Assembly: GCF_000266905.1 (NCBI RefSeq)
Contig: NC_018027.1
Coordinates: 4,154,001-4,218,000 of the forward strand
DNA: 64,000 nucleotides
Direction: 5' to 3'
From: Mycolicibacterium chubuense NBB4
GTDB lineage: Bacteria; Actinomycetota; Actinomycetes; Mycobacteriales; Mycobacteriaceae
The position numbers and the translations under genes were made by a program. Shown one piece after another: positions 1 through 64,000 of this stretch (its first letter is position 1; each line of letters opens with the position of its first letter). The notes beneath the pieces are model-generated. The model made no database searches and had not been told where the DNA came from. It saw nothing but the letters and a program-made list of their open reading frames with translations.

Positions 1-444
1 CGGCGAGAGCTCGGCGTCGAGGCTCGCGCGGTCACGGCCGCACCGCTGGCCGGGCTGGCCGCTGCGGCGCCGGCCCGCACCGAGGTGGATCGGGTGTTCG
101 ACAGCGCCGAGCGCCATCCCGCCGCGATCGGTCAGGTCACGTCGGTGGACGAGGCCCGCACGACGGTGCTGCTCGACGAGATCGTCTCGCACATCGCCGA
201 GCAGCCGCGCCTGGTGGACCCGCGGGTGCGCGAGCTGCGCGCCCGCGAACCGATGCTGGCCGAGACGCTGCAGGCCTACCTCGACGGGTTCGGCGACATC
301 GCGGTGATCGCTCGGCACCTGCACGTACATGCCAACACGGTGCGCTACCGGGTGCGCCGGATCGAGAAGCTGCTGTCGACGAGGCTCGACGACGCCGACG
401 ACCGCCTGGTGCTCGCGCTGGCCCTGCGCGCCACCGAGCCCTAG
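1..444 (+). CDS. PucR-family transcriptional regulator, C-terminal part (5' end outside window)
   Basis: The reading frame is open from base 1, so the start lies upstream of the window; only about 147 C-terminal residues are present. The end carries a PucR/CdaR-type helix-turn-helix: an ETLQAYLDGFGDIAVIARHL stretch followed by HVHANTVRYRVRRIEKLL, the hallmark of the HTH_30 domain. Such proteins are cytoplasmic DNA-binding regulators of catabolic genes. It is convergent with dapC, 35 bp away. The target is unknown; a GTG at 85 gives an internal in-frame start but is unlikely to be the true one. Confidence 0.85.
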   Translation, partial: RRELGVEARAVTAAPLAGLAAAAPARTEVDRVFDSAERHPAAIGQVTSVDEARTTVLLDEIVSHIAEQPRLVDPRVRELRAREPMLAETLQAYLDGFGDIAVIARHLHVHANTVRYRVRRIEKLLSTRLDDADDRLVLALALRATEP

Positions 445-479
445 GCGAATCGGGCGCGCAGTAGAACCCGCAGGGTGCG

Positions 480-1577
480 TCAGCGCGCCGAATCCGCCAG
501 GCGCTGCACGGCCGCGGCGATGCGCTCGTCGGTCGCCGTCAACGCCACGCGCACATGACGCGCGCCGCGGGGCCCGTAGAACTCCCCCGGCGCCACGAGG
601 ATGCCGCGCTCGGCGAGCCACGCGACGGTGTCGCGACACGGCTCGCCGCGGGTGGCCCACAGATACAGGCCGGCCTCCGAGTGGTCCACGGTGAATCCCG
701 CCGCCTCGATGGCCGGCAACAGCGCCGCGCGCCGGCGTGCGTAGCGCTCGCGCTGCTCGCGTTCGTGGGCGTCGTCGTCGAGCGCCGCGACCATCGCGCC
801 CTGCACCGGGGTCGGCACCATCATGCCCGCGTGCTTGCGCACCGCCAGCAGCTCGGCGACCACCGCCGGGTCGCCGGCGACGAATCCCGCCCGGTAGCCG
901 GCCAGCGACGACGTCTTCGACAACGAGTGCACGGCCAGCAGGCCGGTGTGGTCACCGTCGCAGACATCCGGGTGCAGCACCGAGAGCGGCGCGGCGTCCC
1001 AGCCCAGGCCCAGATAGCACTCGTCGGAGGCGATGAGCACGCCCCGCTCGCGAGCCCAGCCGACGACCTTGCGCAGATGGTCCACGCCGAGGACCTTGCC
1101 GGTCGGGTTGCTGGGCGAGTTGAGGTACACCAGGGCCGGAGACGCCGGTCCGAGCTGGGTCAGCGAATCGGCCCGCACGACGGCCGTGTGCGCGAGCAGC
1201 GCGCCGACCTCGTAGGTGGGATAGGCCAACTCGGGCACCACGACGGTGTCCGAACCGTCGAGGCCCAGCAAGGTCGGCAACCACGCGATCAACTCCTTGG
1301 TGCCGATCACCGGGAGCACGGCCGCGGGCGTCACACCGGTGACCCCGTACCTGCGCTGCAGAGCGGTTACGGCAGCCTCACGCAACGCGGCCGTGCCCGC
1401 CGTCGTCGGGTACCCGGGCGCGGAGCCGGCCGCCGCGAGGGCATCGCGAATGACGGGAGCGACGTCGTCGACGGGCGTCCCGACCGACAGATCGACGATG
1501 CCGTCCGGATGGGCCCGGGCGGTCGCGGTGACGTCGGCCAGCGTGTCCCACGGAAACACCGGCAGCGACCCGGACAC
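480..1577 (-). CDS. dapC: N-succinyldiaminopimelate aminotransferase DapC
   Basis: A 365-residue fold-type I PLP aminotransferase of the actinobacterial DapC kind (Rv1178-like). It transfers an amino group from glutamate to N-succinyl-2-amino-6-ketopimelate in the lysine/meso-diaminopimelate pathway, feeding peptidoglycan. The Schiff-base lysine is in HSLSKTSSLAGYRAGF, and YLNSPSNPTG and SDECYLGLGWD are the substrate and PLP-contact segments. The GTG start at 1577 has an AGGG-type ribosome site. It lies 66 bp downstream of fdxC on the same strand, an arrangement conserved in mycobacteria, so the two probably share a transcript. Confidence 0.88.
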   Translation of the reverse strand: MSGSLPVFPWDTLADVTATARAHPDGIVDLSVGTPVDDVAPVIRDALAAAGSAPGYPTTAGTAALREAAVTALQRRYGVTGVTPAAVLPVIGTKELIAWLPTLLGLDGSDTVVVPELAYPTYEVGALLAHTAVVRADSLTQLGPASPALVYLNSPSNPTGKVLGVDHLRKVVGWARERGVLIASDECYLGLGWDAAPLSVLHPDVCDGDHTGLLAVHSLSKTSSLAGYRAGFVAGDPAVVAELLAVRKHAGMMVPTPVQGAMVAALDDDAHEREQRERYARRRAALLPAIEAAGFTVDHSEAGLYLWATRGEPCRDTVAWLAERGILVAPGEFYGPRGARHVRVALTATDERIAAAVQRLADSAR

Positions 1578-1643
1578 CGGACGGGCCCTCAGCGGCCGGC
1601 GGGTGACCTCAGACGATGGCCGGGCGGAACCTTGCGCCGTGGT

Positions 1644-1967
1644 TCAGTCCTCACCCTGCGGCGGGAGATCCTTGACCGCCTGCGGGTCGTTGTCGGTCTG
1701 GCCCACCTTCGATGCGCCACCGGGCGACCCCAGCTCGGCAAAGAAGTCCGCGTTGATCTGGGTGTAGCCGCTCCACTGGTCGGGCACGTCGTCTTCGTAG
1801 TAGATGGCCTCGACCGGGCACACCGGCTCGCAGGCGCCGCAGTCGACGCATTCGTCCGGGTGGATGTACAGCATGCGTGCGCCCTCATAGATGCAGTCGA
1901 CAGGGCATTCCTCGATGCACGCCTTGTCTTTGACGTCGACGCAGGGCTCGGCGATGGTGTACGTCAC
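1644..1967 (-). CDS. fdxC: Seven-iron ferredoxin FdxC
   Basis: A 107-residue bacterial 7Fe ferredoxin, a soluble low-potential electron carrier. The N-terminal half has the spaced cysteines of a 3Fe-4S/4Fe-4S protein (CVDVKDKACIEECPVDCIYEG region, residues about 9-29) and the second half has CVDCGACEPVCPVEAIYYED. The C-terminal extension after residue 65 is typical of the FdxA/FdxC group. The GTG start at 1967 follows a GAGGAGAAG ribosome site. It precedes dapC. Redox partners cannot be read from the sequence. Confidence 0.9.
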   Translation of the reverse strand: MTYTIAEPCVDVKDKACIEECPVDCIYEGARMLYIHPDECVDCGACEPVCPVEAIYYEDDVPDQWSGYTQINADFFAELGSPGGASKVGQTDNDPQAVKDLPPQGED

Positions 1968-2276
1968 GAACTTCTCCTCAAGTTCTCTCGAACTACTGTC
2001 CAGGGGGCTGCTGTCCGACAGGGCTCAGCTGGGCGCTGCGACCAGTTCTCAGCAAGTATCCCTGCCGTTAGTTGGACGCGTGTCTCAGTGTGCCCTAAGT
2101 CAGCGAAACCCGGTTAGGGGTTGCGCGTGGTTACAGATACTAAACGTCGCACATACCCGTCGCCAGTACCCGGGGTGCGTGCGTCGTCGCCGCCGCGCCG
2201 ACAGCGGGAATGGATTCGGACTGCGGTCCGTTTATCCGGGTGTAATTGACCCCACTGCTCGAGAAAAGAGACATCC
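1968..2276. other. Intergenic region between divergent fdxC and YceI genes
   Basis: This 309-bp gap separates the divergently transcribed fdxC and YceI genes and should contain both promoters. I see no ORF with a credible ribosome site, no RNA gene and no long hairpin. It is less GC-rich than the flanking genes, as expected for a promoter region, but no -35/-10 pair with good spacing could be assigned with confidence on either strand. Confidence 0.5.
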
Positions 2277-2822
2277 ATGACCACTGCCACCGCACAACTG
2301 GCCACCGGTACCTGGGCGATCGACCCGGTGCACTCCTCCGTCGGCTTCTCGGTACGCCACCTCATGGTGAGCAAGGTCCGCGGTCAGTTCGAGAACTTCA
2401 GCGGCGCCATCACCGTCGCCGAGGACGGCACCCCGTCGGTGCGCGCGGAGATCGCCGTCGATTCGGTCGACACCCGCAACGAGCAGCGCGACGCCCACAT
2501 CAAGTCGGCCGACTTCTTCGATGTCGAGAGGTATCCGGTCGCGACCTTCACCTCGACGGCGGTCCGCGCCGACGGTGACCGCTACGTCGTCGACGGTGAC
2601 TTCACCCTGAAGGGCGTCACCAAGACCATCTCGCTGGACCTGGAGTTCAACGGCGTCAACCCCGGCATGGGCCACGGTGAGGTCGCGGGCTTCGAAGCCT
2701 CGGTTGTGGTCAACCGCAAGGACTTCGGCATCGACATCGACATGCCGCTGGAGACCGGCGGCGCCGTGGTCGGCGACAAGGTGACCATCACCCTCGAGAT
2801 CGAAGCCGTCAAGCAAGTCTGA
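2277..2822 (+). CDS. YceI family lipid/isoprenoid-binding protein
   Basis: A 181-residue YceI-like protein. It starts with the typical TWAIDPVHSSVGFSVRHLMV and continues with VDTRNEQRDAHIKSADFFD and YVVDGDFTLKGVTKTISLDL, all diagnostic of the family. The fold is a lipocalin-like barrel that binds polyisoprenoid or amphiphilic ligands. No signal peptide is visible, so this member is probably cytoplasmic. The ATG at 2277 is preceded by a weak AAAAGAGA ribosome site. It is followed at once by a terminator-like hairpin, so it is probably monocistronic. The ligand is unknown. Confidence 0.88.
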   Translation: MTTATAQLATGTWAIDPVHSSVGFSVRHLMVSKVRGQFENFSGAITVAEDGTPSVRAEIAVDSVDTRNEQRDAHIKSADFFDVERYPVATFTSTAVRADGDRYVVDGDFTLKGVTKTISLDLEFNGVNPGMGHGEVAGFEASVVVNRKDFGIDIDMPLETGGAVVGDKVTITLEIEAVKQV

Positions 2823-2834
2823 CTTTGCACAAGG

Positions 2835-2867
2835 GGGGCCACTGCCCGTTCCCGGCGCAGTGGCCCC
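2835..2867 (+). terminator. Hairpin terminator after YceI gene
   Basis: An 11-bp perfect stem (GGGGCCACTGC / GCAGTGGCCCC) with an 11-nt loop starts 12 bp after the YceI stop and is followed by CTCCTTT. It lies between convergent genes and may serve both. Confidence 0.65.
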
Positions 2868-2875
2868 TCCTTTCG

Positions 2876-3340
2876 CTATTGGCCGACCACGCCCCACTTG
2901 GCCTCGGTGCCGGTGTGACCGATGCGTACGACCTGAACGGTGGACGCGACGCCGATCACGACGACGAGCACGGCGACGAGGACAGTCGCCAGCCTGTGCG
3001 ACCCGCCGGACCGGCCGGCGCGCACGTGTAGCACCGCGACCGCGATCGCCATCACCAGCAGGGCGATCGAGAAGTAGATCATCGTCTCCCCGCGCTCGGC
3101 GTGCGTCTGCAGGATCGTGCTGTGGGAGTCCTGGCGGTTGTACAGCCACTCCCCCGCCGACACGGTCAGCGGCGTCAGCACGAGATTGACGACGGCCAAC
3201 GCGACGAGCCCCCAGACGAATCGCTGACGCGCGGCCGGCCAGAGCGCACAGAGGATCCCGACCAGCGTGATCATCGGCACGAGGACGACGATCGCGTGCA
3301 CGAGCAGGGCGTGGGCGGGCAGGCCGGCGACAGTGGTCAT
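2876..3340 (-). CDS. DUF2231-type integral membrane protein
   Basis: A 154-residue hydrophobic protein with about four membrane helices (residues about 10-32, 42-60, 85-107 and 118-140). The GLPAHALLVHAIVVLVP start and the ERGETMIYFSIALL segment resemble DUF2231 proteins, which carry conserved membrane histidines. Its ATG overlaps the stop of the upstream FAH-family gene by the ATGA arrangement, so the two are translationally coupled. Function unknown. Confidence 0.7.
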   Translation of the reverse strand: MTTVAGLPAHALLVHAIVVLVPMITLVGILCALWPAARQRFVWGLVALAVVNLVLTPLTVSAGEWLYNRQDSHSTILQTHAERGETMIYFSIALLVMAIAVAVLHVRAGRSGGSHRLATVLVAVLVVVIGVASTVQVVRIGHTGTEAKWGVVGQ

Positions 3341-4260
3341 GAGGGCTCCTGAACGCTCGAGATCGAATGGCTGATTTCCCCGATCTGGTCGATGGCCAGC
3401 GTCAGCCGGTCCCCGGGTCTCAGCCAGCGACCCGTTTCCATGCCACTACCGCCCGGCAGGGTTCCGGTCGCGAAAAGCTCACCCGGATAGAGCATTTCGT
3501 CGCGCGACGCGTGCGCAAGAATATCCCCGAGCGACCACTGCATGCCCCGGCTGAACACCGTGGCGACGGTGCCGCCGTTGATCGTGACCGACCCGGACAG
3601 GTCGTCGATCTGCGGCAGGATCTCGTCGGCCGTGACGGCCAGCACGGACATCGACGACGCGAAGTGCTTGGACTTCTGCGGGCCCAGTCCGGAGGCCATC
3701 TCGGTGCGCTGCACGTCGCGGGCGCTGAAGTCATTGACGACGACGAACGCGCCGATCGCCTCGAGCGCTTGGTGCGGGGTCGCGTTGAACAACGGGCTCT
3801 TCAGCACGAATCCGATCTCGAGTTCGAAGTCCAGCGCCGCGGAGTACGACGGGATCGTCACCGGTGTGCCGCTCGGGACGAAGCTCAGATGGTTGGACAT
3901 GTAGTAGATGGGCTGACGGTAGAACAGCGCCTTGGGCTTGAACATCGGGAACGGCTTTCGCGTCAGTTTCTCGACCGCGGTGGCCGCCCGCGACTGGCCG
4001 GGATGGAAGCGGCGCACCAGTCCGCGCGCCGCGTCGACCGCATGGCGTTCGTAGAGCATGAAATCGCGGAACGACGCCGGCTGGAAAGGCAAGACGTTTC
4101 CCGAGACGTCGACGTGCCGCCGCGCAGTGGCGAGCTCCCACTCGGCGTCGAAGACGACACCGCCGAGGGCGGACCGGTCCTGAGTCGTCGACCATGAGCC
4201 GTCGGACTCCAGGATCTGCAACTCCAGCCGGCCGTCGGCGCAGACGCGTCGCAACTTCAC
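3337..4260 (-). CDS. Fumarylacetoacetate hydrolase family protein
   Basis: A 307-residue FAH-superfamily protein, probably a cytoplasmic divalent-metal-dependent hydrolase, decarboxylase or isomerase acting on a 2-keto acid or acylpyruvate in aromatic catabolism. The metal-binding pattern is ALDFELEIGFVL (residues about 148-159), followed by VVNDFSARDVQ and a GPQKSKHF loop. The C-terminus has the family's PGELFATGTLPGGSG. Length fits full-length members with an N-terminal extension. The GTG start is at 4260; the gene overlaps the DUF2231 gene by 4 bp. The exact substrate cannot be inferred. Confidence 0.85.
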   Translation of the reverse strand: MKLRRVCADGRLELQILESDGSWSTTQDRSALGGVVFDAEWELATARRHVDVSGNVLPFQPASFRDFMLYERHAVDAARGLVRRFHPGQSRAATAVEKLTRKPFPMFKPKALFYRQPIYYMSNHLSFVPSGTPVTIPSYSAALDFELEIGFVLKSPLFNATPHQALEAIGAFVVVNDFSARDVQRTEMASGLGPQKSKHFASSMSVLAVTADEILPQIDDLSGSVTINGGTVATVFSRGMQWSLGDILAHASRDEMLYPGELFATGTLPGGSGMETGRWLRPGDRLTLAIDQIGEISHSISSVQEPS

Positions 4261-4323
4261 GCCTTCTGTCCTACCAGCAGAATCGAGCGACCGCCGTCAG
4301 ACCCGCTCGCTCGCAGGAAGGGC

Positions 4324-6903
4324 TCAGGCGGCCAGCGGCGCGTAGGTGGTGGTGCGCTGACGCGCCGGCCTGCCGATGCCCGCCGCGATGTCGACCAGAT
4401 CCTCCACGCTCTTGTACGAGCCGAACTCCGAGCCCGCCATCCGCGAGATCGTCTCCTCCATCAGCGTGCCGCCGAGGTCGTTCGCGCCGCCGCGCAGCAT
4501 CACCTGGGTGCGCTCGGTGCCCAGCTTGACCCAGCTGGTCTGGATGTTGGAGATCCTGCCGTGCAACATGATTCGCGCCAGCGCGTGCACCGCGCGGTTG
4601 TCGCGGTGCGTCGGCCCCGGCCGCGCTCCCCCGGCCAGGTAGAGGGGCGACGACTGGTGCACGAACGGCAGGGGCACGAACTCGGTGAATCCGCCCGTGC
4701 GGTCCTGGATCTCGCGCAACACGTTCAGATGACCGACCCAGTGGCGCGGGGTGTCCACGTGGCCGTACATCATCGTCGAGCTGGACCGCAGCCCGACCTC
4801 GTGCGCGGTGGTGATCACCTCGATCCACATCGAGGTGGGCAGCTTGCCCTTGGTCAGCACCCAGCGCACTTCGTCGTCGAGGATCTCCGCGGCGGTGCCG
4901 GGGATGGTGTCCAGCCCGGCTTCGCGCAGCGAGGTCAGCCATTCGCGAATACTCAACCCGCTCTTGGTAACTCCGTTGGCGATCTCCATCGGTGAGAACG
5001 CGTGCACGTGCATCGACGGCACCCGCGCTTTGACGGCGCGGACCAGATCGGCGTACCCGGTGACCGGCAGGTCGGGATCGATGCCGCCCTGCATGCACAC
5101 CTCGGTGGCCCCGGCGACGTGCGCCTCCCACGCCCGGTCGGCGACCTCGGCGGTCGACAGCGAGTACGCGTCGGCGTCACCCTTGCGCTGCGCGAACGCG
5201 CAGAACCGGCACCCGGTGTAGCAGATGTTGGTGAAGTTGATGTTGCGGTTCACCACGAAGGTCACGTCGTCGCCGACGGTATCGCGCCGTAGCGAATCGG
5301 CAAGCGCGGCAACGGCTTCCATCGCAGGGCCGTCGGCGGTGGCCAGCGCCAGGTACTCGTCGTCGCTGCACCCGGCGGGGTCACGCTCAGCGGAGCGCAG
5401 CGCCGCCAGCACGTCGGTGTCGAGGCGTTCGGGCGCCCGCGCGGCCAACTCGTGCACCTTCTCGCGGATGGACTCCCAGTCGCCGAAGGCACTGCCGAGG
5501 TCGCTGCGCGTCTCGGTGAGCCGGCCCTGACTGTCGATCGCGGCGTGCAGATCGGTGCGGCCCAGGGATTCGGCCGCCTCGTCGGGCTCCTGCCACGGCC
5601 GCCCCACCGGGTTGACGTCGAGCGCGTACCCGGTGTCGGGGTCGGCCAGAGCGCTGACGTGGCCGGCCACCCTCGGGTCGATCCAGCCGGCACCGGCCTG
5701 CACGTACGGCGGCTGCGCGGTCAGCCGCTGCACCAGGTCGTAGCCCGCCTCGGCGGTCACCGCGGCCAATTCGTCGAGCGCGGGCCACGGCCGTTCCGGG
5801 TTGACGTGGTCGGGCGTCAGCGGCGACACTCCGCCCCAGTCGTCGACGCCGGCGCCGAGCAGCGCCAGGCACTCGGCCCGCGACACCAGATTCGGCGGCG
5901 CCTGGACACGCATCTTGGGGCCCATCACCAGGCGGGTCACGGCCAGGGTGGCGAGGAAGTCGTCGATACCGGCGTCGGGCACCGACGCCATCGCGGTGTG
6001 GTCCTTGGCGCGGAAGTTCTGCACGATCACTTCCTGGACGTGACCGAACTCCTTGTGCAGGCGCCGGATGGCGTGGATGGTCTCAGCCCGTTCGGTCAGC
6101 GTCTCACCGATGCCGACGAGCAGGCCGGTGGTGAACGGGATGGACAACCGGCCGGCATCGGCGAGGGTGCGCAGCCGTACCTCGGGGTCTTTGTCCGGGC
6201 TGCCGTAGTGGGCCAGCCCCTTGGTCTCGAAAAGCCGCCGTGACGTGGTCTCGAGCATCATGCCCATCGACGGCGCCACCGGCTTGAGCCGCGACAGCTC
6301 CGACCAGCTCATCACGCCCGGGTTCAGGTGCGGGAGCAGGCCGGTCTCCTCGAGGACGCGCACCGCCATCGCCCGCACATAGTCCAGCGTCGAGTCGTAG
6401 CCGCGCTCGTCGAGCCACTGCCGCGCCTCGTCCCACCGCTCCTCCGGCCGGTCGCCGAGGGTGAACAGCGCTTCCTTGCAACCCAATTCGGCGCCGCGGC
6501 GAGCCACGTCGAGAATCTCGTCGGGCTCCATGTACATCCCTGTGCCCTGGGCGCGCAGCTTGCCCGGGACGGTGACGAACGTGCAGTAGTGGCAGGTGTC
6601 GCGGCACAGATGGGTGACCGGGATGAAGACCTTGCGGGAGTAGCTCACCGGCAGGCGCCCGGTGGCGCCGCGGCGCCCGGCGGCCTCCAGACCCGCGTCG
6701 CGGACCCGCGCCGCGCTCGCACACAGGTCGGCCAGATCGTCTCCGCGCGCCGTCATGGCGATGGCGGCTTCGTCGGCGTTGAGCGCGACACCGTCTCGGG
6801 CCCGGCGGAGGACTCGCCGCAGGGCGGCCGGGTCCGGGGCGCCTGATTTCGGGGGAATCACCGGGCTGGGCAGGTCGGCGCCGCGCGCAGGGTTCAGAGC
6901 CAC
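4324..6903 (-). CDS. fbiC: 7,8-didemethyl-8-hydroxy-5-deazariboflavin (FO) synthase FbiC
   Basis: A fused two-subunit radical SAM enzyme that makes FO, the deazaflavin core of coenzyme F420, from 5-amino-6-ribitylaminouracil and tyrosine. The N-terminal CofG-like half has the cluster motif [10 protein letters not shown] and the C-terminal CofH-like half has [10 protein letters not shown], each a CxxxCxxC. From the GTG at 6903 the protein has 859 residues, near the roughly 856 known for M. tuberculosis. The frame is open to a GTG at 6969 with a better-spaced AGGG, so the start is uncertain. It is the last gene of the mshB-side strand run. F420 is a cofactor for oxidoreductases such as the Rv1155-like protein near 42 kb. 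Confidence 0.95.
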
Positions 6904-6999
6904 TTCCCTGTAACCCCGGCAATGTCGCGGATCATCCGCGCGTCCCACTATCTGAAACCGAGTGCGCACGCCTTGGCCCTGACATAGAAGCCACAGTAG

Positions 7000-7497
7000 T
7001 CACTCGGCCCGCGCGCCGGCGCCCGCCCCGACCCGTCGGCCGGAGCCCCCGCCCCGGGCCGGGGTGGTGCGCCGCGTCAGGATCCACGCGGGCGGCGCCG
7101 CTCCCAGCACGATGAGCAGCACTGCGCCGAATCCCATGATCCCCGTGCCGCCGAAGACGATGTCGTCTCCCGGTCCGCCGAAGGTGAACACCACGACGGT
7201 CGCCAGCCAGGTCCACAGCGGCAGCGCGGCCAGCCGGGGTGACGTCGTCCACTTCGCCGCCGCCAGCACCAGCAGCGCGTTGAGGATGCCGCTGACCAGC
7301 CCGCTGACCGGGAGCGGCACCGTGCCGACGCGCAGCGGAAGGAAGAAGACGGCCATCAGGGCCGAGAGCACACCGTCGAGGGCCAGGACGAACAGCACGA
7401 CGACCCGGAGTGGCCCGGGCTGCCGGACACCCGGCGTGGGAGGCGCCGTCAGGTCGGGATGCTGTCGAGCAGGGACACCAGCGAACCGACCACCCAC
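7000..7497 (-). CDS. Rv1171-like small integral membrane protein
   Basis: A hydrophobic protein with about four membrane helices (LRVVVLFVLALDGVLSALMA, then the LVSGILNALLVLAAA, LWTWLATVVVFTF and MGFGAVLLIVLGAAPP segments) and a basic, glycine-rich tail. By position between mshB and fbiC it corresponds to M. tuberculosis Rv1171. The start is unclear: the GTG at 7497 gives 165 residues but overlaps the 35-codon ORF, while a CTG at 7452 overlaps that ORF's TGA and would give about 150. Function unknown. Confidence 0.6.
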   Translation of the reverse strand: MGGRFAGVPARQHPDLTAPPTPGVRQPGPLRVVVLFVLALDGVLSALMAVFFLPLRVGTVPLPVSGLVSGILNALLVLAAAKWTTSPRLAALPLWTWLATVVVFTFGGPGDDIVFGGTGIMGFGAVLLIVLGAAPPAWILTRRTTPARGGGSGRRVGAGAGARAE

Positions 7498-7556
7498 TGG
7501 TAGTTGTCGAACCGGTCCTGCCAGTGTTGCAGATTGGGATCCAGGTCCTGGTCCAT
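7449..7556 (-). CDS. 35-residue small ORF between mshB and Rv1171-like gene
   Basis: An ATG at 7556 is preceded 5 bp upstream by a strong GGAAGGGAAG ribosome site and opens a 35-codon frame beginning MDQDLDPNLQHWQDRF and ending in a hydrophobic LVSLLDSIPT. The residues are not low-complexity and include three tryptophans/tyrosines near NYQWVV. Its stop overlaps the probable start region of the membrane protein gene, so it could be a leader ORF coupling translation. I do not recognise a family. Confidence 0.5.
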   Translation of the reverse strand: MDQDLDPNLQHWQDRFDNYQWVVGSLVSLLDSIPT

Positions 7557-7624
7557 GTGCTTCCCTTCCGCGCTCCGACGACTGCAGCCAACCGTGGGGG
7601 CAGCTTACCCTCCTCGCCGCGCTG

Positions 7625-8479
7625 TCAATCCAGTTCCAGGCCGGCGAGCAGATCGGTTTCCCAGCCGCGCGCGTCGCGCTCGCCGGCGGCTCCCGCCGCC
7701 AGGACGTAGTACTCGGTCGAATCGACCGGCAGCGCAATGTTGTTCGACAGCGCGAAGGTGCGCCCATCGGGTGACACGCTGACCTGCGTCTCATGAGCGC
7801 GCAGGGCGGCCACCCGGGCGGCCCCGTGCGCGGTCAGATCCAGCGCAGCGTCGATGGCGTCGTCGCCGAATCCGACGATCGGGAGGTCGTCGGCCGGCAG
7901 CTGGATCCACCCGTCGGGGACGTCGCTCAGCGCCGCCAGCCCTTCGGTCATCGCCGTCTGCGACGTCACGGTCCAGTACACCTTGGGCACCCGCCAGCCG
8001 GCGGCGTCGACCGCCGCCGTGGTGACACGATGCGTGTGGATGTGATCGGGGTGGCCGTATCCGCCGTGCGGGTCGTAGGTGACGACGACGTGGGGCCGCA
8101 GGTCGTCGATCACCGCGGCCAGCGCCGCGGTCTGCTCGGCGAGGTCGCCGTCGACGAAGCGCTCCCGGCCGCGCGGCGGCGTGCCCGCCATACCGGAGTC
8201 GCGCCACCGGCCCGCGCCGCCGAGGAAGCGCGGCCCGTCCACCCCGAGTGCGGCGAGGGCGGCGGTCAGTTCACCGATGCGATAGCCGCCCAGCTGGTCG
8301 GCGCGATCGGCGGCCAGCAGGGCCCACCGGTCGCCGATGACCTCGCCCTCCTCCCCGAGCGTGCACGTGACGACCTGCACCTGCGCGCCCCGGGCGGCGT
8401 AGTGCGCGATGGTCGCGCCGGTGGTGAGGGTCTCGTCGTCGGGGTGCGCGTGGACGAAGAGCAGCCGGGGGGTCTCCAT
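7625..8479 (-). CDS. mshB: Mycothiol biosynthesis deacetylase MshB
   Basis: A 284-residue zinc deacetylase (GlcNAc-PI deacetylase family) that removes the acetyl group from GlcNAc-Ins in mycothiol synthesis. The [19 protein letters not shown] start holds the zinc ligands His12 and Asp15, and [11 protein letters not shown] carries the third histidine. The ATG at 8479 starts exactly at the conserved N-terminus; the open frame extends further upstream but without family similarity. It is divergent from the ClC gene (61 bp) and heads a same-strand run toward fbiC. Confidence 0.93.
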
Positions 8480-8540
8480 GCCGACAGCTTGCCCCGATGT
8501 CGGCACCGCGCAGAACGCGGCCCTGGCATACATTCGCCTG

Positions 8541-9776
8541 GTGCCTCGTCGCGCGGTGGAGTTCGGATGCGCGATCCTCGTCATCGGTCTGCTCGCCGGT
8601 CTGGCCGGGGCCGCGACGACGTTGGTGCTGCACGGCGTCGAGCACGCCACCTATCACTACACCTTGGGCACGCTGCTCTCCGGCGTCGAATCCAGCACCC
8701 ACTTGCGGCGGGCCGTCGGACCGATGCTGGGAGGTGCGCTCGCCGGCTGCGGCTGGTGGCTTCTGCACCGCCGTTACCAGGTGCCCGCACTGTCGGAGAC
8801 GATCGCCGGCCGGCGGCCGGTGCCGAGGCTGGTGATGACGGTCGACGCGGGTCTGCAGGTGCTTCTCGTCGGGTCGGGAGCGTCTCTGGGACGCGAGGGT
8901 GCGCCGCGCCAGCTGGCGGCGGCATGGGGCGACCTCGGCACCTCGCGACTGACACTGACCGAGCAGGACCGCAGGATCCTGCTCGCGTGCGCGGCGGGTG
9001 CCGGGTTGGCCGCGGTGTACAGCGTCCCGCTCGGCGGTGCCCTGTTCGCCACCCGAATCCTGCTCGGCACATGGCATCCGCGGGCAGTCGGCACCGCGCT
9101 GATCACGTCGAGCCTGGCGGTCGCCGTCGCCGCGCCGGTCACCCACCTCGAGCATCCGCTCGTCTGGCCCGACGCCCGGTTGTCGCCCCTGCTCGGTTTC
9201 CTGGCCCTCGCGCTGGCTCCGCTCGCCGCCGCGGTCGGCTTGGTGTTCGACCGGGTGAGCACCGCGGCACGCCGGCGCGCCGCCCACTCGTGGGCGGTGA
9301 TCCCGGCGATCGCGGCGGCCGGGCTCGCCACCGGCGTGTGCTCGATCTGGCTACCCGAACTGCCCGGCAACGGTCGCAGCGTTCTGCAGGTGAGCGTGAA
9401 CAGCGGACTGACGCTCACCGCCGCCGCGGCCATTCTGCTGCTCAAGCCGCTGCTGACCGCCGTGTTCCTGCGGGCCGGCGCCGTCGGCGGGTTGCTCACA
9501 CCGGCGCTGGCCACCGGCGCGGCCGCCGGTTCGGTCGTCGCGCTGGGCCTCGACCAGTGGGCGGGCACGCAGCTGCACGTGGCCACGATGTCGCTGGCCT
9601 GCGCGGCCGGCGTGCTGGCGATCACGCAGCGCTCGCCCCTGTTCTCCACGTTGTTCGTCTGGGAACTGGCCCGGCCGCCGCTGTGGCTGCTGGCGGTGTT
9701 CGCCGTGTGCGCCTACGCCTCCTACGGGCTGGCGGTGCTGCGGTGGCGGCACCGGGGCGTCACTGCGGCTGCTTGA
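8541..9776 (+). CDS. ClC-family chloride channel or H+/Cl- antiporter
   Basis: A 411-residue polytopic membrane protein of the voltage-gated chloride channel family. Key signs are [14 protein letters not shown] (the GxEGP-like anion filter region, residues about 110-123), [19 protein letters not shown] and the C-terminal [18 protein letters not shown]. There is no C-terminal CBS domain. The GTG at 8541 is chosen because upstream residues of the open frame are antisense to mshB. Its 3' end overlaps convergent lpqW by 17 bp. It is inserted between mshB and lpqW. Confidence 0.85.
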
Positions 9777-11673
9777 CCCACTTGCCGGCGTCGCCGACGA
9801 TGCCGACCGGCACCGCCCCGGTGAGGCTGACGTGCTGCACGCTCGGGCCGGCCGCCACGATGGTCGTGTCCTGCAGGATCGGCAGCACCGTCGACATGTT
9901 CCACAGCTTGGGTTCGACTTCGTCGATCACCTCGCCGATGTCCGCCGTGCCGCGCAGCGCCGCGTCGATGCGCGGCTGAATGCTGCGGTCGCAGATTCCG
10001 GTGATGTTGCTGGGCGCCTGCACCAGCTGGCCCGACTCGGGCGCCGGGCTCGGCGGCGTCGCGGTCGCCGTGCTCGGCGGTGTCGACGGCGGCGGTGGAC
10101 CCGCCGGCGGGTTCGACGTCGACGGTGCCTGCGACGTCGCCGACGGGGGCGCGGGCGTGGGCCCGGTGGTGGTCGGCACGGCCGTCGCCTCGAGGGCCGG
10201 GCATCCGTAGCGCGACGCCAGCGCGGTGGCGAGGTCGCCGCCGGCCTGGTGCCAGCCGACCACCGCGTCGACCTTATTGTTGACCAGCGCATCGCCGTAG
10301 AGGGCGACGGGATCCAGCGCCGACACCGACGCCACGATCCCGACGCTGCGCAGTTGGTCGGCAGCGGTGTTGGCGACGGCCACGGACGTCGGGTCGTTGT
10401 TGGCGACGCCGAGCACGAGCGTCAGCGGCTGGCCGTCCTTGGTGAGCTGCCCGCGGTTGGCGTCCGGCGCGCCGGGAGCCGGCGGGCCGGCCGTCGTCGT
10501 CGGCGGCGCGGCGTCGATCTGATAGCCGGCGTCTGCGAGCAGGGTCATGGCGCCCTCGCGGGTCAGCGCGGGCGGAGCGGTCGGCACGTAGCCGGGGTCC
10601 GACGGCGAGCGGACCTGAGCCTGGGCCAGCGTGACGGTGTTGTCGTCGCCGGCTCCCACCGAGGCCAGCAGGTCGACGTCGAGCAGGCCGAGAACGGCCT
10701 TGCGGACCTCGGCGTCGGCGAGCGCGGGCTGCTGGGCGCGCAGCGTCAGCTGCATGACGCGCGGGGTGACGATCCGCGCCGTGCGCACGTCCGGGATCGC
10801 GGACAGCTGCGCGAAGACCGCGGAGCCGCCGTGCACCTGGGCGACCTGGGTGTCGCGGTTGCGGATCGAGTCGGCCAGCGCGGCGGGTGCGCCGCCACGG
10901 CGGAACAGGATCAGATCCGGCGTGGCGGGTTCGCCCCAGTAGCGGTCGTTACGGGCCAGCAGGATCTCGTCGCGCTGCGGGTCGATGCTCTCGACGCGGA
11001 ACTGACCCCCGGTGACCGGCATGGCCTGCGCCAGCCCCGCGGGGAATCCGCCGGGCACGTCCTTGACGATGTGGGCGGGCAGGATGTTGTTGAACAGTTC
11101 CCGCCACGCCGGGTACGGCTGGGAGAACGTCACCACCGCCGTCTTGCCGCCTTCGACGGACTGCACACCGGTGATCAGGTCGTAGCCGGCGGGATCCACC
11201 GCGCCGGGTTGGCTGACCATCTGCCGCCACAGATACCAGTAGTCGTCCGCCCCGATCGGCGCGTTGTCCGTCCACTGCGCCTCGGGGCGGATCTTGTAGG
11301 TGACCGTGAACGGGTCCTGGCTGGTGACCTCGGCCGACTGCAGCAGCGAGGTGTCCATCTCCCACCGCGAACCCGTCGGTGTCCGCGAATCGGGGATGGG
11401 CCGAAACGAGCTGGGCAGAACGAGCGAGCTGATCGCGGCGTTCACCGGCGACTGGTCGGAGAGCAGGTGCACGTTGAACCCCGGCCCGATCGAGTCGATC
11501 GCCATGATGATCTGCGTCGCCTTCATCGGAGGCGGCGGCGTGGACTTCGTGGTGTCGGTGCTCTGCGGCGCCGGCGGGGGGCTCACCGTGCACCCGGCGA
11601 GCAGTGTCATCACCACGACCGCGCAGGTCAGCACACGTCGGGCGGTCGGCACGCCACTCAGGGTATCGATCAC
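9760..11673 (-). CDS. lpqW: Lipoprotein LpqW (PIM/LAM biosynthesis regulator)
   Basis: A 637-residue exported lipoprotein with a solute-binding (OppA/DppA-like) fold. The N-terminus has arginines, a hydrophobic core and the lipobox LLAGC with Cys28. The body shows family 5 binding-protein segments such as [20 protein letters not shown] and a Pro/Thr-rich linker near residues 500-560. LpqW is known in mycobacteria to channel intermediates between polar PIMs and lipoarabinomannan, and suppressors of lpqW loss map to pimE, which lies 12 kb away here. GTG starts exist at 11673 and 11652. It lies 52 bp downstream of typA on the same strand. Confidence 0.88.
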
Positions 11674-11725
11674 CCCCGCGTGCGCCGCGGAATCCCCGCG
11701 CCGCGCCTGCCGCGCCGGTCCTCGG

Positions 11726-13633
<1,908 letters not shown>

Positions 13634-13854
13634 GCCCGCGATTGTCGCAGTGCAGTGCACCGATCGCGAAAACGAGAGATACCGGTCACAAGCGGACGCC
13701 ACCCCCGGCCCGCCGCCGGAGCGCCCCGGCCGCGAGGCGGGCCCGACCGCCGCGAAAGGCAGTGGTCAACGTCACAATTTGCGCCCAACGGCGCGGGGTT
13801 GAGGCGTAGCGTTTGGGATACCCGTCGACCGTTTCTCGCGAAAGGTCAGCCATC

Positions 13855-14127
13855 ATGACGGTTTACGAAGTTCTCACGGTCGCCCTGATCACCGCGCTGG
13901 CAGCGGCGACCATCGTGGCAATCTACTGGGGTCTGGCCAACTGGGTCGGCACGTTCTACGTGGTGCGATGCACCGAGTGCCGCCACTTGACCTTCAACTC
14001 GGCCAATCAGCCTCGGACTTCGTGCCCGCACTGCCGTCACCCGGTGCTCACCCATCCCCTTCACGCGCTGGTCCACCCGGCCAGCCGCACGGACGTCCGC
14101 GTCGTCGGCGACCGGCTGCACTTCTAG
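13855..14127 (+). CDS. Small membrane protein with zinc-ribbon-like CxxC pairs
   Basis: A 90-residue protein with one N-terminal membrane helix (about residues 6-33, including VALITALAAATIVAIYWGLA) and then two cysteine pairs, CTEC and CPHC, about 15 residues apart, with nearby histidines. That suggests a small metal-binding domain facing one side of the membrane. The ATG at 13855 follows an AAAGG ribosome site. It is convergent with narI and divergent from typA. I do not recognise a named family; function unknown. Confidence 0.65.
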   Translation: MTVYEVLTVALITALAAATIVAIYWGLANWVGTFYVVRCTECRHLTFNSANQPRTSCPHCRHPVLTHPLHALVHPASRTDVRVVGDRLHF

Positions 14128-14165
14128 ATCCCGCCGGTGCCGCCCGGGAAGCGGACGCGACGGGG

Positions 14166-14897
14166 TCACCAGCCCCGGCGGTGAGGCTGCGATCCGACGA
14201 GTTCGCCTTTGCGCGCGACGTCTCTGCTGCGGTAGACGACGTAGGGCCGGAACAGGTACCCCACCGGCGCGCTGAAGGCGTGGACCAGTCGGGTGAACGG
14301 CCACAGGCAGAACAGCGTCAACCCGATCAGCACGTGGATGTGGAACCACAGCGGCGCCTGGACCATCAGATCGCCGCGGGGCTGCAGCATCCAGATGGAC
14401 CGGAACCACGGCGACACCGTCTGGCGGTAGTCGTGTTCGCCTCCCACCGGCGTCGCCCCGATCAGCGTGCACGCCAGCCCCGCCACGATCGCGAGCACCA
14501 ACACCAGATACATCAGCTTGTCGTTGCGTGTGGTCGCCATGAACACCGGTCCGCTGGTGCGGCGCCGGTAGACCAGCAGGCTGACACCCACCAGGGTGCA
14601 GACGCCGGCGATCGCCCCGAGAACCAGCGCTTGCACGTGGTAGGCGTGGTTGCTCAATCCCACGGCGGCGGTCCACGACTCGGGGATGACCAACCCGATG
14701 ATGTGCCCGACGATCACCACCAGAATGCCGAAATGGAACAGCGGGCTCGCGATCCGGAGCAGACGGCTCTCGTAGAGCTGCGACGATCGGGTGGTCCAGC
14801 CGAACTTGTCGTACCGGTATCGCCACCAGGTGCCGACGACGACGATGGCCAGTGTCACGTACGGGACGACGTCCCAGAAGATCTCCCAACCCGACAC
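14166..14897 (-). CDS. narI: Respiratory nitrate reductase gamma subunit NarI
   Basis: A 243-residue membrane cytochrome b that takes electrons from menaquinol and passes them to NarH. Five membrane helices are visible and the heme-ligand histidines lie in LFHFGILVVIVGHIIG and LWFHIHVLIGLTLF. The GTG at 14897 is preferred: a GGAGG site lies 8 bp upstream and it begins one base after the narJ stop. An ATG at 14930 inside narJ is an alternative. It is the last gene of the nar operon. Confidence 0.93.
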   Translation of the reverse strand: MSGWEIFWDVVPYVTLAIVVVGTWWRYRYDKFGWTTRSSQLYESRLLRIASPLFHFGILVVIVGHIIGLVIPESWTAAVGLSNHAYHVQALVLGAIAGVCTLVGVSLLVYRRRTSGPVFMATTRNDKLMYLVLVLAIVAGLACTLIGATPVGGEHDYRQTVSPWFRSIWMLQPRGDLMVQAPLWFHIHVLIGLTLFCLWPFTRLVHAFSAPVGYLFRPYVVYRSRDVARKGELVGSQPHRRGW

Positions 14898-14898
14898 G

Positions 14899-15573
14899 TC
14901 AGCGACCTCCAGGGCGGCCCGCCACCGCATCCGTCCGGCCTGCTCGGCCCCGCGGCGGCACTGTCAATGTGAACGGTTGCAGCCCAACGGCTTCCGCCGG
15001 CGGCCCGTGGGCCACCAGCCGCTGGGCGCTGAGCTCGTCGGACTCGCTGCCTCTGGGCAGCGTCGACAACACGGCGGCCACCGTCATCGCATACGGCGAG
15101 CCCGCCTCGCACAACGCGCGGTGCAGCACGTCGACTGCCACGCGATGCGCACCCAGCACGCGCCGGCCGGCGTCCCAGTCGACGTTCGCGGCGAATTCCA
15201 GCGCGACCGGCAGGTAGTCGGGCGCTTCACGGTCGGGCGGGCTCACCCCGGCTTCGCGGTAGGTGCGCGCGAACTCGAGCATCGCCTGGCCCCGATTGCG
15301 GGTGTCGCCGGCGGTCCAGAAGGTCAGATACAGCGTGCAGCGCCGACGCATGTCGAACGTGGCGACGTAGGCTTCGGCCGCCTCGCGTGGCGAGAGCGCC
15401 CGCACCGCGTCCAGTGTGCCCGCGAGGTGCCGGGCGGCCGGCCCGTCGATGTGGGTCAGCAGTTCTGCCGCGGTGTCCAGCCGGTCGCCGTCCGGGTAAC
15501 TCAGCGTCAGCGATGCGCACTGCCACGTCAATCGGTCGTTGAGTGTCGTGCGGGACCGCAGGCGGGCTTTCAT
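14899..15573 (-). CDS. narJ: Nitrate reductase assembly chaperone NarJ
   Basis: A 224-residue member of the TorD/NarJ chaperone family, needed to insert the molybdenum cofactor and to hold NarGH for membrane assembly. The segments AYVATFDMRRRCTLYLTFWT and GDTRNRGQAMLEF are typical of NarJ. The ATG at 15573 overlaps the narH stop (ATGA). The C-terminal tail is Arg/Gly-rich. It acts in the cytoplasm and is not part of the final complex. Confidence 0.93.
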   Translation of the reverse strand: MKARLRSRTTLNDRLTWQCASLTLSYPDGDRLDTAAELLTHIDGPAARHLAGTLDAVRALSPREAAEAYVATFDMRRRCTLYLTFWTAGDTRNRGQAMLEFARTYREAGVSPPDREAPDYLPVALEFAANVDWDAGRRVLGAHRVAVDVLHRALCEAGSPYAMTVAAVLSTLPRGSESDELSAQRLVAHGPPAEAVGLQPFTLTVPPRGRAGRTDAVAGRPGGR

Positions 15574-17225
15574 CGCCGCTCCCCGTCCCCGGGGAACAGG
15601 CCCGACGGCGCGCCGCGACCGTCCCAGTTGAGCAGGTTGACCCGTGACGGGCGGGTCCGGTTGGCCGCCATCTCCTCACTGGTCTGCCGGTTCCGCAGCG
15701 CGTGGAAGGTCTCCACCGCGACCGGCACGGGTCCTCCGCTGGCTTCGCCGAAGGGCCCCGACTCGTACATGCCGGTTCCGCCCTCGAACGACAGCGAGCA
15801 GCCCGGCTCCTCGACGCCCGGTAGGCCGTCGGTCGCGTACGCGGTCGGAATCACGTAGCGCTCATCGTATTTCGCCAGCGCGAGCAGGCGGTACATGTCG
15901 TAGATCTGCTCCTCGGTCATCCCCACCGACTCCGGGATGTGCGGTTGGGTCTCCCGACCGAGATTCACGTCGCGCATGTAGGAGCGCATGGCGGCGAGCT
16001 TGCGCAGCACACCTTCGACGACGGCGGTGTCGCCGGCGGTGAACAGGCCCGCGAGGTACTCGATCGGGATGCGCAGCGCCTCCAGCGCGCCGAAGAGGTT
16101 GCCGGCGTCCTCACCGTCGTGCCCGCTGCGGCTGACGGCGTCGACGACCGGGGACAGCGGCGGGATGTACCAGACCATCGGAACCGTGCGGAACTCCGGA
16201 TGCAGCGGCAGCGCAACCTGATACGTGTTGATCAACGCATAGACCGGTGAGTTCTGCGCGGCCTCGATCCATTCGTCGGAGATGCCCTCGGCGCGCGCGC
16301 CTGCGATCACCTCGGGATCGTTGGGGTCGAGAAGGATCTGCCGGTGTGCCGCGTAGAGGTCCGTATCGTCGGACACCGAGGCGGCCGCGAGCACGCGGTC
16401 CACGTCGTAGAGCACCAACCCGAGATAGCGGAGCCGCCCGACGCAGGTCTCGGAGCACACCGTCGGCAGGCCGACCTCGATCCGCGGGTAGCACAGCGTG
16501 CACTTCTCGGCCTTGCCGGTCTTGTGGTTGAAGTACACCTTCTTGTACGGGCAGCCGGACACGCACATCCGCCACCCGCGGCAGCGGTCCTGGTCGACCA
16601 GCACGATGCCGTCTTCGCTGCGCTTGTACATCGCCCCCGACGGGCACGAGGCCACACACGACGGGTTGAGGCAGTGCTCACAGATCCGCGGCAGGTAGAA
16701 CATGAACGTCTGCTCGAGTTCCAGGCGGACCTCTTCACTGACCTTCTGCAGCACCGGATCGCCCGGCAGGATCTCCGGTGAACCGGCCAGGTTGTCGTCC
16801 CAGTTCGCCGACCACTGCACCTTCATCGGTTCGCCGCTGATCAGGCTGCGCGGCGGCGCGACCGGCATGTGCTCGCCCAGCGGTGCGTTGATCAGGTTCT
16901 CGTAGTCGTAGGTCCACGGCTCGTAGTAGTCCTCGATGGACGGCAGCTTCGGGTTGGAGAAGATGTGCGCGAGCTTGTGCCAGCGCCCGCCGCCGCGCAA
17001 CCTCAGCCGCCCGCGCTTGTCCCGCATCCAGCCGCCGCGCCACCGGTCCTGATCCTCGTAGGTGCGCGGATAACCTTGTCCCGGGCGGGTTTCGACGTTG
17101 TTGAACCAGACGTACTCGGTGCCGGGCCGGTTCGTCCACGCCTGTTTGCACGTCACCGAACACGTGTGGCACCCGATGCACTTGTCGAGGTTCATCACCA
17201 TGGCCATCTGGGCCATCACCTTCAC
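15570..17225 (-). CDS. narH: Respiratory nitrate reductase beta subunit NarH
   Basis: A 551-residue iron-sulfur subunit that relays electrons from NarI hemes to NarG. Four cysteine clusters are readable: CIGCHTCSVTCK near the N-terminus, CEHCLNPSCVASCPSG, CRGWRMCVSGCPYKK (the Trp substitution marks the 3Fe-4S site) and the CTLC...CSETC pair. The start is the ATG at 17225, overlapping narG by 4 bp. Length fits NarH plus the usual C-terminal region. Confidence 0.96.
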   Translation of the reverse strand: MKVMAQMAMVMNLDKCIGCHTCSVTCKQAWTNRPGTEYVWFNNVETRPGQGYPRTYEDQDRWRGGWMRDKRGRLRLRGGGRWHKLAHIFSNPKLPSIEDYYEPWTYDYENLINAPLGEHMPVAPPRSLISGEPMKVQWSANWDDNLAGSPEILPGDPVLQKVSEEVRLELEQTFMFYLPRICEHCLNPSCVASCPSGAMYKRSEDGIVLVDQDRCRGWRMCVSGCPYKKVYFNHKTGKAEKCTLCYPRIEVGLPTVCSETCVGRLRYLGLVLYDVDRVLAAASVSDDTDLYAAHRQILLDPNDPEVIAGARAEGISDEWIEAAQNSPVYALINTYQVALPLHPEFRTVPMVWYIPPLSPVVDAVSRSGHDGEDAGNLFGALEALRIPIEYLAGLFTAGDTAVVEGVLRKLAAMRSYMRDVNLGRETQPHIPESVGMTEEQIYDMYRLLALAKYDERYVIPTAYATDGLPGVEEPGCSLSFEGGTGMYESGPFGEASGGPVPVAVETFHALRNRQTSEEMAANRTRPSRVNLLNWDGRGAPSGLFPGDGERR

Positions 17226-20200
17226 CGGTAGGTCACCTCCTGTGAGCGACGGCGCACCACCGTGACCTCGTCACGCTGGTTGCCGGTGGGGCCGAGGTAG
17301 TTGAAGGCGAAGGCCGTCTGGGCGTACCCGCCGGCCAGGTGGCTGGGCTTGACCAGCAGCCGGGTCAACGAGTTGTGGATACCGCCGCGCCGGCCGGTGG
17401 TCTCGGTCAGCGGCACGTCGATGACTCGTTCCTGGGCGTGGTAGACGTAGACGACCCCCTCCGGCATGCGGTGACTGACGATGGCGCGGCACACCAGCAC
17501 TCCGTTGCGGTTCACCGCTTCGACCCAGTCGTTGTCGGCGACGCCGATCTTCGCGGCGTCCGAGGGGCTCATCCACATCGTCGGACCGCCGCGGGACAGC
17601 GACAGCATGAACAGGTTGTCCTGGTACTCCGAGTGAATGGACCACTTCGAGTGCGGCGTCAGGTAGCGGACGGTCAATCCGACACCGTCGCGGTCGCCGA
17701 CCGCGGGCTCGCCGAAGAGGCGGCCGAGGTCCAGCGGTGGGCGGTACACGGGCAGCTGCTCACCGAGTTCCTCGAGCCAGTCGTGATCGAGGAAGAAGTG
17801 CATCCGCCCGGTGAGCGTGTGAAAGGGCTTGAGCTGTTCGATGTTCACCGTGAACGGCGCGTATCGCCGACCGCCCGTCTCGCTGCCCGACCATTCCGGG
17901 CTGGTGATCACGGGCACCGGCCGGGCCTGCGTGTCGGCATAGGTGATGCGGCGCTCCTCGCTGCCTTCGGCCAGATGCGCCAACGGCTTACCGACGCGGC
18001 GCTCCAGCTCGCGGAAGCCCTCGACGGCCAGCCGGCCGTTCGAGGTTCCCGACAGGGCCAGGATGACATCGGCCATGCGCTCGGCCGTGGTCATCGCCGG
18101 GCGGCCTGCCGCCGCACCCGAGTCGAGCACACCGAATTTTCGGGACAGCTCGTCGATCTCGTGGTCCGGACGGGTGGTGACGCCCTTGGTGGTCACCCCG
18201 AGCCGGTCGACCAGCGGCCCGACCGTGGACCACTTGTCGGCGATCGCGGTGTAGTCACGCTCCACGACGGTGATCGGCCCGATCGTCTTCCCCGGGACCG
18301 GCACCTCACCGCTCTCGCGCCAATCCCGGTGCACTCCACCCGGGTACGCCATCGCACCCGGGGTGTCGTGGAGCAGTGCCCCCAGCACGACGTCGGTTCG
18401 AGTGCCCAGATGATTCTTCGCCAGCGCCGAGAACGCCCGGGCGATCGCGCCGAAAGCATCGAAATCCGAGCGGGTTTCCCAGGGCGGATCGATCGCCGGG
18501 CTGAACGCGTGCACGTAGGGGTGCATGTCGGTCGACGACAGGTCGGCCTTCTCGTACCAGGTCGCCGCCGGGAGCACGACGTCGGACAGCAGGGTCGTCG
18601 ACGTCATCCGGAAGTCGATCGACATCAGCAGATCGAGCTTGCCCTCGGGAATCTCCGGGGTCCACGCGACGCCGTCGGGGCGCAGGTGCTCGGCCGTCGG
18701 CGTGGCCTGAAGATTGGACGCCGTGCCCAGCAGGTGCTGCAGGAAGTACTCGTTGCCCTTGCTCGAGGAGCCGAGGAGGTTGGCTCGCCACACGTCGAGC
18801 ACCCGCGGCCAGTTGGCCGGATCGTCGGGATCGGTGACGGCCAGCCGCAATGCTCCGGAAGCCAGTTGCTCGCACACGAATTCGGGAATCTCGCGGCCGG
18901 CTGCTCGCGCTTCGTCGGCGACGTCCAGACTCGAGCGGTCGAACTGAGGATAGAACGGCATCCACCCCATCGCCGCCGCGGCCGTCACGACGTCCATGGT
19001 GTGCTTGCCGGTGAACCGCCCCCGTGCGGTCGGACTCGCCAGCGCGTCCGCGCGGTAACCGTCGTAGCGCCACTGGTCGGTGTGGACGTACCAGTACGAC
19101 GTCCCCGGCATCTGCCGCGGCGGCCGGGACCAGTCGGTGGCGGAGCCCATCGTCGCCCACCCGGTGATCGGCCGGCATTTCTCCTGCCCGACGTAGTGCG
19201 CCCAGCCACCGCCGTTACGGCCCATCGAACCGGTCAGCAGCAGCAACGCCAACACCGCGCGGTAGGTGGTGTCACCGTGGAACCACTGACAGATTCCGGC
19301 GCCCATGATGATCATCGAACGCCCGCCGGATTCCTCGGCGTTGCGGGCGAATTCGCGCGCCACCCGGATGGCTTGGGACGCGGAGACCCCGGTGATGGGC
19401 TCCTGCCAGGCAGGGGTGTAGGGAGCGTCCGGATCGTCGTAGCCGGTCGGCCAGTCTCCCGGCAGACCCGGCCGGCCCACCCCGTACTGCGCGAGCATGA
19501 GATCGAACACCGTGCAGACGCGGTGCCCTGCGACCCGGCGCACCGGCACTCCGCGCCGCACCGTTCCGGCATCGCCGTCGACCGCGTCGAAGCGGGGCAA
19601 GACGATCATGGCGGTCTCGCCGGGATCCTCACCCGCACGGGCGACCGTCAGCGCCGGCACGAGCTCACCCAGATCGAGGTTCCACTTTCCCGCGCCTGCG
19701 TCCCCGTATCGGAAGCCGAGCGAACCGGGCGGCACCGCAACGGATTCCGAAGCACCATCCCACAGCGCCGGCTTGAACGCCGCATTCTCCATCGCCTGGT
19801 GCCCGATGTCGAGGTCGGCGGCGGTGAGCATCTTGCCGGGCACCACGATGCCGTCGCGCTCCTCGAGCTTGACCAGGAACGGCAGGTCGGTGTAGGTGCG
19901 CGCGTAGTCGACGAAGAACGGAACCCGTTGACGAACAAAGCCTTCGGTGAGGATCACGTGTCCCATCGCCATCGCCAGCGCGCCGTCGGTGCCTGCGGCG
20001 CAGGGCATCCACTCGTCGGCGAACTTGGTGTTGTCCGCATAGTCGGGGCTGACGGTCACCACTTTCGTTCCGCGATAACGCACTTCGGCCATCCAGTGCG
20101 CATCCGGGGTCCTGGTGACGGGGACGTTGGAGCCCCACATCACCAGATACGAGGCGTCCCACCAGTCGCCGGACTCGGGAACGTCGGTCTGATCCCCGAA

Positions 20201-20923
20201 GACCTGCGGCGACGCGACGGGCAGATCGGCGTACCAGTCGTAGAAGGACGTCATCGCACCGCCGAGCAGGCTCACGAACCGGGCGCCGGCGGCGTGGCTG
20301 ACCATCGACATCGCCGGGATCGGCGAGAACCCGGCGATGCGGTCCGGACCGTAGGTCTTGATCGTGTGCACGTGCGCGGCGGCGATCATCTCGGCGGCTT
20401 CGGCCCACGTCACCCGCATCAGACCACCCTTGCCCCGCGCCTGCTGGTAGCGACGCCGGCGCTGCGGATCCCCCTGGATGTCAGCCCATGCCAGCACCGG
20501 ATCTCCCAGGCGCGCCTTGGCTTCCCGGTACATCTCCACCAGCACGCCCCTGGCATACGGGTAGCGCACCCGGGTCGGCGAGTAGGTGTACCAGGAGAAG
20601 GCGGCCCCGCGCGGGCAGCCGCGGGGCTCGTATTCGGGACGGTCCGGCCCGACGGAGGGGTAGTCGGTCTCCTGCGTCTCCCAGGTGATGATGCCGTCTT
20701 TGACATAGACCTTCCACGAGCACGAGCCCGTGCAGTTGACGCCGTGGGTCGAGCGGACCACTTTGTCATGGCTCCACCGGTCCCGGTAGAAGATGTCACC
20801 CTCGCGGCCGCCACGGTGGCTGACGGTGCGCAGATCGTCCGAGATCTCGCCGCGAGTGAAGAACCGGCCGCTGCGTTCCAGCAGCTCTTCGACTCTCCCT
20901 CCGGTACGGGGCGGGTTCGTCAC
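17222..20923 (-). CDS. narG: Respiratory nitrate reductase alpha subunit NarG
   Basis: A 1233-residue molybdo-bis(MGD) catalytic subunit reducing nitrate to nitrite on the cytoplasmic side of the membrane. The FS0 cluster ligands fit His60, Cys64, Cys68 and about Cys103 (THGVNCTGSCSW; RGCPRG). The molybdenum-ligand aspartate is expected in WYADLPVASPQ. There is no Tat signal, as usual for NarG. The GTG at 20923 shares GTGA with the narK stop, so narK and narG are coupled. The frame stays open far upstream, but that portion is antisense-like narK sequence in another frame. Confidence 0.97.
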   Translation of the reverse strand: MTNPPRTGGRVEELLERSGRFFTRGEISDDLRTVSHRGGREGDIFYRDRWSHDKVVRSTHGVNCTGSCSWKVYVKDGIITWETQETDYPSVGPDRPEYEPRGCPRGAAFSWYTYSPTRVRYPYARGVLVEMYREAKARLGDPVLAWADIQGDPQRRRRYQQARGKGGLMRVTWAEAAEMIAAAHVHTIKTYGPDRIAGFSPIPAMSMVSHAAGARFVSLLGGAMTSFYDWYADLPVASPQVFGDQTDVPESGDWWDASYLVMWGSNVPVTRTPDAHWMAEVRYRGTKVVTVSPDYADNTKFADEWMPCAAGTDGALAMAMGHVILTEGFVRQRVPFFVDYARTYTDLPFLVKLEERDGIVVPGKMLTAADLDIGHQAMENAAFKPALWDGASESVAVPPGSLGFRYGDAGAGKWNLDLGELVPALTVARAGEDPGETAMIVLPRFDAVDGDAGTVRRGVPVRRVAGHRVCTVFDLMLAQYGVGRPGLPGDWPTGYDDPDAPYTPAWQEPITGVSASQAIRVAREFARNAEESGGRSMIIMGAGICQWFHGDTTYRAVLALLLLTGSMGRNGGGWAHYVGQEKCRPITGWATMGSATDWSRPPRQMPGTSYWYVHTDQWRYDGYRADALASPTARGRFTGKHTMDVVTAAAAMGWMPFYPQFDRSSLDVADEARAAGREIPEFVCEQLASGALRLAVTDPDDPANWPRVLDVWRANLLGSSSKGNEYFLQHLLGTASNLQATPTAEHLRPDGVAWTPEIPEGKLDLLMSIDFRMTSTTLLSDVVLPAATWYEKADLSSTDMHPYVHAFSPAIDPPWETRSDFDAFGAIARAFSALAKNHLGTRTDVVLGALLHDTPGAMAYPGGVHRDWRESGEVPVPGKTIGPITVVERDYTAIADKWSTVGPLVDRLGVTTKGVTTRPDHEIDELSRKFGVLDSGAAAGRPAMTTAERMADVILALSGTSNGRLAVEGFRELERRVGKPLAHLAEGSEERRITYADTQARPVPVITSPEWSGSETGGRRYAPFTVNIEQLKPFHTLTGRMHFFLDHDWLEELGEQLPVYRPPLDLGRLFGEPAVGDRDGVGLTVRYLTPHSKWSIHSEYQDNLFMLSLSRGGPTMWMSPSDAAKIGVADNDWVEAVNRNGVLVCRAIVSHRMPEGVVYVYHAQERVIDVPLTETTGRRGGIHNSLTRLLVKPSHLAGGYAQTAFAFNYLGPTGNQRDEVTVVRRRSQEVTYR

Positions 20924-22140
20924 GCGGGGGCCTCCGTCGCTTTCGGCTCGTGAGCGTGCAGTCGCAGCGCGGTGAAGCCCACCGCCGCGAGCGCCGTCGC
21001 CACCAACAGCAGCAGCCCGACGGTGTATTCGTTGGCCGCCGCGTCGTACGTCGCGCCCATCACCAGCGGTGGGAAGTATCCCCCCAATCCGCCTGCGGCA
21101 GCCACGATCCCGGTGACCGATCCGACCGATGCGGCCGGTGACCGGCGCGCCACCCACGCGAACACCCCGCCCGTGCCGATGCCGAGGAAGATCGCCAGCG
21201 CGATGAACGTCGCTGCGGACCACACGTCGGGCGGCGGCTGGAACACCGCGATGAAGGCCATCGCGGCGGTGCCGAGCAGGGATCCCAGCACCACGTATTT
21301 GGGGGCGATGCGGTCGGCGAGAGCCCCGCCGACCGGCCTGGCCAGGACGGCGGCCAGCGCGAAGGCCGCGGTGCGGGCACCGGCGTCGACCGCGGAGAAC
21401 CCGTAGATCGTCTTGATGTAGGTGGGCAGGTAGTTGCTGAACGCCACGAATCCGCCGAAGACGATCGCGTAGAGGAACGACATCTCCCAGGTGACCGGCA
21501 ATTTCGCGGCTGCCTTGAGCTTGGGCACCACGGGCTGCCGGTTGGGCCGGAAGTACGGCGCGTTACGCAGGACCACCAGGCAGAACGCGGCGGTGAGCAC
21601 CAGTGCGGCCGCGATGATCACGTGGGTGGTGAACAAGCCGAACCACTTGACGAACCGCGGGGTGAAGAACGCCGACAGCGCCGTGCCCACCATGCCCATG
21701 CCGAACACACCGGTGGCGAACCCCCGCCGCGCGGGCTCGTACCAGTTGTTGGCGAACGGGATGCCGACCGCGAAGATCGTGCCCGCCACACCGAGAAGGA
21801 AGCCGCACACCAGGAGCAGCGGGTACGAGTTGGCCGATCCCGCGGCACCGACCCCCAGGACCGGCAGGATCGATGCCACCGTGACGGCGATGAGCATCGT
21901 GCGCCCGCCGAACCGGTCGGTCAGTGGCCCCGTGACGATCCGCCCGAGGGCCCCGACCAGGATCGGGGTGGCCACCAGCATGGAGGCCTCGGTGCTGCTC
22001 AGCGACATGTCGCCGGCATACGTGGTGGACAGGGGGCCGATCATGTTCCATGCCCAGAAGTTGATCGCAGAGACCCAAGTGGCCAGCGCCAAATTGAGTC
22101 CCCGCCGCGCGCCGGTGTCCGGCGTAACCGCCGTGCTCAC
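20920..22140 (-). CDS. narK: NarK-type nitrate/nitrite transporter
   Basis: A 406-residue MFS protein with about twelve membrane helices and the nitrate/nitrite porter features, including NLALATWVSAINFWAWNMIG at helix 1, RIVTGPLTDRFGGRTM (MFS loop motif) and GVAGTIFAVGIPFANNWY. It imports nitrate and/or exports nitrite for NarGHI. It heads the operon, and the GTGA overlap with narG suggests coupled expression. The GTG start at 22140 lies 102 bp downstream of mutT2. M. tuberculosis keeps narK2 next to narX rather than narG, so this placement differs. Confidence 0.92.
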   Translation of the reverse strand: MSTAVTPDTGARRGLNLALATWVSAINFWAWNMIGPLSTTYAGDMSLSSTEASMLVATPILVGALGRIVTGPLTDRFGGRTMLIAVTVASILPVLGVGAAGSANSYPLLLVCGFLLGVAGTIFAVGIPFANNWYEPARRGFATGVFGMGMVGTALSAFFTPRFVKWFGLFTTHVIIAAALVLTAAFCLVVLRNAPYFRPNRQPVVPKLKAAAKLPVTWEMSFLYAIVFGGFVAFSNYLPTYIKTIYGFSAVDAGARTAAFALAAVLARPVGGALADRIAPKYVVLGSLLGTAAMAFIAVFQPPPDVWSAATFIALAIFLGIGTGGVFAWVARRSPAASVGSVTGIVAAAGGLGGYFPPLVMGATYDAAANEYTVGLLLLVATALAAVGFTALRLHAHEPKATEAPA

Positions 22141-22242
22141 CCGCTCAGCTAAACACCTTTCGCCATCGCTCGCCGGTTATTCGCGCCAACAATTCGCTAT
22201 AAGGCTGAAAGTTCCTGCCCGACAAGGATTTCAGGAAGGTCC

Positions 22243-22689
22243 TCAGTGTTCGTCCGCGGCGCGGGCGGGATCGATGGGTCCGGCCGCGAAAGCCGTGGGG
22301 TCTGCCAGCAGGGCCCGCAGATGTGGCAACCATGCCCTGTCGGCGGGTACCCAGTCGAGGGCATCGAGGTCTGCGGCGGTCACCCAGCGCAGGCACCGGT
22401 GGTCATGTGGCTGCGCCGTGCCGTCCCCGACCTGCGTCACCACATAGGCGCGCAGGACGACGGACCCGGGCAGTTCGACATCGTCTCCCAGCCGGGCACC
22501 CACCTGCACGGTGACGCCGAGTTCTTCGTCGAGTTCGCGCACGAGCGCCTCGCGTTCGGACTCACCGGCGGTGACCTTGCCGCCCGGCAGTTCCCACCGT
22601 CCGGCCAGCTCGGCCGGCCGGTCGCGTTGGGCTACCAGCAACGTCGCGCCACTGGTCAGCGCGCCTGCGACGACGATCTGGACTGGCAT
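22243..22689 (-). CDS. mutT2: Nudix hydrolase MutT2
   Basis: A 148-residue Nudix protein. The Nudix box reads GGKVTAGESEREALVRELDEELGV, matching GX5EX7REUXEEXGU. By position next to the nar genes it matches Rv1160 MutT2, which hydrolyses oxidised or other dCTP-type nucleotides and sanitises the nucleotide pool. The ATG at 22689 is the first in frame giving the family start VQIVVAGAL. The larger open frame upstream is a shadow of phhB. Confidence 0.88.
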   Translation of the reverse strand: MPVQIVVAGALTSGATLLVAQRDRPAELAGRWELPGGKVTAGESEREALVRELDEELGVTVQVGARLGDDVELPGSVVLRAYVVTQVGDGTAQPHDHRCLRWVTAADLDALDWVPADRAWLPHLRALLADPTAFAAGPIDPARAADEH

Positions 22690-22785
22690 CAGTCGTGACG
22701 CTACCGCGCCCGCCGGCTCACGCCGGGCAGGCGGGAATCGTCGGACCCCTTTACGCCGCCACCGGCCGTCGGAAACAATTCCCGT

Positions 22786-23067
22786 ATGGCTGTGTTGACG
22801 GACGAACAGGTAGACGCCGCACTGCCCGAACTCGACGGCTGGGAGCGGGCCGACGGCGCACTGCGCCGCTCGGTCAAGTTCCCGGCGTTTCTCGACGGGA
22901 TCGAGGCGGTGCGCCGGGTGGCCGAGCACGCGGAGGCCAAGGACCATCATCCGGATATCGACATCCGATGGTGCACAGTGAGTTTCGCCCTCGTGACGCA
23001 CTCGGAAGGCGGCATCACGGACAAGGACCTGCAGATGGCCCGCGATATCGACGGGATCCTCGGGTAG
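22786..23067 (+). CDS. phhB: Pterin-4a-carbinolamine dehydratase
   Basis: A 93-residue DCoH/PhhB family enzyme dehydrating 4a-hydroxytetrahydrobiopterin. The catalytic motif is [12 protein letters not shown], and [19 protein letters not shown] closes the fold; the length is typical. In M. tuberculosis the same position holds Rv1159A. Its 3' end overlaps convergent pimE by 53 bp. Mycobacteria lack an obvious biopterin hydroxylase, so the true substrate may be another pterin. Confidence 0.9.
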
Positions 23068-24217
23068 CGATCCAGGCCAGCGTCGCCAGCGTGGCGACGA
23101 TGTAGATCAAGCCGGCCCACGCCAGGTACCAGGGCCGCGAGATGACCCAGATCGTCGGCTGGGCGAAGCTGAGCAGCCACGGCACCCCGATGAGCGTCAG
23201 GGCCAGCCAGCCCCAGCCCAGTATCCGCGCGCCGGTCCGGTCTCGCCACGGGCCGTGCAGCAGCCAGATCATCAGCGGGATCAGCCACACCCAGTGGTGA
23301 GTCCAGGAGATCGGCGACAGCAGCAGACCGAACAACTGCACGACGACGATCGCTGCGAGGCGGTCGTCGGAACCTCCGATGGCGCGCCACGCCAGCAGCG
23401 CCAGCACCGCCGTCACCGCGATACCCGCCACGACGAGCGGCCCGTAGCCGGCGTCGTGGCCGAGGATCCGGGAGATGCCGCCGCGCCACGACTGGTTGAA
23501 CGAGGTTCCGATCGGACCGACCCGGCGGGCGTCGCCGAGCAGGTCGGTGAAGTAGTACCGAGTCTGGTCCCCCACGACGAGCGCCGACAGGACGACCGTC
23601 CCGAGGAAGACGACGCCTGAGAAGACGGCCGTGGCCCAGCGCCGTGCGCCGAGGAAGTACAGGCCCGACACCGCAGGCGTCAGCTTCACCCCGGCCGCCA
23701 GGCCGACCAGCAGACCCGACAGCCACCACTGCGTGCGGTAGACCGCATAGAGCACGGCCAGCACCAGCAGCACATTGATCTGGCCGTAGTCGAAGGTGCT
23801 GCGCAGTGGCTCGGTCCAGATGCCGACGGCCGTCCACAGCATCGCGACACGATGGCCACCGGGCAGGGCGCCGGGGGAATCCGCCAGGAGGCGCTGGCTG
23901 AGGCGCACCACGCCGTAGAGCGCGGCCACGATGCCCAGTTCCCACGCCAGGGCCACCAGCCCGAACGGCAGTAGGTGCAGCGGGTAGAAGACCACGGCCG
24001 CGAACGGCGGATACGTGAACGGCAGCGGGAAGTCCGGCGTCTGGTCGGCGTAGACGTAGTCGTAGAGGGTGCCGGGCTGATCCAGCGCCGCCGCACCCCC
24101 GACGTAGACGTGCAGGTCGACGAAGTTGGCACCGTTGGGCAGCAGATAGGTCCACGCCAGCCGCGCGGCGATGCTGACGATCAGCAGCACGGGAGCCGCG
24201 GCCGACAGCCGAGCCAT
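23015..24217 (-). CDS. pimE: Polyprenol-phosphate-mannose alpha-1,2-mannosyltransferase PimE
   Basis: A 400-residue GT-C (GT87) membrane glycosyltransferase with about ten helices. It adds an alpha-1,2 mannose to Ac-PIM4 on the periplasmic side, forming polar PIM5. The first loop has the acidic catalytic motif [11 protein letters not shown] (Asp34 here). The [21 protein letters not shown] stretch is typical of mycobacterial GT-C enzymes. The ATG is at 24217; the 3' end overlaps phhB. It is divergent from the Ala/Pro-rich exported protein gene, as in M. tuberculosis. Confidence 0.9.
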
Positions 24218-24335
24218 CGCGCGGGAGCCAGGTGCCGGCGAGCCGGATTCGATGGTGTTTATTCGCCTGACTCTAGCGAGCGGTCACCATCGGCCTTCAC
24301 ATCAGTAACGGTTGCATAAATGCCACACATGTCAC

Positions 24336-24363
24336 TTGAGTAACTCCAGTAACAGGCTAGCTT
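24336..24363 (+). promoter_or_regulatory. Candidate SigA-like promoter for the Rv1158c-like gene
   Basis: TTGAGT (24336-24341) and TAGCTT (24358-24363, matching mycobacterial TANNNT) are separated by 16 bp, in a locally AT-richer stretch 37 bp before the ATG at 24400. Confidence 0.4.
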
Positions 24364-24399
24364 CGGGTGCAGGCGTGCCACCGACGATTGGGAGATCTC

Positions 24400-25014
24400 A
24401 TGCTTCGCACCCGAAAACTGTTCGCAACCACCATGATCGCAGCGGCTGGGGCGGTGTCTGCCGCCGTGGCGCTCAGCGCTGCCGCCGCAGCGCAGCCGCC
24501 CGCCGCACCGGCGCCGGCCCCGGCACCCGAGGTTCCCGGCCTGCCGTTCCTGCAGCAACTCGCGGCGAACCCGGCCGCGGCGACGCAGCTCGTGCAGACC
24601 TTCGCCAACGTGCTCGGCAACGCGCCGGCGGCGACCGCGTCGACGACGGCGACCCCCGCGGGTGTGGCCGCCACGCCGGGCATTACGCCCGCCGCCACGC
24701 CCGCCACGATGCCGGGCGCGACCGCGTCCATCACGCTGCCTCAGCCGGCGAACGCGCTGCCGGGCGCGGCGACGACCGTGCCCGCCTCGGTGACGACCCC
24801 GGCGGCCGCCCCGAGCGCGTCACCGTTGGGCGGGCTGACCAGTGCGCTCGGCGTCCCCGGCGGTCTGGCGTCGCTGCTGCCCGCCGGCACGCCGCTGGCC
24901 GGCCTGCTGCCCACGGGCAACTCGGCCGCGCCCGCCGCAGCGCCCGTCGCACCGGCACCGGCACCGGCCGCGGCGCCGGCGCCGCTGTTCACGCCGCTGT
25001 CGGCCCTGCCCTGA
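24400..25014 (+). CDS. Exported Ala/Pro-rich protein (Rv1158c-like)
   Basis: A 204-residue protein with an N-terminal signal sequence (MLRTRKLFATTMIAAAGAVS, then SAAVALSAAAAAQPP with an AxA-type cleavage region near residue 31). The mature part is low-complexity Ala/Pro/Thr with short ordered pieces such as VPGLPFLQQLAANPAAATQL. The ATG at 24400 follows a GGGAG ribosome site; the open frame begins earlier at a GTG (24367) that lacks one. It is likely cell-wall or secreted. The neighbouring gene downstream has the same start architecture and repeats the theme PGLP..QS/QQ, suggesting an ancient duplication. Function unknown. Confidence 0.75.
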   Translation: MLRTRKLFATTMIAAAGAVSAAVALSAAAAAQPPAAPAPAPAPEVPGLPFLQQLAANPAAATQLVQTFANVLGNAPAATASTTATPAGVAATPGITPAATPATMPGATASITLPQPANALPGAATTVPASVTTPAAAPSASPLGGLTSALGVPGGLASLLPAGTPLAGLLPTGNSAAPAAAPVAPAPAPAAAPAPLFTPLSALP

Positions 25015-25062
25015 TCGAACAGCACCTCTGACACCACAACCACTGAAACGCATTGGGGAACC

Positions 25063-26313
25063 ATGGCAACGATCAGGACGATGCTCACCACCGCGATGGC
25101 GGTGGGCTCGTCGGCCGCACTGTTGACCGTCGGCGTGACCGGAGTCGCACACGCTGATCCACCCGCGGCACCGTCGCCGATCGACGGGCTGCAGGCGCCG
25201 GGCCTGCCCGCCGTGCAGAGCATCGGGCCCGTGATCCAGCAGGCCGCTGCCGATCCCTCCAATGCGGCATCGATGCTGATGGCCGCCGCCGCGGTGTTCG
25301 CCGGAGATGCCGCAGCGCCGCGGCCCTCCAGCGACATCGCGTCGGCGGTCAACCAGTTCGTTCAGCCGGTCGCACACGTGCCGGCCACCGGCGCGATCCC
25401 CGGCACCGAGGCGCACCTGCCCGCGGGTGTCGATCCCGCACACGCGGTAGGACCGGCACCGGAGGCGACGCCGGAAGTGGCGCACGCCGCCGCCGCGGTG
25501 CCACCGGGGCCCCCACCCGCGCCCGGGCCCGCTCCCCTCCCGGACCCCGCCGCGAGCCCGGCGGCCGCACCCGCAGCCGCACCCGTCGCGGCCCCGGCGG
25601 CCGCACCCGTCGCGGCCCCGGCGGCCGCACCCGTCGCGGCACCCGATCCCGCCGCGGCCCCGGCGGCGGTCGTCGCTCCCAACCCCGCCCCGCCCGGCGC
25701 GCCCGCTCCCGCCGCGGCACCCGCCCCTGCAGCCACCCCCGCGGCGGTCGTCACTCCCAACCCCGCCCCGCCCGGCGCGCCCGCTCCCGCCGCGGCACCC
25801 GCCCCTGCAGCCACCCCCGCGGCGGTCGTCACTCCCAACCCCGCCCCGCCCAGCGCGCCCGCTCCCGCGGCGGCGCCCGGCGGCGCGCCGAATTTCGGAC
25901 CGAACGCGCCCGTCACGCAGGACTTCCTGTATCCGTCGATCAGCAACGGATGCCTCAAGGACGGCGGCAACGTGCTCGCGACCGCGATCTCGGTGGCCGG
26001 CCCGGCGACGATCCCCCTGCCCGGCCCCAAAGCCGGCCAGACCGCGTATGTGTTCACCGCGGTGGGCACTCCAGGGCCTGCCGCCGAGCAGAAGCTGCCG
26101 CTGAACGTCACCTGGGTCAACCTGACCACGGGCAAGTCGGGCAGCGCCACGCTCAAGCCGCGGCCGGACATGAACGCCAACGGCCCGACCACGCTGACGG
26201 CCATCGCCGACACCGGTTCGGGCAGCATCATGTCGACGATCTTCGGTCAGGTCACCACGACCGAGAAGCAGTGCCAGTTCATGCCGACGATCGGCTCGAC
26301 GGTCGTCCCCTGA
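25063..26313 (+). CDS. Exported Ala/Pro-rich protein with C-terminal domain (Rv1157c-like)
   Basis: A 416-residue exported protein. Residues 1-32 are a signal peptide (ending GVAHADPPAAP). Residues about 33-135 are a modest-complexity part containing APGLPAVQSIGPVIQQAAAD, related to its upstream neighbour. Residues about 140-280 are a Pro/Ala spacer made of tandem repeats. Residues about 285-416 form a globular-looking domain with two cysteines (SNGCLKDGG and KQCQF), likely a disulfide, and beta-rich patterns. The ATG at 25063 follows a GGGGAA site. It is 48 bp downstream of its paralogue-like neighbour. Function unknown; wall-spanning spacer plus surface domain is an inference. Confidence 0.78.
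   Translation: MATIRTMLTTAMAVGSSAALLTVGVTGVAHADPPAAPSPIDGLQAPGLPAVQSIGPVIQQAAADPSNAASMLMAAAAVFAGDAAAPRPSSDIASAVNQFVQPVAHVPATGAIPGTEAHLPAGVDPAHAVGPAPEATPEVAHAAAAVPPGPPPAPGPAPLPDPAASPAAAPAAAPVAAPAAAPVAAPAAAPVAAPDPAAAPAAVVAPNPAPPGAPAPAAAPAPAATPAAVVTPNPAPPGAPAPAAAPAPAATPAAVVTPNPAPPSAPAPAAAPGGAPNFGPNAPVTQDFLYPSISNGCLKDGGNVLATAISVAGPATIPLPGPKAGQTAYVFTAVGTPGPAAEQKLPLNVTWVNLTTGKSGSATLKPRPDMNANGPTTLTAIADTGSGSIMSTIFGQVTTTEKQCQFMPTIGSTVVP
25573..25644 (+). repeat. 24-bp in-frame tandem repeats (Pro/Ala spacer)
   Basis: Three near-identical 24-bp units start at 25573, 25597 and 25621 and encode the repeat APVAAPAA inside the Rv1157c-like gene. Being in frame, copy-number change would only alter spacer length. 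Confidence 0.8.
25663..25875 (+). repeat. 78-bp in-frame tandem repeats (26-residue units)
   Basis: Units begin at 25663, 25741 and 25819 (period 78 bp, the third partial). Each encodes a 26-residue unit beginning AAVVTPNPAPPGAPAP. The copies are almost identical in DNA, indicating recent duplication or conversion within the Pro/Ala spacer. Confidence 0.85.
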
Positions 26314-26326
26314 CCGCCGAGCGCGC

Positions 26327-26384
26327 CGAACTGAGATTCCCGGTCGTGATCCACGCGAGATTCACGACCGGGAATCTCAGTTCG
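26327..26384. terminator. Long perfect hairpin, bidirectional terminator
   Basis: A 23-bp perfect inverted repeat (arms 26327-26349 and 26362-26384, each containing CTGAGATTCCCGGTCGTGA or its complement) has a 12-nt loop. It sits between the ends of the convergent Rv1157c-like and DUF1059 genes. There is no long U-tract, which is common for mycobacterial terminators. Confidence 0.75.
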
Positions 26385-26391
26385 CGGAGGC

Positions 26392-26538
26392 TCAGTAGGC
26401 CATGAACAGAATGGCGTCCCGGTCGTACTCGCGGCCCGGATGTGCTTCCGAGAGGTGCTTCTGCGCCTTCTCCACCAGGTCGTCCTCGTCCTTACCGGTG
26501 ATGGCCTCGCCGCACGGGCAATTCAGGTGAGTCTTCAT
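26392..26538 (-). CDS. DUF1059 small protein
   Basis: A 48-residue protein starting MKTHLNCPCGEAITGKDEDD, with a CPC pair, a HLSEAHPGREY stretch and the ending ILFMAY. It matches the DUF1059 family in length and pattern. The paired cysteines and histidines suggest metal binding, but the function is unknown. The ATG is at 26538. It ends next to a hairpin shared with the convergent Rv1157c-like gene and is divergent from the nitroreductase gene by 50 bp. Confidence 0.8.
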   Translation of the reverse strand: MKTHLNCPCGEAITGKDEDDLVEKAQKHLSEAHPGREYDRDAILFMAY

Positions 26539-26588
26539 GACTTCACAATGGCACAGCGGCCGGCAGGTGATGAGACAAGATCGACAAC

Positions 26589-27248
26589 GTGGACCTCTAC
26601 GACGTGATGCGGACGACGGCGGCGGTCCGCCGGTTCACCGGTGATCGGCTGCCCGACGACGTCCTGGTGCGGATCCTCGACAATGCGCGATTCGCGCCGA
26701 GCGGCGGCAACCGCCAGGGCGTGCACGTGATCGCGATCCGGGACCGCAAGATCCGCGAGGCCCTCGCCGAGTTGAGCCTGCCCGGCGCACGCCGCTACGT
26801 CGCCCAGGCCGGCAACGGCGAAGGAACGTGGAACCCGTTGCTGCCCATGGGTGTTTCACAGGAGCAGGTAGCCGCCACCGAGGTCCCCGATCAGATGACC
26901 GCACCACTGCTCACGTGCGCTGTCGTGCTGGTGGTCTGTGTCGACTTGGCGGCCGTCGCGGCCCTCGATCAGGATCTCGACCGGATCGGCGTGGTCGCGG
27001 GCGCGTCGGTGTATCCGTTCGTGTGGAACGTCCTGCTGGCTGCCCGCAACGAGGGATACGGCGGTGTGCTCACAACGATGGCGGTAGCCGAGGAAACCCG
27101 CGTCAAAGACCTGCTCGGGATCCCCGCCGGCCACGCGGTCGCCGCCGTCGTGCCACTGGGTAAACCCCAGCACCAGCCGAAGCGGCTGACCCGCAAGCCG
27201 ATCGCGGAGTTCGTCACCCGGGAGAGGTTCGACGGCGCGTCTCTGTGA
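26589..27248 (+). CDS. Nitroreductase family protein
   Basis: A 219-residue FMN-dependent nitroreductase-like oxidoreductase. Signs are TTAAVRRFTGDRLPDDVLVR and NARFAPSGGNRQGVHV (phosphate and flavin contacts) near the N-terminus and EGYGGVLTTMAVAEE near residue 157, with VPLGKP at the end. These cytoplasmic enzymes reduce nitro, quinone or enone substrates with NAD(P)H. The GTG start at 26589 lacks a clear ribosome site. It lies 31 bp before the degenerate resolvase gene on the same strand. Substrate unknown. Confidence 0.85.
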   Translation: MDLYDVMRTTAAVRRFTGDRLPDDVLVRILDNARFAPSGGNRQGVHVIAIRDRKIREALAELSLPGARRYVAQAGNGEGTWNPLLPMGVSQEQVAATEVPDQMTAPLLTCAVVLVVCVDLAAVAALDQDLDRIGVVAGASVYPFVWNVLLAARNEGYGGVLTTMAVAEETRVKDLLGIPAGHAVAAVVPLGKPQHQPKRLTRKPIAEFVTRERFDGASL

Positions 27249-27279
27249 AGCGCCCGGGGCGTCGTGAGACCGTGAACGC

Positions 27280-27663
27280 GTGACGGTCACGCTGGGTTAT
27301 GCCACGGCCGGTGGCGGCGACCTCGACGGCCAACTCGCCGAGCTCACCGCCGCCGGCGTCGACCCCCGCCGGATCTTCACCGACAAGTCCCCCGGCTCCA
27401 CCGACAAGATGCGCGCCGGGCTGCTGGCCTTGCTGAGCTACGCCCGCGCCGGCGATGTCGTCGTGGTCGTGGCGCTGGAACGGCTGGGCCGGTCGGTCGC
27501 GGAGGTCACGCAGACCGTCGCCGACCTGACCACCCGCGGGATCACGCTGCGCTGCCTGCGCGACGGACTCGACACCGCCACCGCGACAGGGCGTGTGGTG
27601 GCCAGAGTGCTCACCGACCTGGCGGCGCTGGACGCGGTCCGTCCGGGCGAAGCCAGGACCTGA
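27280..27663 (+). CDS. Degenerate serine-recombinase N-terminal domain protein
   Basis: A 127-residue stand-alone resolvase/invertase catalytic-domain homologue. It aligns along its whole length with gamma-delta resolvase: GYATAGGGDLDGQ at the N-terminus, RRIFTDKSPGS, VVALERLGRSVAEV (keeping the arginines) and ITLRCLRDGLDT. The active-site ARVST segment is replaced by ATAGG, so the nucleophilic serine is missing, and no helix-turn-helix domain follows. It cannot be an ordinary recombinase; a DNA-binding or regulatory role, or decay, is possible. It is convergent with the HhH-GPD gene. Confidence 0.75.
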   Translation: MTVTLGYATAGGGDLDGQLAELTAAGVDPRRIFTDKSPGSTDKMRAGLLALLSYARAGDVVVVVALERLGRSVAEVTQTVADLTTRGITLRCLRDGLDTATATGRVVARVLTDLAALDAVRPGEART

Positions 27664-27668
27664 TCCTC

Positions 27669-27746
27669 GGCGGCCTTCGCCTCATCCATGGCTCAGGCCT
27701 TGGCGGCCTTCGCCTCATCCATGGCTCAGGCCTTGGCGGCCTTCGC
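27669..27746 (-). repeat. 33-bp tandem repeat carrying the 3' end of the HhH-GPD gene
   Basis: Two identical 33-bp units (27669-27701 and 27702-27734) are followed by a 12-bp partial third. On the minus strand each unit holds the end of the gene (EAKAA + TGA) followed by GCCATG, so the last codons and stop codon are duplicated in frame downstream of the real stop. Confidence 0.85.
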
Positions 27747-28304
27747 TGCGGCCTTCGCTTCCTTCTTGTACGTCCGCACCTTCTGCAGCGATCCGGCATC
27801 CTTCACGTCGGCCACCGACATGTGGGTGCCCGCCTTGCCGTAGTCACCGGCCGCCGCGCGCCAGCCCTTCGGTGTGACGCCGTACTGCTTGCCCAGCAGC
27901 GCGAGGAAGATCTTGGCTTTCTGCTCGCCGAAGCCAGGCAGCGCTTTGAGCCGGCGCAGCACGTCGGCTCCGTCGGCACCGTCGGACCACAACGCCGTCG
28001 CGTCGCCGCCGTACTCGTCGACGATCACCTGCGCCAGCGCCTGCACGCGCTTGGCCATCGAACCCGGAAACCGGTGCACCGCAGGCGTTTGCGCACACAG
28101 GTCGGCGAACTTCTCCGGGTCGTGGTCCGCGATCGCGGCCGCGTTGAATCCGCCCATGCGGTCGGCGATCTTCTTCGGGCCACCGAAGGCGACCTCCATC
28201 GGGATCTGCTGATCCAGCAACATCCCGACCAGCAGCGCGAACGGGTCCTCGGACAGCAGGTGGTCAGCCTCGGGCTCCTGCGTGAGGCAGAGGTTGGCAG
28301 TCAC
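27726..28304 (-). CDS. HhH-GPD family base-excision repair-like protein
   Basis: A 192-residue helix-hairpin-helix GPD protein, perhaps a DNA glycosylase. DPFALLVGMLLDQQIPMEVA opens the fold, and LKALPGFGEQKAKIFLALLG is the helix-hairpin-helix. The Lys/Ala-rich C-terminal tail (KKEAKAAAKAAKA) is probably DNA-binding and disordered. The GTG at 28304 follows a GAAAGGAAC site and gives the family start TANLCLTQEPEAD. Position matches Rv1156. No classical catalytic aspartate could be assigned, so activity is uncertain. Confidence 0.8.
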   Translation of the reverse strand: MTANLCLTQEPEADHLLSEDPFALLVGMLLDQQIPMEVAFGGPKKIADRMGGFNAAAIADHDPEKFADLCAQTPAVHRFPGSMAKRVQALAQVIVDEYGGDATALWSDGADGADVLRRLKALPGFGEQKAKIFLALLGKQYGVTPKGWRAAAGDYGKAGTHMSVADVKDAGSLQKVRTYKKEAKAAAKAAKA

Positions 28305-28538
28305 GACGTTCCTTTCACCGGAGGAATCCAAGGTTAGCGCGCTACCGATGTGCACTTCGGCGCCTTACCAGGACAACGGGCGCCGGGACCCGAACCCTCG
28401 CGGACTACGTACTGCCACGACAACGCTGGATCAAAAGGCAGTAGTCGACTACGCACGACCACGCGGTTCCGCACCGCCATGATGGCCGTACCCGAAGGCT
28501 CATCCGTCCACCCTGCCCGCAGCGAGGAGGGAACCACC

Positions 28539-28874
28539 ATGGACAACCCGCTGCCGACCGACCCGTGTGCCTTCATCCGCAGAGACATCGAGATCACCCA
28601 GAAGCTGATCGACGAAGACCGCGTTGGTCTGCAGCACCCCGAAGTACTCACCCACGACGACGTCGTGCGGCTCAAGGTGGATCTCGAGCGGCGAGGAGCG
28701 TTGCTCGAGAGCTTTCTGGAATCCTTCCGCCGCTGTCGGGCAGAGAATCCACGCTGCAGAAGGACACACGCCGGGCGGACGGTCAGCACGGCCAGGCACG
28801 TGCCGCCGGCCATCGCATCGGCTGAACGCGGTAGGAGTCCGGAGATGACAACGCACGCGGAACAATTGAAGTGA
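28539..28874 (+). CDS. Hypothetical helical protein
   Basis: A 111-residue protein with a strong GAGGAGGG ribosome site 7 bp before the ATG at 28539. Residues 10-67 look alpha-helical and charged (CAFIRRDIEITQKLIDEDRV, then VVRLKVDLERRGALLESFLE), like a small coiled coil, and the C-terminal third is basic and low in order. No signal or membrane segment. A 54-codon gene follows 11 bp later with its own GGAGG site. I do not recognise the family. Confidence 0.55.
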   Translation: MDNPLPTDPCAFIRRDIEITQKLIDEDRVGLQHPEVLTHDDVVRLKVDLERRGALLESFLESFRRCRAENPRCRRTHAGRTVSTARHVPPAIASAERGRSPEMTTHAEQLK

Positions 28875-28885
28875 GCCGGAGGTGC

Positions 28886-29050
28886 ATGATGGGCCACGAC
28901 GATGATCGGATGCTCACGTTGGCAGATCTCGCGCAACTGGTCGACTCCCCCCTCATTCGGGTGATGGGCGGCGAACGCGTCGACGTCGACACTCACGCCG
29001 CGCTGGAGGCCATCGCGGCAAACGAAGCCGGGCTGGGCCTGTCTGCATAG
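28886..29050 (+). CDS. 54-residue hypothetical protein
   Basis: Starts with two ATG codons (28886, 28889) 5 bp after GGAGG and encodes 54 residues, including LADLAQLVDSPLIRVMGG and a VDVDTHAALEAIAAN helix. Acidic, no membrane segment. It is the second gene of a two-gene unit with 28539-28874. Family not recognised; the strong ribosome site and non-repetitive composition support it being real. Confidence 0.5.
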   Translation: MMGHDDDRMLTLADLAQLVDSPLIRVMGGERVDVDTHAALEAIAANEAGLGLSA

Positions 29051-29168
29051 CCACACGTCGCGGTGTCCGACGGCGCGATGGGACGGCCCCTCGCGAATCA
29101 TGTGCAGCCGTTGGAGCATCCCGAACGGAAGCGCGAACGGATAGACCTCCGCGGCGTAGTCTTCTGCT

Positions 29169-29675
29169 GTGGCGCCGACTGCCATCGACATCATCGAGAA
29201 CTACTTCACGTGCGAATTCACCACCATGTCGCGCGATGGTTCGCCGCAGACCTGGCCGGTGACTCCGCGATTGCTCGGCGATGGCCGATTCCTGACGGCA
29301 ACCAGCATCGGCCTCCCGCAGAAGGCCTACAACATCCGCCGCAATCCGAAGGTCAGCATGCTGTTCTCCGAGCCGACCGGCAGCGGCATCACCGAGCCGG
29401 GGGCGGTGCTCATCCAGGGCAATGCCACCGCCGAGGATCGCATCGTGAGCGATCCGGGGTCCGAACCCGAATTGGCGGCGTTGGCGCAGACGCTGTTCGC
29501 CCGTCAGCCGGCCGGCGCGTTCTGGAGCACCTGGCTCGGACGACGGCTGTGGTGGTCGTATTACATGCGCATCCTGATCTTCGTGACTCCCAGCAGTGCG
29601 CTGTTCTGGCCGACGCGTGACTTCACCGCCCGGCCCCAGGAACTCGACCTCCGCGAGATACGCCGTGTGGGGTGA
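29169..29675 (+). CDS. Pyridoxamine 5'-phosphate oxidase-fold protein
   Basis: A 168-residue split-barrel flavin or deazaflavin-binding protein. The start IIENYFTCEFTTMSRDGSPQ, QKAYNIRRNPKVSMLFSEP and GAVLIQGNATAED are typical of the PPOX fold. It could bind FMN or F420. The GTG start at 29169 is accepted because the preceding 118 bp hold no coding signal. Its stop lies 11 bp inside the next gene, another PPOX-like protein, so the two are probably co-translated. Confidence 0.75.
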   Translation: MAPTAIDIIENYFTCEFTTMSRDGSPQTWPVTPRLLGDGRFLTATSIGLPQKAYNIRRNPKVSMLFSEPTGSGITEPGAVLIQGNATAEDRIVSDPGSEPELAALAQTLFARQPAGAFWSTWLGRRLWWSYYMRILIFVTPSSALFWPTRDFTARPQELDLREIRRVG

Positions 29676-30108
29676 GGCCGCCAAGCGGCTGAGCAGATTT
29701 CCCGAGGCGGTGCTGACCGCGCTCGACGCGCACGGCTACCCGGTGAGTGTTCGCGTCAGCACTCGCGGATACGACGCGGCGACCGGCGAGCTCGCCGCGG
29801 AGCTGCCGGAGGGGCTGGGCACGGCGGAGGGCCCGGCCAACCTTCTGTGTCACTACCACGACGACAAGCTGTGGCACCTCGATTCCACCCACGTCACCGG
29901 CCTTCTCCGGCGGCGCGGCGACAATTGGGTATTCGTGAGCGAGAAGTTCACGCCGCAAACACGATTCGAGATGGTGTCGTTCTTGCGAGGCGCCCATGCC
30001 TCGGCCCAGAGGTACCTCGACAGGCGCGGGCTTGCGCGTCCGGCGGTCAATTGGGCTGCCGTCGAAGGGATTCGGCGTGGCACCACGCAACGAGTCAAGA
30101 AGTCGTGA
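29665..30108 (+). CDS. Second PPOX-like split-barrel protein
   Basis: A 147-residue protein starting at the GTG at 29665, 11 bp inside the preceding gene. It continues FPEAVLTALDAHGYPVSVRV, LCHYHDDKLWHLDSTHVTG and RGDNWVFVSEKFTP, the pattern of a diverged pyridoxamine-phosphate-oxidase-like barrel. It may pair with the preceding protein as a heteromeric enzyme. It ends at GTGA, the start of the methyltransferase gene. Substrate unknown. Confidence 0.65.
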   Translation: MWGEAAKRLSRFPEAVLTALDAHGYPVSVRVSTRGYDAATGELAAELPEGLGTAEGPANLLCHYHDDKLWHLDSTHVTGLLRRRGDNWVFVSEKFTPQTRFEMVSFLRGAHASAQRYLDRRGLARPAVNWAAVEGIRRGTTQRVKKS

Positions 30109-30785
30109 CCGAACTGTCGGCATTCCAGCATCCGCGCTTCGCCCGGATGTATGAACGGATCAGTGCCGAATCGGAGAGACGCGGCACTGCCGAACACCGT
30201 GACCACGCCCTGGCCGGCCTCTCCGGCCGCGTCATCGAGGTCGGCGCCGGCAACGGGTTGAATTTCGCGCACTATCCCGCCACCGTCACCGAGGTCGTGG
30301 CCGTGGAGCCCGACCACCACCTGCGCGAATTGGCCGCGCGGGCCGCAGAGTCGGCGCCGGTACCGGTGCGGGTGCTCGCCGGACACGCCGCGGCGTTGCC
30401 GGTGGAGGATGCCGGCTTCGACGCCGCGGTGGCATCCCTGGTGTTGTGCTCGGTCCCCGATCAGCGGGCTGCGCTGGCGGAGATCCGCCGCGTCCTCAAG
30501 CCCGACGGGCGGCTGAGGTTCTTCGAGCACGTCCGCTCACAGAACTCGTGGCTGGGTCTGCTCGAGGACGCCGTCACCCCGATGTGGTCGCGGATCGGCG
30601 GTGGTTGCCATCTCAACCGCGATACCACCACGGCGATCAGGGCGGCGGGGTTCGACATCGACACACTGGACCGGTTCGCTTACGCACCGCTGCGCTACTT
30701 CCCGGCCTTCGCCCACACGCTCGGCCAGGCGCGTCCCCGCACGTCGACCCCGCGGGACGCCACCACCGCCGAACCGCGCGATTAG
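30105..30785 (+). CDS. Class I SAM-dependent methyltransferase
   Basis: A 226-residue methyltransferase with the SAM-binding motif VIEVGAGNGLNFAHYP (residues about 42-57), an acidic VAVEPDHHL and motif AAVASLVLCSVPD. It resembles small phospholipid/phosphatidylethanolamine-type methyltransferases and is related to the gene at 45762-46391. The GTG at 30105 overlaps the previous stop (GTGA), making a three-gene unit with the two PPOX proteins. Substrate unknown. Confidence 0.8.
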   Translation: MTELSAFQHPRFARMYERISAESERRGTAEHRDHALAGLSGRVIEVGAGNGLNFAHYPATVTEVVAVEPDHHLRELAARAAESAPVPVRVLAGHAAALPVEDAGFDAAVASLVLCSVPDQRAALAEIRRVLKPDGRLRFFEHVRSQNSWLGLLEDAVTPMWSRIGGGCHLNRDTTTAIRAAGFDIDTLDRFAYAPLRYFPAFAHTLGQARPRTSTPRDATTAEPRD

Positions 30786-30794
30786 GCTTCGAGA

Positions 30795-31268
30795 ATGCCG
30801 AATTCACCGGTCGACTTTCAGCGCCGATCCCGAACCCGCCGGCAAGCGCCGGCCAGCGTCCCGCAACCGCTGGAGGACGAAGACGACCTCGTGGCCGTCG
30901 ACACCACCTGGGGAGAATTGCAGCCCCTGCAATGCGCACCGGGCGTCGTGACCGTCGGTGAGCTGGAACTGATCGACAGCGTGCGCGGCGGCGCCCTCCT
31001 CGTCGACACTCGGATGCCCGACTCGAAGCGCGGTGTCACCCTCCCCGGAGCGGTCGGCATCCCGCACGACCAGATCGCGCAGCGCAGCGATGAACTCGAC
31101 CCCTCTCGGGTGAACATCGTGTTCTGCAACGGCCCCCAATGCCCGCAGTCTCCCGATGCGATCCGCCGACTGCTCGACGCCGGTTTCCCGGCCGGCTCCC
31201 TGGCCTATTACCGTGGCGGCCTTCATGACTGGGTCACCCTCGCGATGCCCACGGCGCCGGTGGCCTGA
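30795..31268 (+). CDS. Rhodanese-like protein
   Basis: A 157-residue protein with an N-terminal basic tail (about 50 residues) and one rhodanese domain: LLVDTRMPDSKRGVTLPGAVGI, then the active loop FCNGPQCPQSP with Cys111 (and Cys116). Single-domain rhodaneses move sulfane sulfur between thiols. The ATG at 30795 lies 9 bp after the methyltransferase stop. It ends at a terminator shared with the convergent persulfide operon, which places it next to related sulfur genes. Confidence 0.75.
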   Translation: MPNSPVDFQRRSRTRRQAPASVPQPLEDEDDLVAVDTTWGELQPLQCAPGVVTVGELELIDSVRGGALLVDTRMPDSKRGVTLPGAVGIPHDQIAQRSDELDPSRVNIVFCNGPQCPQSPDAIRRLLDAGFPAGSLAYYRGGLHDWVTLAMPTAPVA

Positions 31269-31275
31269 CCCACCA

Positions 31276-31308
31276 TGATGCCCCCGTGCAGAAGGCACGG
31301 GGGCATCA
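31276..31308. terminator. Bidirectional hairpin terminator
   Basis: A perfect 14-bp stem (TGATGCCCCCGTGC and its complement) with a 5-nt loop lies between the convergent ends of the rhodanese gene (+) and the persulfide operon (-). Confidence 0.75.
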
Positions 31309-31319
31309 GGGTTCGGCGA

Positions 31320-31484
31320 TCAGCGGCCGAACAGCGGATTGCGCTTCGGCTTCTGCGCTTCGGCCCGGTCTGAGCAGGTGCACCACTGGGACGCGGGTAC
31401 GGACTGCCGGACGTCGGCGACGTGTTGGCCGCAGCCGTCCCAGGTTGTCTTGCCGCATCGGCGACACGTGACGGGGTAGCACAT
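31320..31484 (-). CDS. 54-residue cysteine-rich small protein in persulfide operon
   Basis: The ATG at 31484 lies 7 bp after AAAGGGA and opens a 54-codon frame: MCYPVTCRRCGKTTW at the start, then DGCGQHVADV and ASQWCTCS, ending KPKRNPLFGR. Six cysteines and His21 form CxxC, CxxH and CxC pairs, so a small zinc-ribbon or a thiol/sulfane-sulfur carrier is possible. From general memory the MCYPVTC...GCGQH pattern recurs in actinobacteria. It is 25 bp downstream of trxA and is the third gene of that operon, ended by the hairpin at 31276. Function unknown. Confidence 0.8.
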   Translation of the reverse strand: MCYPVTCRRCGKTTWDGCGQHVADVRQSVPASQWCTCSDRAEAQKPKRNPLFGR

Positions 31485-31509
31485 GACGATTCCCTTTCTG
31501 TTCGAATGT

Positions 31510-31881
31510 CTATGCTGTGGCGGCTTTTCGGGCGGCGATCGTCGCCCGCACCGATTCCATGTCGAGCTCCTTCACCCGCGTGATGAGGTCCTCGAGCGTC
31601 GCGGGCGGCATCGCCCCGGGCTGGCTGTACACCAGGACCCCGTCGCGGAACGCCATCACGGTCGGGATCGACCGGATCTGCAGAGCCGTTGCGAGATCGA
31701 GTTCCTTCTCGGTGTCGACCTTGGCGTGCACGACGTCGGGATGCGCGGTCGACGAGCGTTCGTAGACCGGCGCGAAGGCCCGGCACGGTCCGCACCAGGA
31801 CGCCCAGAAGTCGACGAAGACGATCGGGTTGCCGACGATCGTCGACTCGAAATCGTCGAAGCTCAAGTTCACTGTGCTCAT
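31510..31881 (-). CDS. Thioredoxin
   Basis: A 123-residue thioredoxin. VFVDFWASWCGPCRAFAPVY contains the redox pair Cys30/Cys33 and IRSIPTVMAF the cis-proline. The ATG at 31881 follows a GGAGGAAC site; an upstream TTG at 31896 is less likely. It is 36 bp downstream of the persulfide dioxygenase fusion gene on the same strand, so it could reduce protein persulfides formed by the rhodanese or regenerate oxidised partners. The reductant would be thioredoxin reductase encoded elsewhere. Confidence 0.9.
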   Translation of the reverse strand: MSTVNLSFDDFESTIVGNPIVFVDFWASWCGPCRAFAPVYERSSTAHPDVVHAKVDTEKELDLATALQIRSIPTVMAFRDGVLVYSQPGAMPPATLEDLITRVKELDMESVRATIAARKAATA

Positions 31882-31917
31882 CGTGTGTTCCTCCAATTCC
31901 TCTGAGATGGCCCGTGA

Positions 31918-33297
31918 TCAGACCGCGGCGTGGGCCTCGGCCCAGGCGTTGTAGCCGCCGGCCAGATCCGAGACGTTCTCGAAGCCCTCGGCCCGCAGCA
32001 GCGACGCGGCCACGCTCGAGCGCCAGCCCCCGGCGCAGTGCACCACGATCGGCTTGCCGCTCGGCACGTCGGCCAGCCGCGTGCGCAGCTGGGCGAGCGG
32101 GATCGGCGTCGCGGCGGGGATCACGCCGAATTCGCGCTCACCGGGGTTGCGAATGTCGATCAGCGTGACCGCATCCTCGTCGAGCAACCGGTCCAGCTCC
32201 CGCGCCGACGTCCGGGGCGCCGTGCGCACCAGGTCACCGAGTTCTTCCGGGAAGCCGCCGTCGCGCCCGACATTGAGATAACCCACGGCATTGTCCGAGC
32301 CGATGCGGGCCAGCCGAAGCGCCGCTTCCTGCTCCTCGCCGGGGTAGGTGACGAGGGCGACCTGCTCGCCGACCTCGGCGACCATGCCGCCGGTTTCGGC
32401 GAAGCGGCCGTCGAACCCGACGTTGACCGAGCCCCGCAGGTGTCCGGCCGCGAAGTCCTCGACGCTGCGGGCGTCGACCACGCGCACCCCGGCGTCCAGG
32501 GCGGAACGCAGTTGCGCCGCGGTCATCTCCGGAATCCTGCGATCGGGGGCGAGCAACGGGTGCACCCGCTTGTTCATCGCCGCATCCGAGGAGAAGTACG
32601 CCGGGGCGGCGGGTTGACCGTGGGTGATCATCTCCACGAACGCTTCCTCCGCCATCGGCTGCACCGACGGGTTGGTGCGCCGCTGCTCGCCGATGGTGGA
32701 CGTGAGGTCCGTCGAGAGGTTCTTCCCGCACGATGAACCGGCGCCATGGGCGGGCATCACGGTCACCGCATCGGGCAGCCGCAGCAGCTTGTCATGGATG
32801 GTGTGGTACATCGCCCGCGCCAGATCCGACGTGGAACTGTCACCGATGTTGACCAGGTCGGGCCTGCCGACGTCGCCGATGAACAACGAGTCGCCGGTCA
32901 GCACCGCGGTCGGCTCGGCGCCGGGACGCTCACGCACCAGCACACTGATCGACTCCCAGGTGTGGCCCGGGGTGGAGAGGATCTCCAGGTCCACCTCCCC
33001 GAGCGACAGGTGCTCACCGCCGGCCAGTCTCCGGATGGGGTAATCGGTCTGGGCGGCTTCGCCGAACCCGATCCACGCCCCGGTCGCATCCACCAATTCC
33101 AGATGCCCGGAGACGAAGTCGGCGTGGAAGTGGGTGTTGATCACGCCTTCGATGCGCAGCCCGTACTTCGCCGCGTCGGCGAGGTACTCGCTGATATCGC
33201 GGCGCGGGTCGACGACCACGGCGCGGCCGGTGCCCTCGTCACCGATCAGATACGACGCGTGTGACAGGCACTCGATGTAGTACTGCTCGAGAATCAT
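31918..33297 (-). CDS. Persulfide dioxygenase-sulfurtransferase fusion (CstB-like)
   Basis: A 459-residue protein with three parts. Residues 1-245 are a metallo-beta-lactamase fold of the ETHE1/persulfide dioxygenase type, with the iron ligands in THFHADFVSGH (His56, His58, Asp60, His65). Residues about 265-350 are a rhodanese-like domain without a readable active cysteine. Residues about 365-459 are a full rhodanese with Cys421 in VVHCAGGWRSS. This MBL, pseudo-rhodanese, rhodanese order is that of S. aureus CstB, which oxidises low-molecular-weight persulfides to thiosulfate. The ATG at 33297 follows GGAGGACA. An operator-like palindrome lies 65 bp upstream. Confidence 0.88.
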   Translation of the reverse strand: MILEQYYIECLSHASYLIGDEGTGRAVVVDPRRDISEYLADAAKYGLRIEGVINTHFHADFVSGHLELVDATGAWIGFGEAAQTDYPIRRLAGGEHLSLGEVDLEILSTPGHTWESISVLVRERPGAEPTAVLTGDSLFIGDVGRPDLVNIGDSSTSDLARAMYHTIHDKLLRLPDAVTVMPAHGAGSSCGKNLSTDLTSTIGEQRRTNPSVQPMAEEAFVEMITHGQPAAPAYFSSDAAMNKRVHPLLAPDRRIPEMTAAQLRSALDAGVRVVDARSVEDFAAGHLRGSVNVGFDGRFAETGGMVAEVGEQVALVTYPGEEQEAALRLARIGSDNAVGYLNVGRDGGFPEELGDLVRTAPRTSARELDRLLDEDAVTLIDIRNPGEREFGVIPAATPIPLAQLRTRLADVPSGKPIVVHCAGGWRSSVAASLLRAEGFENVSDLAGGYNAWAEAHAAV

Positions 33298-33362
33298 CAG
33301 TTGTCCTCCGTTGTCGGGGCTCCAAGCCAGGCGATTTCCTGGCGTCACGATCGACAACCAAC

Positions 33363-33378
33363 ATACCCCCTGGGGTAT
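33363..33378 (-). promoter_or_regulatory. CsoR/CstR-type operator candidate upstream of persulfide operon
   Basis: The 16-mer ATACCCCCTGGGGTAT is an inverted repeat of ATACCCC/GGGGTAT with a 2-bp centre. Its right edge lies 65 bp from the ATG of the CstB-like gene. Palindromes of ATACC/GGTAT with C/G-rich centres are bound by CsoR-family repressors (persulfide-sensing CstR, copper-sensing CsoR/RicR). The sulfur gene downstream favours a CstR-like regulator; no regulator gene is in the window. Confidence 0.7.
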
Positions 33379-33417
33379 TCCGCACCGATTCCGCGCCGGG
33401 TCGAGATCGGCGTATCA

Positions 33418-33459
33418 CGCCAGATGGGGCCCGGACGCATGTCCGGGCCCCATCTGGCG
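33418..33459. terminator. Long perfect hairpin terminator after the rhodanese gene
   Basis: A perfect 19-bp stem (CGCCAGATGGGGCCCGGAC and complement) with a 4-nt loop. It lies 52 bp after the stop of the minus-strand rhodanese gene and ahead of the persulfide operon operator, so it separates the two units. Confidence 0.75.
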
Positions 33460-33511
33460 GTCAGCTCTTCGCGGCGGCCGGGCCTGGCTCAGCGGCACCT
33501 AGAGAGAGCGC

Positions 33512-33826
33512 TCAGCCCGACTCGGCCGGGTGTCCGGCACGGATCCACCCTTTGGTGCCCCCGGCGACCGATACGGCGCTGCGGCCGGAGTCCTCGAGGA
33601 TCTCCGCCCCTCGCTTGCTGCGGTTTCCGGACGCACAGATGACGTACACCGTCGTGTCCGCCGGCACCTCGCCCACCCGCGCGGGTAGCTCGCCGAGCGG
33701 TATCCACTGCGCGCGGGGTACGTGGGCCTGGGCGAACTCGTGGTCCTCGCGCACGTCCAGCACCGGCGCGCCGGACTCCCAGGCGCGAGCGAGAGTGGCG
33801 ATGTCGACTTCCTGTACAGCTGCCAT
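33512..33826 (-). CDS. Single-domain rhodanese
   Basis: A 104-residue sulfurtransferase: PVLDVREDHEFAQAHVPRAQ, then the active loop VICASGNRSKRG with Cys64, and SVAGGTKGWIRAGHP at the end. It carries sulfane sulfur as a cysteine persulfide. The ATG at 33826 follows GAGGAG. A second operator-like palindrome lies 67 bp upstream and a long hairpin lies downstream, so it appears to be its own transcription unit, controlled like the CstB-like operon. It has the place of a CstA/single-rhodanese component of a persulfide locus. Confidence 0.85.
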   Translation of the reverse strand: MAAVQEVDIATLARAWESGAPVLDVREDHEFAQAHVPRAQWIPLGELPARVGEVPADTTVYVICASGNRSKRGAEILEDSGRSAVSVAGGTKGWIRAGHPAESG

Positions 33827-33893
33827 GGCGACTCCTCGGGGTCGAAACGAGGCGATCGGACGGATCGCGTGGAATGTACCGACTCTACCAGCT

Positions 33894-33909
33894 ATACCGG
33901 TGGGGGTAT
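33894..33909 (-). promoter_or_regulatory. Second CsoR/CstR-type operator candidate
   Basis: The 16-mer ATACCGGTGGGGGTAT shares the outer ATACC and GGGGTAT with the operator at 33363-33378 and has the same length. It lies 67 bp upstream of the rhodanese ATG and 78 bp upstream of the divergent histidine kinase gene. Confidence 0.6.
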
Positions 33910-33987
33910 GGCAGTCGGTCGAACGAGCAGGGTGCCGACCGTCGCCGGTTTAAGGTGAGTCCACCTGCACGCGAGGAGCTGAAAACC

Positions 33988-35214
33988 ATGTCCGGCGAGC
34001 TCGCGATCGCCCTGACCGCCGCGCTGATCGTGGTCGCCGTCGCCGCGGTGGTTCTCGCAGTGCGGACACGTCAGGTCGTGGCCACGCCGACCGAGCGCGC
34101 TGTGCACGCCACCCTGCACACGGCGTCGCTGGCAGCGCGGGCGCTGCGGCAGGGCCTCGACACCGGCTCCGCCCGGACCGCGGCGCCCTTCCTGCGCGGT
34201 CTCACGGGAACCGACGGGCTGGCGCTGTTCGACGGTGACGGCCGGCTGCTCGCCCGCGACGCCGACGACGACGCCGTGTGGAACGGCGAGGTCGTCGACG
34301 CCTGCACGTCCGCGGCCGCCGAGTCGATCGGTGGGCAGCGGAGGGTGATGACGCACGCCACGGCCGCCGCGGTCGTCGCCCAGCCGCTGCTCGCCGAGGC
34401 CGGCGACCTGCTCGGCGTGCTGGTGGTGGTGACGACGCGCTCGCCCGGGCCGGGGACGCTCGGCGCCGTCGGCGAGGTCGCCCGGTATGCGGCCAGCCAG
34501 ATCGAGCTCGCCGAGCTCGACGCATCCCGGGCGCGGCTGGACCGCGCCGAGGTGCTGGCCCTGCGCGCACAGATCAGCCCGCACTTCATCTACAACGCGC
34601 TCAACACGATCGCCTCGTTCGTCCGCACCGACCCCGACCGGGCCCGCGAGCTCATCCTCGAGTTCGCCGACTTCACGCGGTACTCGTTCCGCGCGGCCGG
34701 CCAGTACACCACGCTGGCCGACGAGCTGCGCAACATCGACCGCTACCTCAACCTCGAGCGCGCGCGGTTCGGCACCGCGCTGACCGTGCGGCTGCAGGTG
34801 GCACCGGAAGTCCTCAATGTCGTCGTGCCGTTCCTGGCGCTGCAGCCGTTGGTGGAGAACGCCGTTCGGCACGGCTTCGCCGGCCGCGGCAGTGGATCCA
34901 TCGAACTCGTCGCGCGTGACGAGGGCTCCGACTGCGTCATCACGGTCGAGGACGACGGCATCGGCATGGATCCGGACGCGCTGCGCGCCGGGCCGAGCGA
35001 CGCACTGTCCGGCGGCACGCCCGCCGGCGAAGGGGACTCCGCACATGTCGGCCTGACCAATGTCGACCATCGGCTGCGGGCCGCGTTCGGCAACGACTAC
35101 GGTCTGGTGGTCGAGACGGCGATCGGCGCCGGGACCAAGGTCGTGATGCGGGTCCCCAAGTTCCGGTCGGGCGTGCGGGCCGGCGGAGGGGCATTCGGGG
35201 TGGGCAAGCAGTGA
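33988..35214 (+). CDS. LytS-family sensor histidine kinase
   Basis: A 408-residue kinase of the His_kinase/LytS class. It has one N-terminal membrane helix (residues about 5-26), a GAF-like cytoplasmic region (about 35-175) with TDGLALFDGDGRLLARDAD, the phosphoacceptor His199 in RAQISPHFIYNALNTIASF, PLVENAVRHGF (N-box) and DDGIGMD (G-box). Unlike many LytS proteins it lacks the multi-pass sensor domain, so the input is probably cytoplasmic. The ATG at 33988 follows GAGGAG. It overlaps the response-regulator gene (GTGA). Confidence 0.88.
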   Translation: MSGELAIALTAALIVVAVAAVVLAVRTRQVVATPTERAVHATLHTASLAARALRQGLDTGSARTAAPFLRGLTGTDGLALFDGDGRLLARDADDDAVWNGEVVDACTSAAAESIGGQRRVMTHATAAAVVAQPLLAEAGDLLGVLVVVTTRSPGPGTLGAVGEVARYAASQIELAELDASRARLDRAEVLALRAQISPHFIYNALNTIASFVRTDPDRARELILEFADFTRYSFRAAGQYTTLADELRNIDRYLNLERARFGTALTVRLQVAPEVLNVVVPFLALQPLVENAVRHGFAGRGSGSIELVARDEGSDCVITVEDDGIGMDPDALRAGPSDALSGGTPAGEGDSAHVGLTNVDHRLRAAFGNDYGLVVETAIGAGTKVVMRVPKFRSGVRAGGGAFGVGKQ

Positions 35215-36056
35215 CCGGGACCGCGGAGCCGCCCGGCCGCCGAGCTCAGGCCCTGACCGTGCTCGCCGTCGACGACGAGGCCCCGGCGCTCGACGAGCTG
35301 GCCTACCTGCTGAACCGACATCCCGGCATCGGCGAGGTGTTCCGCGCCGGTGACGCCACGTCGGCGCTGCGCGAACTGAACCAGCGGCAGATCGACGCCG
35401 TGTTCCTCGACATCAACATGCCCGGCCTGTCGGGCATCGAACTCGCCGGCGTGCTGGCGAACTTCGCGCAGCGACCGGCCATCGTGTTCGTCACCGCCCA
35501 CGACGACAAGGCCGTCGCGGCCTTCGACGTCGGGGCGGTGGACTACCTGCTCAAACCGATCCGCGAGGGGCGCGTCGACGAAGCGGTCCGGCGGGTCGCG
35601 ACGATCAGAGCCGCTCCCCCTGCCACCGAACCTTCGAGAGGAAGGGACGAGAACGCGCGGCGCGCAACCGAATCCGATGTCATCCCGGCAGAGCTGGGCG
35701 GTGTCACCCATCTCGTTCCCCGCGACAGCATCGGCTGGGTCGAAGCCGAAGGCGATTACGCGCGGCTGCACTCGGCATCGGGTTCGCACCTGGTACGCAT
35801 CCCGCTCAGCACACTCGAAACCCGATGGCGCGATCACGGTTTCCAGCGAGTGCACCGCTCCTATCTCGTCGCGCTGCGCCTCGTCACAGGACTGCGGACC
35901 GTCGACGGTGCCGTGCTGGTGCGGTTACGGCCGAACGGAGCGTCGCCGGCAGTCGAACTGCCTGTCAGCCGCCGGCAGGCGCGCGAGCTGCGAGACCGCT
36001 TGGTGCGCAACCCCATGCGCAGCCTCCGACCCGCCGGGAGCGCCGATGACCAGTGA
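35211..36056 (+). CDS. LytTR-family response regulator
   Basis: A 281-residue regulator. The receiver domain (1-130) has the acidic pair Asp21/Asp22 (VDDEAP), phosphoacceptor Asp67 in FLDINMPG and the lysine of YLLKPIREG. Residues about 155-260 are a LytTR DNA-binding domain (IGWVEAEGDYARLHSASG; FQRVHRSYLVAL). It starts at the GTG at 35211 overlapping the kinase stop. Its targets are probably the adjacent DUF485/symporter genes, as LytS/LytTR systems often control carboxylate uptake. It ends 11 bp inside the next gene. Confidence 0.9.
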   Translation: MTGTAEPPGRRAQALTVLAVDDEAPALDELAYLLNRHPGIGEVFRAGDATSALRELNQRQIDAVFLDINMPGLSGIELAGVLANFAQRPAIVFVTAHDDKAVAAFDVGAVDYLLKPIREGRVDEAVRRVATIRAAPPATEPSRGRDENARRATESDVIPAELGGVTHLVPRDSIGWVEAEGDYARLHSASGSHLVRIPLSTLETRWRDHGFQRVHRSYLVALRLVTGLRTVDGAVLVRLRPNGASPAVELPVSRRQARELRDRLVRNPMRSLRPAGSADDQ

Positions 36057-36420
36057 CGAGCGGCCGCAGCGGCAGCGGGTGGTGCTCGCGCACCGGCGCG
36101 GCGCGCGGCTGGTGCGCACACGGGTCGAGGTGCAGGAACAGACGCAGGTCGGTGACGCGTTGGTGCGGGGCCTGGTCCGGGCTCAGCTCGGTCTGGCGCT
36201 GCGGCTGGGTGCTGTGGTGGTGTGTCTGGTCGGCGCGATCCCGTTGCTCAACACGCTGTTTCCGGGTCTCAGCGCGATCCCGGTGTTCGGCATCCGGTTG
36301 AACTGGCTGGTGCTGGCCGGCCTGGTGTACCCGCTGCTCTACGGCATCGGCTGGTCGTACGTCCGGCTCGCCGAGCAGGGCGAGCGGGACTTCGTCGGCG
36401 TCATCGACGCGGAGCCGTGA
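36046..36420 (+). CDS. DUF485-like two-helix membrane protein
   Basis: A 124-residue protein with a basic N-terminus (RQRVVLAHRRGARLVRTRV) and two membrane helices (about 50-72 and 85-107), ending GERDFVGVIDAEP. Small two-helix proteins of this kind (DUF485/YjcH-like) usually precede ActP-type symporters and may be accessory subunits. The ATG at 36046 lies inside the end of the response regulator gene, and its stop overlaps the symporter GTG (GTGA). So kinase, regulator, accessory protein and symporter are all coupled. Confidence 0.6.
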   Translation: MTSDERPQRQRVVLAHRRGARLVRTRVEVQEQTQVGDALVRGLVRAQLGLALRLGAVVVCLVGAIPLLNTLFPGLSAIPVFGIRLNWLVLAGLVYPLLYGIGWSYVRLAEQGERDFVGVIDAEP

Positions 36421-38159
36421 CCGGCTCCCCGCTCGTTGCCGCGGCGCTGCTGGCCGCTGCGGTGGCCACCGTCGCGATCGGCGCCTACGGCGTGCGCTTC
36501 TCACGGACCACCTCGGATTTCCTCGTCGCGTCGCGGACCGTCGGTTCGCAGTGGAATGCCGCGGCCATCTCCGGTGAATACCTCTCGGCGGCATCGTTTC
36601 TCGGGGTTGCCGGCCTGATCGCCAAATACGGCGCCGACGCGCTGTGGTACCCGGTCGGTTTCACCGCGGGCTATCTGGGGCTGCTGTTGTTCGTGGCCGC
36701 GCCGCTGCGTCGTTCCGGCGCCTACACCGTGCCGGACTTCGCGGAGTTCCGGCTCGGCTCAGCCCGGCTGCGCAAAGTGGCGATGCTCGTCGTGGTCGTC
36801 GTCTGCGTCTTCTATTTGGTGCCGCAGTATCAGGGCGCCGGGCTGGCGATGAAAACCCTGCTCGGAACACCGGTGTGGCTCGGACCCGTCGCCGTCGGCG
36901 CCATCGTCATCACCAACGTCGTCGCCGGAGGGATGCGCTCGATCACCTTCGTGCAGGCCTTCCAGTACTGGCTCAAGCTCACCGCGGTCGCCATCCCGGC
37001 GCTCGCGCTGGCCGGGCTGTTCCTCACCGACCACCACGGCGAACTGGGCGGACCGCTTCCCCCCACCGTGCACCAGGACACCACCGTCGCCATCGACACC
37101 GACGTCGTCGTCGCGGTGGCCGAACCGGCGGGGATCACGGTGACGGGCATTCTCGACGGTCGCCGCGTCGACGGCGCGGCCATCCCTGCCGCCGGTCGAC
37201 ACGTCGTCGGCGCCGACAGCACGTTGCATCTGGCCGCCGGCGCGGCGACGCCGGTGCTCGCCGGCACCCCGGGCGCCGGCGAGGACTGGATCGCCTCCGG
37301 CGGTGGCCTCGGCGGGCGGCATCCGCTGTACCAGGTGGTCTCCATCATGGTGGCGACGTTCCTCGGCACGATGGGCCTGCCTCACGTGCTGGTGCGCTTC
37401 TACACCAATCCCGACGGCCGGGCCGCTCGGCGCACGGCGCTCGCGGTCATCGCCCTGCTGTCGCTGTTCTACCTGTTCCCGACCCTGCTCGGGGTGTTCT
37501 CCCGGCTGTACGTGCCGCAGTTGCTGATCACCGGAACCGCCGACGCCGCAGTGCTTCTGGCGCCGGGGTCGGTGATCTCGGGGGTCGCGGGCCAGCTGCT
37601 CGCGGCGCTGGTGGCCGCCGGGGCCATCGCCGCGTTCCTGGCGACCTCGTCGGGCCTGCTGGTCAGCTTCGCCGGCGCACTCGCGACGGACGTGCTGCCC
37701 GGGCGCGTCCGCGACTTCCGGGTCGCGGCGGTGATTGGGGGGCTGATCCCGATCCCGTTGGCGCTGGCCGCTTCCGGCGGCATGGAACTGTCGCGCAGCG
37801 TCGGCCTGGCGTTCGCCGTTGCGGCCTCCACCCTGTGTCCTCTGCTGGTGCTGGGGATCTGGTGGCGCGGGCTGACGGCTCTGGGGGCGGCCTGCGGACT
37901 GGTGGTGGGTGGACTGCTGTCGGGCGTGGCGGTCACCGTCGCGGTGGCGGGCGGTGTCGACGACGACGCCGCCGGCGGCTGGCCGGCGGTGCTGATCGGC
38001 TATCCGGCAGCCGTCAGCGTCCCGCTCGCCTTCGCCACGATGATCGTCGTCAGTCGCCTCACCCGGGCGGCGGTGCCGGCCGACGTCGCGCAGACGTTCG
38101 CGCGGATGCACGTGCCCGAACACCTCGGCATGGGTGTCGAGCGGGTGCCGGGCGACTGA
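36417..38159 (+). CDS. Sodium:solute symporter, cation/acetate symporter type (first copy)
   Basis: A 580-residue SSS-family transporter with about 13 helices. DFLVASRTVGSQWNAAAISG and EYLSAASFLGVAGLIAKYG are the typical opening of ActP/MctP-type carriers for acetate, pyruvate or related acids. An unusually long hydrophilic insert (residues about 205-300, with Val/Gly/Asp-rich sequence) interrupts the middle. It shares a unit with the two-component genes, starting at the GTG at 36417 (GTGA overlap). The second symporter follows after 154 bp. Substrate inferred as monocarboxylate only by family. Confidence 0.82.
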   Translation: MTGSPLVAAALLAAAVATVAIGAYGVRFSRTTSDFLVASRTVGSQWNAAAISGEYLSAASFLGVAGLIAKYGADALWYPVGFTAGYLGLLLFVAAPLRRSGAYTVPDFAEFRLGSARLRKVAMLVVVVVCVFYLVPQYQGAGLAMKTLLGTPVWLGPVAVGAIVITNVVAGGMRSITFVQAFQYWLKLTAVAIPALALAGLFLTDHHGELGGPLPPTVHQDTTVAIDTDVVVAVAEPAGITVTGILDGRRVDGAAIPAAGRHVVGADSTLHLAAGAATPVLAGTPGAGEDWIASGGGLGGRHPLYQVVSIMVATFLGTMGLPHVLVRFYTNPDGRAARRTALAVIALLSLFYLFPTLLGVFSRLYVPQLLITGTADAAVLLAPGSVISGVAGQLLAALVAAGAIAAFLATSSGLLVSFAGALATDVLPGRVRDFRVAAVIGGLIPIPLALAASGGMELSRSVGLAFAVAASTLCPLLVLGIWWRGLTALGAACGLVVGGLLSGVAVTVAVAGGVDDDAAGGWPAVLIGYPAAVSVPLAFATMIVVSRLTRAAVPADVAQTFARMHVPEHLGMGVERVPGD

Positions 38160-38266
38160 GAACTCGCGCACCGCTCATCGCCGAGGAGTGACCGTTCGCC
38201 GCAGGGGTCCCCGACCTCGCCGCGCCGACGACCGCGGCGCTCGGAATGTGACCTGCATCTCAACTA

Positions 38267-38311
38267 GGTTCACCTCACAACCGGTTCACAGCGATCAGGA
38301 GCGTGATTCAC
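38267..38311 (+). promoter_or_regulatory. Direct repeats upstream of second DUF485/symporter pair
   Basis: GGTTCAC occurs at 38267-38273 and 38283-38289 and a variant GATTCAC at 38305-38311, on the same strand, just before the GTG at 38314. LytTR regulators bind imperfect direct repeats, so these are candidate sites for the neighbouring regulator. The third copy overlaps the ribosome-site region and may be coincidental. Confidence 0.35.
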
Positions 38312-38313
38312 AG

Positions 38314-38664
38314 GTGTCCGAGACAGACCTGCCCCTGCGACCGGAAGCCATCAGCGGCGACCGGTATCTCCAAGTCCAAGCCAGCCCCGAATTCCAGGAA
38401 CTGCGATCGCGGTTGCGCCGCTTCGTGTTTCCGATGACCGCGGTATTCCTCGTCTGGTATGCCACCTACGTCGCGCTGGGCGCCTTCGCGCACGACTTCA
38501 TGGCGACCAAGGTCTGGGGCGACATCAACGTCGGCCTGATCATCGGGCTCGGCCAGTTCGCGTCGACGTTCCTGATCACCGGTCTGTACGTCCGGTTCGC
38601 CAACCGCGAACTCGACCCGCGCGCGGAGGCGATCCGCACCGAACTGGAGAGTGAGCTCAGATGA
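38314..38664 (+). CDS. DUF485 family membrane protein
   Basis: A 116-residue DUF485 protein. SPEFQELRSRLRRFVFPMTA and FLVWYATYVALGAFAHDFMA are the family signature, and it has two membrane helices (about 40-60 and 78-98). DUF485 genes typically precede ActP. The GTG at 38314 follows AGGAG at 38296-38300. Its stop shares ATGA with the start of the symporter gene, so translation is coupled. Confidence 0.85.
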   Translation: MSETDLPLRPEAISGDRYLQVQASPEFQELRSRLRRFVFPMTAVFLVWYATYVALGAFAHDFMATKVWGDINVGLIIGLGQFASTFLITGLYVRFANRELDPRAEAIRTELESELR

Positions 38665-40292
38665 CAACCGTGCTGGCGCAAGCCCAGACAGTCGGCAACC
38701 CGGTGGCCAACATCGGCATCTTCACCCTGTTCGTCGTCGTGACGATGGTGGTCGTGATCCGCGCCAGCAAGCGCAACGCCACCGCTAGCGAGTTCTTCAC
38801 CGGCGGCCGCGGCTTCTCCGGCCCGCAGAACGGCATCGCGATCGCTGGCGACTACCTGTCGGCCGCGAGCTTCCTCGGCATCGCCGGCGCGATCGCCGTG
38901 TACGGCTACGACGGCTTCCTGTACTCCATCGGGTTCCTCGTCGCATGGCTCGTCGCGCTGCTGCTGGTCGCCGAACTACTGCGCAACACAGGCAAATTCA
39001 CGATGGCCGATGTGTTGAGCTTCCGGCTCAGGCAACGGCCCGTGCGGCTGGCCGCGGCCACGTCCACGCTGACGGTGTCGCTGTTCTACCTGCTGGCCCA
39101 GATGGCGGGCGCGGGCGGGTTGGTGGCGCTGCTCCTCGACGTCAAGAGCAGAGGCGGACAGTCGATCGTCATCGCGGTCGTCGGTGTGCTGATGATCGTC
39201 TACGTCCTCGTCGGAGGCATGAAGGGCACCACGTGGGTGCAGATCATCAAGGCGGTGCTGCTCATCGTCGGCGCCGCCCTGATGACCGTGATGGTGCTCG
39301 GCAAGTTCGGGCTGAACTTCTCGGAGATCCTCGGCTCGGCGCAGTCGGCGATCAGCGGCGCGACCACCGCGGGTGTCGCCGACCGTGACGTGCTCGCCCC
39401 CGGCGCCCAGTACGGCGGCTCGCTGACGTCGCAGGTGAACTTCGTGTCGCTGGCGCTGGCGCTGGTCCTGGGCACCGCCGGTCTGCCGCACGTGCTGATG
39501 CGGTTCTACACCGTGCCGACCGCCAAAGAGGCCCGGCGCAGCGTGGTGTGGGCCATCGCGCTCATCGGCGCCTTCTACCTCTTCACCCTCGTGCTGGGCT
39601 ACGGCGCGGCCGCCCTCGTCGGCCCGGACCGCATCCTGGGCGCCGCGGGCGGAGTCAACTCGGCGGCACCGCTGCTGGCGTTCGAACTCGGCGGCGTGAT
39701 CCTGCTCGGGGTCATCTCCGCGGTGGCGTTCGCGACGATCCTGGCGGTCGTGGCCGGGCTGACCATCACCGCGTCGGCGTCCTTCGCCCATGACATCTAC
39801 GCCAGCGTGATGAAACGTCACCAGGTGACCGAGGCCGAACAGGTCCGCGTCTCCCGCATCACCGCCGTCGTGCTGGGCGTGTTCGCGATCGGCCTCGGCA
39901 TCCTGGCCAACGGCCAGAACGTCGCGTTCCTGGTCGCGCTGGCCTTCGCGGTGGCCGCGTCGGCGAACCTGCCGACCATCGTGTACTCGCTGTACTGGAA
40001 GCGGTTCAACACCCGCGGCGCGCTGTGGAGCATGTACGGCGGCCTGATCTCGTGCATCGTGCTGATCGTGTTCTCTCCGGCGGTGTCGGGGTCGAAGACC
40101 GCGATGATCCCGGGCGCCGACTTCGCGTGGTTCCCGCTGGCCAACCCGGGCATTGTGTCGATCCCGCTGGCCTTCGTCCTCGGCGTCGTCGGCACGCTGA
40201 CCTCCCCCGACCGCGGCGATCCGAAGGTGGCCGCCGAGATGGAGGTCCGCTCGCTCACCGGGATCGGGGCCGAGAAAGCAGTCGCGCACTAG
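38661..40292 (+). CDS. Cation/acetate symporter-type transporter (second copy)
   Basis: A 543-residue SSS transporter, the closer match to ActP: TASEFFTGGRGFSGPQNGIA, GDYLSAASFLGIAGAIAVYG and GTAGLPHVLMRFYTVP are characteristic. About 13-14 helices. It imports acetate or related short monocarboxylates with Na+ (or H+). The ATG overlaps the DUF485 stop. It is paralogous to the symporter at 36417, though that one carries a long insert and this one does not. It is followed by a hairpin at 40310. Confidence 0.88.
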   Translation: MTTVLAQAQTVGNPVANIGIFTLFVVVTMVVVIRASKRNATASEFFTGGRGFSGPQNGIAIAGDYLSAASFLGIAGAIAVYGYDGFLYSIGFLVAWLVALLLVAELLRNTGKFTMADVLSFRLRQRPVRLAAATSTLTVSLFYLLAQMAGAGGLVALLLDVKSRGGQSIVIAVVGVLMIVYVLVGGMKGTTWVQIIKAVLLIVGAALMTVMVLGKFGLNFSEILGSAQSAISGATTAGVADRDVLAPGAQYGGSLTSQVNFVSLALALVLGTAGLPHVLMRFYTVPTAKEARRSVVWAIALIGAFYLFTLVLGYGAAALVGPDRILGAAGGVNSAAPLLAFELGGVILLGVISAVAFATILAVVAGLTITASASFAHDIYASVMKRHQVTEAEQVRVSRITAVVLGVFAIGLGILANGQNVAFLVALAFAVAASANLPTIVYSLYWKRFNTRGALWSMYGGLISCIVLIVFSPAVSGSKTAMIPGADFAWFPLANPGIVSIPLAFVLGVVGTLTSPDRGDPKVAAEMEVRSLTGIGAEKAVAH

Positions 40293-40309
40293 CCTTCCGG
40301 GGCCCGCCG

Positions 40310-40361
40310 AGGCGCGGGTTTGTACGGCCGCCCCCGGCGCGTCACGTACAAACCCGCGCCT
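40310..40361 (+). terminator. Hairpin terminator after second symporter
   Basis: A perfect 17-bp stem (AGGCGCGGGTTTGTACG and complement) with an 18-nt loop starts 18 bp after the symporter stop. It ends the two-component/symporter region before the MFS gene. Confidence 0.7.
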
Positions 40362-40404
40362 TGGCGCAGATAAGTCGGGAAGCGGCTGGGTACATGACAG
40401 CGTT

Positions 40405-41634
40405 GTGAACCACGTGCGCCGCTACTCGATGGCCCTGCTGGCCTATGCCTTCGCCGCGATCATGGTCGGCACCACGCTGCCCACCCCGATGTATGCGCTG
40501 TTCGGCGACGAGATGCACTTCCGGGTCCTGACGACGACGGTCATCTATGCGACCTACGCGGGCGGGGTGCTGTTCGCGCTGCTCGCCTTCGGGCGGTGGT
40601 CGGACGTCGTAGGCCGACGGCCGGTGCTGCTGGGCGGTATCGCTTTCGCAGTGGCCAGTGCGGTGGTGTTCCTGCTCGCCGATTCTGTGCCCGAGCTCCT
40701 GGTGGGCCGTGTGCTGTCGGGGCTGTCTGCGGGCATCTTCACCGGAACGGCGACCGCCGCTGTCATCGAAGCGGCACCGCCGGCCGCGCGGTCGCGCGCC
40801 GCCGCGGTCGCCACGGTCGCCAACATCGGCGGACTGGGCATGGGACCCCTTCTGGCGGGGATTCTCGTGCAGTACGCCCCCCGGCCCCTCGATCTCAGTT
40901 TCGCCGTGCACCTAGTACTGGTCACCCTTGCCGCCGTCGCGGTGCTCGCGGTACCGGAGACGTCCTCGCGAACCGGCCGCCTCGGATTTCAGAGACTGTC
41001 GATTCCCCCGGAAGCGCGCCAGACGTTCGTGGTCGCCGCGCTGGCGGCCTTCGCCGGCTTCGCGGTGACCGGTCTCTTCACCGCGGTCGCGCCGTCGTTT
41101 CTCGCCGGCGTGCTCGGCATCACCAACCACGCGCTCGCGGGGGTGATCGCCTGCTCGATCTTCGCGGCATCAGCGGTCACGCAGGTCACCGCCCGGACGA
41201 TGGATCCGCATCGGGCCGTGGCGGTCGGCTGCGCCATTCTGATCGTCGGCATGGTCATCCTCGCGATGGCGCTTCACTTCTCGTCATTGTCCGCCCTCAT
41301 CGCATCAGCGGTGGTCGCCGGTATGGGGCAAGGGATGAGCTTCAGCCGTGGCCTCGCCGCGGTCTCGGACCTGACCCCGCCGGACCGCCGCGCCGAAGTC
41401 AGTTCCACCTACTTCGTCGTGGCCTATGTCGCGATCTCACTGCCGGTCATCGGCGAAGGGCTGGCCGCGCGCGCGTGGGGTCTTCAGACATCCGGGGTGA
41501 CCTTCGCGGTCGCGGTGGCCGTACTCGCCGCCGTCTGTCTAGCGGCGATCGTCCGGCGGTCGCGCCGCGACACCGACTCGCCGTCCGCCGCGTCACACCC
41601 GGCGGAGTCACCGGCCGCGCAGCGCCGTCCGTAG
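40405..41634 (+). CDS. MFS transporter
   Basis: A 409-residue MFS protein with twelve membrane helices. RWSDVVGRRPVLLGGIAFA (motif A) and ELLVGRVLSGLSAGIFTGTA (motif B-like) put it among drug/metabolite H+ antiporters, with a drug-efflux-like loop RTMDPHRAVAVG. The GTG start at 40405 is close to a hairpin. No clear substrate. It stands alone, convergent with the DUF5302 gene. Confidence 0.82.
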   Translation: MNHVRRYSMALLAYAFAAIMVGTTLPTPMYALFGDEMHFRVLTTTVIYATYAGGVLFALLAFGRWSDVVGRRPVLLGGIAFAVASAVVFLLADSVPELLVGRVLSGLSAGIFTGTATAAVIEAAPPAARSRAAAVATVANIGGLGMGPLLAGILVQYAPRPLDLSFAVHLVLVTLAAVAVLAVPETSSRTGRLGFQRLSIPPEARQTFVVAALAAFAGFAVTGLFTAVAPSFLAGVLGITNHALAGVIACSIFAASAVTQVTARTMDPHRAVAVGCAILIVGMVILAMALHFSSLSALIASAVVAGMGQGMSFSRGLAAVSDLTPPDRRAEVSSTYFVVAYVAISLPVIGEGLAARAWGLQTSGVTFAVAVAVLAAVCLAAIVRRSRRDTDSPSAASHPAESPAAQRRP

Positions 41635-41677
41635 ACGCGGCGACACGCCCGACGCCGTCGGCGCGGTTGCTGCGGGG

Positions 41678-41887
41678 TCAGCCGCTCTTGCGGCGGAATT
41701 CGCGGCGGTTCTCGAGGGGACCGTGCGCGCGCGGCTGCTTGGATCCGGCGTCCCGGTGCGCCGACCCGCCTGCAGACTTGGCCTTCTTGCGCTCCAGCGC
41801 CTCGCGGAACCTGCGTTTGGTCTCGTCCTCTGAGCCCTCCGGGCCACCCGAAGACTTCGAAGACTCTGCCGACCCGTCGGACGCCAT
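41678..41887 (-). CDS. DUF5302 small protein
   Basis: A 69-residue, highly charged, probably disordered protein: acidic Ser-rich start, central EDETKRRFREALERKKAK and a basic end ENRREFRRKSG. This length and pattern match actinobacterial DUF5302 proteins. The ATG is at 41887, 18 bp from the convergent-side end of the next gene's stop. Function unknown. Confidence 0.75.
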   Translation of the reverse strand: MASDGSAESSKSSGGPEGSEDETKRRFREALERKKAKSAGGSAHRDAGSKQPRAHGPLENRREFRRKSG

Positions 41888-41905
41888 GACCGAAGCCTAT
41901 CCCGG

Positions 41906-42358
<453 letters not shown>

Positions 42359-42380
42359 CTACGACTCGCGCGGGTCTGGG

Positions 42381-43223
42381 ATGATCGAACAGATGGGTGC
42401 AGTCACGCCGATCGACGGCGAGGTCCTGGAAGGTGTCTCCGCCACCACGTTGTGGACCCTGCGCAACCGCGCCACCGAAGCCAAGCGCGCCGACGGAGTG
42501 ATCCGCGACCCCTGGGCGATCACCCTCCTCGACGCCATCACCTACGACTACGGGAAGTTCGGCAGGCCCAGTCAGTTCCATGCCCTGCGCGCGCTCGCGT
42601 TCGACGCGGTGACCCGCACCTTCCTCGACGACCACCCGAACGCCTCGGTCGTCGCGCTCGCAGAAGGTCTGCAGAGCAGCTTCTGGCGTCTCGACCGCGA
42701 CCGTCACATCGGCGCGTCCACCTGGTATTCCGTCGACCTGCCCCCGGTCATCGAGCTGCGCCGCCGGCTGCTGCCCCACGACGACCGAATCGTCACCCTG
42801 CCCCGCTCCGCGCTGGACCGCGGCTGGATGGACCGGGTCGACACCAGCCACGGCGTGCTGATCACCGCCGAAGGCCTGTTGATGTATCTGCGGCCCGACG
42901 ACGCACTGCGCCTCATCCGCGACTGCGCGCAACGGTTTCCGGGCGCCACGATGATGTTCGACTCCAACCCGCACTGGGTCAGTGCACGCGCGCGTCGGGG
43001 TCTGCGGCTGTCGGACCGCTACGTGACGCCGCCGTTGCCCTTCGCGCTGAGCCCCCGCGAGGCCACCGCACTGGCCGGACGCCTGCCGGGCATCGCCTCT
43101 GCCCGAGACGTGCGGCTGCCGCGGGGGCGAGGTCTGTTCCGGTATGCGGGCTGCCGCGCGTTCGATCGAGAGCCGCTGCAGCGCATGCGGCCGAGCACAA
43201 CCGTGCTGGAGTTCGGCTCGTGA
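42381..43223 (+). CDS. LCMT-family SAM methyltransferase, first copy
   Basis: A 280-residue methyltransferase of the leucine-carboxyl-methyltransferase-like family (PF04072 type), common in mycobacteria. SATTLWTLRNRATEAKRADG, VVALAEGLQSSFWRLDR (SAM site) and SHGVLITAEGLLMYLRP are the shared blocks. ATGs occur at 42381 and 42393. It matches Rv1153c (omt) by neighbourhood and is a clear paralogue of 43786-44649. GTGA overlap couples it to the DUF1697 gene. Substrate unknown. Confidence 0.85.
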   Translation: MIEQMGAVTPIDGEVLEGVSATTLWTLRNRATEAKRADGVIRDPWAITLLDAITYDYGKFGRPSQFHALRALAFDAVTRTFLDDHPNASVVALAEGLQSSFWRLDRDRHIGASTWYSVDLPPVIELRRRLLPHDDRIVTLPRSALDRGWMDRVDTSHGVLITAEGLLMYLRPDDALRLIRDCAQRFPGATMMFDSNPHWVSARARRGLRLSDRYVTPPLPFALSPREATALAGRLPGIASARDVRLPRGRGLFRYAGCRAFDREPLQRMRPSTTVLEFGS

Positions 43224-43744
43224 CGCGCTATGCGGCGTTCCTGCGCGGAGTCAACGTCGGCGGAGTGAACCTCAAGATGGCGGCGGTGGCACAGGCCCTC
43301 GAAGCGGCCGGGTTCGCCAACGTCAAGACGATTCTGGCCAGTGGCAACGTCCTGCTCGACAGCCGCGCGGGCACGGCCGCGGTCAGGAAGAAAGCCGAAA
43401 AGGCTCTGCGCGACGAATTCGGTTACGACGCATGGGTATTGGCCTACCCGCTGGATACGATCGCCGAGATCTCCGCGGCGTACCCGTTCGAGCGCGAGGT
43501 CGAGGGCCACCACTCGTATGTGACCTTCGTCAGCGACGGTGACGTGCTGCGCGAGCTGGCGGCGCTCGCCGGGCAACCCGGCCCGGACGAGAAGATCAGC
43601 CCCGGCAGTGGAGTTCTCTACTGGCAGGTGCCGCGCTCGGCCACGCTGGCCAGCGCGGTGGGCAAGACCATGGGCAAGAAGCGGTACAAGTCCTCGACCA
43701 CCACGCGCAACCTGCGCACACTCGACAAGGTCCTGCGCGGATAG
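43220..43744 (+). CDS. DUF1697 family protein
   Basis: A 174-residue DUF1697 protein: AAFLRGVNVGGVNLKMAAVA at the start, NVKTILASGNVLLDSRAG and a C-terminal TMGKKRYKSSTTTRNLRTL. The family is cytoplasmic and uncharacterised. The GTG overlaps the first methyltransferase stop (GTGA), so this gene is co-translated with it; the second methyltransferase follows after 41 bp. Function unknown. Confidence 0.85.
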   Translation: MTRYAAFLRGVNVGGVNLKMAAVAQALEAAGFANVKTILASGNVLLDSRAGTAAVRKKAEKALRDEFGYDAWVLAYPLDTIAEISAAYPFEREVEGHHSYVTFVSDGDVLRELAALAGQPGPDEKISPGSGVLYWQVPRSATLASAVGKTMGKKRYKSSTTTRNLRTLDKVLRG

Positions 43745-43785
43745 CGCAGGCGGCCACCAGACCAGACAGCGCCGGAGGAACAACG

Positions 43786-44649
43786 ATGACTCCAACCGAC
43801 AAGCATGCCGCCGACGTGACGGGGGTGTCGGAGACCGCGTTGATGACGCTGCTCGTGCGCGCCACCGAAGCGCGCCGGCCCGACGCCGTCCTCGACGACC
43901 CGATGGCCATCCACCTCGTCGATTCGATCCATTTCGACTTCGCGAAGTTCGGGTTCACCCGCCGCCAGGACATGGCTCTGCGCGCCAAGCTGTTCGACAA
44001 GCACACCCGGCGCTACCTCGTCGACCATCCGAAGGCGACGGTCGTCGCTCTGGCCGAGGGCCTGCAGACCAGCTTCTACCGGCTCGACGCCTCCGGCGTC
44101 GGTGATCCGATTGACGCCTCCGGCCTCGGTATCGGGCACGACTTCCGCTGGCTCACCGTCGACCTCCCGCCGATGATCGAGCTGCGCCGCAAGCTGTTGC
44201 CTGCGTCCGAACGCGTGCAGATGTGTGCGCAGTCGGCACTCGACTTCAGCTGGATGGATCGGGTCGACCCCAGCCACGGCGTGTTCATCACCGCGGAGGG
44301 TCTGCTGATGTATCTGCAGCCCGAAGAGGCGATGGCGCTCATCGCCGCGTGCGCCGCGCGCTTCCCGGGCGGGCAGATGATGTTCGACCTGCCGCCCTCG
44401 GGCTTCGCCGCACTGGCCCGGCGGGGCATGCGCACGTCGCTGCGCTACCGGGTGCCTCCGATGCCGTTCTCCCTGTCGGTCGCCGAGCTGGCCGACCTCG
44501 TCAACACCGTGCCCGGCGTGCGGGCAGTGCACGACCTGCCCGCAGAGGCGGCGCGCGGACGGGTGCTGGGCGCCGTGCTGTGGGCCTGGCAACGCATTCC
44601 GCTGCTGGACCCGCTGCGCCCGCTCACCACGCTGCTCGAGTTCGGCTGA
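43786..44649 (+). CDS. LCMT-family SAM methyltransferase, second copy
   Basis: A 287-residue paralogue of 42381-43223: LMTLLVRATEARRPDAVLDD, VVALAEGLQTSFYRLDASG and VFITAEGLLMYLQPEEAMA. It keeps the same block order with a short insert at GVGDPIDASG. The ATG at 43786 follows GCCGGAGG 9 bp upstream. It is convergent and adjacent to the GntR gene. The pair with DUF1697 between them suggests a duplication of the Rv1153c-type gene. Substrate unknown. Confidence 0.85.
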   Translation: MTPTDKHAADVTGVSETALMTLLVRATEARRPDAVLDDPMAIHLVDSIHFDFAKFGFTRRQDMALRAKLFDKHTRRYLVDHPKATVVALAEGLQTSFYRLDASGVGDPIDASGLGIGHDFRWLTVDLPPMIELRRKLLPASERVQMCAQSALDFSWMDRVDPSHGVFITAEGLLMYLQPEEAMALIAACAARFPGGQMMFDLPPSGFAALARRGMRTSLRYRVPPMPFSLSVAELADLVNTVPGVRAVHDLPAEAARGRVLGAVLWAWQRIPLLDPLRPLTTLLEFG

Positions 44650-45015
44650 TCAGCCGAAGGCGTTCTCCACATAGCGCAGCGCCTCCCCTTTGCCGACCCC
44701 CAGCGCCAGCGCCGTCGACACGAAGGTGCTGGCCGCCGTCGCCATCGCGACGTCGGCAGGGTCCGAGCGCGCGACGAAGGTGCCGAAGCGCCCCCTTGTC
44801 TCGAGAATCCCTGCTGCTTCCAATTCCCGGTACGCGCGTGCCACGGTATTGACTGCCAGGTTGATCTGACTCGCCAGCTCACGCACGGTCGGCAGCCGGG
44901 TGCCGGGCGGGAGCTGCCCGTCCCGGATGCCGTCGATGATCTGCGTTCGGAGCTGGTCGAAGAGCGGCCTGGCAGCGTGCGGATCTACGCGTACCCAATC
45001 CCCCAACTCGGCCAC
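44650..45015 (-). CDS. GntR-family regulator, YtrA type
   Basis: A 121-residue GntR/YtrA regulator. [40 protein letters not shown] is the winged helix-turn-helix, followed by a short dimerisation tail ([20 protein letters not shown]). Short YtrA-type regulators control transport or stress genes. The GTG at 45015 is 36 bp from the divergent sirtuin start, so it may regulate it. Position matches Rv1152. Confidence 0.88.
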
Positions 45016-45051
45016 GTGCCCAGTATCACCCAAAGCCGCTACTTTGGTGGA

Positions 45052-45765
45052 GTGCAGGTGACGGTTTTCAGCGGCGCGGGGATCTCGGCCGAGAGCGGTG
45101 TGCCGACGTTCCGCGACGTCGAGACCGGACTGTGGGCCCAGGTCGACCCGTACGAGATCTCCAGCGCGGAAGGCTGGCGCGCGCACCCCGATCGGGTATG
45201 GGCGTGGTACCTGTGGCGCCATCACATGATGCGGGCGGTGGCGCCCAATGACGCGCATCGCGCGGTGGCGGCGTGGGAGGACTACGCCGACGTGCACGTG
45301 GTGACCCAGAACGTCGACAACCTGCACGAGCGCGCCGGCAGCAACCAGGTCTACCACCTGCACGGCAGCCTGTTCGAGTTCCATTGCGACCGATGCGGTT
45401 CGGCGTATCTGGGCGAAGTCCCCGCAATGCCCGAGCCCGCCGAGTCCGTCGACCCGCCTCGCTGCGTCTGCGGTGGGCTGATCCGGCCCGACGTGGTGTG
45501 GTTCGGAGAGGCACTGCCCGACGACGCGTGGCAGAAGTCGGTGGACGCCGTCGTCAACGCCGACCTCGTCGTCGTGGTGGGAACCTCGTCGGTCGTCTAC
45601 CCGGCGGCCGGCCTGCCCGAACTGGCCGTGGCCAGCGGCACGCCCGTCATCGAGGTCAACCCGGAGCCCACACCGCTGTCGGACAGCGCGACGGTGACCT
45701 TGCGCGAGAGGGCGGCCATCGCGCTGCCGAACCTGCTCCAGCGCCTCCCCGCGCTGCTCGGCTAG
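45052..45765 (+). CDS. cobB: Sirtuin, NAD-dependent protein deacylase
   Basis: A 237-residue class III sirtuin. [16 protein letters not shown] and [12 protein letters not shown] bind NAD+ (catalytic His in [11 protein letters not shown]), with zinc ligands CDRC and CVC. WYLWR (Y-x-x-R) fits the desuccinylase-type acyl pocket of CobB/SIRT5. It deacylates lysines, e.g. acetyl-CoA synthetase. GTG starts at 45052 or 45058. It is divergent from the GntR gene and its TAG stop shares the CTAG palindrome with the convergent methyltransferase gene. Corresponds to Rv1151c. Confidence 0.9.
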
Positions 45766-46391
45766 GGTTTGACGGCGACGCCGATCGCGAACTCGGCCAC
45801 CGGTACGGGCACCCAGGCCGGGAAGGTCCACTGGCGGCGGGCGTCGGTCACCTCGAACCCCGCGCCCACGATCGTCTGCTCGGTGTGACGGTGCGTGTGG
45901 CAGTTACCGAAGAGACGGGGCCAGACCGTGGCGTCGGCGACCCGCTGCAGCCGGGCGCGGGTCCCCGCGCTGGCGACATGCTCGAGATAGCGTAGCTGCC
46001 CACCTGGCCTCAGCACTGAAAGCAACTGCCGCACAACCGCTTCCGGGTCGTCGATCGAACAGAGAACGAGCGAGCACACCACTGCGTCGAATTGTGCCGA
46101 GTCGGTGAACTGCTCGACGGTGCCGGCGTCGACGGTGACCGGTACCTGCGCGGCGGCCGCGGCGTCCCGCGCGAGGGCTGCGAGCCGGCGCTCGGGCTCG
46201 ACGGCCACCACCTCGGTGACGGTGTCGGGATAGAACTCGAAGTTCGTACCGGTGCCGGCGCCGACCTCCAGCACCCGGCCGGTCAGCCCGGCGAGGTTCT
46301 CGGCCCGCAGCCGTCGCAGCGCTTCCGGTTCCCGGGACGACATCACCGTCCACAAGCGTGCGAAGAACGGATTGTCAACGGTGTCGTTCAT
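45762..46391 (-). CDS. Class I SAM-dependent methyltransferase (Rv1147-like)
   Basis: A 209-residue methyltransferase: [19 protein letters not shown] (SAM site), [13 protein letters not shown] and [15 protein letters not shown]. Related to the gene at 30105. It is the last gene of the mmpL-tetR unit, its start lying 17 bp inside tetR. In M. tuberculosis a methyltransferase (Rv1147) lies beside mmpL13, so the arrangement is conserved. It could modify a lipid exported by the MmpL protein; that is inference. Confidence 0.82.
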
Positions 46392-47067
46392 CGACGACCT
46401 CCTTGAGCCATGTGACGGTTTCCTGGGGTGGGTCGGTTTCTCCGATGGCCGCCGAGAGGACCTGCCCGCAGCAGACGGAGCGCATCACCCGGTCGGCAAA
46501 CTGCTCGACATCGCCCCACGGCAGATACGGACGGGAGATGAGCAGCGCGGCGACCCCGTGCGCCGCGGTCCACAATTCCAGCGCCAGGGTGGTGGGGTCG
46601 CCCGGCGGGTAGATGTCCTCGGCGATCAGCGCCTCCACCGCGGCGCGCAGGTGCCCGAACGCCGAACTGTTGAGCATCATGTCGACATCGCTGCCGGGAT
46701 GCCCCGGTTCCATCGTCGCGATGCGGTACAGCTCAGGGGTTCTCAGCGCGAATCTGACGTAGGCCATGCCCTGGGCGCGCAACACGTCGACGGGAGACCC
46801 CGCCTGGGAAGCGAGCGCCTGCATCTCCTCGTCGAGCTTCTCGAAGTAGCGGACGCAGACCGCGTCGAGCATCGCCCCTTTGTCGGCGAAGTGCAGATAG
46901 ATCGACGGCGGTGTGACCCCGACGCGCTGTGCGACGCTTCGGATCGAAACCGCCTTCGCATCACCGGTTTCGAGCAGCAGCTCGGTCGCCGCGTCCAGGA
47001 TTTCGTCGCGCAGCTGGTCACCCGCGCCGCGCGGGGCGCGGCGCCGCCGCAGCGGTTCGACGCTCAC
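46375..47067 (-). CDS. TetR-family transcriptional repressor
   Basis: A 230-residue TetR regulator. The helix-turn-helix is SIRSVAQRVGVTPPSIYLHFADKG-like, at residues about 41-64 (key SVAQRVGVTPPSIY). The C-terminal domain (ligand-binding) has WTAAHGVAALLI. GTG start at 47067, one base after the mmpL stop. It probably represses this mmpL-tetR-methyltransferase operon; an inverted repeat at 49375-49408 ahead of mmpL is a candidate operator. Confidence 0.88.
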   Translation of the reverse strand: MSVEPLRRRRAPRGAGDQLRDEILDAATELLLETGDAKAVSIRSVAQRVGVTPPSIYLHFADKGAMLDAVCVRYFEKLDEEMQALASQAGSPVDVLRAQGMAYVRFALRTPELYRIATMEPGHPGSDVDMMLNSSAFGHLRAAVEALIAEDIYPPGDPTTLALELWTAAHGVAALLISRPYLPWGDVEQFADRVMRSVCCGQVLSAAIGETDPPQETVTWLKEVVDERHR

Positions 47068-47068
47068 G

Positions 47069-49363
47069 CTAGCCCTTCTCCGCGGACGCTACGGGGGCCT
47101 GCGCCGGCGGTGACACCGGCGACGTGTCCTCGGGAGCTTCGCTGATACCGATCCGCGCGTGCAGCCAGGCCAGCGGGCGCGGCGCCCACCAGTTCCAGCG
47201 CCCCAGCAGATGCATGAAGGCCGGCACCAGCAGCATCCGCACCAGCGTCGCGTCCGCGATGATCGCCAGCGTGAGGCCGACGCCGAACATCCGCATGAAC
47301 GCCACCTTGGCCGCGATCAACGCCGCAAACGAGATCGACATCAGCAGCGCCGCCGCGGTGACCACGCGGCCGGTGCGGGCCAGGCCGAGGGCGACGCTCT
47401 CGTCACTGCGCACGCGAGGAGCGATTTCGGGGTTGGTGCGACCGGATTTCAGCCAGTACTCCCGGATCCGGGACAGCAGGAACACCTCGTAGTCCATCGA
47501 CAGCCCGAACGCGATGCAGAACAACAGCACCGGCATGTTGGCCACCAGGGTGCCGGTCGGTGTCGTTCCGAGCCCGGACAGGTGACCGTCCTGGAAGATC
47601 CACACGAGCGCACCGAACGCTGCTGTCAGAGACAAGACGTTGAGCACCAAGGCTTTCAGCGGAAGCACGACGCTGCCAGTGAGCAAGAACAGCAGCACGA
47701 ACGTGATCGCGGCGATGATGCCGAGGACCGTCGGCAGCCGCGAGGTGATCGATTCGGCACTGTCGCGGTTGATCTGGGCCAGACCCGTCAGTTGCGCGTG
47801 CTTACCCGCGGGTGGCGGGACGGCGTGCAGCCGGTCCAGCTGCGTTTCGGACGCGGCGGTGAACAGCGGCGCCGTGCTGGCGACGGTCAGGAACGCGCTG
47901 CCGTCGGCGAGACCCGCCGGGGCGGACGGCGGCCCCGCCTTGACTCCGCGAACGAACGTGCCCCCCGGCGCGGACACCGAGGAGACGTCCTCGACCCGGG
48001 ACAGTTCGGCGGCGTAATCGTCGAGCGCCGCGAGCGTGACACCGTCGGCGTCCGGTAGGACGACCGGGACGTTGCGCGCGGAGTCGATGGCGAAGTTCGC
48101 GCGCAGGTCGTCACCCACCTGGCGGGCCGTGGCGGACGGCGGGAGCACGCGGTCGTCGGGGAACCCCCACTTCGCGCCGAGGAACGGCAAGCCCAGCAGC
48201 ACCAGGAACGCGACGACAGCGGCGGCGATCGGAATCGACCGGCGCATGACGAATTTCGTCGATCGATACCAGAACATCTGCTCGACGGGCTTGGGGGCCG
48301 GCTCGGGCCTGTTGCGCATCCGGCGGACGAGCTTGCGCACGTCCATGGAGTCGAGCCGGTCTCCCGCGAGCACGATCGCCGCAGGAGCCACCACGATGGC
48401 GGCCACGGCGGCGAAGGCCACCACCGCGATGCCCGCGTACGCGAACGACTTCAGGAAGTACATCGGGAAGAGCACCATCGCGACCATCGACAGCGCGACC
48501 GTCATCGCCGAGAACAACACGGTGCGCCCTGCGGTGACCATCGTGCGCAGCAGCGCGCTGTGGCGATCGCCGCCGTCGGCCAGTTCGTCCCGGTACCGGC
48601 TGATGATCAGCAGCGTGTAGTCGATGGCCAGCGCCAGGCCCATGGCGATCGTGAGGTTCAGCGCGAAGATCGACACCTCGGTGATCAGCGTGAGGCCGCG
48701 CAGCACCGCCATGGAGCCCAGGATCGCGAAGGCCCCCACCGCCAGCGGCAGCGCCGCGGCGAGCAGTCCGCCGAAAATCCACACCAGCACGACGAAACTC
48801 AGCGGGATCGCGATCGCTTCCATCGTGAGCAGGTCTTTTTCGCTCTGCGCGTTGATCTGCACATAGGTCGAGGCCACTCCGCCCGCGCGCACGGCGACCC
48901 CGTCGCGGTCGTAGACGAGCGCGTCGGTGAGTTCCTTGGCGTACTTCTGTCCGTCGCTGTCGCCCCCGGTGATGGCCGCGACGATCAGCCCCGTCTTGCC
49001 GTCCTCGCTGATGAGCGCAGGAGCGGCCGACGGCGGGGCGGTCCACGCCGACGAGACGTCTCCCACGTGCGGGGACTGCGCGAGCCGGGTGGCGATGTCG
49101 GTGCCGACGGCCCGCGCATCGGGACCCAGTGCGCCGGTGGCCGAGCTGACGGTGATCAGCAGGTCCATGTCGCCCTGATCGAACTTGTCGACCAGCAATC
49201 TGGTGGCCTGCGCGGACTCCGACGTCGGATCCTGGAATCCGCCGGCCGACAGGTGTTCGGCGACGGGCACGCCGAAGACGCCGCACGCCACCATCACGAG
49301 GAGTGCGCCGGCGAGGATGCGCCGGGGTGCTGCGATGGCCAGCAATGCGATGCGGTGCAACAC
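47069..49363 (-). CDS. MmpL-family RND lipid transporter (MmpL13-like)
   Basis: A 764-residue MmpL/RND exporter with about twelve helices and two periplasmic loops. TM4 has MGLALAIDYTLLIISRYRDE and TM10 has FCIAFGLSMDYEVFLLSRIR, the GxxxDY proton-relay pattern. It exports lipids or siderophore-like molecules to the envelope. In M. tuberculosis the locus equivalent (mmpL13a/b) is split in two; here it is intact. The GTG at 49363 follows AGGAGG. Substrate unknown. Confidence 0.88.
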   Translation of the reverse strand: MLHRIALLAIAAPRRILAGALLVMVACGVFGVPVAEHLSAGGFQDPTSESAQATRLLVDKFDQGDMDLLITVSSATGALGPDARAVGTDIATRLAQSPHVGDVSSAWTAPPSAAPALISEDGKTGLIVAAITGGDSDGQKYAKELTDALVYDRDGVAVRAGGVASTYVQINAQSEKDLLTMEAIAIPLSFVVLVWIFGGLLAAALPLAVGAFAILGSMAVLRGLTLITEVSIFALNLTIAMGLALAIDYTLLIISRYRDELADGGDRHSALLRTMVTAGRTVLFSAMTVALSMVAMVLFPMYFLKSFAYAGIAVVAFAAVAAIVVAPAAIVLAGDRLDSMDVRKLVRRMRNRPEPAPKPVEQMFWYRSTKFVMRRSIPIAAAVVAFLVLLGLPFLGAKWGFPDDRVLPPSATARQVGDDLRANFAIDSARNVPVVLPDADGVTLAALDDYAAELSRVEDVSSVSAPGGTFVRGVKAGPPSAPAGLADGSAFLTVASTAPLFTAASETQLDRLHAVPPPAGKHAQLTGLAQINRDSAESITSRLPTVLGIIAAITFVLLFLLTGSVVLPLKALVLNVLSLTAAFGALVWIFQDGHLSGLGTTPTGTLVANMPVLLFCIAFGLSMDYEVFLLSRIREYWLKSGRTNPEIAPRVRSDESVALGLARTGRVVTAAALLMSISFAALIAAKVAFMRMFGVGLTLAIIADATLVRMLLVPAFMHLLGRWNWWAPRPLAWLHARIGISEAPEDTSPVSPPAQAPVASAEKG

Positions 49364-49374
49364 GCGCGCCTCCT

Positions 49375-49408
49375 GAGATATCGCGGCTAAGTTATCAGCG
49401 ATAATCTC
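49375..49408. promoter_or_regulatory. Inverted repeat, candidate TetR operator between mmpL and DoxX genes
   Basis: A 5-3-5 palindrome TTATCAGCGATAA (49392-49404) overlaps a wider inverted repeat GAGATATCGC (49375-49384) / GCGATAATCTC (49398-49408). It lies 12-45 bp upstream of the mmpL start and 56 bp upstream of the DoxX start, in locally AT-rich DNA. It is a candidate site for the TetR protein encoded downstream of mmpL. Confidence 0.45.
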
Positions 49409-49463
49409 GCGCGGTCAACGGTTCCGGCGATGAATTCCGCGGCGGCACCGAGTCGGTCTGAGC

Positions 49464-50078
49464 ATGAGCGAGAACAGCACACAGGGACCGCACAGCACCG
49501 TGGGGCTGGCCGCAACGACCGGCCACCCCGAAGCCGCGCCGCCGCGGTCGCACGCCGCCCCCGACGCCGGCACGTCGTTGGCTCTACTGATCCTGCGACT
49601 CGGCGTGGGCGCCGCGGCGCTGCAGGCCGGACTCATCAAGGCCTTCGACTTCTCCGCCACCACCGGGTTCATGGCTCAGGGCGGCTGGCGGCTGCCGACG
49701 TTCGCGGCGTTCATGGTGACCGCCTCCGAGACGCTGGGCGGCATCGGCATGCTGGTCGGTGCGCTCACTCCGCTCGCGGCGTGTTCGGTGCTGGGCGCGA
49801 TGCTGTGCGCGTGGGCGGTCAACGTCTCCGGCGCGGCGTTCTGGTCCGCGCCGTTCAACGTGCCGTTCCTGATCGGCATCGGGGCCGCGGCCTTGCTGTT
49901 CGCCGGCGCGGGCGCCTACTCGGTCGACGGTCGCGCGCTGACGCGTCTGACCTGGTCACTACGCGTTTCAGCGGGTCTGCTGGCACTCGCCTTCGTCGTC
50001 GCGATCCTGACCTGGGTAGCGCTCTACGGGGTGAACCCGATCCACTTCACCGCCCCGCCCGGCGCCGCCGCGCAGTGA
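49464..50078 (+). CDS. DoxX family membrane protein
   Basis: A 204-residue protein with four to five membrane helices. LALLILRLGVGAAALQAGLI and FDFSATTGFMAQGGWRLPTF match DoxX/TQO_small_DoxD-like membrane proteins, some of which interact with superoxide and quinone or thiosulfate metabolism. Residues 1-35 are a disordered cytoplasmic lead. The ATG at 49464 has only a weak ribosome site. It is divergent from mmpL. Function unknown. Confidence 0.78.
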   Translation: MSENSTQGPHSTVGLAATTGHPEAAPPRSHAAPDAGTSLALLILRLGVGAAALQAGLIKAFDFSATTGFMAQGGWRLPTFAAFMVTASETLGGIGMLVGALTPLAACSVLGAMLCAWAVNVSGAAFWSAPFNVPFLIGIGAAALLFAGAGAYSVDGRALTRLTWSLRVSAGLLALAFVVAILTWVALYGVNPIHFTAPPGAAAQ

Positions 50079-50184
50079 TGGTTACCTGCCGGTAGGGCGC
50101 GACCCTACTTGGCGGTAAGAATTGCCACAGTTTTGCGAGACGCGACTCAAAGATTCCTTAACCACCGTGGTTACTGTTCAGTAC

Positions 50185-50316
50185 ATGTGGATCGACGACA
50201 CCAGTGCTGATGTCATCAAGGTTGATTTCGAGGCGCTCTACCACGGCGATGTCCTCGTCGAGGGAATGACCTCGGAGCAGCTCGACGACGAGTCAGCCCT
50301 CCCCACCGCAGTGTGA
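50185..50316 (+). CDS. 43-residue small protein with its own terminator
   Basis: An ATG at 50185 (or GTG at 50167) opens a frame beginning MWIDDTSADVIKVDFEALYH and ending LDDESALPTAV, acidic with no membrane segment. A strong 13-bp hairpin starts 3 bp after the stop, implying a short transcript that ends here. The region is AT-richer than its neighbours. No clear ribosome site precedes the ATG, so a leaderless or weakly translated start is possible. Family not recognised. Confidence 0.55.
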   Translation: MWIDDTSADVIKVDFEALYHGDVLVEGMTSEQLDDESALPTAV

Positions 50317-50318
50317 AA

Positions 50319-50347
50319 GAACGCGCGCCCCGCCGGGGCGCGCGTTC
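50319..50347 (+). terminator. Hairpin terminator after the 43-codon ORF
   Basis: A perfect 13-bp stem (GAACGCGCGCCCC and complement) with a 3-nt loop begins 3 bp after the small ORF stop, followed by CTCC. Confidence 0.75.
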
Positions 50348-50420
50348 CTCCGTGTTCGGTGTGCTCGACGCTCGCGTGACTCTGCGAGCCCGACGTGCTC
50401 GTCGGAATCCCGAACCTCCG

Positions 50421-52194
<1,774 letters not shown>

Positions 52195-52218
52195 AGATCG
52201 GTTCCTTTCTCTGTTTGC

Positions 52219-53313
52219 TTAAACCCAGTCCTGCACAACAGCTTCGGTGTCGGCACCCGGCACCCCCGGCGGCTTGGGAGCGGACGTGGCGGTGCGCGAG
52301 AACCGCGGCGCCGGCGCCGGATAGAGATAGCCGTTCTCGCGGTAGAAGGTGTCGCGCTCGGTGTTGTGCGGTTCGCTCTCGACCTCGGCGAACGACAGCA
52401 CGGGCGTCACACACGCGTCGGTACCGGCGAACACCTCGGCCCAGTGGTCGCGGTCTTGGGCGGCGAACGCCTCGGTCAGCCGCGCCCGCAGCTCGGGCCA
52501 GCGGCTCATGTCGTTCTGGTCGGGCAACTCGGCCACGTCGAGACCGACACCCGCGAGCATCTCGGCGTAGAACTGCGGCTCGATGGCACCGACCGCGACG
52601 TAGCGGCCGTCGGCGCAGGTGTAGGTGTCGTAGTACGGCGCACCGGTGTCGAGCATGTTGACGCCGCGCTCGTCGCTCCACATCCCCATGCCGCGGAACG
52701 CCCACATCATGGTCGACAGCACGCTCGAGCCGTCGACCATCGCGGCGTCGACCACCTGGCCCTTGCCGGAGCGCTGCCGCTCCCACAGCGCCGAGAGCAC
52801 GCCGACGAGCAGGAACATCGACCCGCCGCCGAAGTCGCCGACCAGGTTCAGCGGCGGCACCGGCCGCTCACCGGCCCGGCCGATCGCGTGCAGCGTGCCG
52901 TTGAGGGAGATGTAGTTGATGTCGTGGCCCGCCTGCTGGGCGCGCGGACCCTGCTGGCCCCAGCCGGTCATCCGCGCGTAGATCAGGCCCTCGTTGACCT
53001 TGGCGCAGTCCTCCGGACCGAGACCGAGACGCTCGGTGACGCCCGGGCGGAAGCCCTCGATGAGTACGTCGGCCTTGCCGATCAGGCTCAGCACCCTCTT
53101 CACGTCGTCGGGGTCTTTGAGGTTCGCCGCCACCGAGCGCCGGTTGCGCAACAGGTAGTCGCGGCTCGGAGTGGTCGCGGGACCCGCACCCTTGCCGGGG
53201 CGTTCGATCCGTACGACGTCGGCGCCGAGGTCGCCGAGGATCATCGCGGCGTGCGGGCCGGGGCCGATACCGGCCAGCTCCACGACTCGCAGTCCTTGCA
53301 GAGGTCCAGCCAT
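52219..53313 (-). CDS. mcr: Alpha-methylacyl-CoA racemase Mcr
   Basis: A 364-residue CoA-transferase family III protein of the AMACR type, which epimerises 2-methylacyl-CoAs before beta-oxidation. [34 protein letters not shown] and the catalytic region [20 protein letters not shown] (His/Asp pair) are present, and [11 protein letters not shown] carries the second acidic residue. The ATG at 53313 is chosen as the family start; the frame runs further upstream. It is divergent from an enoyl-CoA hydratase gene, as at Rv1143/Rv1142c. Confidence 0.92.
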
Positions 53314-53343
53314 GCCTAACCGCCCTTCATCAGAATCGCTCGG

Positions 53344-53373
53344 GTGACCGCCGACATAGCTTACTTGTATAAC
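53344..53373 (+). promoter_or_regulatory. Candidate promoter for the enoyl-CoA hydratase gene
   Basis: GTGACC (53344-53349) and TATAAC (53368-53373) are 18 bp apart in a locally AT-rich stretch between divergent mcr and the hydratase gene; the ATG is at 53402. Confidence 0.4.
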
Positions 53374-53401
53374 CTTCTCACCGGACCTAGGGTGCCTCAC
53401 T

Positions 53402-54208
53402 ATGACGACGGACACCTATACCGGCATCGGCGACCTGACCGTCGGCCTCGACGACGGCGTGCTGTCGGTGACGCTGAACCGCCCGGACAGCCTCAACTCA
53501 TTGACCGCACCGATGCTGAACACGTTTGCCGAGACACTGGAACAGGCTGCAGGCGACCCGCAGGTGCGGGTGGTGCGCATCGGCGGCGCCGGGCGCGGCT
53601 TCTCGTCGGGAGCCGGTATCAGCGAGGAAGACCACGCCAACCCCGGCGCAGCAGGTACCCCGGCCGACGTGCTGGACGCCGCCAACCGCTGCATCCGCGC
53701 GATCGTGCACCTGCCGCAACCCGCGGTAGCCGTGGTGCACGGTGCCGCGGCGGGCGTCGGCGCCTCGCTGGCGCTGGCTTGTGATGTCGTATTGGCCTCG
53801 GAGAAGGCCTTTTTCATGCTCGCCTTCACCAAGATCGGGCTGATGCCCGACGGTGGCGCCTCGGCGCTGATCGCCGCGGCGGTCGGCCGCATCCGGGCCA
53901 TGCGGATGGCCCTGCTGGCCGAGCGCATCCCCGCCGCCGAGGCGTTCGACTGGGGTCTGGTCAGCGCGGTCTATCCGGCCGAAGCATTCGAGGCCGAGGT
54001 GAACCGTGTGGTCGCGGCGCTGGTGTCGGGACCGGCAGTGGCGTTGCGCAAGACCAAGGACGCGATCAACGCCGCGACGCTGACCGAGCTCGAGGCCGCG
54101 CTCGAACGGGAGAAGACGGGGCAGCTGTCGCTGCTCGATTCGCACGACTTCCGCGAGGGCACCAAGGCTTTCCAGCAGCGCAGGGCGGCGACCTTCACCG
54201 ACACCTGA
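53402..54208 (+). CDS. Enoyl-CoA hydratase/isomerase family protein
   Basis: A 268-residue crotonase-fold protein (EchA10/11-like by position). [20 protein letters not shown] opens it, [13 protein letters not shown] and [17 protein letters not shown] form the oxyanion-hole region, and [15 protein letters not shown] is the second active loop. It hydrates or isomerises enoyl-CoAs. ATG at 53402 follows AGGGTG. It is divergent from mcr. The exact activity is not fixed; acidic catalytic residues look partly substituted. Confidence 0.87.
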
Positions 54209-54257
54209 CCCGCGGGAAAATCAGTCGACTCGTCGACCCTGCGTCGGCCACCATCAT

Positions 54258-55561
54258 GTGGTGAGTACGCGTTTCGAAACCGAGTGCAGCAGCGCTCGAT
54301 CGGATTCCGAGCAGCCGGTGGCGCCCGGCCGCCGGGGTGTACTCGCACCGTTCCGGTTCCGCGAGTACCGCGTGTTGATCGCGGCCGTCTCCCTGTCGAT
54401 CTTCGCCGAGGGTATGTGGGCCGTGGTGATGACGCTGCAGGTCATCGCGCTCGACAACGATCCCGCCTCGTTGTCGCTCGTCGCGACGTGCCTGGCGGCG
54501 GGCCTGGTGGCGTTCGTGTTGATCGGCGGTCTGGCCGCCGACCGGCTGCCGCAGCGCGTGATCATCCTCGCCGTCGAAGCCGTCAACACGGCCGTCGTGA
54601 CAGCGGTTGCCGTCCTCGGACTCGTTGGCGCACTGCGCATTTGGCATATGGCTTTAGCCGCCGCAGCGCTGGGAATCGCGGCGGCGTTCTTCTTCCCGGC
54701 CTATAGCGCGATCCTGCCGCGGATTCTGCCTTCTGAGCACCTGCTCGCCGCGAACGGGGTCGAAGGCGTGGTGCGTCCGGTCTTCCAGCGCGCCGTCGGG
54801 CCCGCCGTCGCCGGTGTGGTGGTGGCGGCGACGTTTCCCTCCGTGGGCGCGTTCGTGGTGGCGGGGCTCTTCGGTGTCGGGCTGCTGTTGCTGACCACGA
54901 CCAGGACTCCATCCGAACATGCTGCGGCACAGCAGAAGCCGCACCTGATCCAGGATCTGCGCGACGGCTTCGCGTTCGTGCTGCGGACGCCCTGGTTGCT
55001 GTGGACGCTGCTGTTCGCCAGCCTCTTCGTCCTGGTGGTCCTGGGCCCGATCGAGGTGCTTCTGCCCTTCGTCGTGCAGGAGCGGTTCGCCGACGGGGCG
55101 CGCACCTACGGGTTCGTCCTCGCGTTCTTCGGCGCCGGCGGCGCGCTGGGCGCGCTGGCCGTGTCGTCGCGCCGGCTGCCGAGCGGTACCTGACGGTGAT
55201 GATGGCGATGTGGAGCGTCGGGTCCGTCCCGCTCGCCATTATCGGTGTGACGTCGTCGTTTTCACTGATGGCCGCCGCGACGTTCGTCATCGGCGTCACC
55301 GACGGCGCGGGAATGGTCATCTGGGGCACGCTGCTGCAGCGGCGGGTGCCGTCGTCGATGTTGGGCCGGGTGTCGAGCCTGGACTTCTTCGTCTCGCTGG
55401 CGTTCATGCCGGTGTCGTTCGCGATCGTGGGCCCGTTGTCGAAAGTGGTGTCGATGCAGGCGATCTTCCTGACCGCGGGCGTTCTGCCGGTGCTGCTCGC
55501 GGCGGTGGCGGTGCTGGCGGCGGGCATGCGACGCGACGAGATCGAGCACCCCCTGAGGTGA
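54258..55561 (+). pseudogene. MFS transporter interrupted by a frameshift
   Basis: Two consecutive frames encode one MFS protein. Frame one (GTG 54258 to TGA at 55191) gives about 307 good residues with FRFREYRVLIAAVSLSIFAE and ALRIWHMALAAAALGIAAAF, then runs out of frame at VSSRRLP. Frame two continues ERYLTVMMAMWSVGSVP to 55561, with VPSSMLGRVSSLDFFVSLAF. The switch lies at 55178-55181 (CTGCCGAG) and needs one extra base, so a 1-bp deletion is likely. Repaired length is about 430 residues, normal for this EntS-like group. Either a real inactivating mutation or a sequencing error. Confidence 0.8.
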
Positions 55562-55701
55562 CCGCGCTACCCGGTTCCCGCGTGGAATCGCGTCGCCGAT
55601 TGGAGTAGCGGACTACTCACGCGCGCCGCGTGGCGGGATTCCACGATCGGAGCGTGATTCGAGCGTCGAACACAACTCCTCCTCATCGAAAAGGAACTCC
55701 G

Positions 55702-56220
55702 ATGGACCGCAATCCGTGCCGCACTCGTCAACACCTCACCCGCGCCGCCACCGTGGCCGCGGCCGCCGCCGCCGTCGCCGCGCTGGGCGCTCCGACCGCC
55801 TCGGCCTCACCGTCGGGCGACCTGTGGAACCTGGCCAACAGCAAGCACGTCAGCGCGGGCTGCGCGCCCTACGCCGACAACCCGGCACTCGGGAACACCG
55901 CCCTCGACATCGCCAAGACTATGGTCAATCCGCCGGGGGGAATTCTCGGCAACGGCCGCGTCCCCACCGACTCGATGCTGGCCGATCGAGGTTATTTCGT
56001 CACGGTCTGGGGTGAGGCCGACTACATCAACTCCGACAGCGCCGGTTCGCCGCAGGCTGCCATGGACTTCTGGCTGGCCAACGGCACCCGCGACATCTTC
56101 CCCAACTGCGCGATGAAGGATATGGCAACCGCCGTCTGGATCCAGAACGGGAAATGGGCCGCGGTCTTGCTGGCGGGCAGTCCGGGTGGCACGCCGCCAC
56201 AGCCACCCGTGGTGCACTGA
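55702..56220 (+). CDS. Secreted CAP-superfamily-like protein
   Basis: A 172-residue protein with a signal peptide (MDRNPCRTRQHLTRAATVAA, then an Ala-rich core, cleavage near TASASP). The mature part resembles the CAP/SCP (PR-1) fold: AAMDFWLANGTRDIFPNCAM and DMATAVWIQNGKWAAVLLAG correspond to the CAP motifs, although the usual GH pair is not intact. Two cysteines (AGCAPY and PNCAM) may form a disulfide. The ATG at 55702 follows AAAAGGA. Likely extracellular; function unknown. Confidence 0.68.
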   Translation: MDRNPCRTRQHLTRAATVAAAAAAVAALGAPTASASPSGDLWNLANSKHVSAGCAPYADNPALGNTALDIAKTMVNPPGGILGNGRVPTDSMLADRGYFVTVWGEADYINSDSAGSPQAAMDFWLANGTRDIFPNCAMKDMATAVWIQNGKWAAVLLAGSPGGTPPQPPVVH

Positions 56221-56222
56221 CC

Positions 56223-56939
56223 TCAGACGCCGAACATCGGGGGCAGTGCCAGCACCATCACCAGACCCCAGAAGAAGTGGGTCAGCGCGGGCGCGAGCAC
56301 TCCCCCGGTGGCTCGGCGCTCGAGCGCACAGACGGTGCCGAGGATGATCGCGGCGAAGCCGAGCATCGGGTTACCGGTGGTGGCGGCCGTCGCGATGACG
56401 TAGAGCACGGTGGAGACGAGCACCGGGCGGTACTTCAGCAGCGTCGTGTACAGCGCCCCGCGGAAGAACAGTTCCTCGGCGAGGCCGTTGATGACGGTGA
56501 TGAAGGTGATCAGCCAGAGGGGCCCGGCGTTGGAGAACTCCAAGACCCGGGTGATGTACGCGTTGACGCCGGGAATCTCCCGGCACACCATGCCGCCGAC
56601 GATGAACACCGCGCCCAGGCCCAGCCCGACGGCGGTTCCGGTGATCACCGGACGCTTGTTGTGTCCGCGGAATTGCACACGCCCGAAATGCAGTGGCCCC
56701 GAGGCGAAAGCGCCGACCGCCCACACGCCCGCCAGCGCGAGGGTGAGCCAGATGAATGTGGTGTCACCCGGCGAGCGACTCAGCGAGTAGCCGAGCAGGC
56801 TGGCGCCGACGAGCAACACGACGCCGACGACGATCTTGCGCCGGCGGACCACCCCGGCCGACTCGTCGTACGGGGTGGCGCGGGTCCGCGCTATCCGCAG
56901 AACCTCTTCGGGAAAGCCTTCGTGTTCCGGCGAATTCAC
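56223..56939 (-). CDS. CPBP family intramembrane metalloprotease
   Basis: A 238-residue membrane protein of the CPBP/Abi family with about seven helices. The active-site blocks NGLAEELFFRGALYTTLLKY (EExxxR) and ALTHFFWG (His) are present, spaced as in active members. These proteases handle prenylated substrates or bacteriocin immunity. GTG start at 56939 sharing GTGA with the upstream NAD-binding protein gene. Substrate unknown. Confidence 0.85.
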   Translation of the reverse strand: MNSPEHEGFPEEVLRIARTRATPYDESAGVVRRRKIVVGVVLLVGASLLGYSLSRSPGDTTFIWLTLALAGVWAVGAFASGPLHFGRVQFRGHNKRPVITGTAVGLGLGAVFIVGGMVCREIPGVNAYITRVLEFSNAGPLWLITFITVINGLAEELFFRGALYTTLLKYRPVLVSTVLYVIATAATTGNPMLGFAAIILGTVCALERRATGGVLAPALTHFFWGLVMVLALPPMFGV

Positions 56940-58084
56940 GCAGGGGCCACCTTCGGCAGGAATCCGAGGACGTGGTCCACCCCGGTGCGGACCGCCGCCG
57001 CGACGGGACCGGGCACCAGCCCGATCAGGCCGAGCACCGGGTGCACGACCGACGGCGTCACCGTGCTCGCGAGATGCTTGAGCCGCGATGCATCGCCGCC
57101 GGCCCAGTCCGGGTCGGTGTCGGCCAGGTGGTGGGGGTCGGCGAGCTCGTCGACCGGACGCCGGGGTGGGCTCGTCACCGCGCGTCGGATGGCGTCTTCG
57201 ACGCCGATCAGCCCGTCGGCGGGTTCAGGGACGATGCCGGCCAGGCCGTCCTCGGACGCCATCATCGGATAATCAAGGGATTCAACGAGATCGGCTGCCA
57301 GCCCACTCGGCACGGGAAGCACGACACCGGTCACCTTCGACACCAGCCCGGTGTCGATGCCGTAGACGGGCACCGGCGCGCGCCAGATGCCGGCGACACG
57401 GGCATAGGTGCGCAGGAGATCACCGTAGGTGGTGGTCTCCGGCCCGCGGATGTCGTACGCCCCGGCGGGCACGGTGTCCGTGTCGGCCGCCTCGACGAGG
57501 TAGTAGACGACGTCACGCACGGAGATCGGATCGATCGGGTTCGCCGACCACTCCGGAAGGGGCAGCAGCAGGAAGCGGTCACCGACGTAGCGGAGCATCT
57601 CGAAGGACGTCGATCCGGCGCCGATCACGATGGCCGCGCCGAGCCAGACCACGTCCGGACCCCCGTCGACTTTGAGGGCGGCCGCCACCTCGGCGCGACT
57701 GGTCAGGTGTTCCGACAGGTCGTCGCCGTCGGGGACGAAACCGCCGAGGTAGACGATGCGGCGCACACCGGCGGCTTTGGCGGCCTTCGCGACGTTGGCG
57801 GCCGCGTGGTTGTCCGCGTCCCGGAAACCGGGCTGACCGATGCCGTGGACCAGGTAGTAGACGACGTCCACGGGCCCCGATTCGGTGAACGCCCGGCGCG
57901 CGGAGTCCTCGTCGTGCGCGTCGAGCGCCACTGTCGACACCTCGTCGCGCCAGCCGAACCCGGCGAGCCGATCGGGATTGCGGCTGGCTGCGACGACCTG
58001 ATGACCGTCAGCGAGCAGAGCGGTGACGAGACGAGATCCGATGTAACCGGTGGCGCCGGTCACCAATGTCCGCACGGAGTTCAC
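56936..58084 (-). CDS. Atypical SDR / NAD(P)-binding protein
   Basis: A 382-residue protein with an N-terminal Rossmann domain (LVTGATGYIGSRLVTALLAD, ASRNPDRL) like NmrA/UbiA-associated atypical SDRs, RIVYLGGFVPDGDDLSEHLT and YDIRGPETTTYGDLLRTYA downstream. Such proteins act in quinone or lipid modification or as redox sensors. The C-terminal 90 residues are variable. GTG at 58084. It is 4 bp overlapped with the CPBP gene. Substrate unknown. Confidence 0.82.
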   Translation of the reverse strand: MNSVRTLVTGATGYIGSRLVTALLADGHQVVAASRNPDRLAGFGWRDEVSTVALDAHDEDSARRAFTESGPVDVVYYLVHGIGQPGFRDADNHAAANVAKAAKAAGVRRIVYLGGFVPDGDDLSEHLTSRAEVAAALKVDGGPDVVWLGAAIVIGAGSTSFEMLRYVGDRFLLLPLPEWSANPIDPISVRDVVYYLVEAADTDTVPAGAYDIRGPETTTYGDLLRTYARVAGIWRAPVPVYGIDTGLVSKVTGVVLPVPSGLAADLVESLDYPMMASEDGLAGIVPEPADGLIGVEDAIRRAVTSPPRRPVDELADPHHLADTDPDWAGGDASRLKHLASTVTPSVVHPVLGLIGLVPGPVAAAVRTGVDHVLGFLPKVAPA

Positions 58085-58125
58085 GGATACCGCTGTACCC
58101 GGATGACGCGATTCAGAACCGGCCG

Positions 58126-58653
58126 TCAGGCGTTGTCTGCATCACGATGCAGCTTGACGAGCTGCTGATACACCTGTGCGTTGTGGCGGATCCCCTCGAC
58201 CTCGTCCTCACGGAGTTCGCGGCGCACCTTGGCGGGAACACCGGCGACCATCGACCCCGGCGGGATCACCGCGCCCTGCGGCACCACCGCACCGGCCGCG
58301 ACCAGCGATCCGGTGCCGATGGTGGCTCCGTTGAGCACCACCGCGCCCATGCCGATCAGACAGTCGTCCTCGACGGTGCAGCCGTGCAGCACCGCGTTGT
58401 GCCCGACGCTGACGCCGGCCCCGACCCGCGCGGGGAAGCCGGGGTCCACGTGAATCGTGACGCCGTCCTGCAGGTTGGTGCCCTCGCCGATCTCGATGGG
58501 CTCCGCCTCGGCGCGCAGGATCACCCCGTACCAGGCGCTGGCGTTCTCGGCGAGCACGATCTGCCCGACGAGCGTGGCGTTGGGCGCGATCCAGCTGTCG
58601 GGATGGAGCTGAGGCGAGCGCCCGGCGACGGACAGGATCAGTGGCTGCGGCAT
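58126..58653 (-). CDS. Gamma-class carbonic anhydrase-like hexapeptide protein
   Basis: A 175-residue left-handed beta-helix (LbH) protein. The repeated hexapeptides run from PNATLVGQIVLAENASAWYG to GTGSLVAAGAVVPQGAVIPP. Zinc histidines fit TIHVDPGF and GVSVGHNAVLHGCTV, the gamma-CA pattern (Rv3525c/YrdA type). It probably hydrates CO2 or is a metal-binding acyltransferase relative. ATGs occur at 58662 and 58653; the second is used. It is divergent from the SDR gene by 74 bp. Confidence 0.85.
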   Translation of the reverse strand: MPQPLILSVAGRSPQLHPDSWIAPNATLVGQIVLAENASAWYGVILRAEAEPIEIGEGTNLQDGVTIHVDPGFPARVGAGVSVGHNAVLHGCTVEDDCLIGMGAVVLNGATIGTGSLVAAGAVVPQGAVIPPGSMVAGVPAKVRRELREDEVEGIRHNAQVYQQLVKLHRDADNA

Positions 58654-58727
58654 GGCCGCCATCGTAGGGTGTCGACGTTCGCGGCCCGCGTGCCGGAGCC
58701 GAGTGCACCGCATGCGATCCTCGCGTC

Positions 58728-59699
58728 GTGACCACATCGTCTGCACCGTCTGCCCCCACGGCCCTCGACATCGTCGAGGGCGTCGATCTGTCCGGCAAGA
58801 CCGTCGTCATCACCGGTGCCTCGTCGGGATTGGGTCGCGAGTCGGCCCGGGCGCTGGCCGCGACCGGAGCGCAGGTGATCCTGACCGCGCGCGATGCCGC
58901 GGCCCTGGCCGATGCCGAGGAGTGGGTGCGTCGGCAGGTGCGGGGCGCGTTGCTCTCGTGTGTGCACCTCGACCTGGCGTCGCTGGCGAGCATCGCGACG
59001 GCCGCCGCCGAGATCGGCGAACTCACGCCCGCGGTGCACGTGTTGATGAACAACGCGGGCGTCATGTTCACCCCCTTCGGCCACACCGTCGAGGGCTTCG
59101 AAACCCAGTTCGGCACAAACTATCTGGGCCACTTCGAGTTCACCCGCCTGCTCTTCCCGGCACTGGTCGCCGCCGACGGCGCCCGGGTGGTCAACCTGTC
59201 GTCGGAAGGCCACCGGATGAGCGACGTGGATTTCGACGACGTCAACTGGGAGCGTCGCGGCTACGACAAGTTCGCCGCCTACGGTGCGTCCAAGACGGCG
59301 AACATCCTGCATGCGGTCGAGTTGGACCGGCGCCTGCGTGACAGCGATGTGCGCGCCTACGCGGTGCACCCGGGGATCGTGGCGACGTCGCTGGCGCGGT
59401 ACATGACCCGGGAGGACTTCGCCCGCCTCAACGAACGGGCGTCGGCCGCCCGCGGCGACGGCGCGCGCCCGCCGGTGGATGTCACGCGCGACTTCGCGAC
59501 ACCCGAGGCCGGGGCCGCCACCCAGGTCTGGGCGGCGGTCAGCGACGACCTCTCGGGGACGGGCGGGGTCTATCTGTCGGAGTGTGCGATCCGCTCGGCG
59601 GCGCCGTACGCCGTCGACGAGAACCGCGCCCTGGCCCTGTGGGCGCTGTCCGAACAGCTCTGCACCGAGAGGGCGCCGAGTCTGGGCTCGGCGAGGTGA
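58728..59699 (+). CDS. Short-chain dehydrogenase/reductase (retinol dehydrogenase-like)
   Basis: A 323-residue extended SDR. VVITGASSGLGRESARALAA binds NAD(P), VHVLMNNAGVMFTPFGHT follows, and VVNLSSEGHR...YGASKTANI contains the catalytic Ser, Tyr and Lys. It resembles WWOX/retinol-dehydrogenase-type reductases of mycobacteria. GTG start at 58728. The stop shares GTGA with a tetR gene, so the regulator is cotranscribed. Substrate unknown. Confidence 0.85.
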   Translation: MTTSSAPSAPTALDIVEGVDLSGKTVVITGASSGLGRESARALAATGAQVILTARDAAALADAEEWVRRQVRGALLSCVHLDLASLASIATAAAEIGELTPAVHVLMNNAGVMFTPFGHTVEGFETQFGTNYLGHFEFTRLLFPALVAADGARVVNLSSEGHRMSDVDFDDVNWERRGYDKFAAYGASKTANILHAVELDRRLRDSDVRAYAVHPGIVATSLARYMTREDFARLNERASAARGDGARPPVDVTRDFATPEAGAATQVWAAVSDDLSGTGGVYLSECAIRSAAPYAVDENRALALWALSEQLCTERAPSLGSAR

Positions 59700-60283
59700 G
59701 CTCGACCGCGAAGGTCATCTACCTGCGTTCCTACGGCGAGCGCGACCGCGACGACCACCACGTGGTGCGGCGGGTGCTGGACGCGACGGTCGAGATGCTT
59801 CGCGACGTGCCGCTGGCCGAGCTGACCACGCGCCGGATCGCAGAGCGGTCCGGCGTCGGGCACGCGGACCTGTGCGTGTACTTCCGGTCCAGAGACGCCA
59901 TCGTCGCCGAGGTGTATCTGGGCATGCTGCGTGATGCGCCGCTGCACGTGGACGCCGCCGCGCCCGCGCGGGCGCGGGTGGCCGCGTTGTTCGAACAGCT
60001 GCTGATGCTGCCGGCCGACGAGCCCGGCTTGGCCGCGGCATGTTCGAGTGCGCTGATCTCCGCCGAGCCGTCCGTGCAGGCCATTCGCCGGCGCATTCAC
60101 GCCGAACTGCACCGGCGGGTGCGCACGGTGCTGGGCTCCGGCGCGTGGCCAGAGGTCACCGAGACCCTGGAATTCGGTCTGGTCGGCGCGATGGTGCAGG
60201 CCAGTGCCGGGTCGGCCGGCTTCCGCGACACCGCTGACGAGCTGGTGCAGGTGGTCGCGGCCCTGTTGCCCGAGGGCTGCTGA
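59696..60283 (+). CDS. TetR-family regulator
   Basis: A 195-residue TetR-like protein: VVRRVLDATVEMLRDVPLAE, TTRRIAERSGVGHADLCVYF (helix-turn-helix) and FRSRDAIVAEVYLG. The C-terminal ligand domain is short. GTG start at 59696 overlaps the SDR stop (GTGA), suggesting it controls the SDR gene. No operator could be recognised. Confidence 0.85.
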   Translation: MSSTAKVIYLRSYGERDRDDHHVVRRVLDATVEMLRDVPLAELTTRRIAERSGVGHADLCVYFRSRDAIVAEVYLGMLRDAPLHVDAAAPARARVAALFEQLLMLPADEPGLAAACSSALISAEPSVQAIRRRIHAELHRRVRTVLGSGAWPEVTETLEFGLVGAMVQASAGSAGFRDTADELVQVVAALLPEGC

Positions 60284-60364
60284 GCCGGTTCCGTCGCGTC
60301 GGAAAAGCGCAGCTCACAGCGCTGGCAGTAACACTTCGGCCCGCCGTCGCGACACATTCTCGAC

Positions 60365-60394
60365 TTGGCCGTGACCAACCTGTGCACATAACAT
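60365..60394 (+). promoter_or_regulatory. Candidate promoter of fasciclin gene
   Basis: TTGGCC (60365-60370) and TAACAT (60389-60394) are 18 bp apart, 33 bp before the GTG at 60428, in the least GC-rich part of this gap. It fits a SigA-type promoter; a SigK-type motif, known for mpt70/83, was not seen. Confidence 0.4.
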
Positions 60395-60427
60395 GCCAGG
60401 CGACCTGACGAGCATGAGGAGCAGAAC

Positions 60428-61180
60428 GTGAAGACCCGCACCAGCAAGGCCATCGGAGTCGCGGTGGGTGCCGCTGCGATCGCCCTGTCGGTACCGCTGG
60501 CCGTCAACGCCTACGCCGAGCCGACGACGACCACGAACACCCCGGTCGCCGAGATCCCCGATCCTCAGGGGCCCAAGTGCGACGACTTCAAGAAGGCCGT
60601 GCCGAACTGGAAGAGCCTGGCCGACGTGCCGGTAGGCAAGGTGCTCTCGGCCATCCCCGACATCAGCTCGTTCAACGCCGCGGTCTCCGGCCAGCTGAAC
60701 CCGGCCGTCAACATCGTCCCGGTGCTCGAGAACGGGCCGTTCGTCGTCTTCGCCCCCACCAACGACGCGTTCGCGGCGCTTCCGCCCGAGCAGCAGGAGA
60801 TGCTGCGCACCGACCCCGCGGCGCTCACCAAGCTGGCGTACTACCACGTCTTCCTCGGCCTGCTGGGGCCCGATGACGTCAAGGGTCAGCGCCCCAGCCA
60901 GGAGGGCACCGAGGTCGAGGTGACCGGCTCGGGCGGCGACATCAAGGTGAACGAGACCACCAAGGTCGTCTGCGGCGGCATCCAGGCGCAGAACGCCCGC
61001 ATCTACATCGTCGACAAGGTCCTCGATCCCACGGAGGCGCCGGCGCCGATCGGGCGGACGACGGCCAGCAGCACCGCGACGAGCGCGACGTCGACGACTC
61101 AGACGTTGCCCGCCGAGGCCCCGGCGGCCCCGGCGCCGGCGACTTCGCCCGCGCCTGCCGCCGAAGCGCCCATCGGCTGA
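60428..61180 (+). CDS. Exported fasciclin-domain protein (MPT70/MPT83-like)
   Basis: A 250-residue exported protein. Residues 1-31 are a signal peptide (ending VNAYAEP). A FAS1 domain spans about 55-200: GPFVVFAPTNDAFAALPPEQ (H1 motif), LTKLAYYHVFLGLLGPDDV and ARIYIVDKVLDP (H2 motif). Residues about 205-250 are a Thr/Ala/Pro-rich tail. No lipobox cysteine, so secreted like MPT70. GTG at 60428 follows GAGGAGC. Followed by a strong hairpin. FAS1 proteins mediate adhesion; here the partner is unknown. Confidence 0.88.
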   Translation: MKTRTSKAIGVAVGAAAIALSVPLAVNAYAEPTTTTNTPVAEIPDPQGPKCDDFKKAVPNWKSLADVPVGKVLSAIPDISSFNAAVSGQLNPAVNIVPVLENGPFVVFAPTNDAFAALPPEQQEMLRTDPAALTKLAYYHVFLGLLGPDDVKGQRPSQEGTEVEVTGSGGDIKVNETTKVVCGGIQAQNARIYIVDKVLDPTEAPAPIGRTTASSTATSATSTTQTLPAEAPAAPAPATSPAPAAEAPIG

Positions 61181-61185
61181 TCGCG

Positions 61186-61232
61186 AATCTGGCGCGCTCC
61201 GCGACCTACAGCGTCGCGGAACGCGCCAGATT
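61186..61232. terminator. Hairpin terminator after fasciclin gene
   Basis: A 20-bp stem with one mismatch (arms 61186-61205 and 61213-61232, containing TCTGGCGCG) and a 7-nt loop, 6 bp after the fasciclin stop. It may also terminate the convergent acyl-CoA dehydrogenase transcript. Confidence 0.75.
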
Positions 61233-61242
61233 GCGTTGAGTT

Positions 61243-61314
61243 ACGTCGGCGGGCCGACTAGAGCCCACGTCGGCGGGCCGACTAGAGGCCACGTCGGCGA
61301 GCCGACTACAAACC
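61243..61314 (-). repeat. 24-bp tandem repeats carrying the acyl-CoA dehydrogenase stop region
   Basis: Three 24-bp units begin at 61243, 61267 and 61291. Each contains GTCGGCGGGCCGAC (a small hairpin) and, on the minus strand, TAG in the phase of the gene's stop codon. The gene's stop (61306-61308) lies in the third unit, so its 3' end has been copied twice downstream. Confidence 0.8.
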
Positions 61315-62448
61315 CAGGTCGCGGCCGATGATCTCCTTCATGATCTCGGTCGTGCCGCCGAAGATCGTCTGGATGCGGCCGTCGACGTAGTCGCGCGCGA
61401 CGCGGTACTCCATCATGTAGCCGTAGCCGCCGTGCAGCTGCACGCACTGGTCGACGACCTTCTTGGCCACCTCGGTGGCCCACCACTTGGCCTTGGCGGC
61501 CTCGACCGCAGTCAGCTCGCCGTCGACGACGCCCTGCAGACACCGGTCGATGTAGGTCTCGGTGACCTCGAGCTCGGTCTCCATCTCGGCCAGCAGGAAG
61601 CGGTTGTGCTGGAAGCTGCCGATCGGCTGCCCGAAGGCCTTGCGGTCCTTGGCGTATTGCAGTGTCTGGCGCCAGGTTTCGCGTGCGCCGGCGATCGCGC
61701 TGATCGCGATCGACAGCCGCTCCGACGGCAGGTTCTGCATCAGGTGGTAGAAGCCGCGGCCCTCTTTGCCCAGCACGTTGGCGCTCGGCACCCGGACGTT
61801 CTCGAAGTGCAGTTCGGACGTGTCCTGGGCGTGCAGGCCCATCTTCTCGAGCTTGCGACCGCGCGTGAACCCGGGCATGTCGCGCTCCACGACCAGCAGC
61901 GTGAAGCCCTTGTGCCCGGCCTCGGGGTCGGTGCGGGCGACCACGACGACGAGGTCGCTGTTGATGCCCGACGAGATGAACGTCTTGGAGCCGTTGACGA
62001 TCCAGTCGTCACCGTCGCGGACCGCCGACGTGCGGATGCCCGCCAGGTCGCTGCCGGCCCCCGGCTCGGTCATCGCGATCGCGATGATGGTCTCACCGCT
62101 GACGATGCCGGGCAGCCAGCGCTTCTTCTGTTCGTCGTTGGCCAGGTCCTTGAAGTACGGGCCGACGACGTCGTTGTGCAGACTCAGCGCCGGTGCGGGC
62201 ACTCCCGCCTTGGCGATCTCCTCGTCGATGATCGCGTTGAAGCGGAAGTCGTCGCTGCCGCCACCGCCGTACTCCTCGGGCATGTTAAAACCGATGAGGC
62301 CGTGTTTGCCGGCGGCCACATACGCCGAGCGGTCGACCATGCGGTCGGCCTCCCACTTCTCGGCGTTGGGAACGAGTTCGCTGTCGATGTAGCCGCGGAC
62401 GGTGTCGCGGAACGCCTCGTGTTCGGCGTCATAGATTGTGCGCTTCAT
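61306..62448 (-). CDS. Acyl-CoA dehydrogenase
   Basis: A 380-residue FAD-dependent acyl-CoA dehydrogenase. The substrate/FAD loops are IAIAMTEPGAGSDLAGIRTS and DWIVNGSKTFISSGINSDLV; the catalytic glutamate is expected in VQLHGGYGYMMEYRVARDYV (C-terminal) region, and IQTIFGGTTEIMKEIIGRDL closes it. It performs the first beta-oxidation step. ATG at 62448 follows GAGGGAAAAGG. It follows the enoyl-CoA hydratase and thiolase genes on the same strand. It ends in repeated DNA. FadE number not assigned. Confidence 0.93.
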   Translation of the reverse strand: MKRTIYDAEHEAFRDTVRGYIDSELVPNAEKWEADRMVDRSAYVAAGKHGLIGFNMPEEYGGGGSDDFRFNAIIDEEIAKAGVPAPALSLHNDVVGPYFKDLANDEQKKRWLPGIVSGETIIAIAMTEPGAGSDLAGIRTSAVRDGDDWIVNGSKTFISSGINSDLVVVVARTDPEAGHKGFTLLVVERDMPGFTRGRKLEKMGLHAQDTSELHFENVRVPSANVLGKEGRGFYHLMQNLPSERLSIAISAIAGARETWRQTLQYAKDRKAFGQPIGSFQHNRFLLAEMETELEVTETYIDRCLQGVVDGELTAVEAAKAKWWATEVAKKVVDQCVQLHGGYGYMMEYRVARDYVDGRIQTIFGGTTEIMKEIIGRDLGL

Positions 62449-62458
62449 ACCTTTTCCC

Positions 62459-63298
62459 TCACTTGGCTTTCCAGACGGGCTGGCGCTTCTGCGCAAACGC
62501 CAGCGGCCCTTCTTTGGCGTCCTCGGTGGCGAACACCGTCACCACCTCCCGCATCGTGCGCGACCAACCGGGTTCGTCGGCCGCGACCACCCGCTCGTCC
62601 GCACCGACCGCGACGCGCTTGCTGGCCTGCACGGCCAGCGGCGCGTTGACGGTGATCCGCTCGGCCAGCGCGAGCGCGGCGTCCAGCTCGGCCCCGTCCG
62701 GCACGACCTCGTTGATCAGACCCCACTTGAGCGCTTCGGCGGACGTGATCGGCTCACCGGTGAACATCATCTGCAGCGCGACCTTGCGCGGGATCTGGTC
62801 GACGAGGCGGAACACACCACCGGCGGCGGCGATCAGACCCCGTTTCACCTCCGGCAGGCCGAATTTCGCACTCTCCCCGGCCACGACGAGGTCGCTGGCC
62901 AGGGCGAGCTCGGTGCCACCGCCGAGGGCGGTGCCGTTGACGGCGGCAATCGTCGGCTTGTCGATGAAATGGCGGACGTATCCGGCGAAGCCCCACTTGG
63001 GATGGTCGGGGTGACCGATGTTCTCGCCGCGCGACAGCGCCTTGAGATCTGCACCGGCGCAGAACGATTTGTCCCCGGAGCCGGTCACCACGACGGCCCA
63101 GACGTCGGGGTCGTCCTGCGCCTCCTCGAGGGCGTCGCCGAGGCCGATCGACACGGCCGAGTTGATCGCGTTACGCGCCTCCGGACGGTTGATCGTGACG
63201 ACCATGACGTTGCCCCGGCGCTCGACCAGGGCGCCTGCGCTCGACGACGACGAAGGAGGAGTCGGGCCATCCGACCCAGCCGCCGCAGGTTCCGTCAC
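62459..63298 (-). CDS. Enoyl-CoA hydratase/isomerase family protein (EchA-type)
   Basis: A 279-residue crotonase. VMVVTINRPEARNAINSAVS opens the fold, FCAGADLKALSRGE and VNGTALGGGTELALASDLVV form the oxyanion hole, and the loop KFGLPEVKRGLIAAAGGVFR follows. The first 20 residues are low-complexity (Ser/Pro). The GTG at 63298 overlaps the thiolase stop (GTGA). It is 10 bp upstream of the acyl-CoA dehydrogenase gene, so thiolase, hydratase and dehydrogenase form a beta-oxidation operon. Confidence 0.92.
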   Translation of the reverse strand: MTEPAAAGSDGPTPPSSSSSAGALVERRGNVMVVTINRPEARNAINSAVSIGLGDALEEAQDDPDVWAVVVTGSGDKSFCAGADLKALSRGENIGHPDHPKWGFAGYVRHFIDKPTIAAVNGTALGGGTELALASDLVVAGESAKFGLPEVKRGLIAAAGGVFRLVDQIPRKVALQMMFTGEPITSAEALKWGLINEVVPDGAELDAALALAERITVNAPLAVQASKRVAVGADERVVAADEPGWSRTMREVVTVFATEDAKEGPLAFAQKRQPVWKAK

Positions 63299-64000
63299 AG
63301 CAGCTCCAGGATGGTGGCGTTGGCCTGGCCGCCGCCCTCACACATCGTCTGCAGTCCGTATTGAATTCCGTTGTCGCGCATGTGGTACAGCAGCGTGGTC
63401 ATGATGCGCGCGCCCGAGCCGCCGAGCGGGTGGCCGAGTGCGATGGCGCCGCCGTTGGGGTTGAGCTTCTTCACGTCGGCCCCGATGTCCTTCAGCCAGG
63501 CCATCGGCACCGGAGCGAACGCCTCGTTCACCTCGAAGGCACCGATCTGGTCCAGCGACAGCCCCGAGCGCTTGAGCGCCTTCTGCGTCGCGGGGATCGG
63601 CGCGGTCAGCATGATGACCGGGTCGGCGCCCGCGAGCACGGCGGTGTGCACCTTGGCGATCGGCTTGAGGCCGAGTTCCTTGGCCTTCTCGGCCGACATG
63701 AACAGCAGCGCCGCCGAACCGTCGGAGATCTGCGAGGAGTTGCCGGCGTGGATCACGCCGTCCTCCCGGAATGCGGGCTTGAGCTGACCCATCTTCTCCA
63801 GGGTGGTGCCGCGGCGGATGCCCTCGTCCTTGAGAACGGGGTTCCCGTCCTGGTCCTTGATCGCCACGATCTGATCGTTGAAGGCGCCGGAATCCTGTGC
63901 TGCAGCAGCCTTTTCGTGCGAGTCGAGGGAGAACTGATCCAGCGCGGCGCGGTCGAAGCCCCACTGCTGGGCGATCATCTCGGCGCCGATCCCCTGGTTC
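63295..64000 (-). CDS. Acetyl-CoA acetyltransferase (thiolase), C-terminal part
   Basis: A 235-residue fragment; its 5' end lies beyond the window. NQGIGAEM leads in at the edge (positions 63976-63999), then the thiolase blocks VNEAFAPVPMAWLKDIGADV, GGAIALGHPLGGSGARIMTT (catalytic His) and MCEGGGQANATILELL (second Cys). It removes two carbons as acetyl-CoA in beta-oxidation. It starts the operon with the hydratase and dehydrogenase. The nucleophilic Cys89-like residue is outside the window. Confidence 0.93.
   Translation of the reverse strand, partial: NQGIGAEMIAQQWGFDRAALDQFSLDSHEKAAAAQDSGAFNDQIVAIKDQDGNPVLKDEGIRRGTTLEKMGQLKPAFREDGVIHAGNSSQISDGSAALLFMSAEKAKELGLKPIAKVHTAVLAGADPVIMLTAPIPATQKALKRSGLSLDQIGAFEVNEAFAPVPMAWLKDIGADVKKLNPNGGAIALGHPLGGSGARIMTTLLYHMRDNGIQYGLQTMCEGGGQANATILELL

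Follow-up and report, generated by a model that had tools for sequence, protein, structure and literature searches.

A probable dispersed CstR-type regulon in Mycolicibacterium chubuense NBB4: two operator-linked units with a CstB-like fusion and a recurrent small Cys-rich protein of proposed sulfane-sulfur function

The sensing and removal of persulfides is an active field. In the cst operon of Staphylococcus aureus the genes for CstA, SQR and CstR accompany that for CstB, in which a dioxygenase domain is followed by a Cys-free rhodanese domain and then by a second rhodanese. The same organism possesses thioredoxin-type proteins, TrxP and TrxQ, that reduce protein persulfides (PMC6196236). 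In Streptomyces coelicolor the two-Cys CsoR-family repressor ScCsoR binds ATACCn6GGTAT and comes off it in the presence of polysulfide; its targets are a persulfide dioxygenase, TauE and a rhodanese (sco0619-sco0621). The four-gene circuit, as described in the sections consulted, includes neither a thioredoxin nor a small Cys protein, and the motif is likened to the sites of the copper sensors RicR and CsoR (PMC7533328). CsoR has been treated as a copper regulator in mycobacterial studies (PMC6987094, PMC7711268) and an H2S donor raises the CsoR and RicR copper-regulon genes of M. tuberculosis (PMC6987094). Because the motif resembles copper-sensor sites and the donor raises copper regulons, neither the motif nor induction by sulfide is on its own proof of persulfide sensing. 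No account of a mycobacterial CstR-type regulon came up in a literature search, from whose coverage most subscription journals were missing.

Mycolicibacterium chubuense NBB4 is a soil-type mycobacterium with a genome of 6.34 Mb, of which a stretch of 64,000 nucleotides (the window) was analysed. Two units lie on its minus strand at 31276..33909 (Table 1). Unit 1 comprises a CstB-like fusion gene, a thioredoxin gene and an ORF for a 54-residue Cys-rich protein, all read in the sequence, whilst unit 2 is a single rhodanese gene. All the elements listed in an initial annotation of this DNA (operators, fusion, thioredoxin, Cys-rich ORF, rhodanese and hairpins) are present, and the persulfide-type operator proposed there was borne out by an exact ATACCN6GGTAT at both units; the operator of unit 2 also faces, at a distance of 78 bp, the probable start of a divergent histidine-kinase gene. 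That the operators are chance motifs is excluded both by shuffling of the window, which has three matches with at most one mismatch where 0.20 were expected (0 of 100 shuffles reached three), and by the genome as a whole, with 10 exact sites as against none for a reversed control motif. An operator-type site, in which one end base may differ, was found within 180 bp upstream of 37 of the 40 fusion genes with a located start, 41 having been submitted and one (L049) missed.

Table 1. Features of the two units in the window and of other loci in the NBB4 genome with exact operator sites
Feature	Position	Strand	Characteristics
Convergent rhodanese-domain protein (C111, C116)	30795..31268	+	Pfam PF00581, E=5.8e-6
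Hairpin between convergent genes	31276..31308		-33.6 kcal/mol, z -7.0
Small Cys-rich protein, 54 aa	31320..31484	-	C2, C7, C10, C18, H21, C35, C37; no known family
Thioredoxin, 123 aa	31510..31881	-	WCGPC (C30, C33); Pfam PF00085, E=7.3e-22
CstB-like fusion, 459 aa	31918..33297	-	ATG at 33297; Pfam Lactamase_B and two Rhodanese stretches
CstR-type operator ATACCCCCTGGGGTAT	33363..33378		Exact ATACCN6GGTAT; 65 bp upstream of fusion ATG
Hairpin 3' of rhodanese	33418..33459		-46 kcal/mol, z -8.8
Single-domain rhodanese, 104 aa	33512..33826	-	One Cys (C64); Pfam PF00581, E=8.8e-15
Second operator ATACCGGTGGGGGTAT	33894..33909		Exact ATACCN6GGTAT; 67 bp upstream of rhodanese
Cluster	C1:339 kb		3 exact sites; fusion, SQR-like, DUF302, two CstR-like genes
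Cluster	C3:1025 kb		Exact site; CstR-like, TauE, YgaP-like rhodanese; divergent fusion
Locus	C3:1515 kb		Exact site; 1-Cys peroxiredoxin
Cluster	C3:3516 kb		2 exact sites; fusion and SQR-like

The CstB-like domain order claimed for the fusion was confirmed by its Pfam domains, by end-to-end alignment with PDB entries 3tp9 and 3r2u, the latter of which we take to be CstB, and by the positions of its Cys residues. An MBL-fold persulfide dioxygenase precedes a pseudo-rhodanese and a C-terminal rhodanese, and Cys occurs only at 10, 190 and 421, which leaves the middle domain Cys-free and places a Cys in the last. The dioxygenase domain carries H56, H58, D60, H112 and D136, presumably as iron ligands, together with C190. 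Residues D60, D136, H184, C190, C421 and R426 are identical in 39 of 41 aligned fusions (the other two are gapped there), H56, H58 and H112 having been taken from motifs in the window only. The divergent fusion at C3:1025 kb is 82% identical to the window copy, but a dioxygenase tree that took in 39 of the 41 rows groups the latter with copies from other species (support 81/67, unstarred) and not with this paralog, so a recent duplication within NBB4 is not supported. Unlike the arrangement in the cst operon, the window fusion gene has no adjacent CstA, SQR or CstR, and the thioredoxin and small Cys protein are additional.

The initial annotation had seen in these units a complete regulon, with neither sqr nor cstR in view and the sensor located elsewhere. 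The latter part stands: the interval and its annotated flanks contain neither gene, and the five CsoR-family genes of the genome (three CstR-like and two His-containing, copper-type) all lie outside the window, the CstR-like ones at other loci. The condition under which that annotation would have been refuted, a genome devoid of CsoR-family regulators, therefore does not hold. Completeness, however, has to be given up, as sensor, SQR-like and TauE genes sit at other loci and the window is only one of five clusters occupied by strict operators. Six of the eight exact sites outside it fall in three clusters together with the three CstR-like genes, SQR-like genes and three further fusions. A candidate description of the window as a complete H2S oxidation cluster was rejected, SQR and sensor being encoded at C1 336-340 kb and at C3 1023 and 3518 kb; with these genes placed elsewhere, the regulon is a dispersed one, to which the window stands as a satellite. 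The NBB4 genome shows a CstR-type regulon of five clusters with three likely sensors. The closest counterpart of the ScCsoR circuit, with its shared operator, two-Cys repressor and dioxygenase, TauE and rhodanese targets, is the C3:1025 kb cluster; NBB4 differs in spreading its targets over five clusters and in having three CstR-like paralogs and SQR-like genes (PMC7533328).

Sites with one mismatch form a weak class and carry little meaning, because allowing the mismatch gives 42 sites in the genome compared to 22 for the control. As to an operator before the regulator genes themselves, one-mismatch sites at C3:1023652 and C1:340193 immediately precede the probable starts of two CstR-like genes; the third such gene (C1:336 kb), with none shown directly before it, lies 54 bp behind an SQR-like gene. 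Three of the 32 further sites (C3:1211918, C3:2311206 and C3:660936) were put down to chance, no sulfur-linked neighbours being apparent by eye. Five comparison regions from the same genome constitute an unfair control, since the presence of a site or of a CsoR gene had been the reason for selecting each.

An important consideration is whether the operators might instead serve CsoR/RicR-type copper sensors, with the Cys-rich protein as a metallothionein-like copper buffer. The likeness of the operator class to copper-sensor sites, the response of copper-regulon genes to H2S in M. tuberculosis, the two His-containing paralogs and the richness of the small protein in Cys would all suit such a reading, but the regulators and spacers argue against it. 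All three CstR-like proteins keep both sensor Cys and have Gly where the copper His would stand, and in the collected loci this His is absent from 78 of 80 distinct CsoR-family ORFs, one of the 78 having His at the first Cys position; the other two are the copper-type genes of NBB4. One of these, at C1:418.9 kb, ends a cluster of HMA and copper-ATPase genes (read by eye) headed by exact sites with a 7-nt spacer at C1:414973 and 415005, and the other, at C3:147.6 kb, has a one-mismatch 7-nt-spacer site 0.7 kb away. Neither stretch contains a 6-nt site, even at one mismatch, whereas 6-nt sites are neighboured mostly by sulfur-oxidation genes and by regulators devoid of the copper His. On these grounds the copper regulon was set aside as the main reading and is considered very improbable. 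The difference between 6 and 7 bases suggests a simple rule separating persulfide from copper operators in the NBB4 genome.

The thioredoxin and the Cys-rich protein had been singled out as the unusual elements of the island, a view that comparison does not support: the two genes recur together in relatives, and across the Actinomycetota the gene for the Cys-rich protein is associated with the same operator and regulator class. The 54-aa protein had no match in Pfam or NCBIfam at 1e-3, none in Pfam at E<=1 and none by sequence in the PDB at E<=10, and the best Pfam match of a 14-member alignment (A1) was to DUF7575 with an E of 0.0076. The ORF behaves as a real gene, judged by its conserved Cys and His and its codon differences, which are 8 synonymous and 1 non-synonymous in 55 codons relative to Mycolicibacterium chlorophenolicum (L094) and 6 of each relative to G054 (L065). 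Six ligand-type residues are invariant in 145 distinct copies, gathered without a motif (alignment A2, by contrast, was preselected by a motif demanding several conserved residues), and Cys37 is kept in 71 and exchanged for a nearby His in 74, the family pattern being MC-x4-CxxCGKTTWxGCGxH...C-x-C or C-x-G-H. Two annotated plasmid records contain the gene, omitted in one and called a hypothetical protein in the other; in the Microbacterium record it stands in a row with genes for thioredoxin, an MBL-fold protein, TauE, DUF4395 and rhodanese. Literature searches on the protein found nothing about it, the sole paper returned by one of them dealing, to judge from its title, with DNA motifs in Arabidopsis.

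In an even sample of Actinomycetota the small protein is present in 36 of 296 genomes. A strict operator lies within about 5 kb in 21 of the 37 loci of this sample (control 0/37), and in 11 of the 37 its end is no more than 65 bp from, or overlaps, the start codon of the small gene; for the named, best-match loci the figure is 63 of 80 (control 0/80). An operator is present up to 79 bp upstream of 32 of 82 small genes and up to 120 bp downstream of 1 of 82. The 35 other genomes with the gene have 93 strict sites, 26 of them in the 37 loci, and 12 of these genomes lack a strict site altogether. Neither a strict operator nor a CstR-like gene was found at 13 of the 37 loci, with CstR-like genes counted as such, a broader CsoR-family count being liable to include copper-type matches; the seven of these inspected have the small gene among unrelated genes, and the protein is therefore not exclusive to the persulfide response. 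The regulatory link to the CstR-type operator is well supported by these comparisons, and the recurrence of the gene beside it suggests an overlooked part of the persulfide stress response.

We consider it probable that the small protein is a CstR-regulated, zinc-binding thiolate protein for sulfane sulfur. It could, in an otherwise ordinary CstR regulon, be a purely structural zinc finger, acting as adaptor or regulator and carrying no sulfur, a serious possibility although short of an even chance. The Cys/His exchange at one ligand position, which resembles those of metal sites, argues for bound metal, a modest AF2 model (pLDDT 77, pTM 0.48) predicts a beta-hairpin plus short helix (a fold search of the PDB gave nothing significant, best E 1.8) and some lineages show unrelated gene contexts; that the gene is found time and again with those for thioredoxin, rhodanese and dioxygenase fits a thiol or sulfur role better, though an adaptor would still be compatible with it. 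An unlikely alternative is a zinc or thiol sink for metal freed by persulfide attack on zinc sites. The presence of seven Cys and His ligands within some 40 residues and co-regulation with persulfide genes would agree with this, and set lightly against it is that no zinc-homeostasis neighbour was noticed, with an annotation reference set that contained none.

Taken together, the evidence makes us fairly confident that a CstR-type repressor from other loci controls both units and that the encoded proteins handle sulfane sulfur. The repressor would be a two-Cys, non-copper, persulfide-sensing member of the CsoR family, like those encoded at the CstR-like loci, where the same operator class occurs, and would bind both window operators until rising sulfane sulfur persulfidated its Cys pair and released them. 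The fusion, presumably co-transcribed with the rest of unit 1, would turn low-molecular-weight persulfide into sulfite by oxidation, whilst transfer of sulfane sulfur would fall to its rhodanese domain and to the single-domain rhodanese of unit 2. The thioredoxin may reduce protein persulfides, the role known for TrxP and TrxQ (PMC6196236), from which it differs in that its gene follows a dioxygenase gene within the same unit, downstream of a CstR-type operator. The 54-aa protein, which regularly belongs to this response across many Actinomycetota and is most probably a zinc thiolate protein, may accept, buffer or hand on sulfane sulfur. More tentatively, and with real doubt, the family could be a widespread direct target of CstR-type sensors and a dedicated sulfane-sulfur metalloprotein, with a fixed zinc site of C7, C10, C18 and H21 and a second, three-ligand site of C2, C35 and C37 or H38, whose open position might bind sulfane sulfur or pass it between dioxygenase, rhodanese and thioredoxin. 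Similar short proteins probably exist in plants and fungi, in which case the role could reach beyond bacteria. For this tiny but widespread Cys-rich protein the NBB4 regulon offers an initial clue to function.

The window thioredoxin scored 95.8 bits against NCBIfam TIGR01068, slightly below the cut-off of 96.8. The convergent rhodanese-domain gene stands behind a methyltransferase gene with no strict operator upstream, and its membership of the sulfur response is uncertain. The two hairpins that had been labelled terminators are real, but both lack a T tract and a terminator scan called neither, so that the label is an inference; that between the convergent genes is probably a bidirectional terminator, and that 3' of the rhodanese probably also a terminator. 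Between the operator and the fusion ATG there is a weak leader hairpin (33300-33362, z -1.9), for which the other fusion leaders inspected have no counterpart by eye apart from a similar one in M. chlorophenolicum (z -2.4).

The initial annotation had described a minus-strand unit in which an operator precedes a CstB-like fusion (dioxygenase, pseudo-rhodanese, rhodanese), a thioredoxin and a small Cys-rich protein, and next to it another in which an operator precedes a rhodanese. All of these elements were confirmed in place, and the reading of the window as a new version of the CstR/ScCsoR persulfide regulon is well supported. The fusion starts at the ATG at 33297, and both 3tp9 (E 4e-83) and 3r2u (E 2e-56) aligned over its full length, whereas the two-domain BpPRF could be aligned in two pieces only. 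Cys occurs at positions 10, 190 and 421 alone, so the middle rhodanese domain is without Cys; of 41 aligned fusions, 39 share D60, D136, H184, C190, C421 and R426, the other two rows being gapped there. The interval 33894-33988 holds the second operator and has the rhodanese on one side and a divergent two-component pair of LytS/LytR type on the other; behind that pair come genes for a small membrane protein and a sodium:solute-symporter-like protein (these last two read by eye). A repressor bound to this operator might affect both sides.

The host genome (6.34 Mb, three contigs; the window is C3:4154001-4218000) contains five PF02583 genes, of which two encode copper-like proteins (DDHLRHC, DEHLGHC) and three encode proteins with RDCKDVV and ATG(L/M)R(E/Q)C, i.e. 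a Cys pair without the copper His (CstR-like). In the table "SQR-like" is our reading of a Pyr_redox_2 protein adjoining a dioxygenase.

Features of the persulfide and copper-type loci in M. chubuense NBB4
Feature	Location	Remarks
Fusion	window 31918-33297 (-)	459 aa
Thioredoxin	window 31510-31881 (-)	
Small Cys-rich protein	window 31320-31484 (-)	
Rhodanese	window 33512-33826 (-)	
Operators	window 33363-33378, 33894-33909	before fusion; before rhodanese
CstR-like gene, TauE, YgaP-like rhodanese	C3:1025 kb	divergent from second fusion, 82% identity to window fusion
Two CstR-like genes	C1, 19-kb stretch	with third fusion (52%), SQR-like flavoprotein, DUF302, further dioxygenase (37%)
Fourth fusion, SQR-like gene	C3:3516 kb	adjoins sulfite- and APS-reductase-like genes (reductases read by eye)
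ATACCN7GGTAT at copper-type loci	C1:413818, 414973, 415005; C3:4059224	L242-L244, L247

According to PMC7533328, ScCsoR of Streptomyces binds exactly ATACCN6GGTAT and is released by polysulfide. Ten exact copies occur in the host genome and none in the reversed control, the tenth (C3:4579868) appearing unrelated; allowing one mismatch gave 42 sites against 22 in the control, and for this reason such sites were counted only at relevant genes. An operator, in which one end base may differ, lies within 180 bp upstream of 37 of 40 fusion genes (41 fusion stretches, start located in 40; L049 was missed). The variant ATACCN7GGTAT was found at seven sites (control 0). On C1 three of them precede the copper-type CsoR gene by 4-5 kb, two of these heading its HMA/copper-ATPase cluster, and one further site adjoins a DUF305/HMA-like pair (genes read by eye at both). 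Because this variant sits at copper-type loci, spacer length appears to part the sensor classes of the host genome, and a possible rule, drawn from few sites and with four of the seven N7 sites placed, would be six bases for persulfide sensors and seven for copper sensors. PMC6987094 reports that copper-regulon genes go up in M. tuberculosis given an H2S donor, so that induction by sulfide alone would not part a persulfide from a copper reading. A strict operator is also found immediately 5' of a 1-Cys peroxiredoxin gene (C3:1515107, L018:7108), which suggests that persulfide and peroxide responses may have a common sensor.

The fusion was detected at E<=1e-60 in 42 of 100 genomes, the host included, and a copy with 80% identity or more along most of the protein in 10 of 99 with the host excluded; the 89% match in G054 covers 122 residues only and falls outside the ten. 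Taking the best copy fetched per genome, thioredoxin and small gene lie behind the fusion in four of the ten (L035, L039, L041, L043), the small gene alone in one (L042) and neither within 1.5 kb of it in four (L036, L038, L040, L044), the stretch being too short to show the genes behind it in L037. In M. palauense (L095) a single locus holds DUF302-CstR-TauE-rhodanese, three operators and fusion-thioredoxin-small gene, and M. chlorophenolicum (L094) and G054 (L065) have operator-rhodanese and operator-thioredoxin-small gene without the fusion. The window therefore looks like a mosaic in which thioredoxin and small gene form a recurring pair.

The small protein (54 aa in the window) is unnamed and widespread and is a real lead, for which we infer a function. 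It is present in 44 of 100 relatives (host included), and a scan of genome contigs gave at least 573 relatives of it, the 80 best matches forming the named set; by title 79 of these 80 are Actinomycetota and one an "Acidobacteria" MAG whose contig looks mycobacterial and is probably contamination. The CstR-like gene on that contig (L096) is 88% identical to the host's. The nearest named protein among the matches listed is that of M. chlorophenolicum (98%). Since a best-match set is biased, an even sample of Actinomycetota was drawn, in which 36 of 296 genomes had the protein (39 copies), counts that may be low as at most 22 candidates were scored per genome. This phylum set comprises 37 stretches, none longer than 10 kb, the host copy omitted, one with two copies and two shortened by contig ends. 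On plasmids the protein occurs in 76 records, the matches listed including ten named genera of Actinomycetota and one genus more. None of the eight genomes listed under group g33 (7.1-9.9 Mb) has it, so a persulfide response there, if present, operates without it. Six loci with CstR-like and small genes (L120, L128, L129, L130, L132, L134) match one another over 800 bases or more at >=95%, reflecting either recent horizontal transfer or assembly cross-contamination; their records are labelled Haematomicrobium, Microbacterium (in one case a plasmid), Thermocrispum, Cellulosimicrobium and Microlunatus.

Within the phylum set a strict operator occurs in 21 of 37 stretches, or 23 with up to one mismatch (control 0 and 2), a CstR-like gene in 16, and one or other of strict operator and CstR-like gene in 24. 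The corresponding figures for the named set are 63, 71 (control 0 at both), 53 and 70 of 80; merging six near-identical loci into one left a strict operator in 58/75 and an operator or CsoR-family match in 65/75. Tabulated counts for 35 genomes sum to 93 strict sites (control 3), and 26 of the 93 fall inside the 37 phylum-set stretches, which make up 0.37 Mb of about 115 Mb. Among 82 distinct, motif-picked small genes (76 from the named and six from the phylum set), a strict operator ends within 79 bp upstream of the start in 32, a strict site lies within 120 bp downstream in one, and none was found upstream within the stretch in 19. Where the start was located in the phylum set, the operator is within 65 bp in 9 of 34, in five of which it shares two bases with the start codon, and coordinates place it on the start codon in L233 and L238 too (11/37 in all). 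In the overlapping arrangement (L228, L232, L233, L234, L235, L237, L238), GGTAT followed by G makes the ATG. Neither strict operator nor CstR-like gene was found in 13 of the 37 loci; L227, which belongs to this group, has a site with one mismatch 71 bp upstream, and the genes around the seven loci that were inspected are unrelated, with no near match to the operator.

A motif-free recount over 147 stretches, the window copy included, located the gene at 154 places, which hold 145 distinct copies. Residues C2, C7, C10, G17, C18, G19, H21 and C35 are invariant in all 145 and W15 is kept in 142, and C35 is followed by x-C in 71 and by x-G-H or x-G-x-H in 74. Exchange of Cys for His is tolerated at metal sites but not usually at a Cys that carries a persulfide, so the exchange after C35 points to metal binding, putatively through seven ligands. 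The AF2 model (116 sequences; pLDDT 77), with strands at 3-6 and 13-16 and a helix at 22-28, is compatible with a treble-clef-like zinc fold; a PDB fold search with it gave no significant match. A sulfur role is proposed from gene context. DUF302 repeatedly adjoins the small protein (L069, L071, L087, L099, L139, L144, L169), in some cases with a CstR-like gene, and is a second family without known function in this setting.
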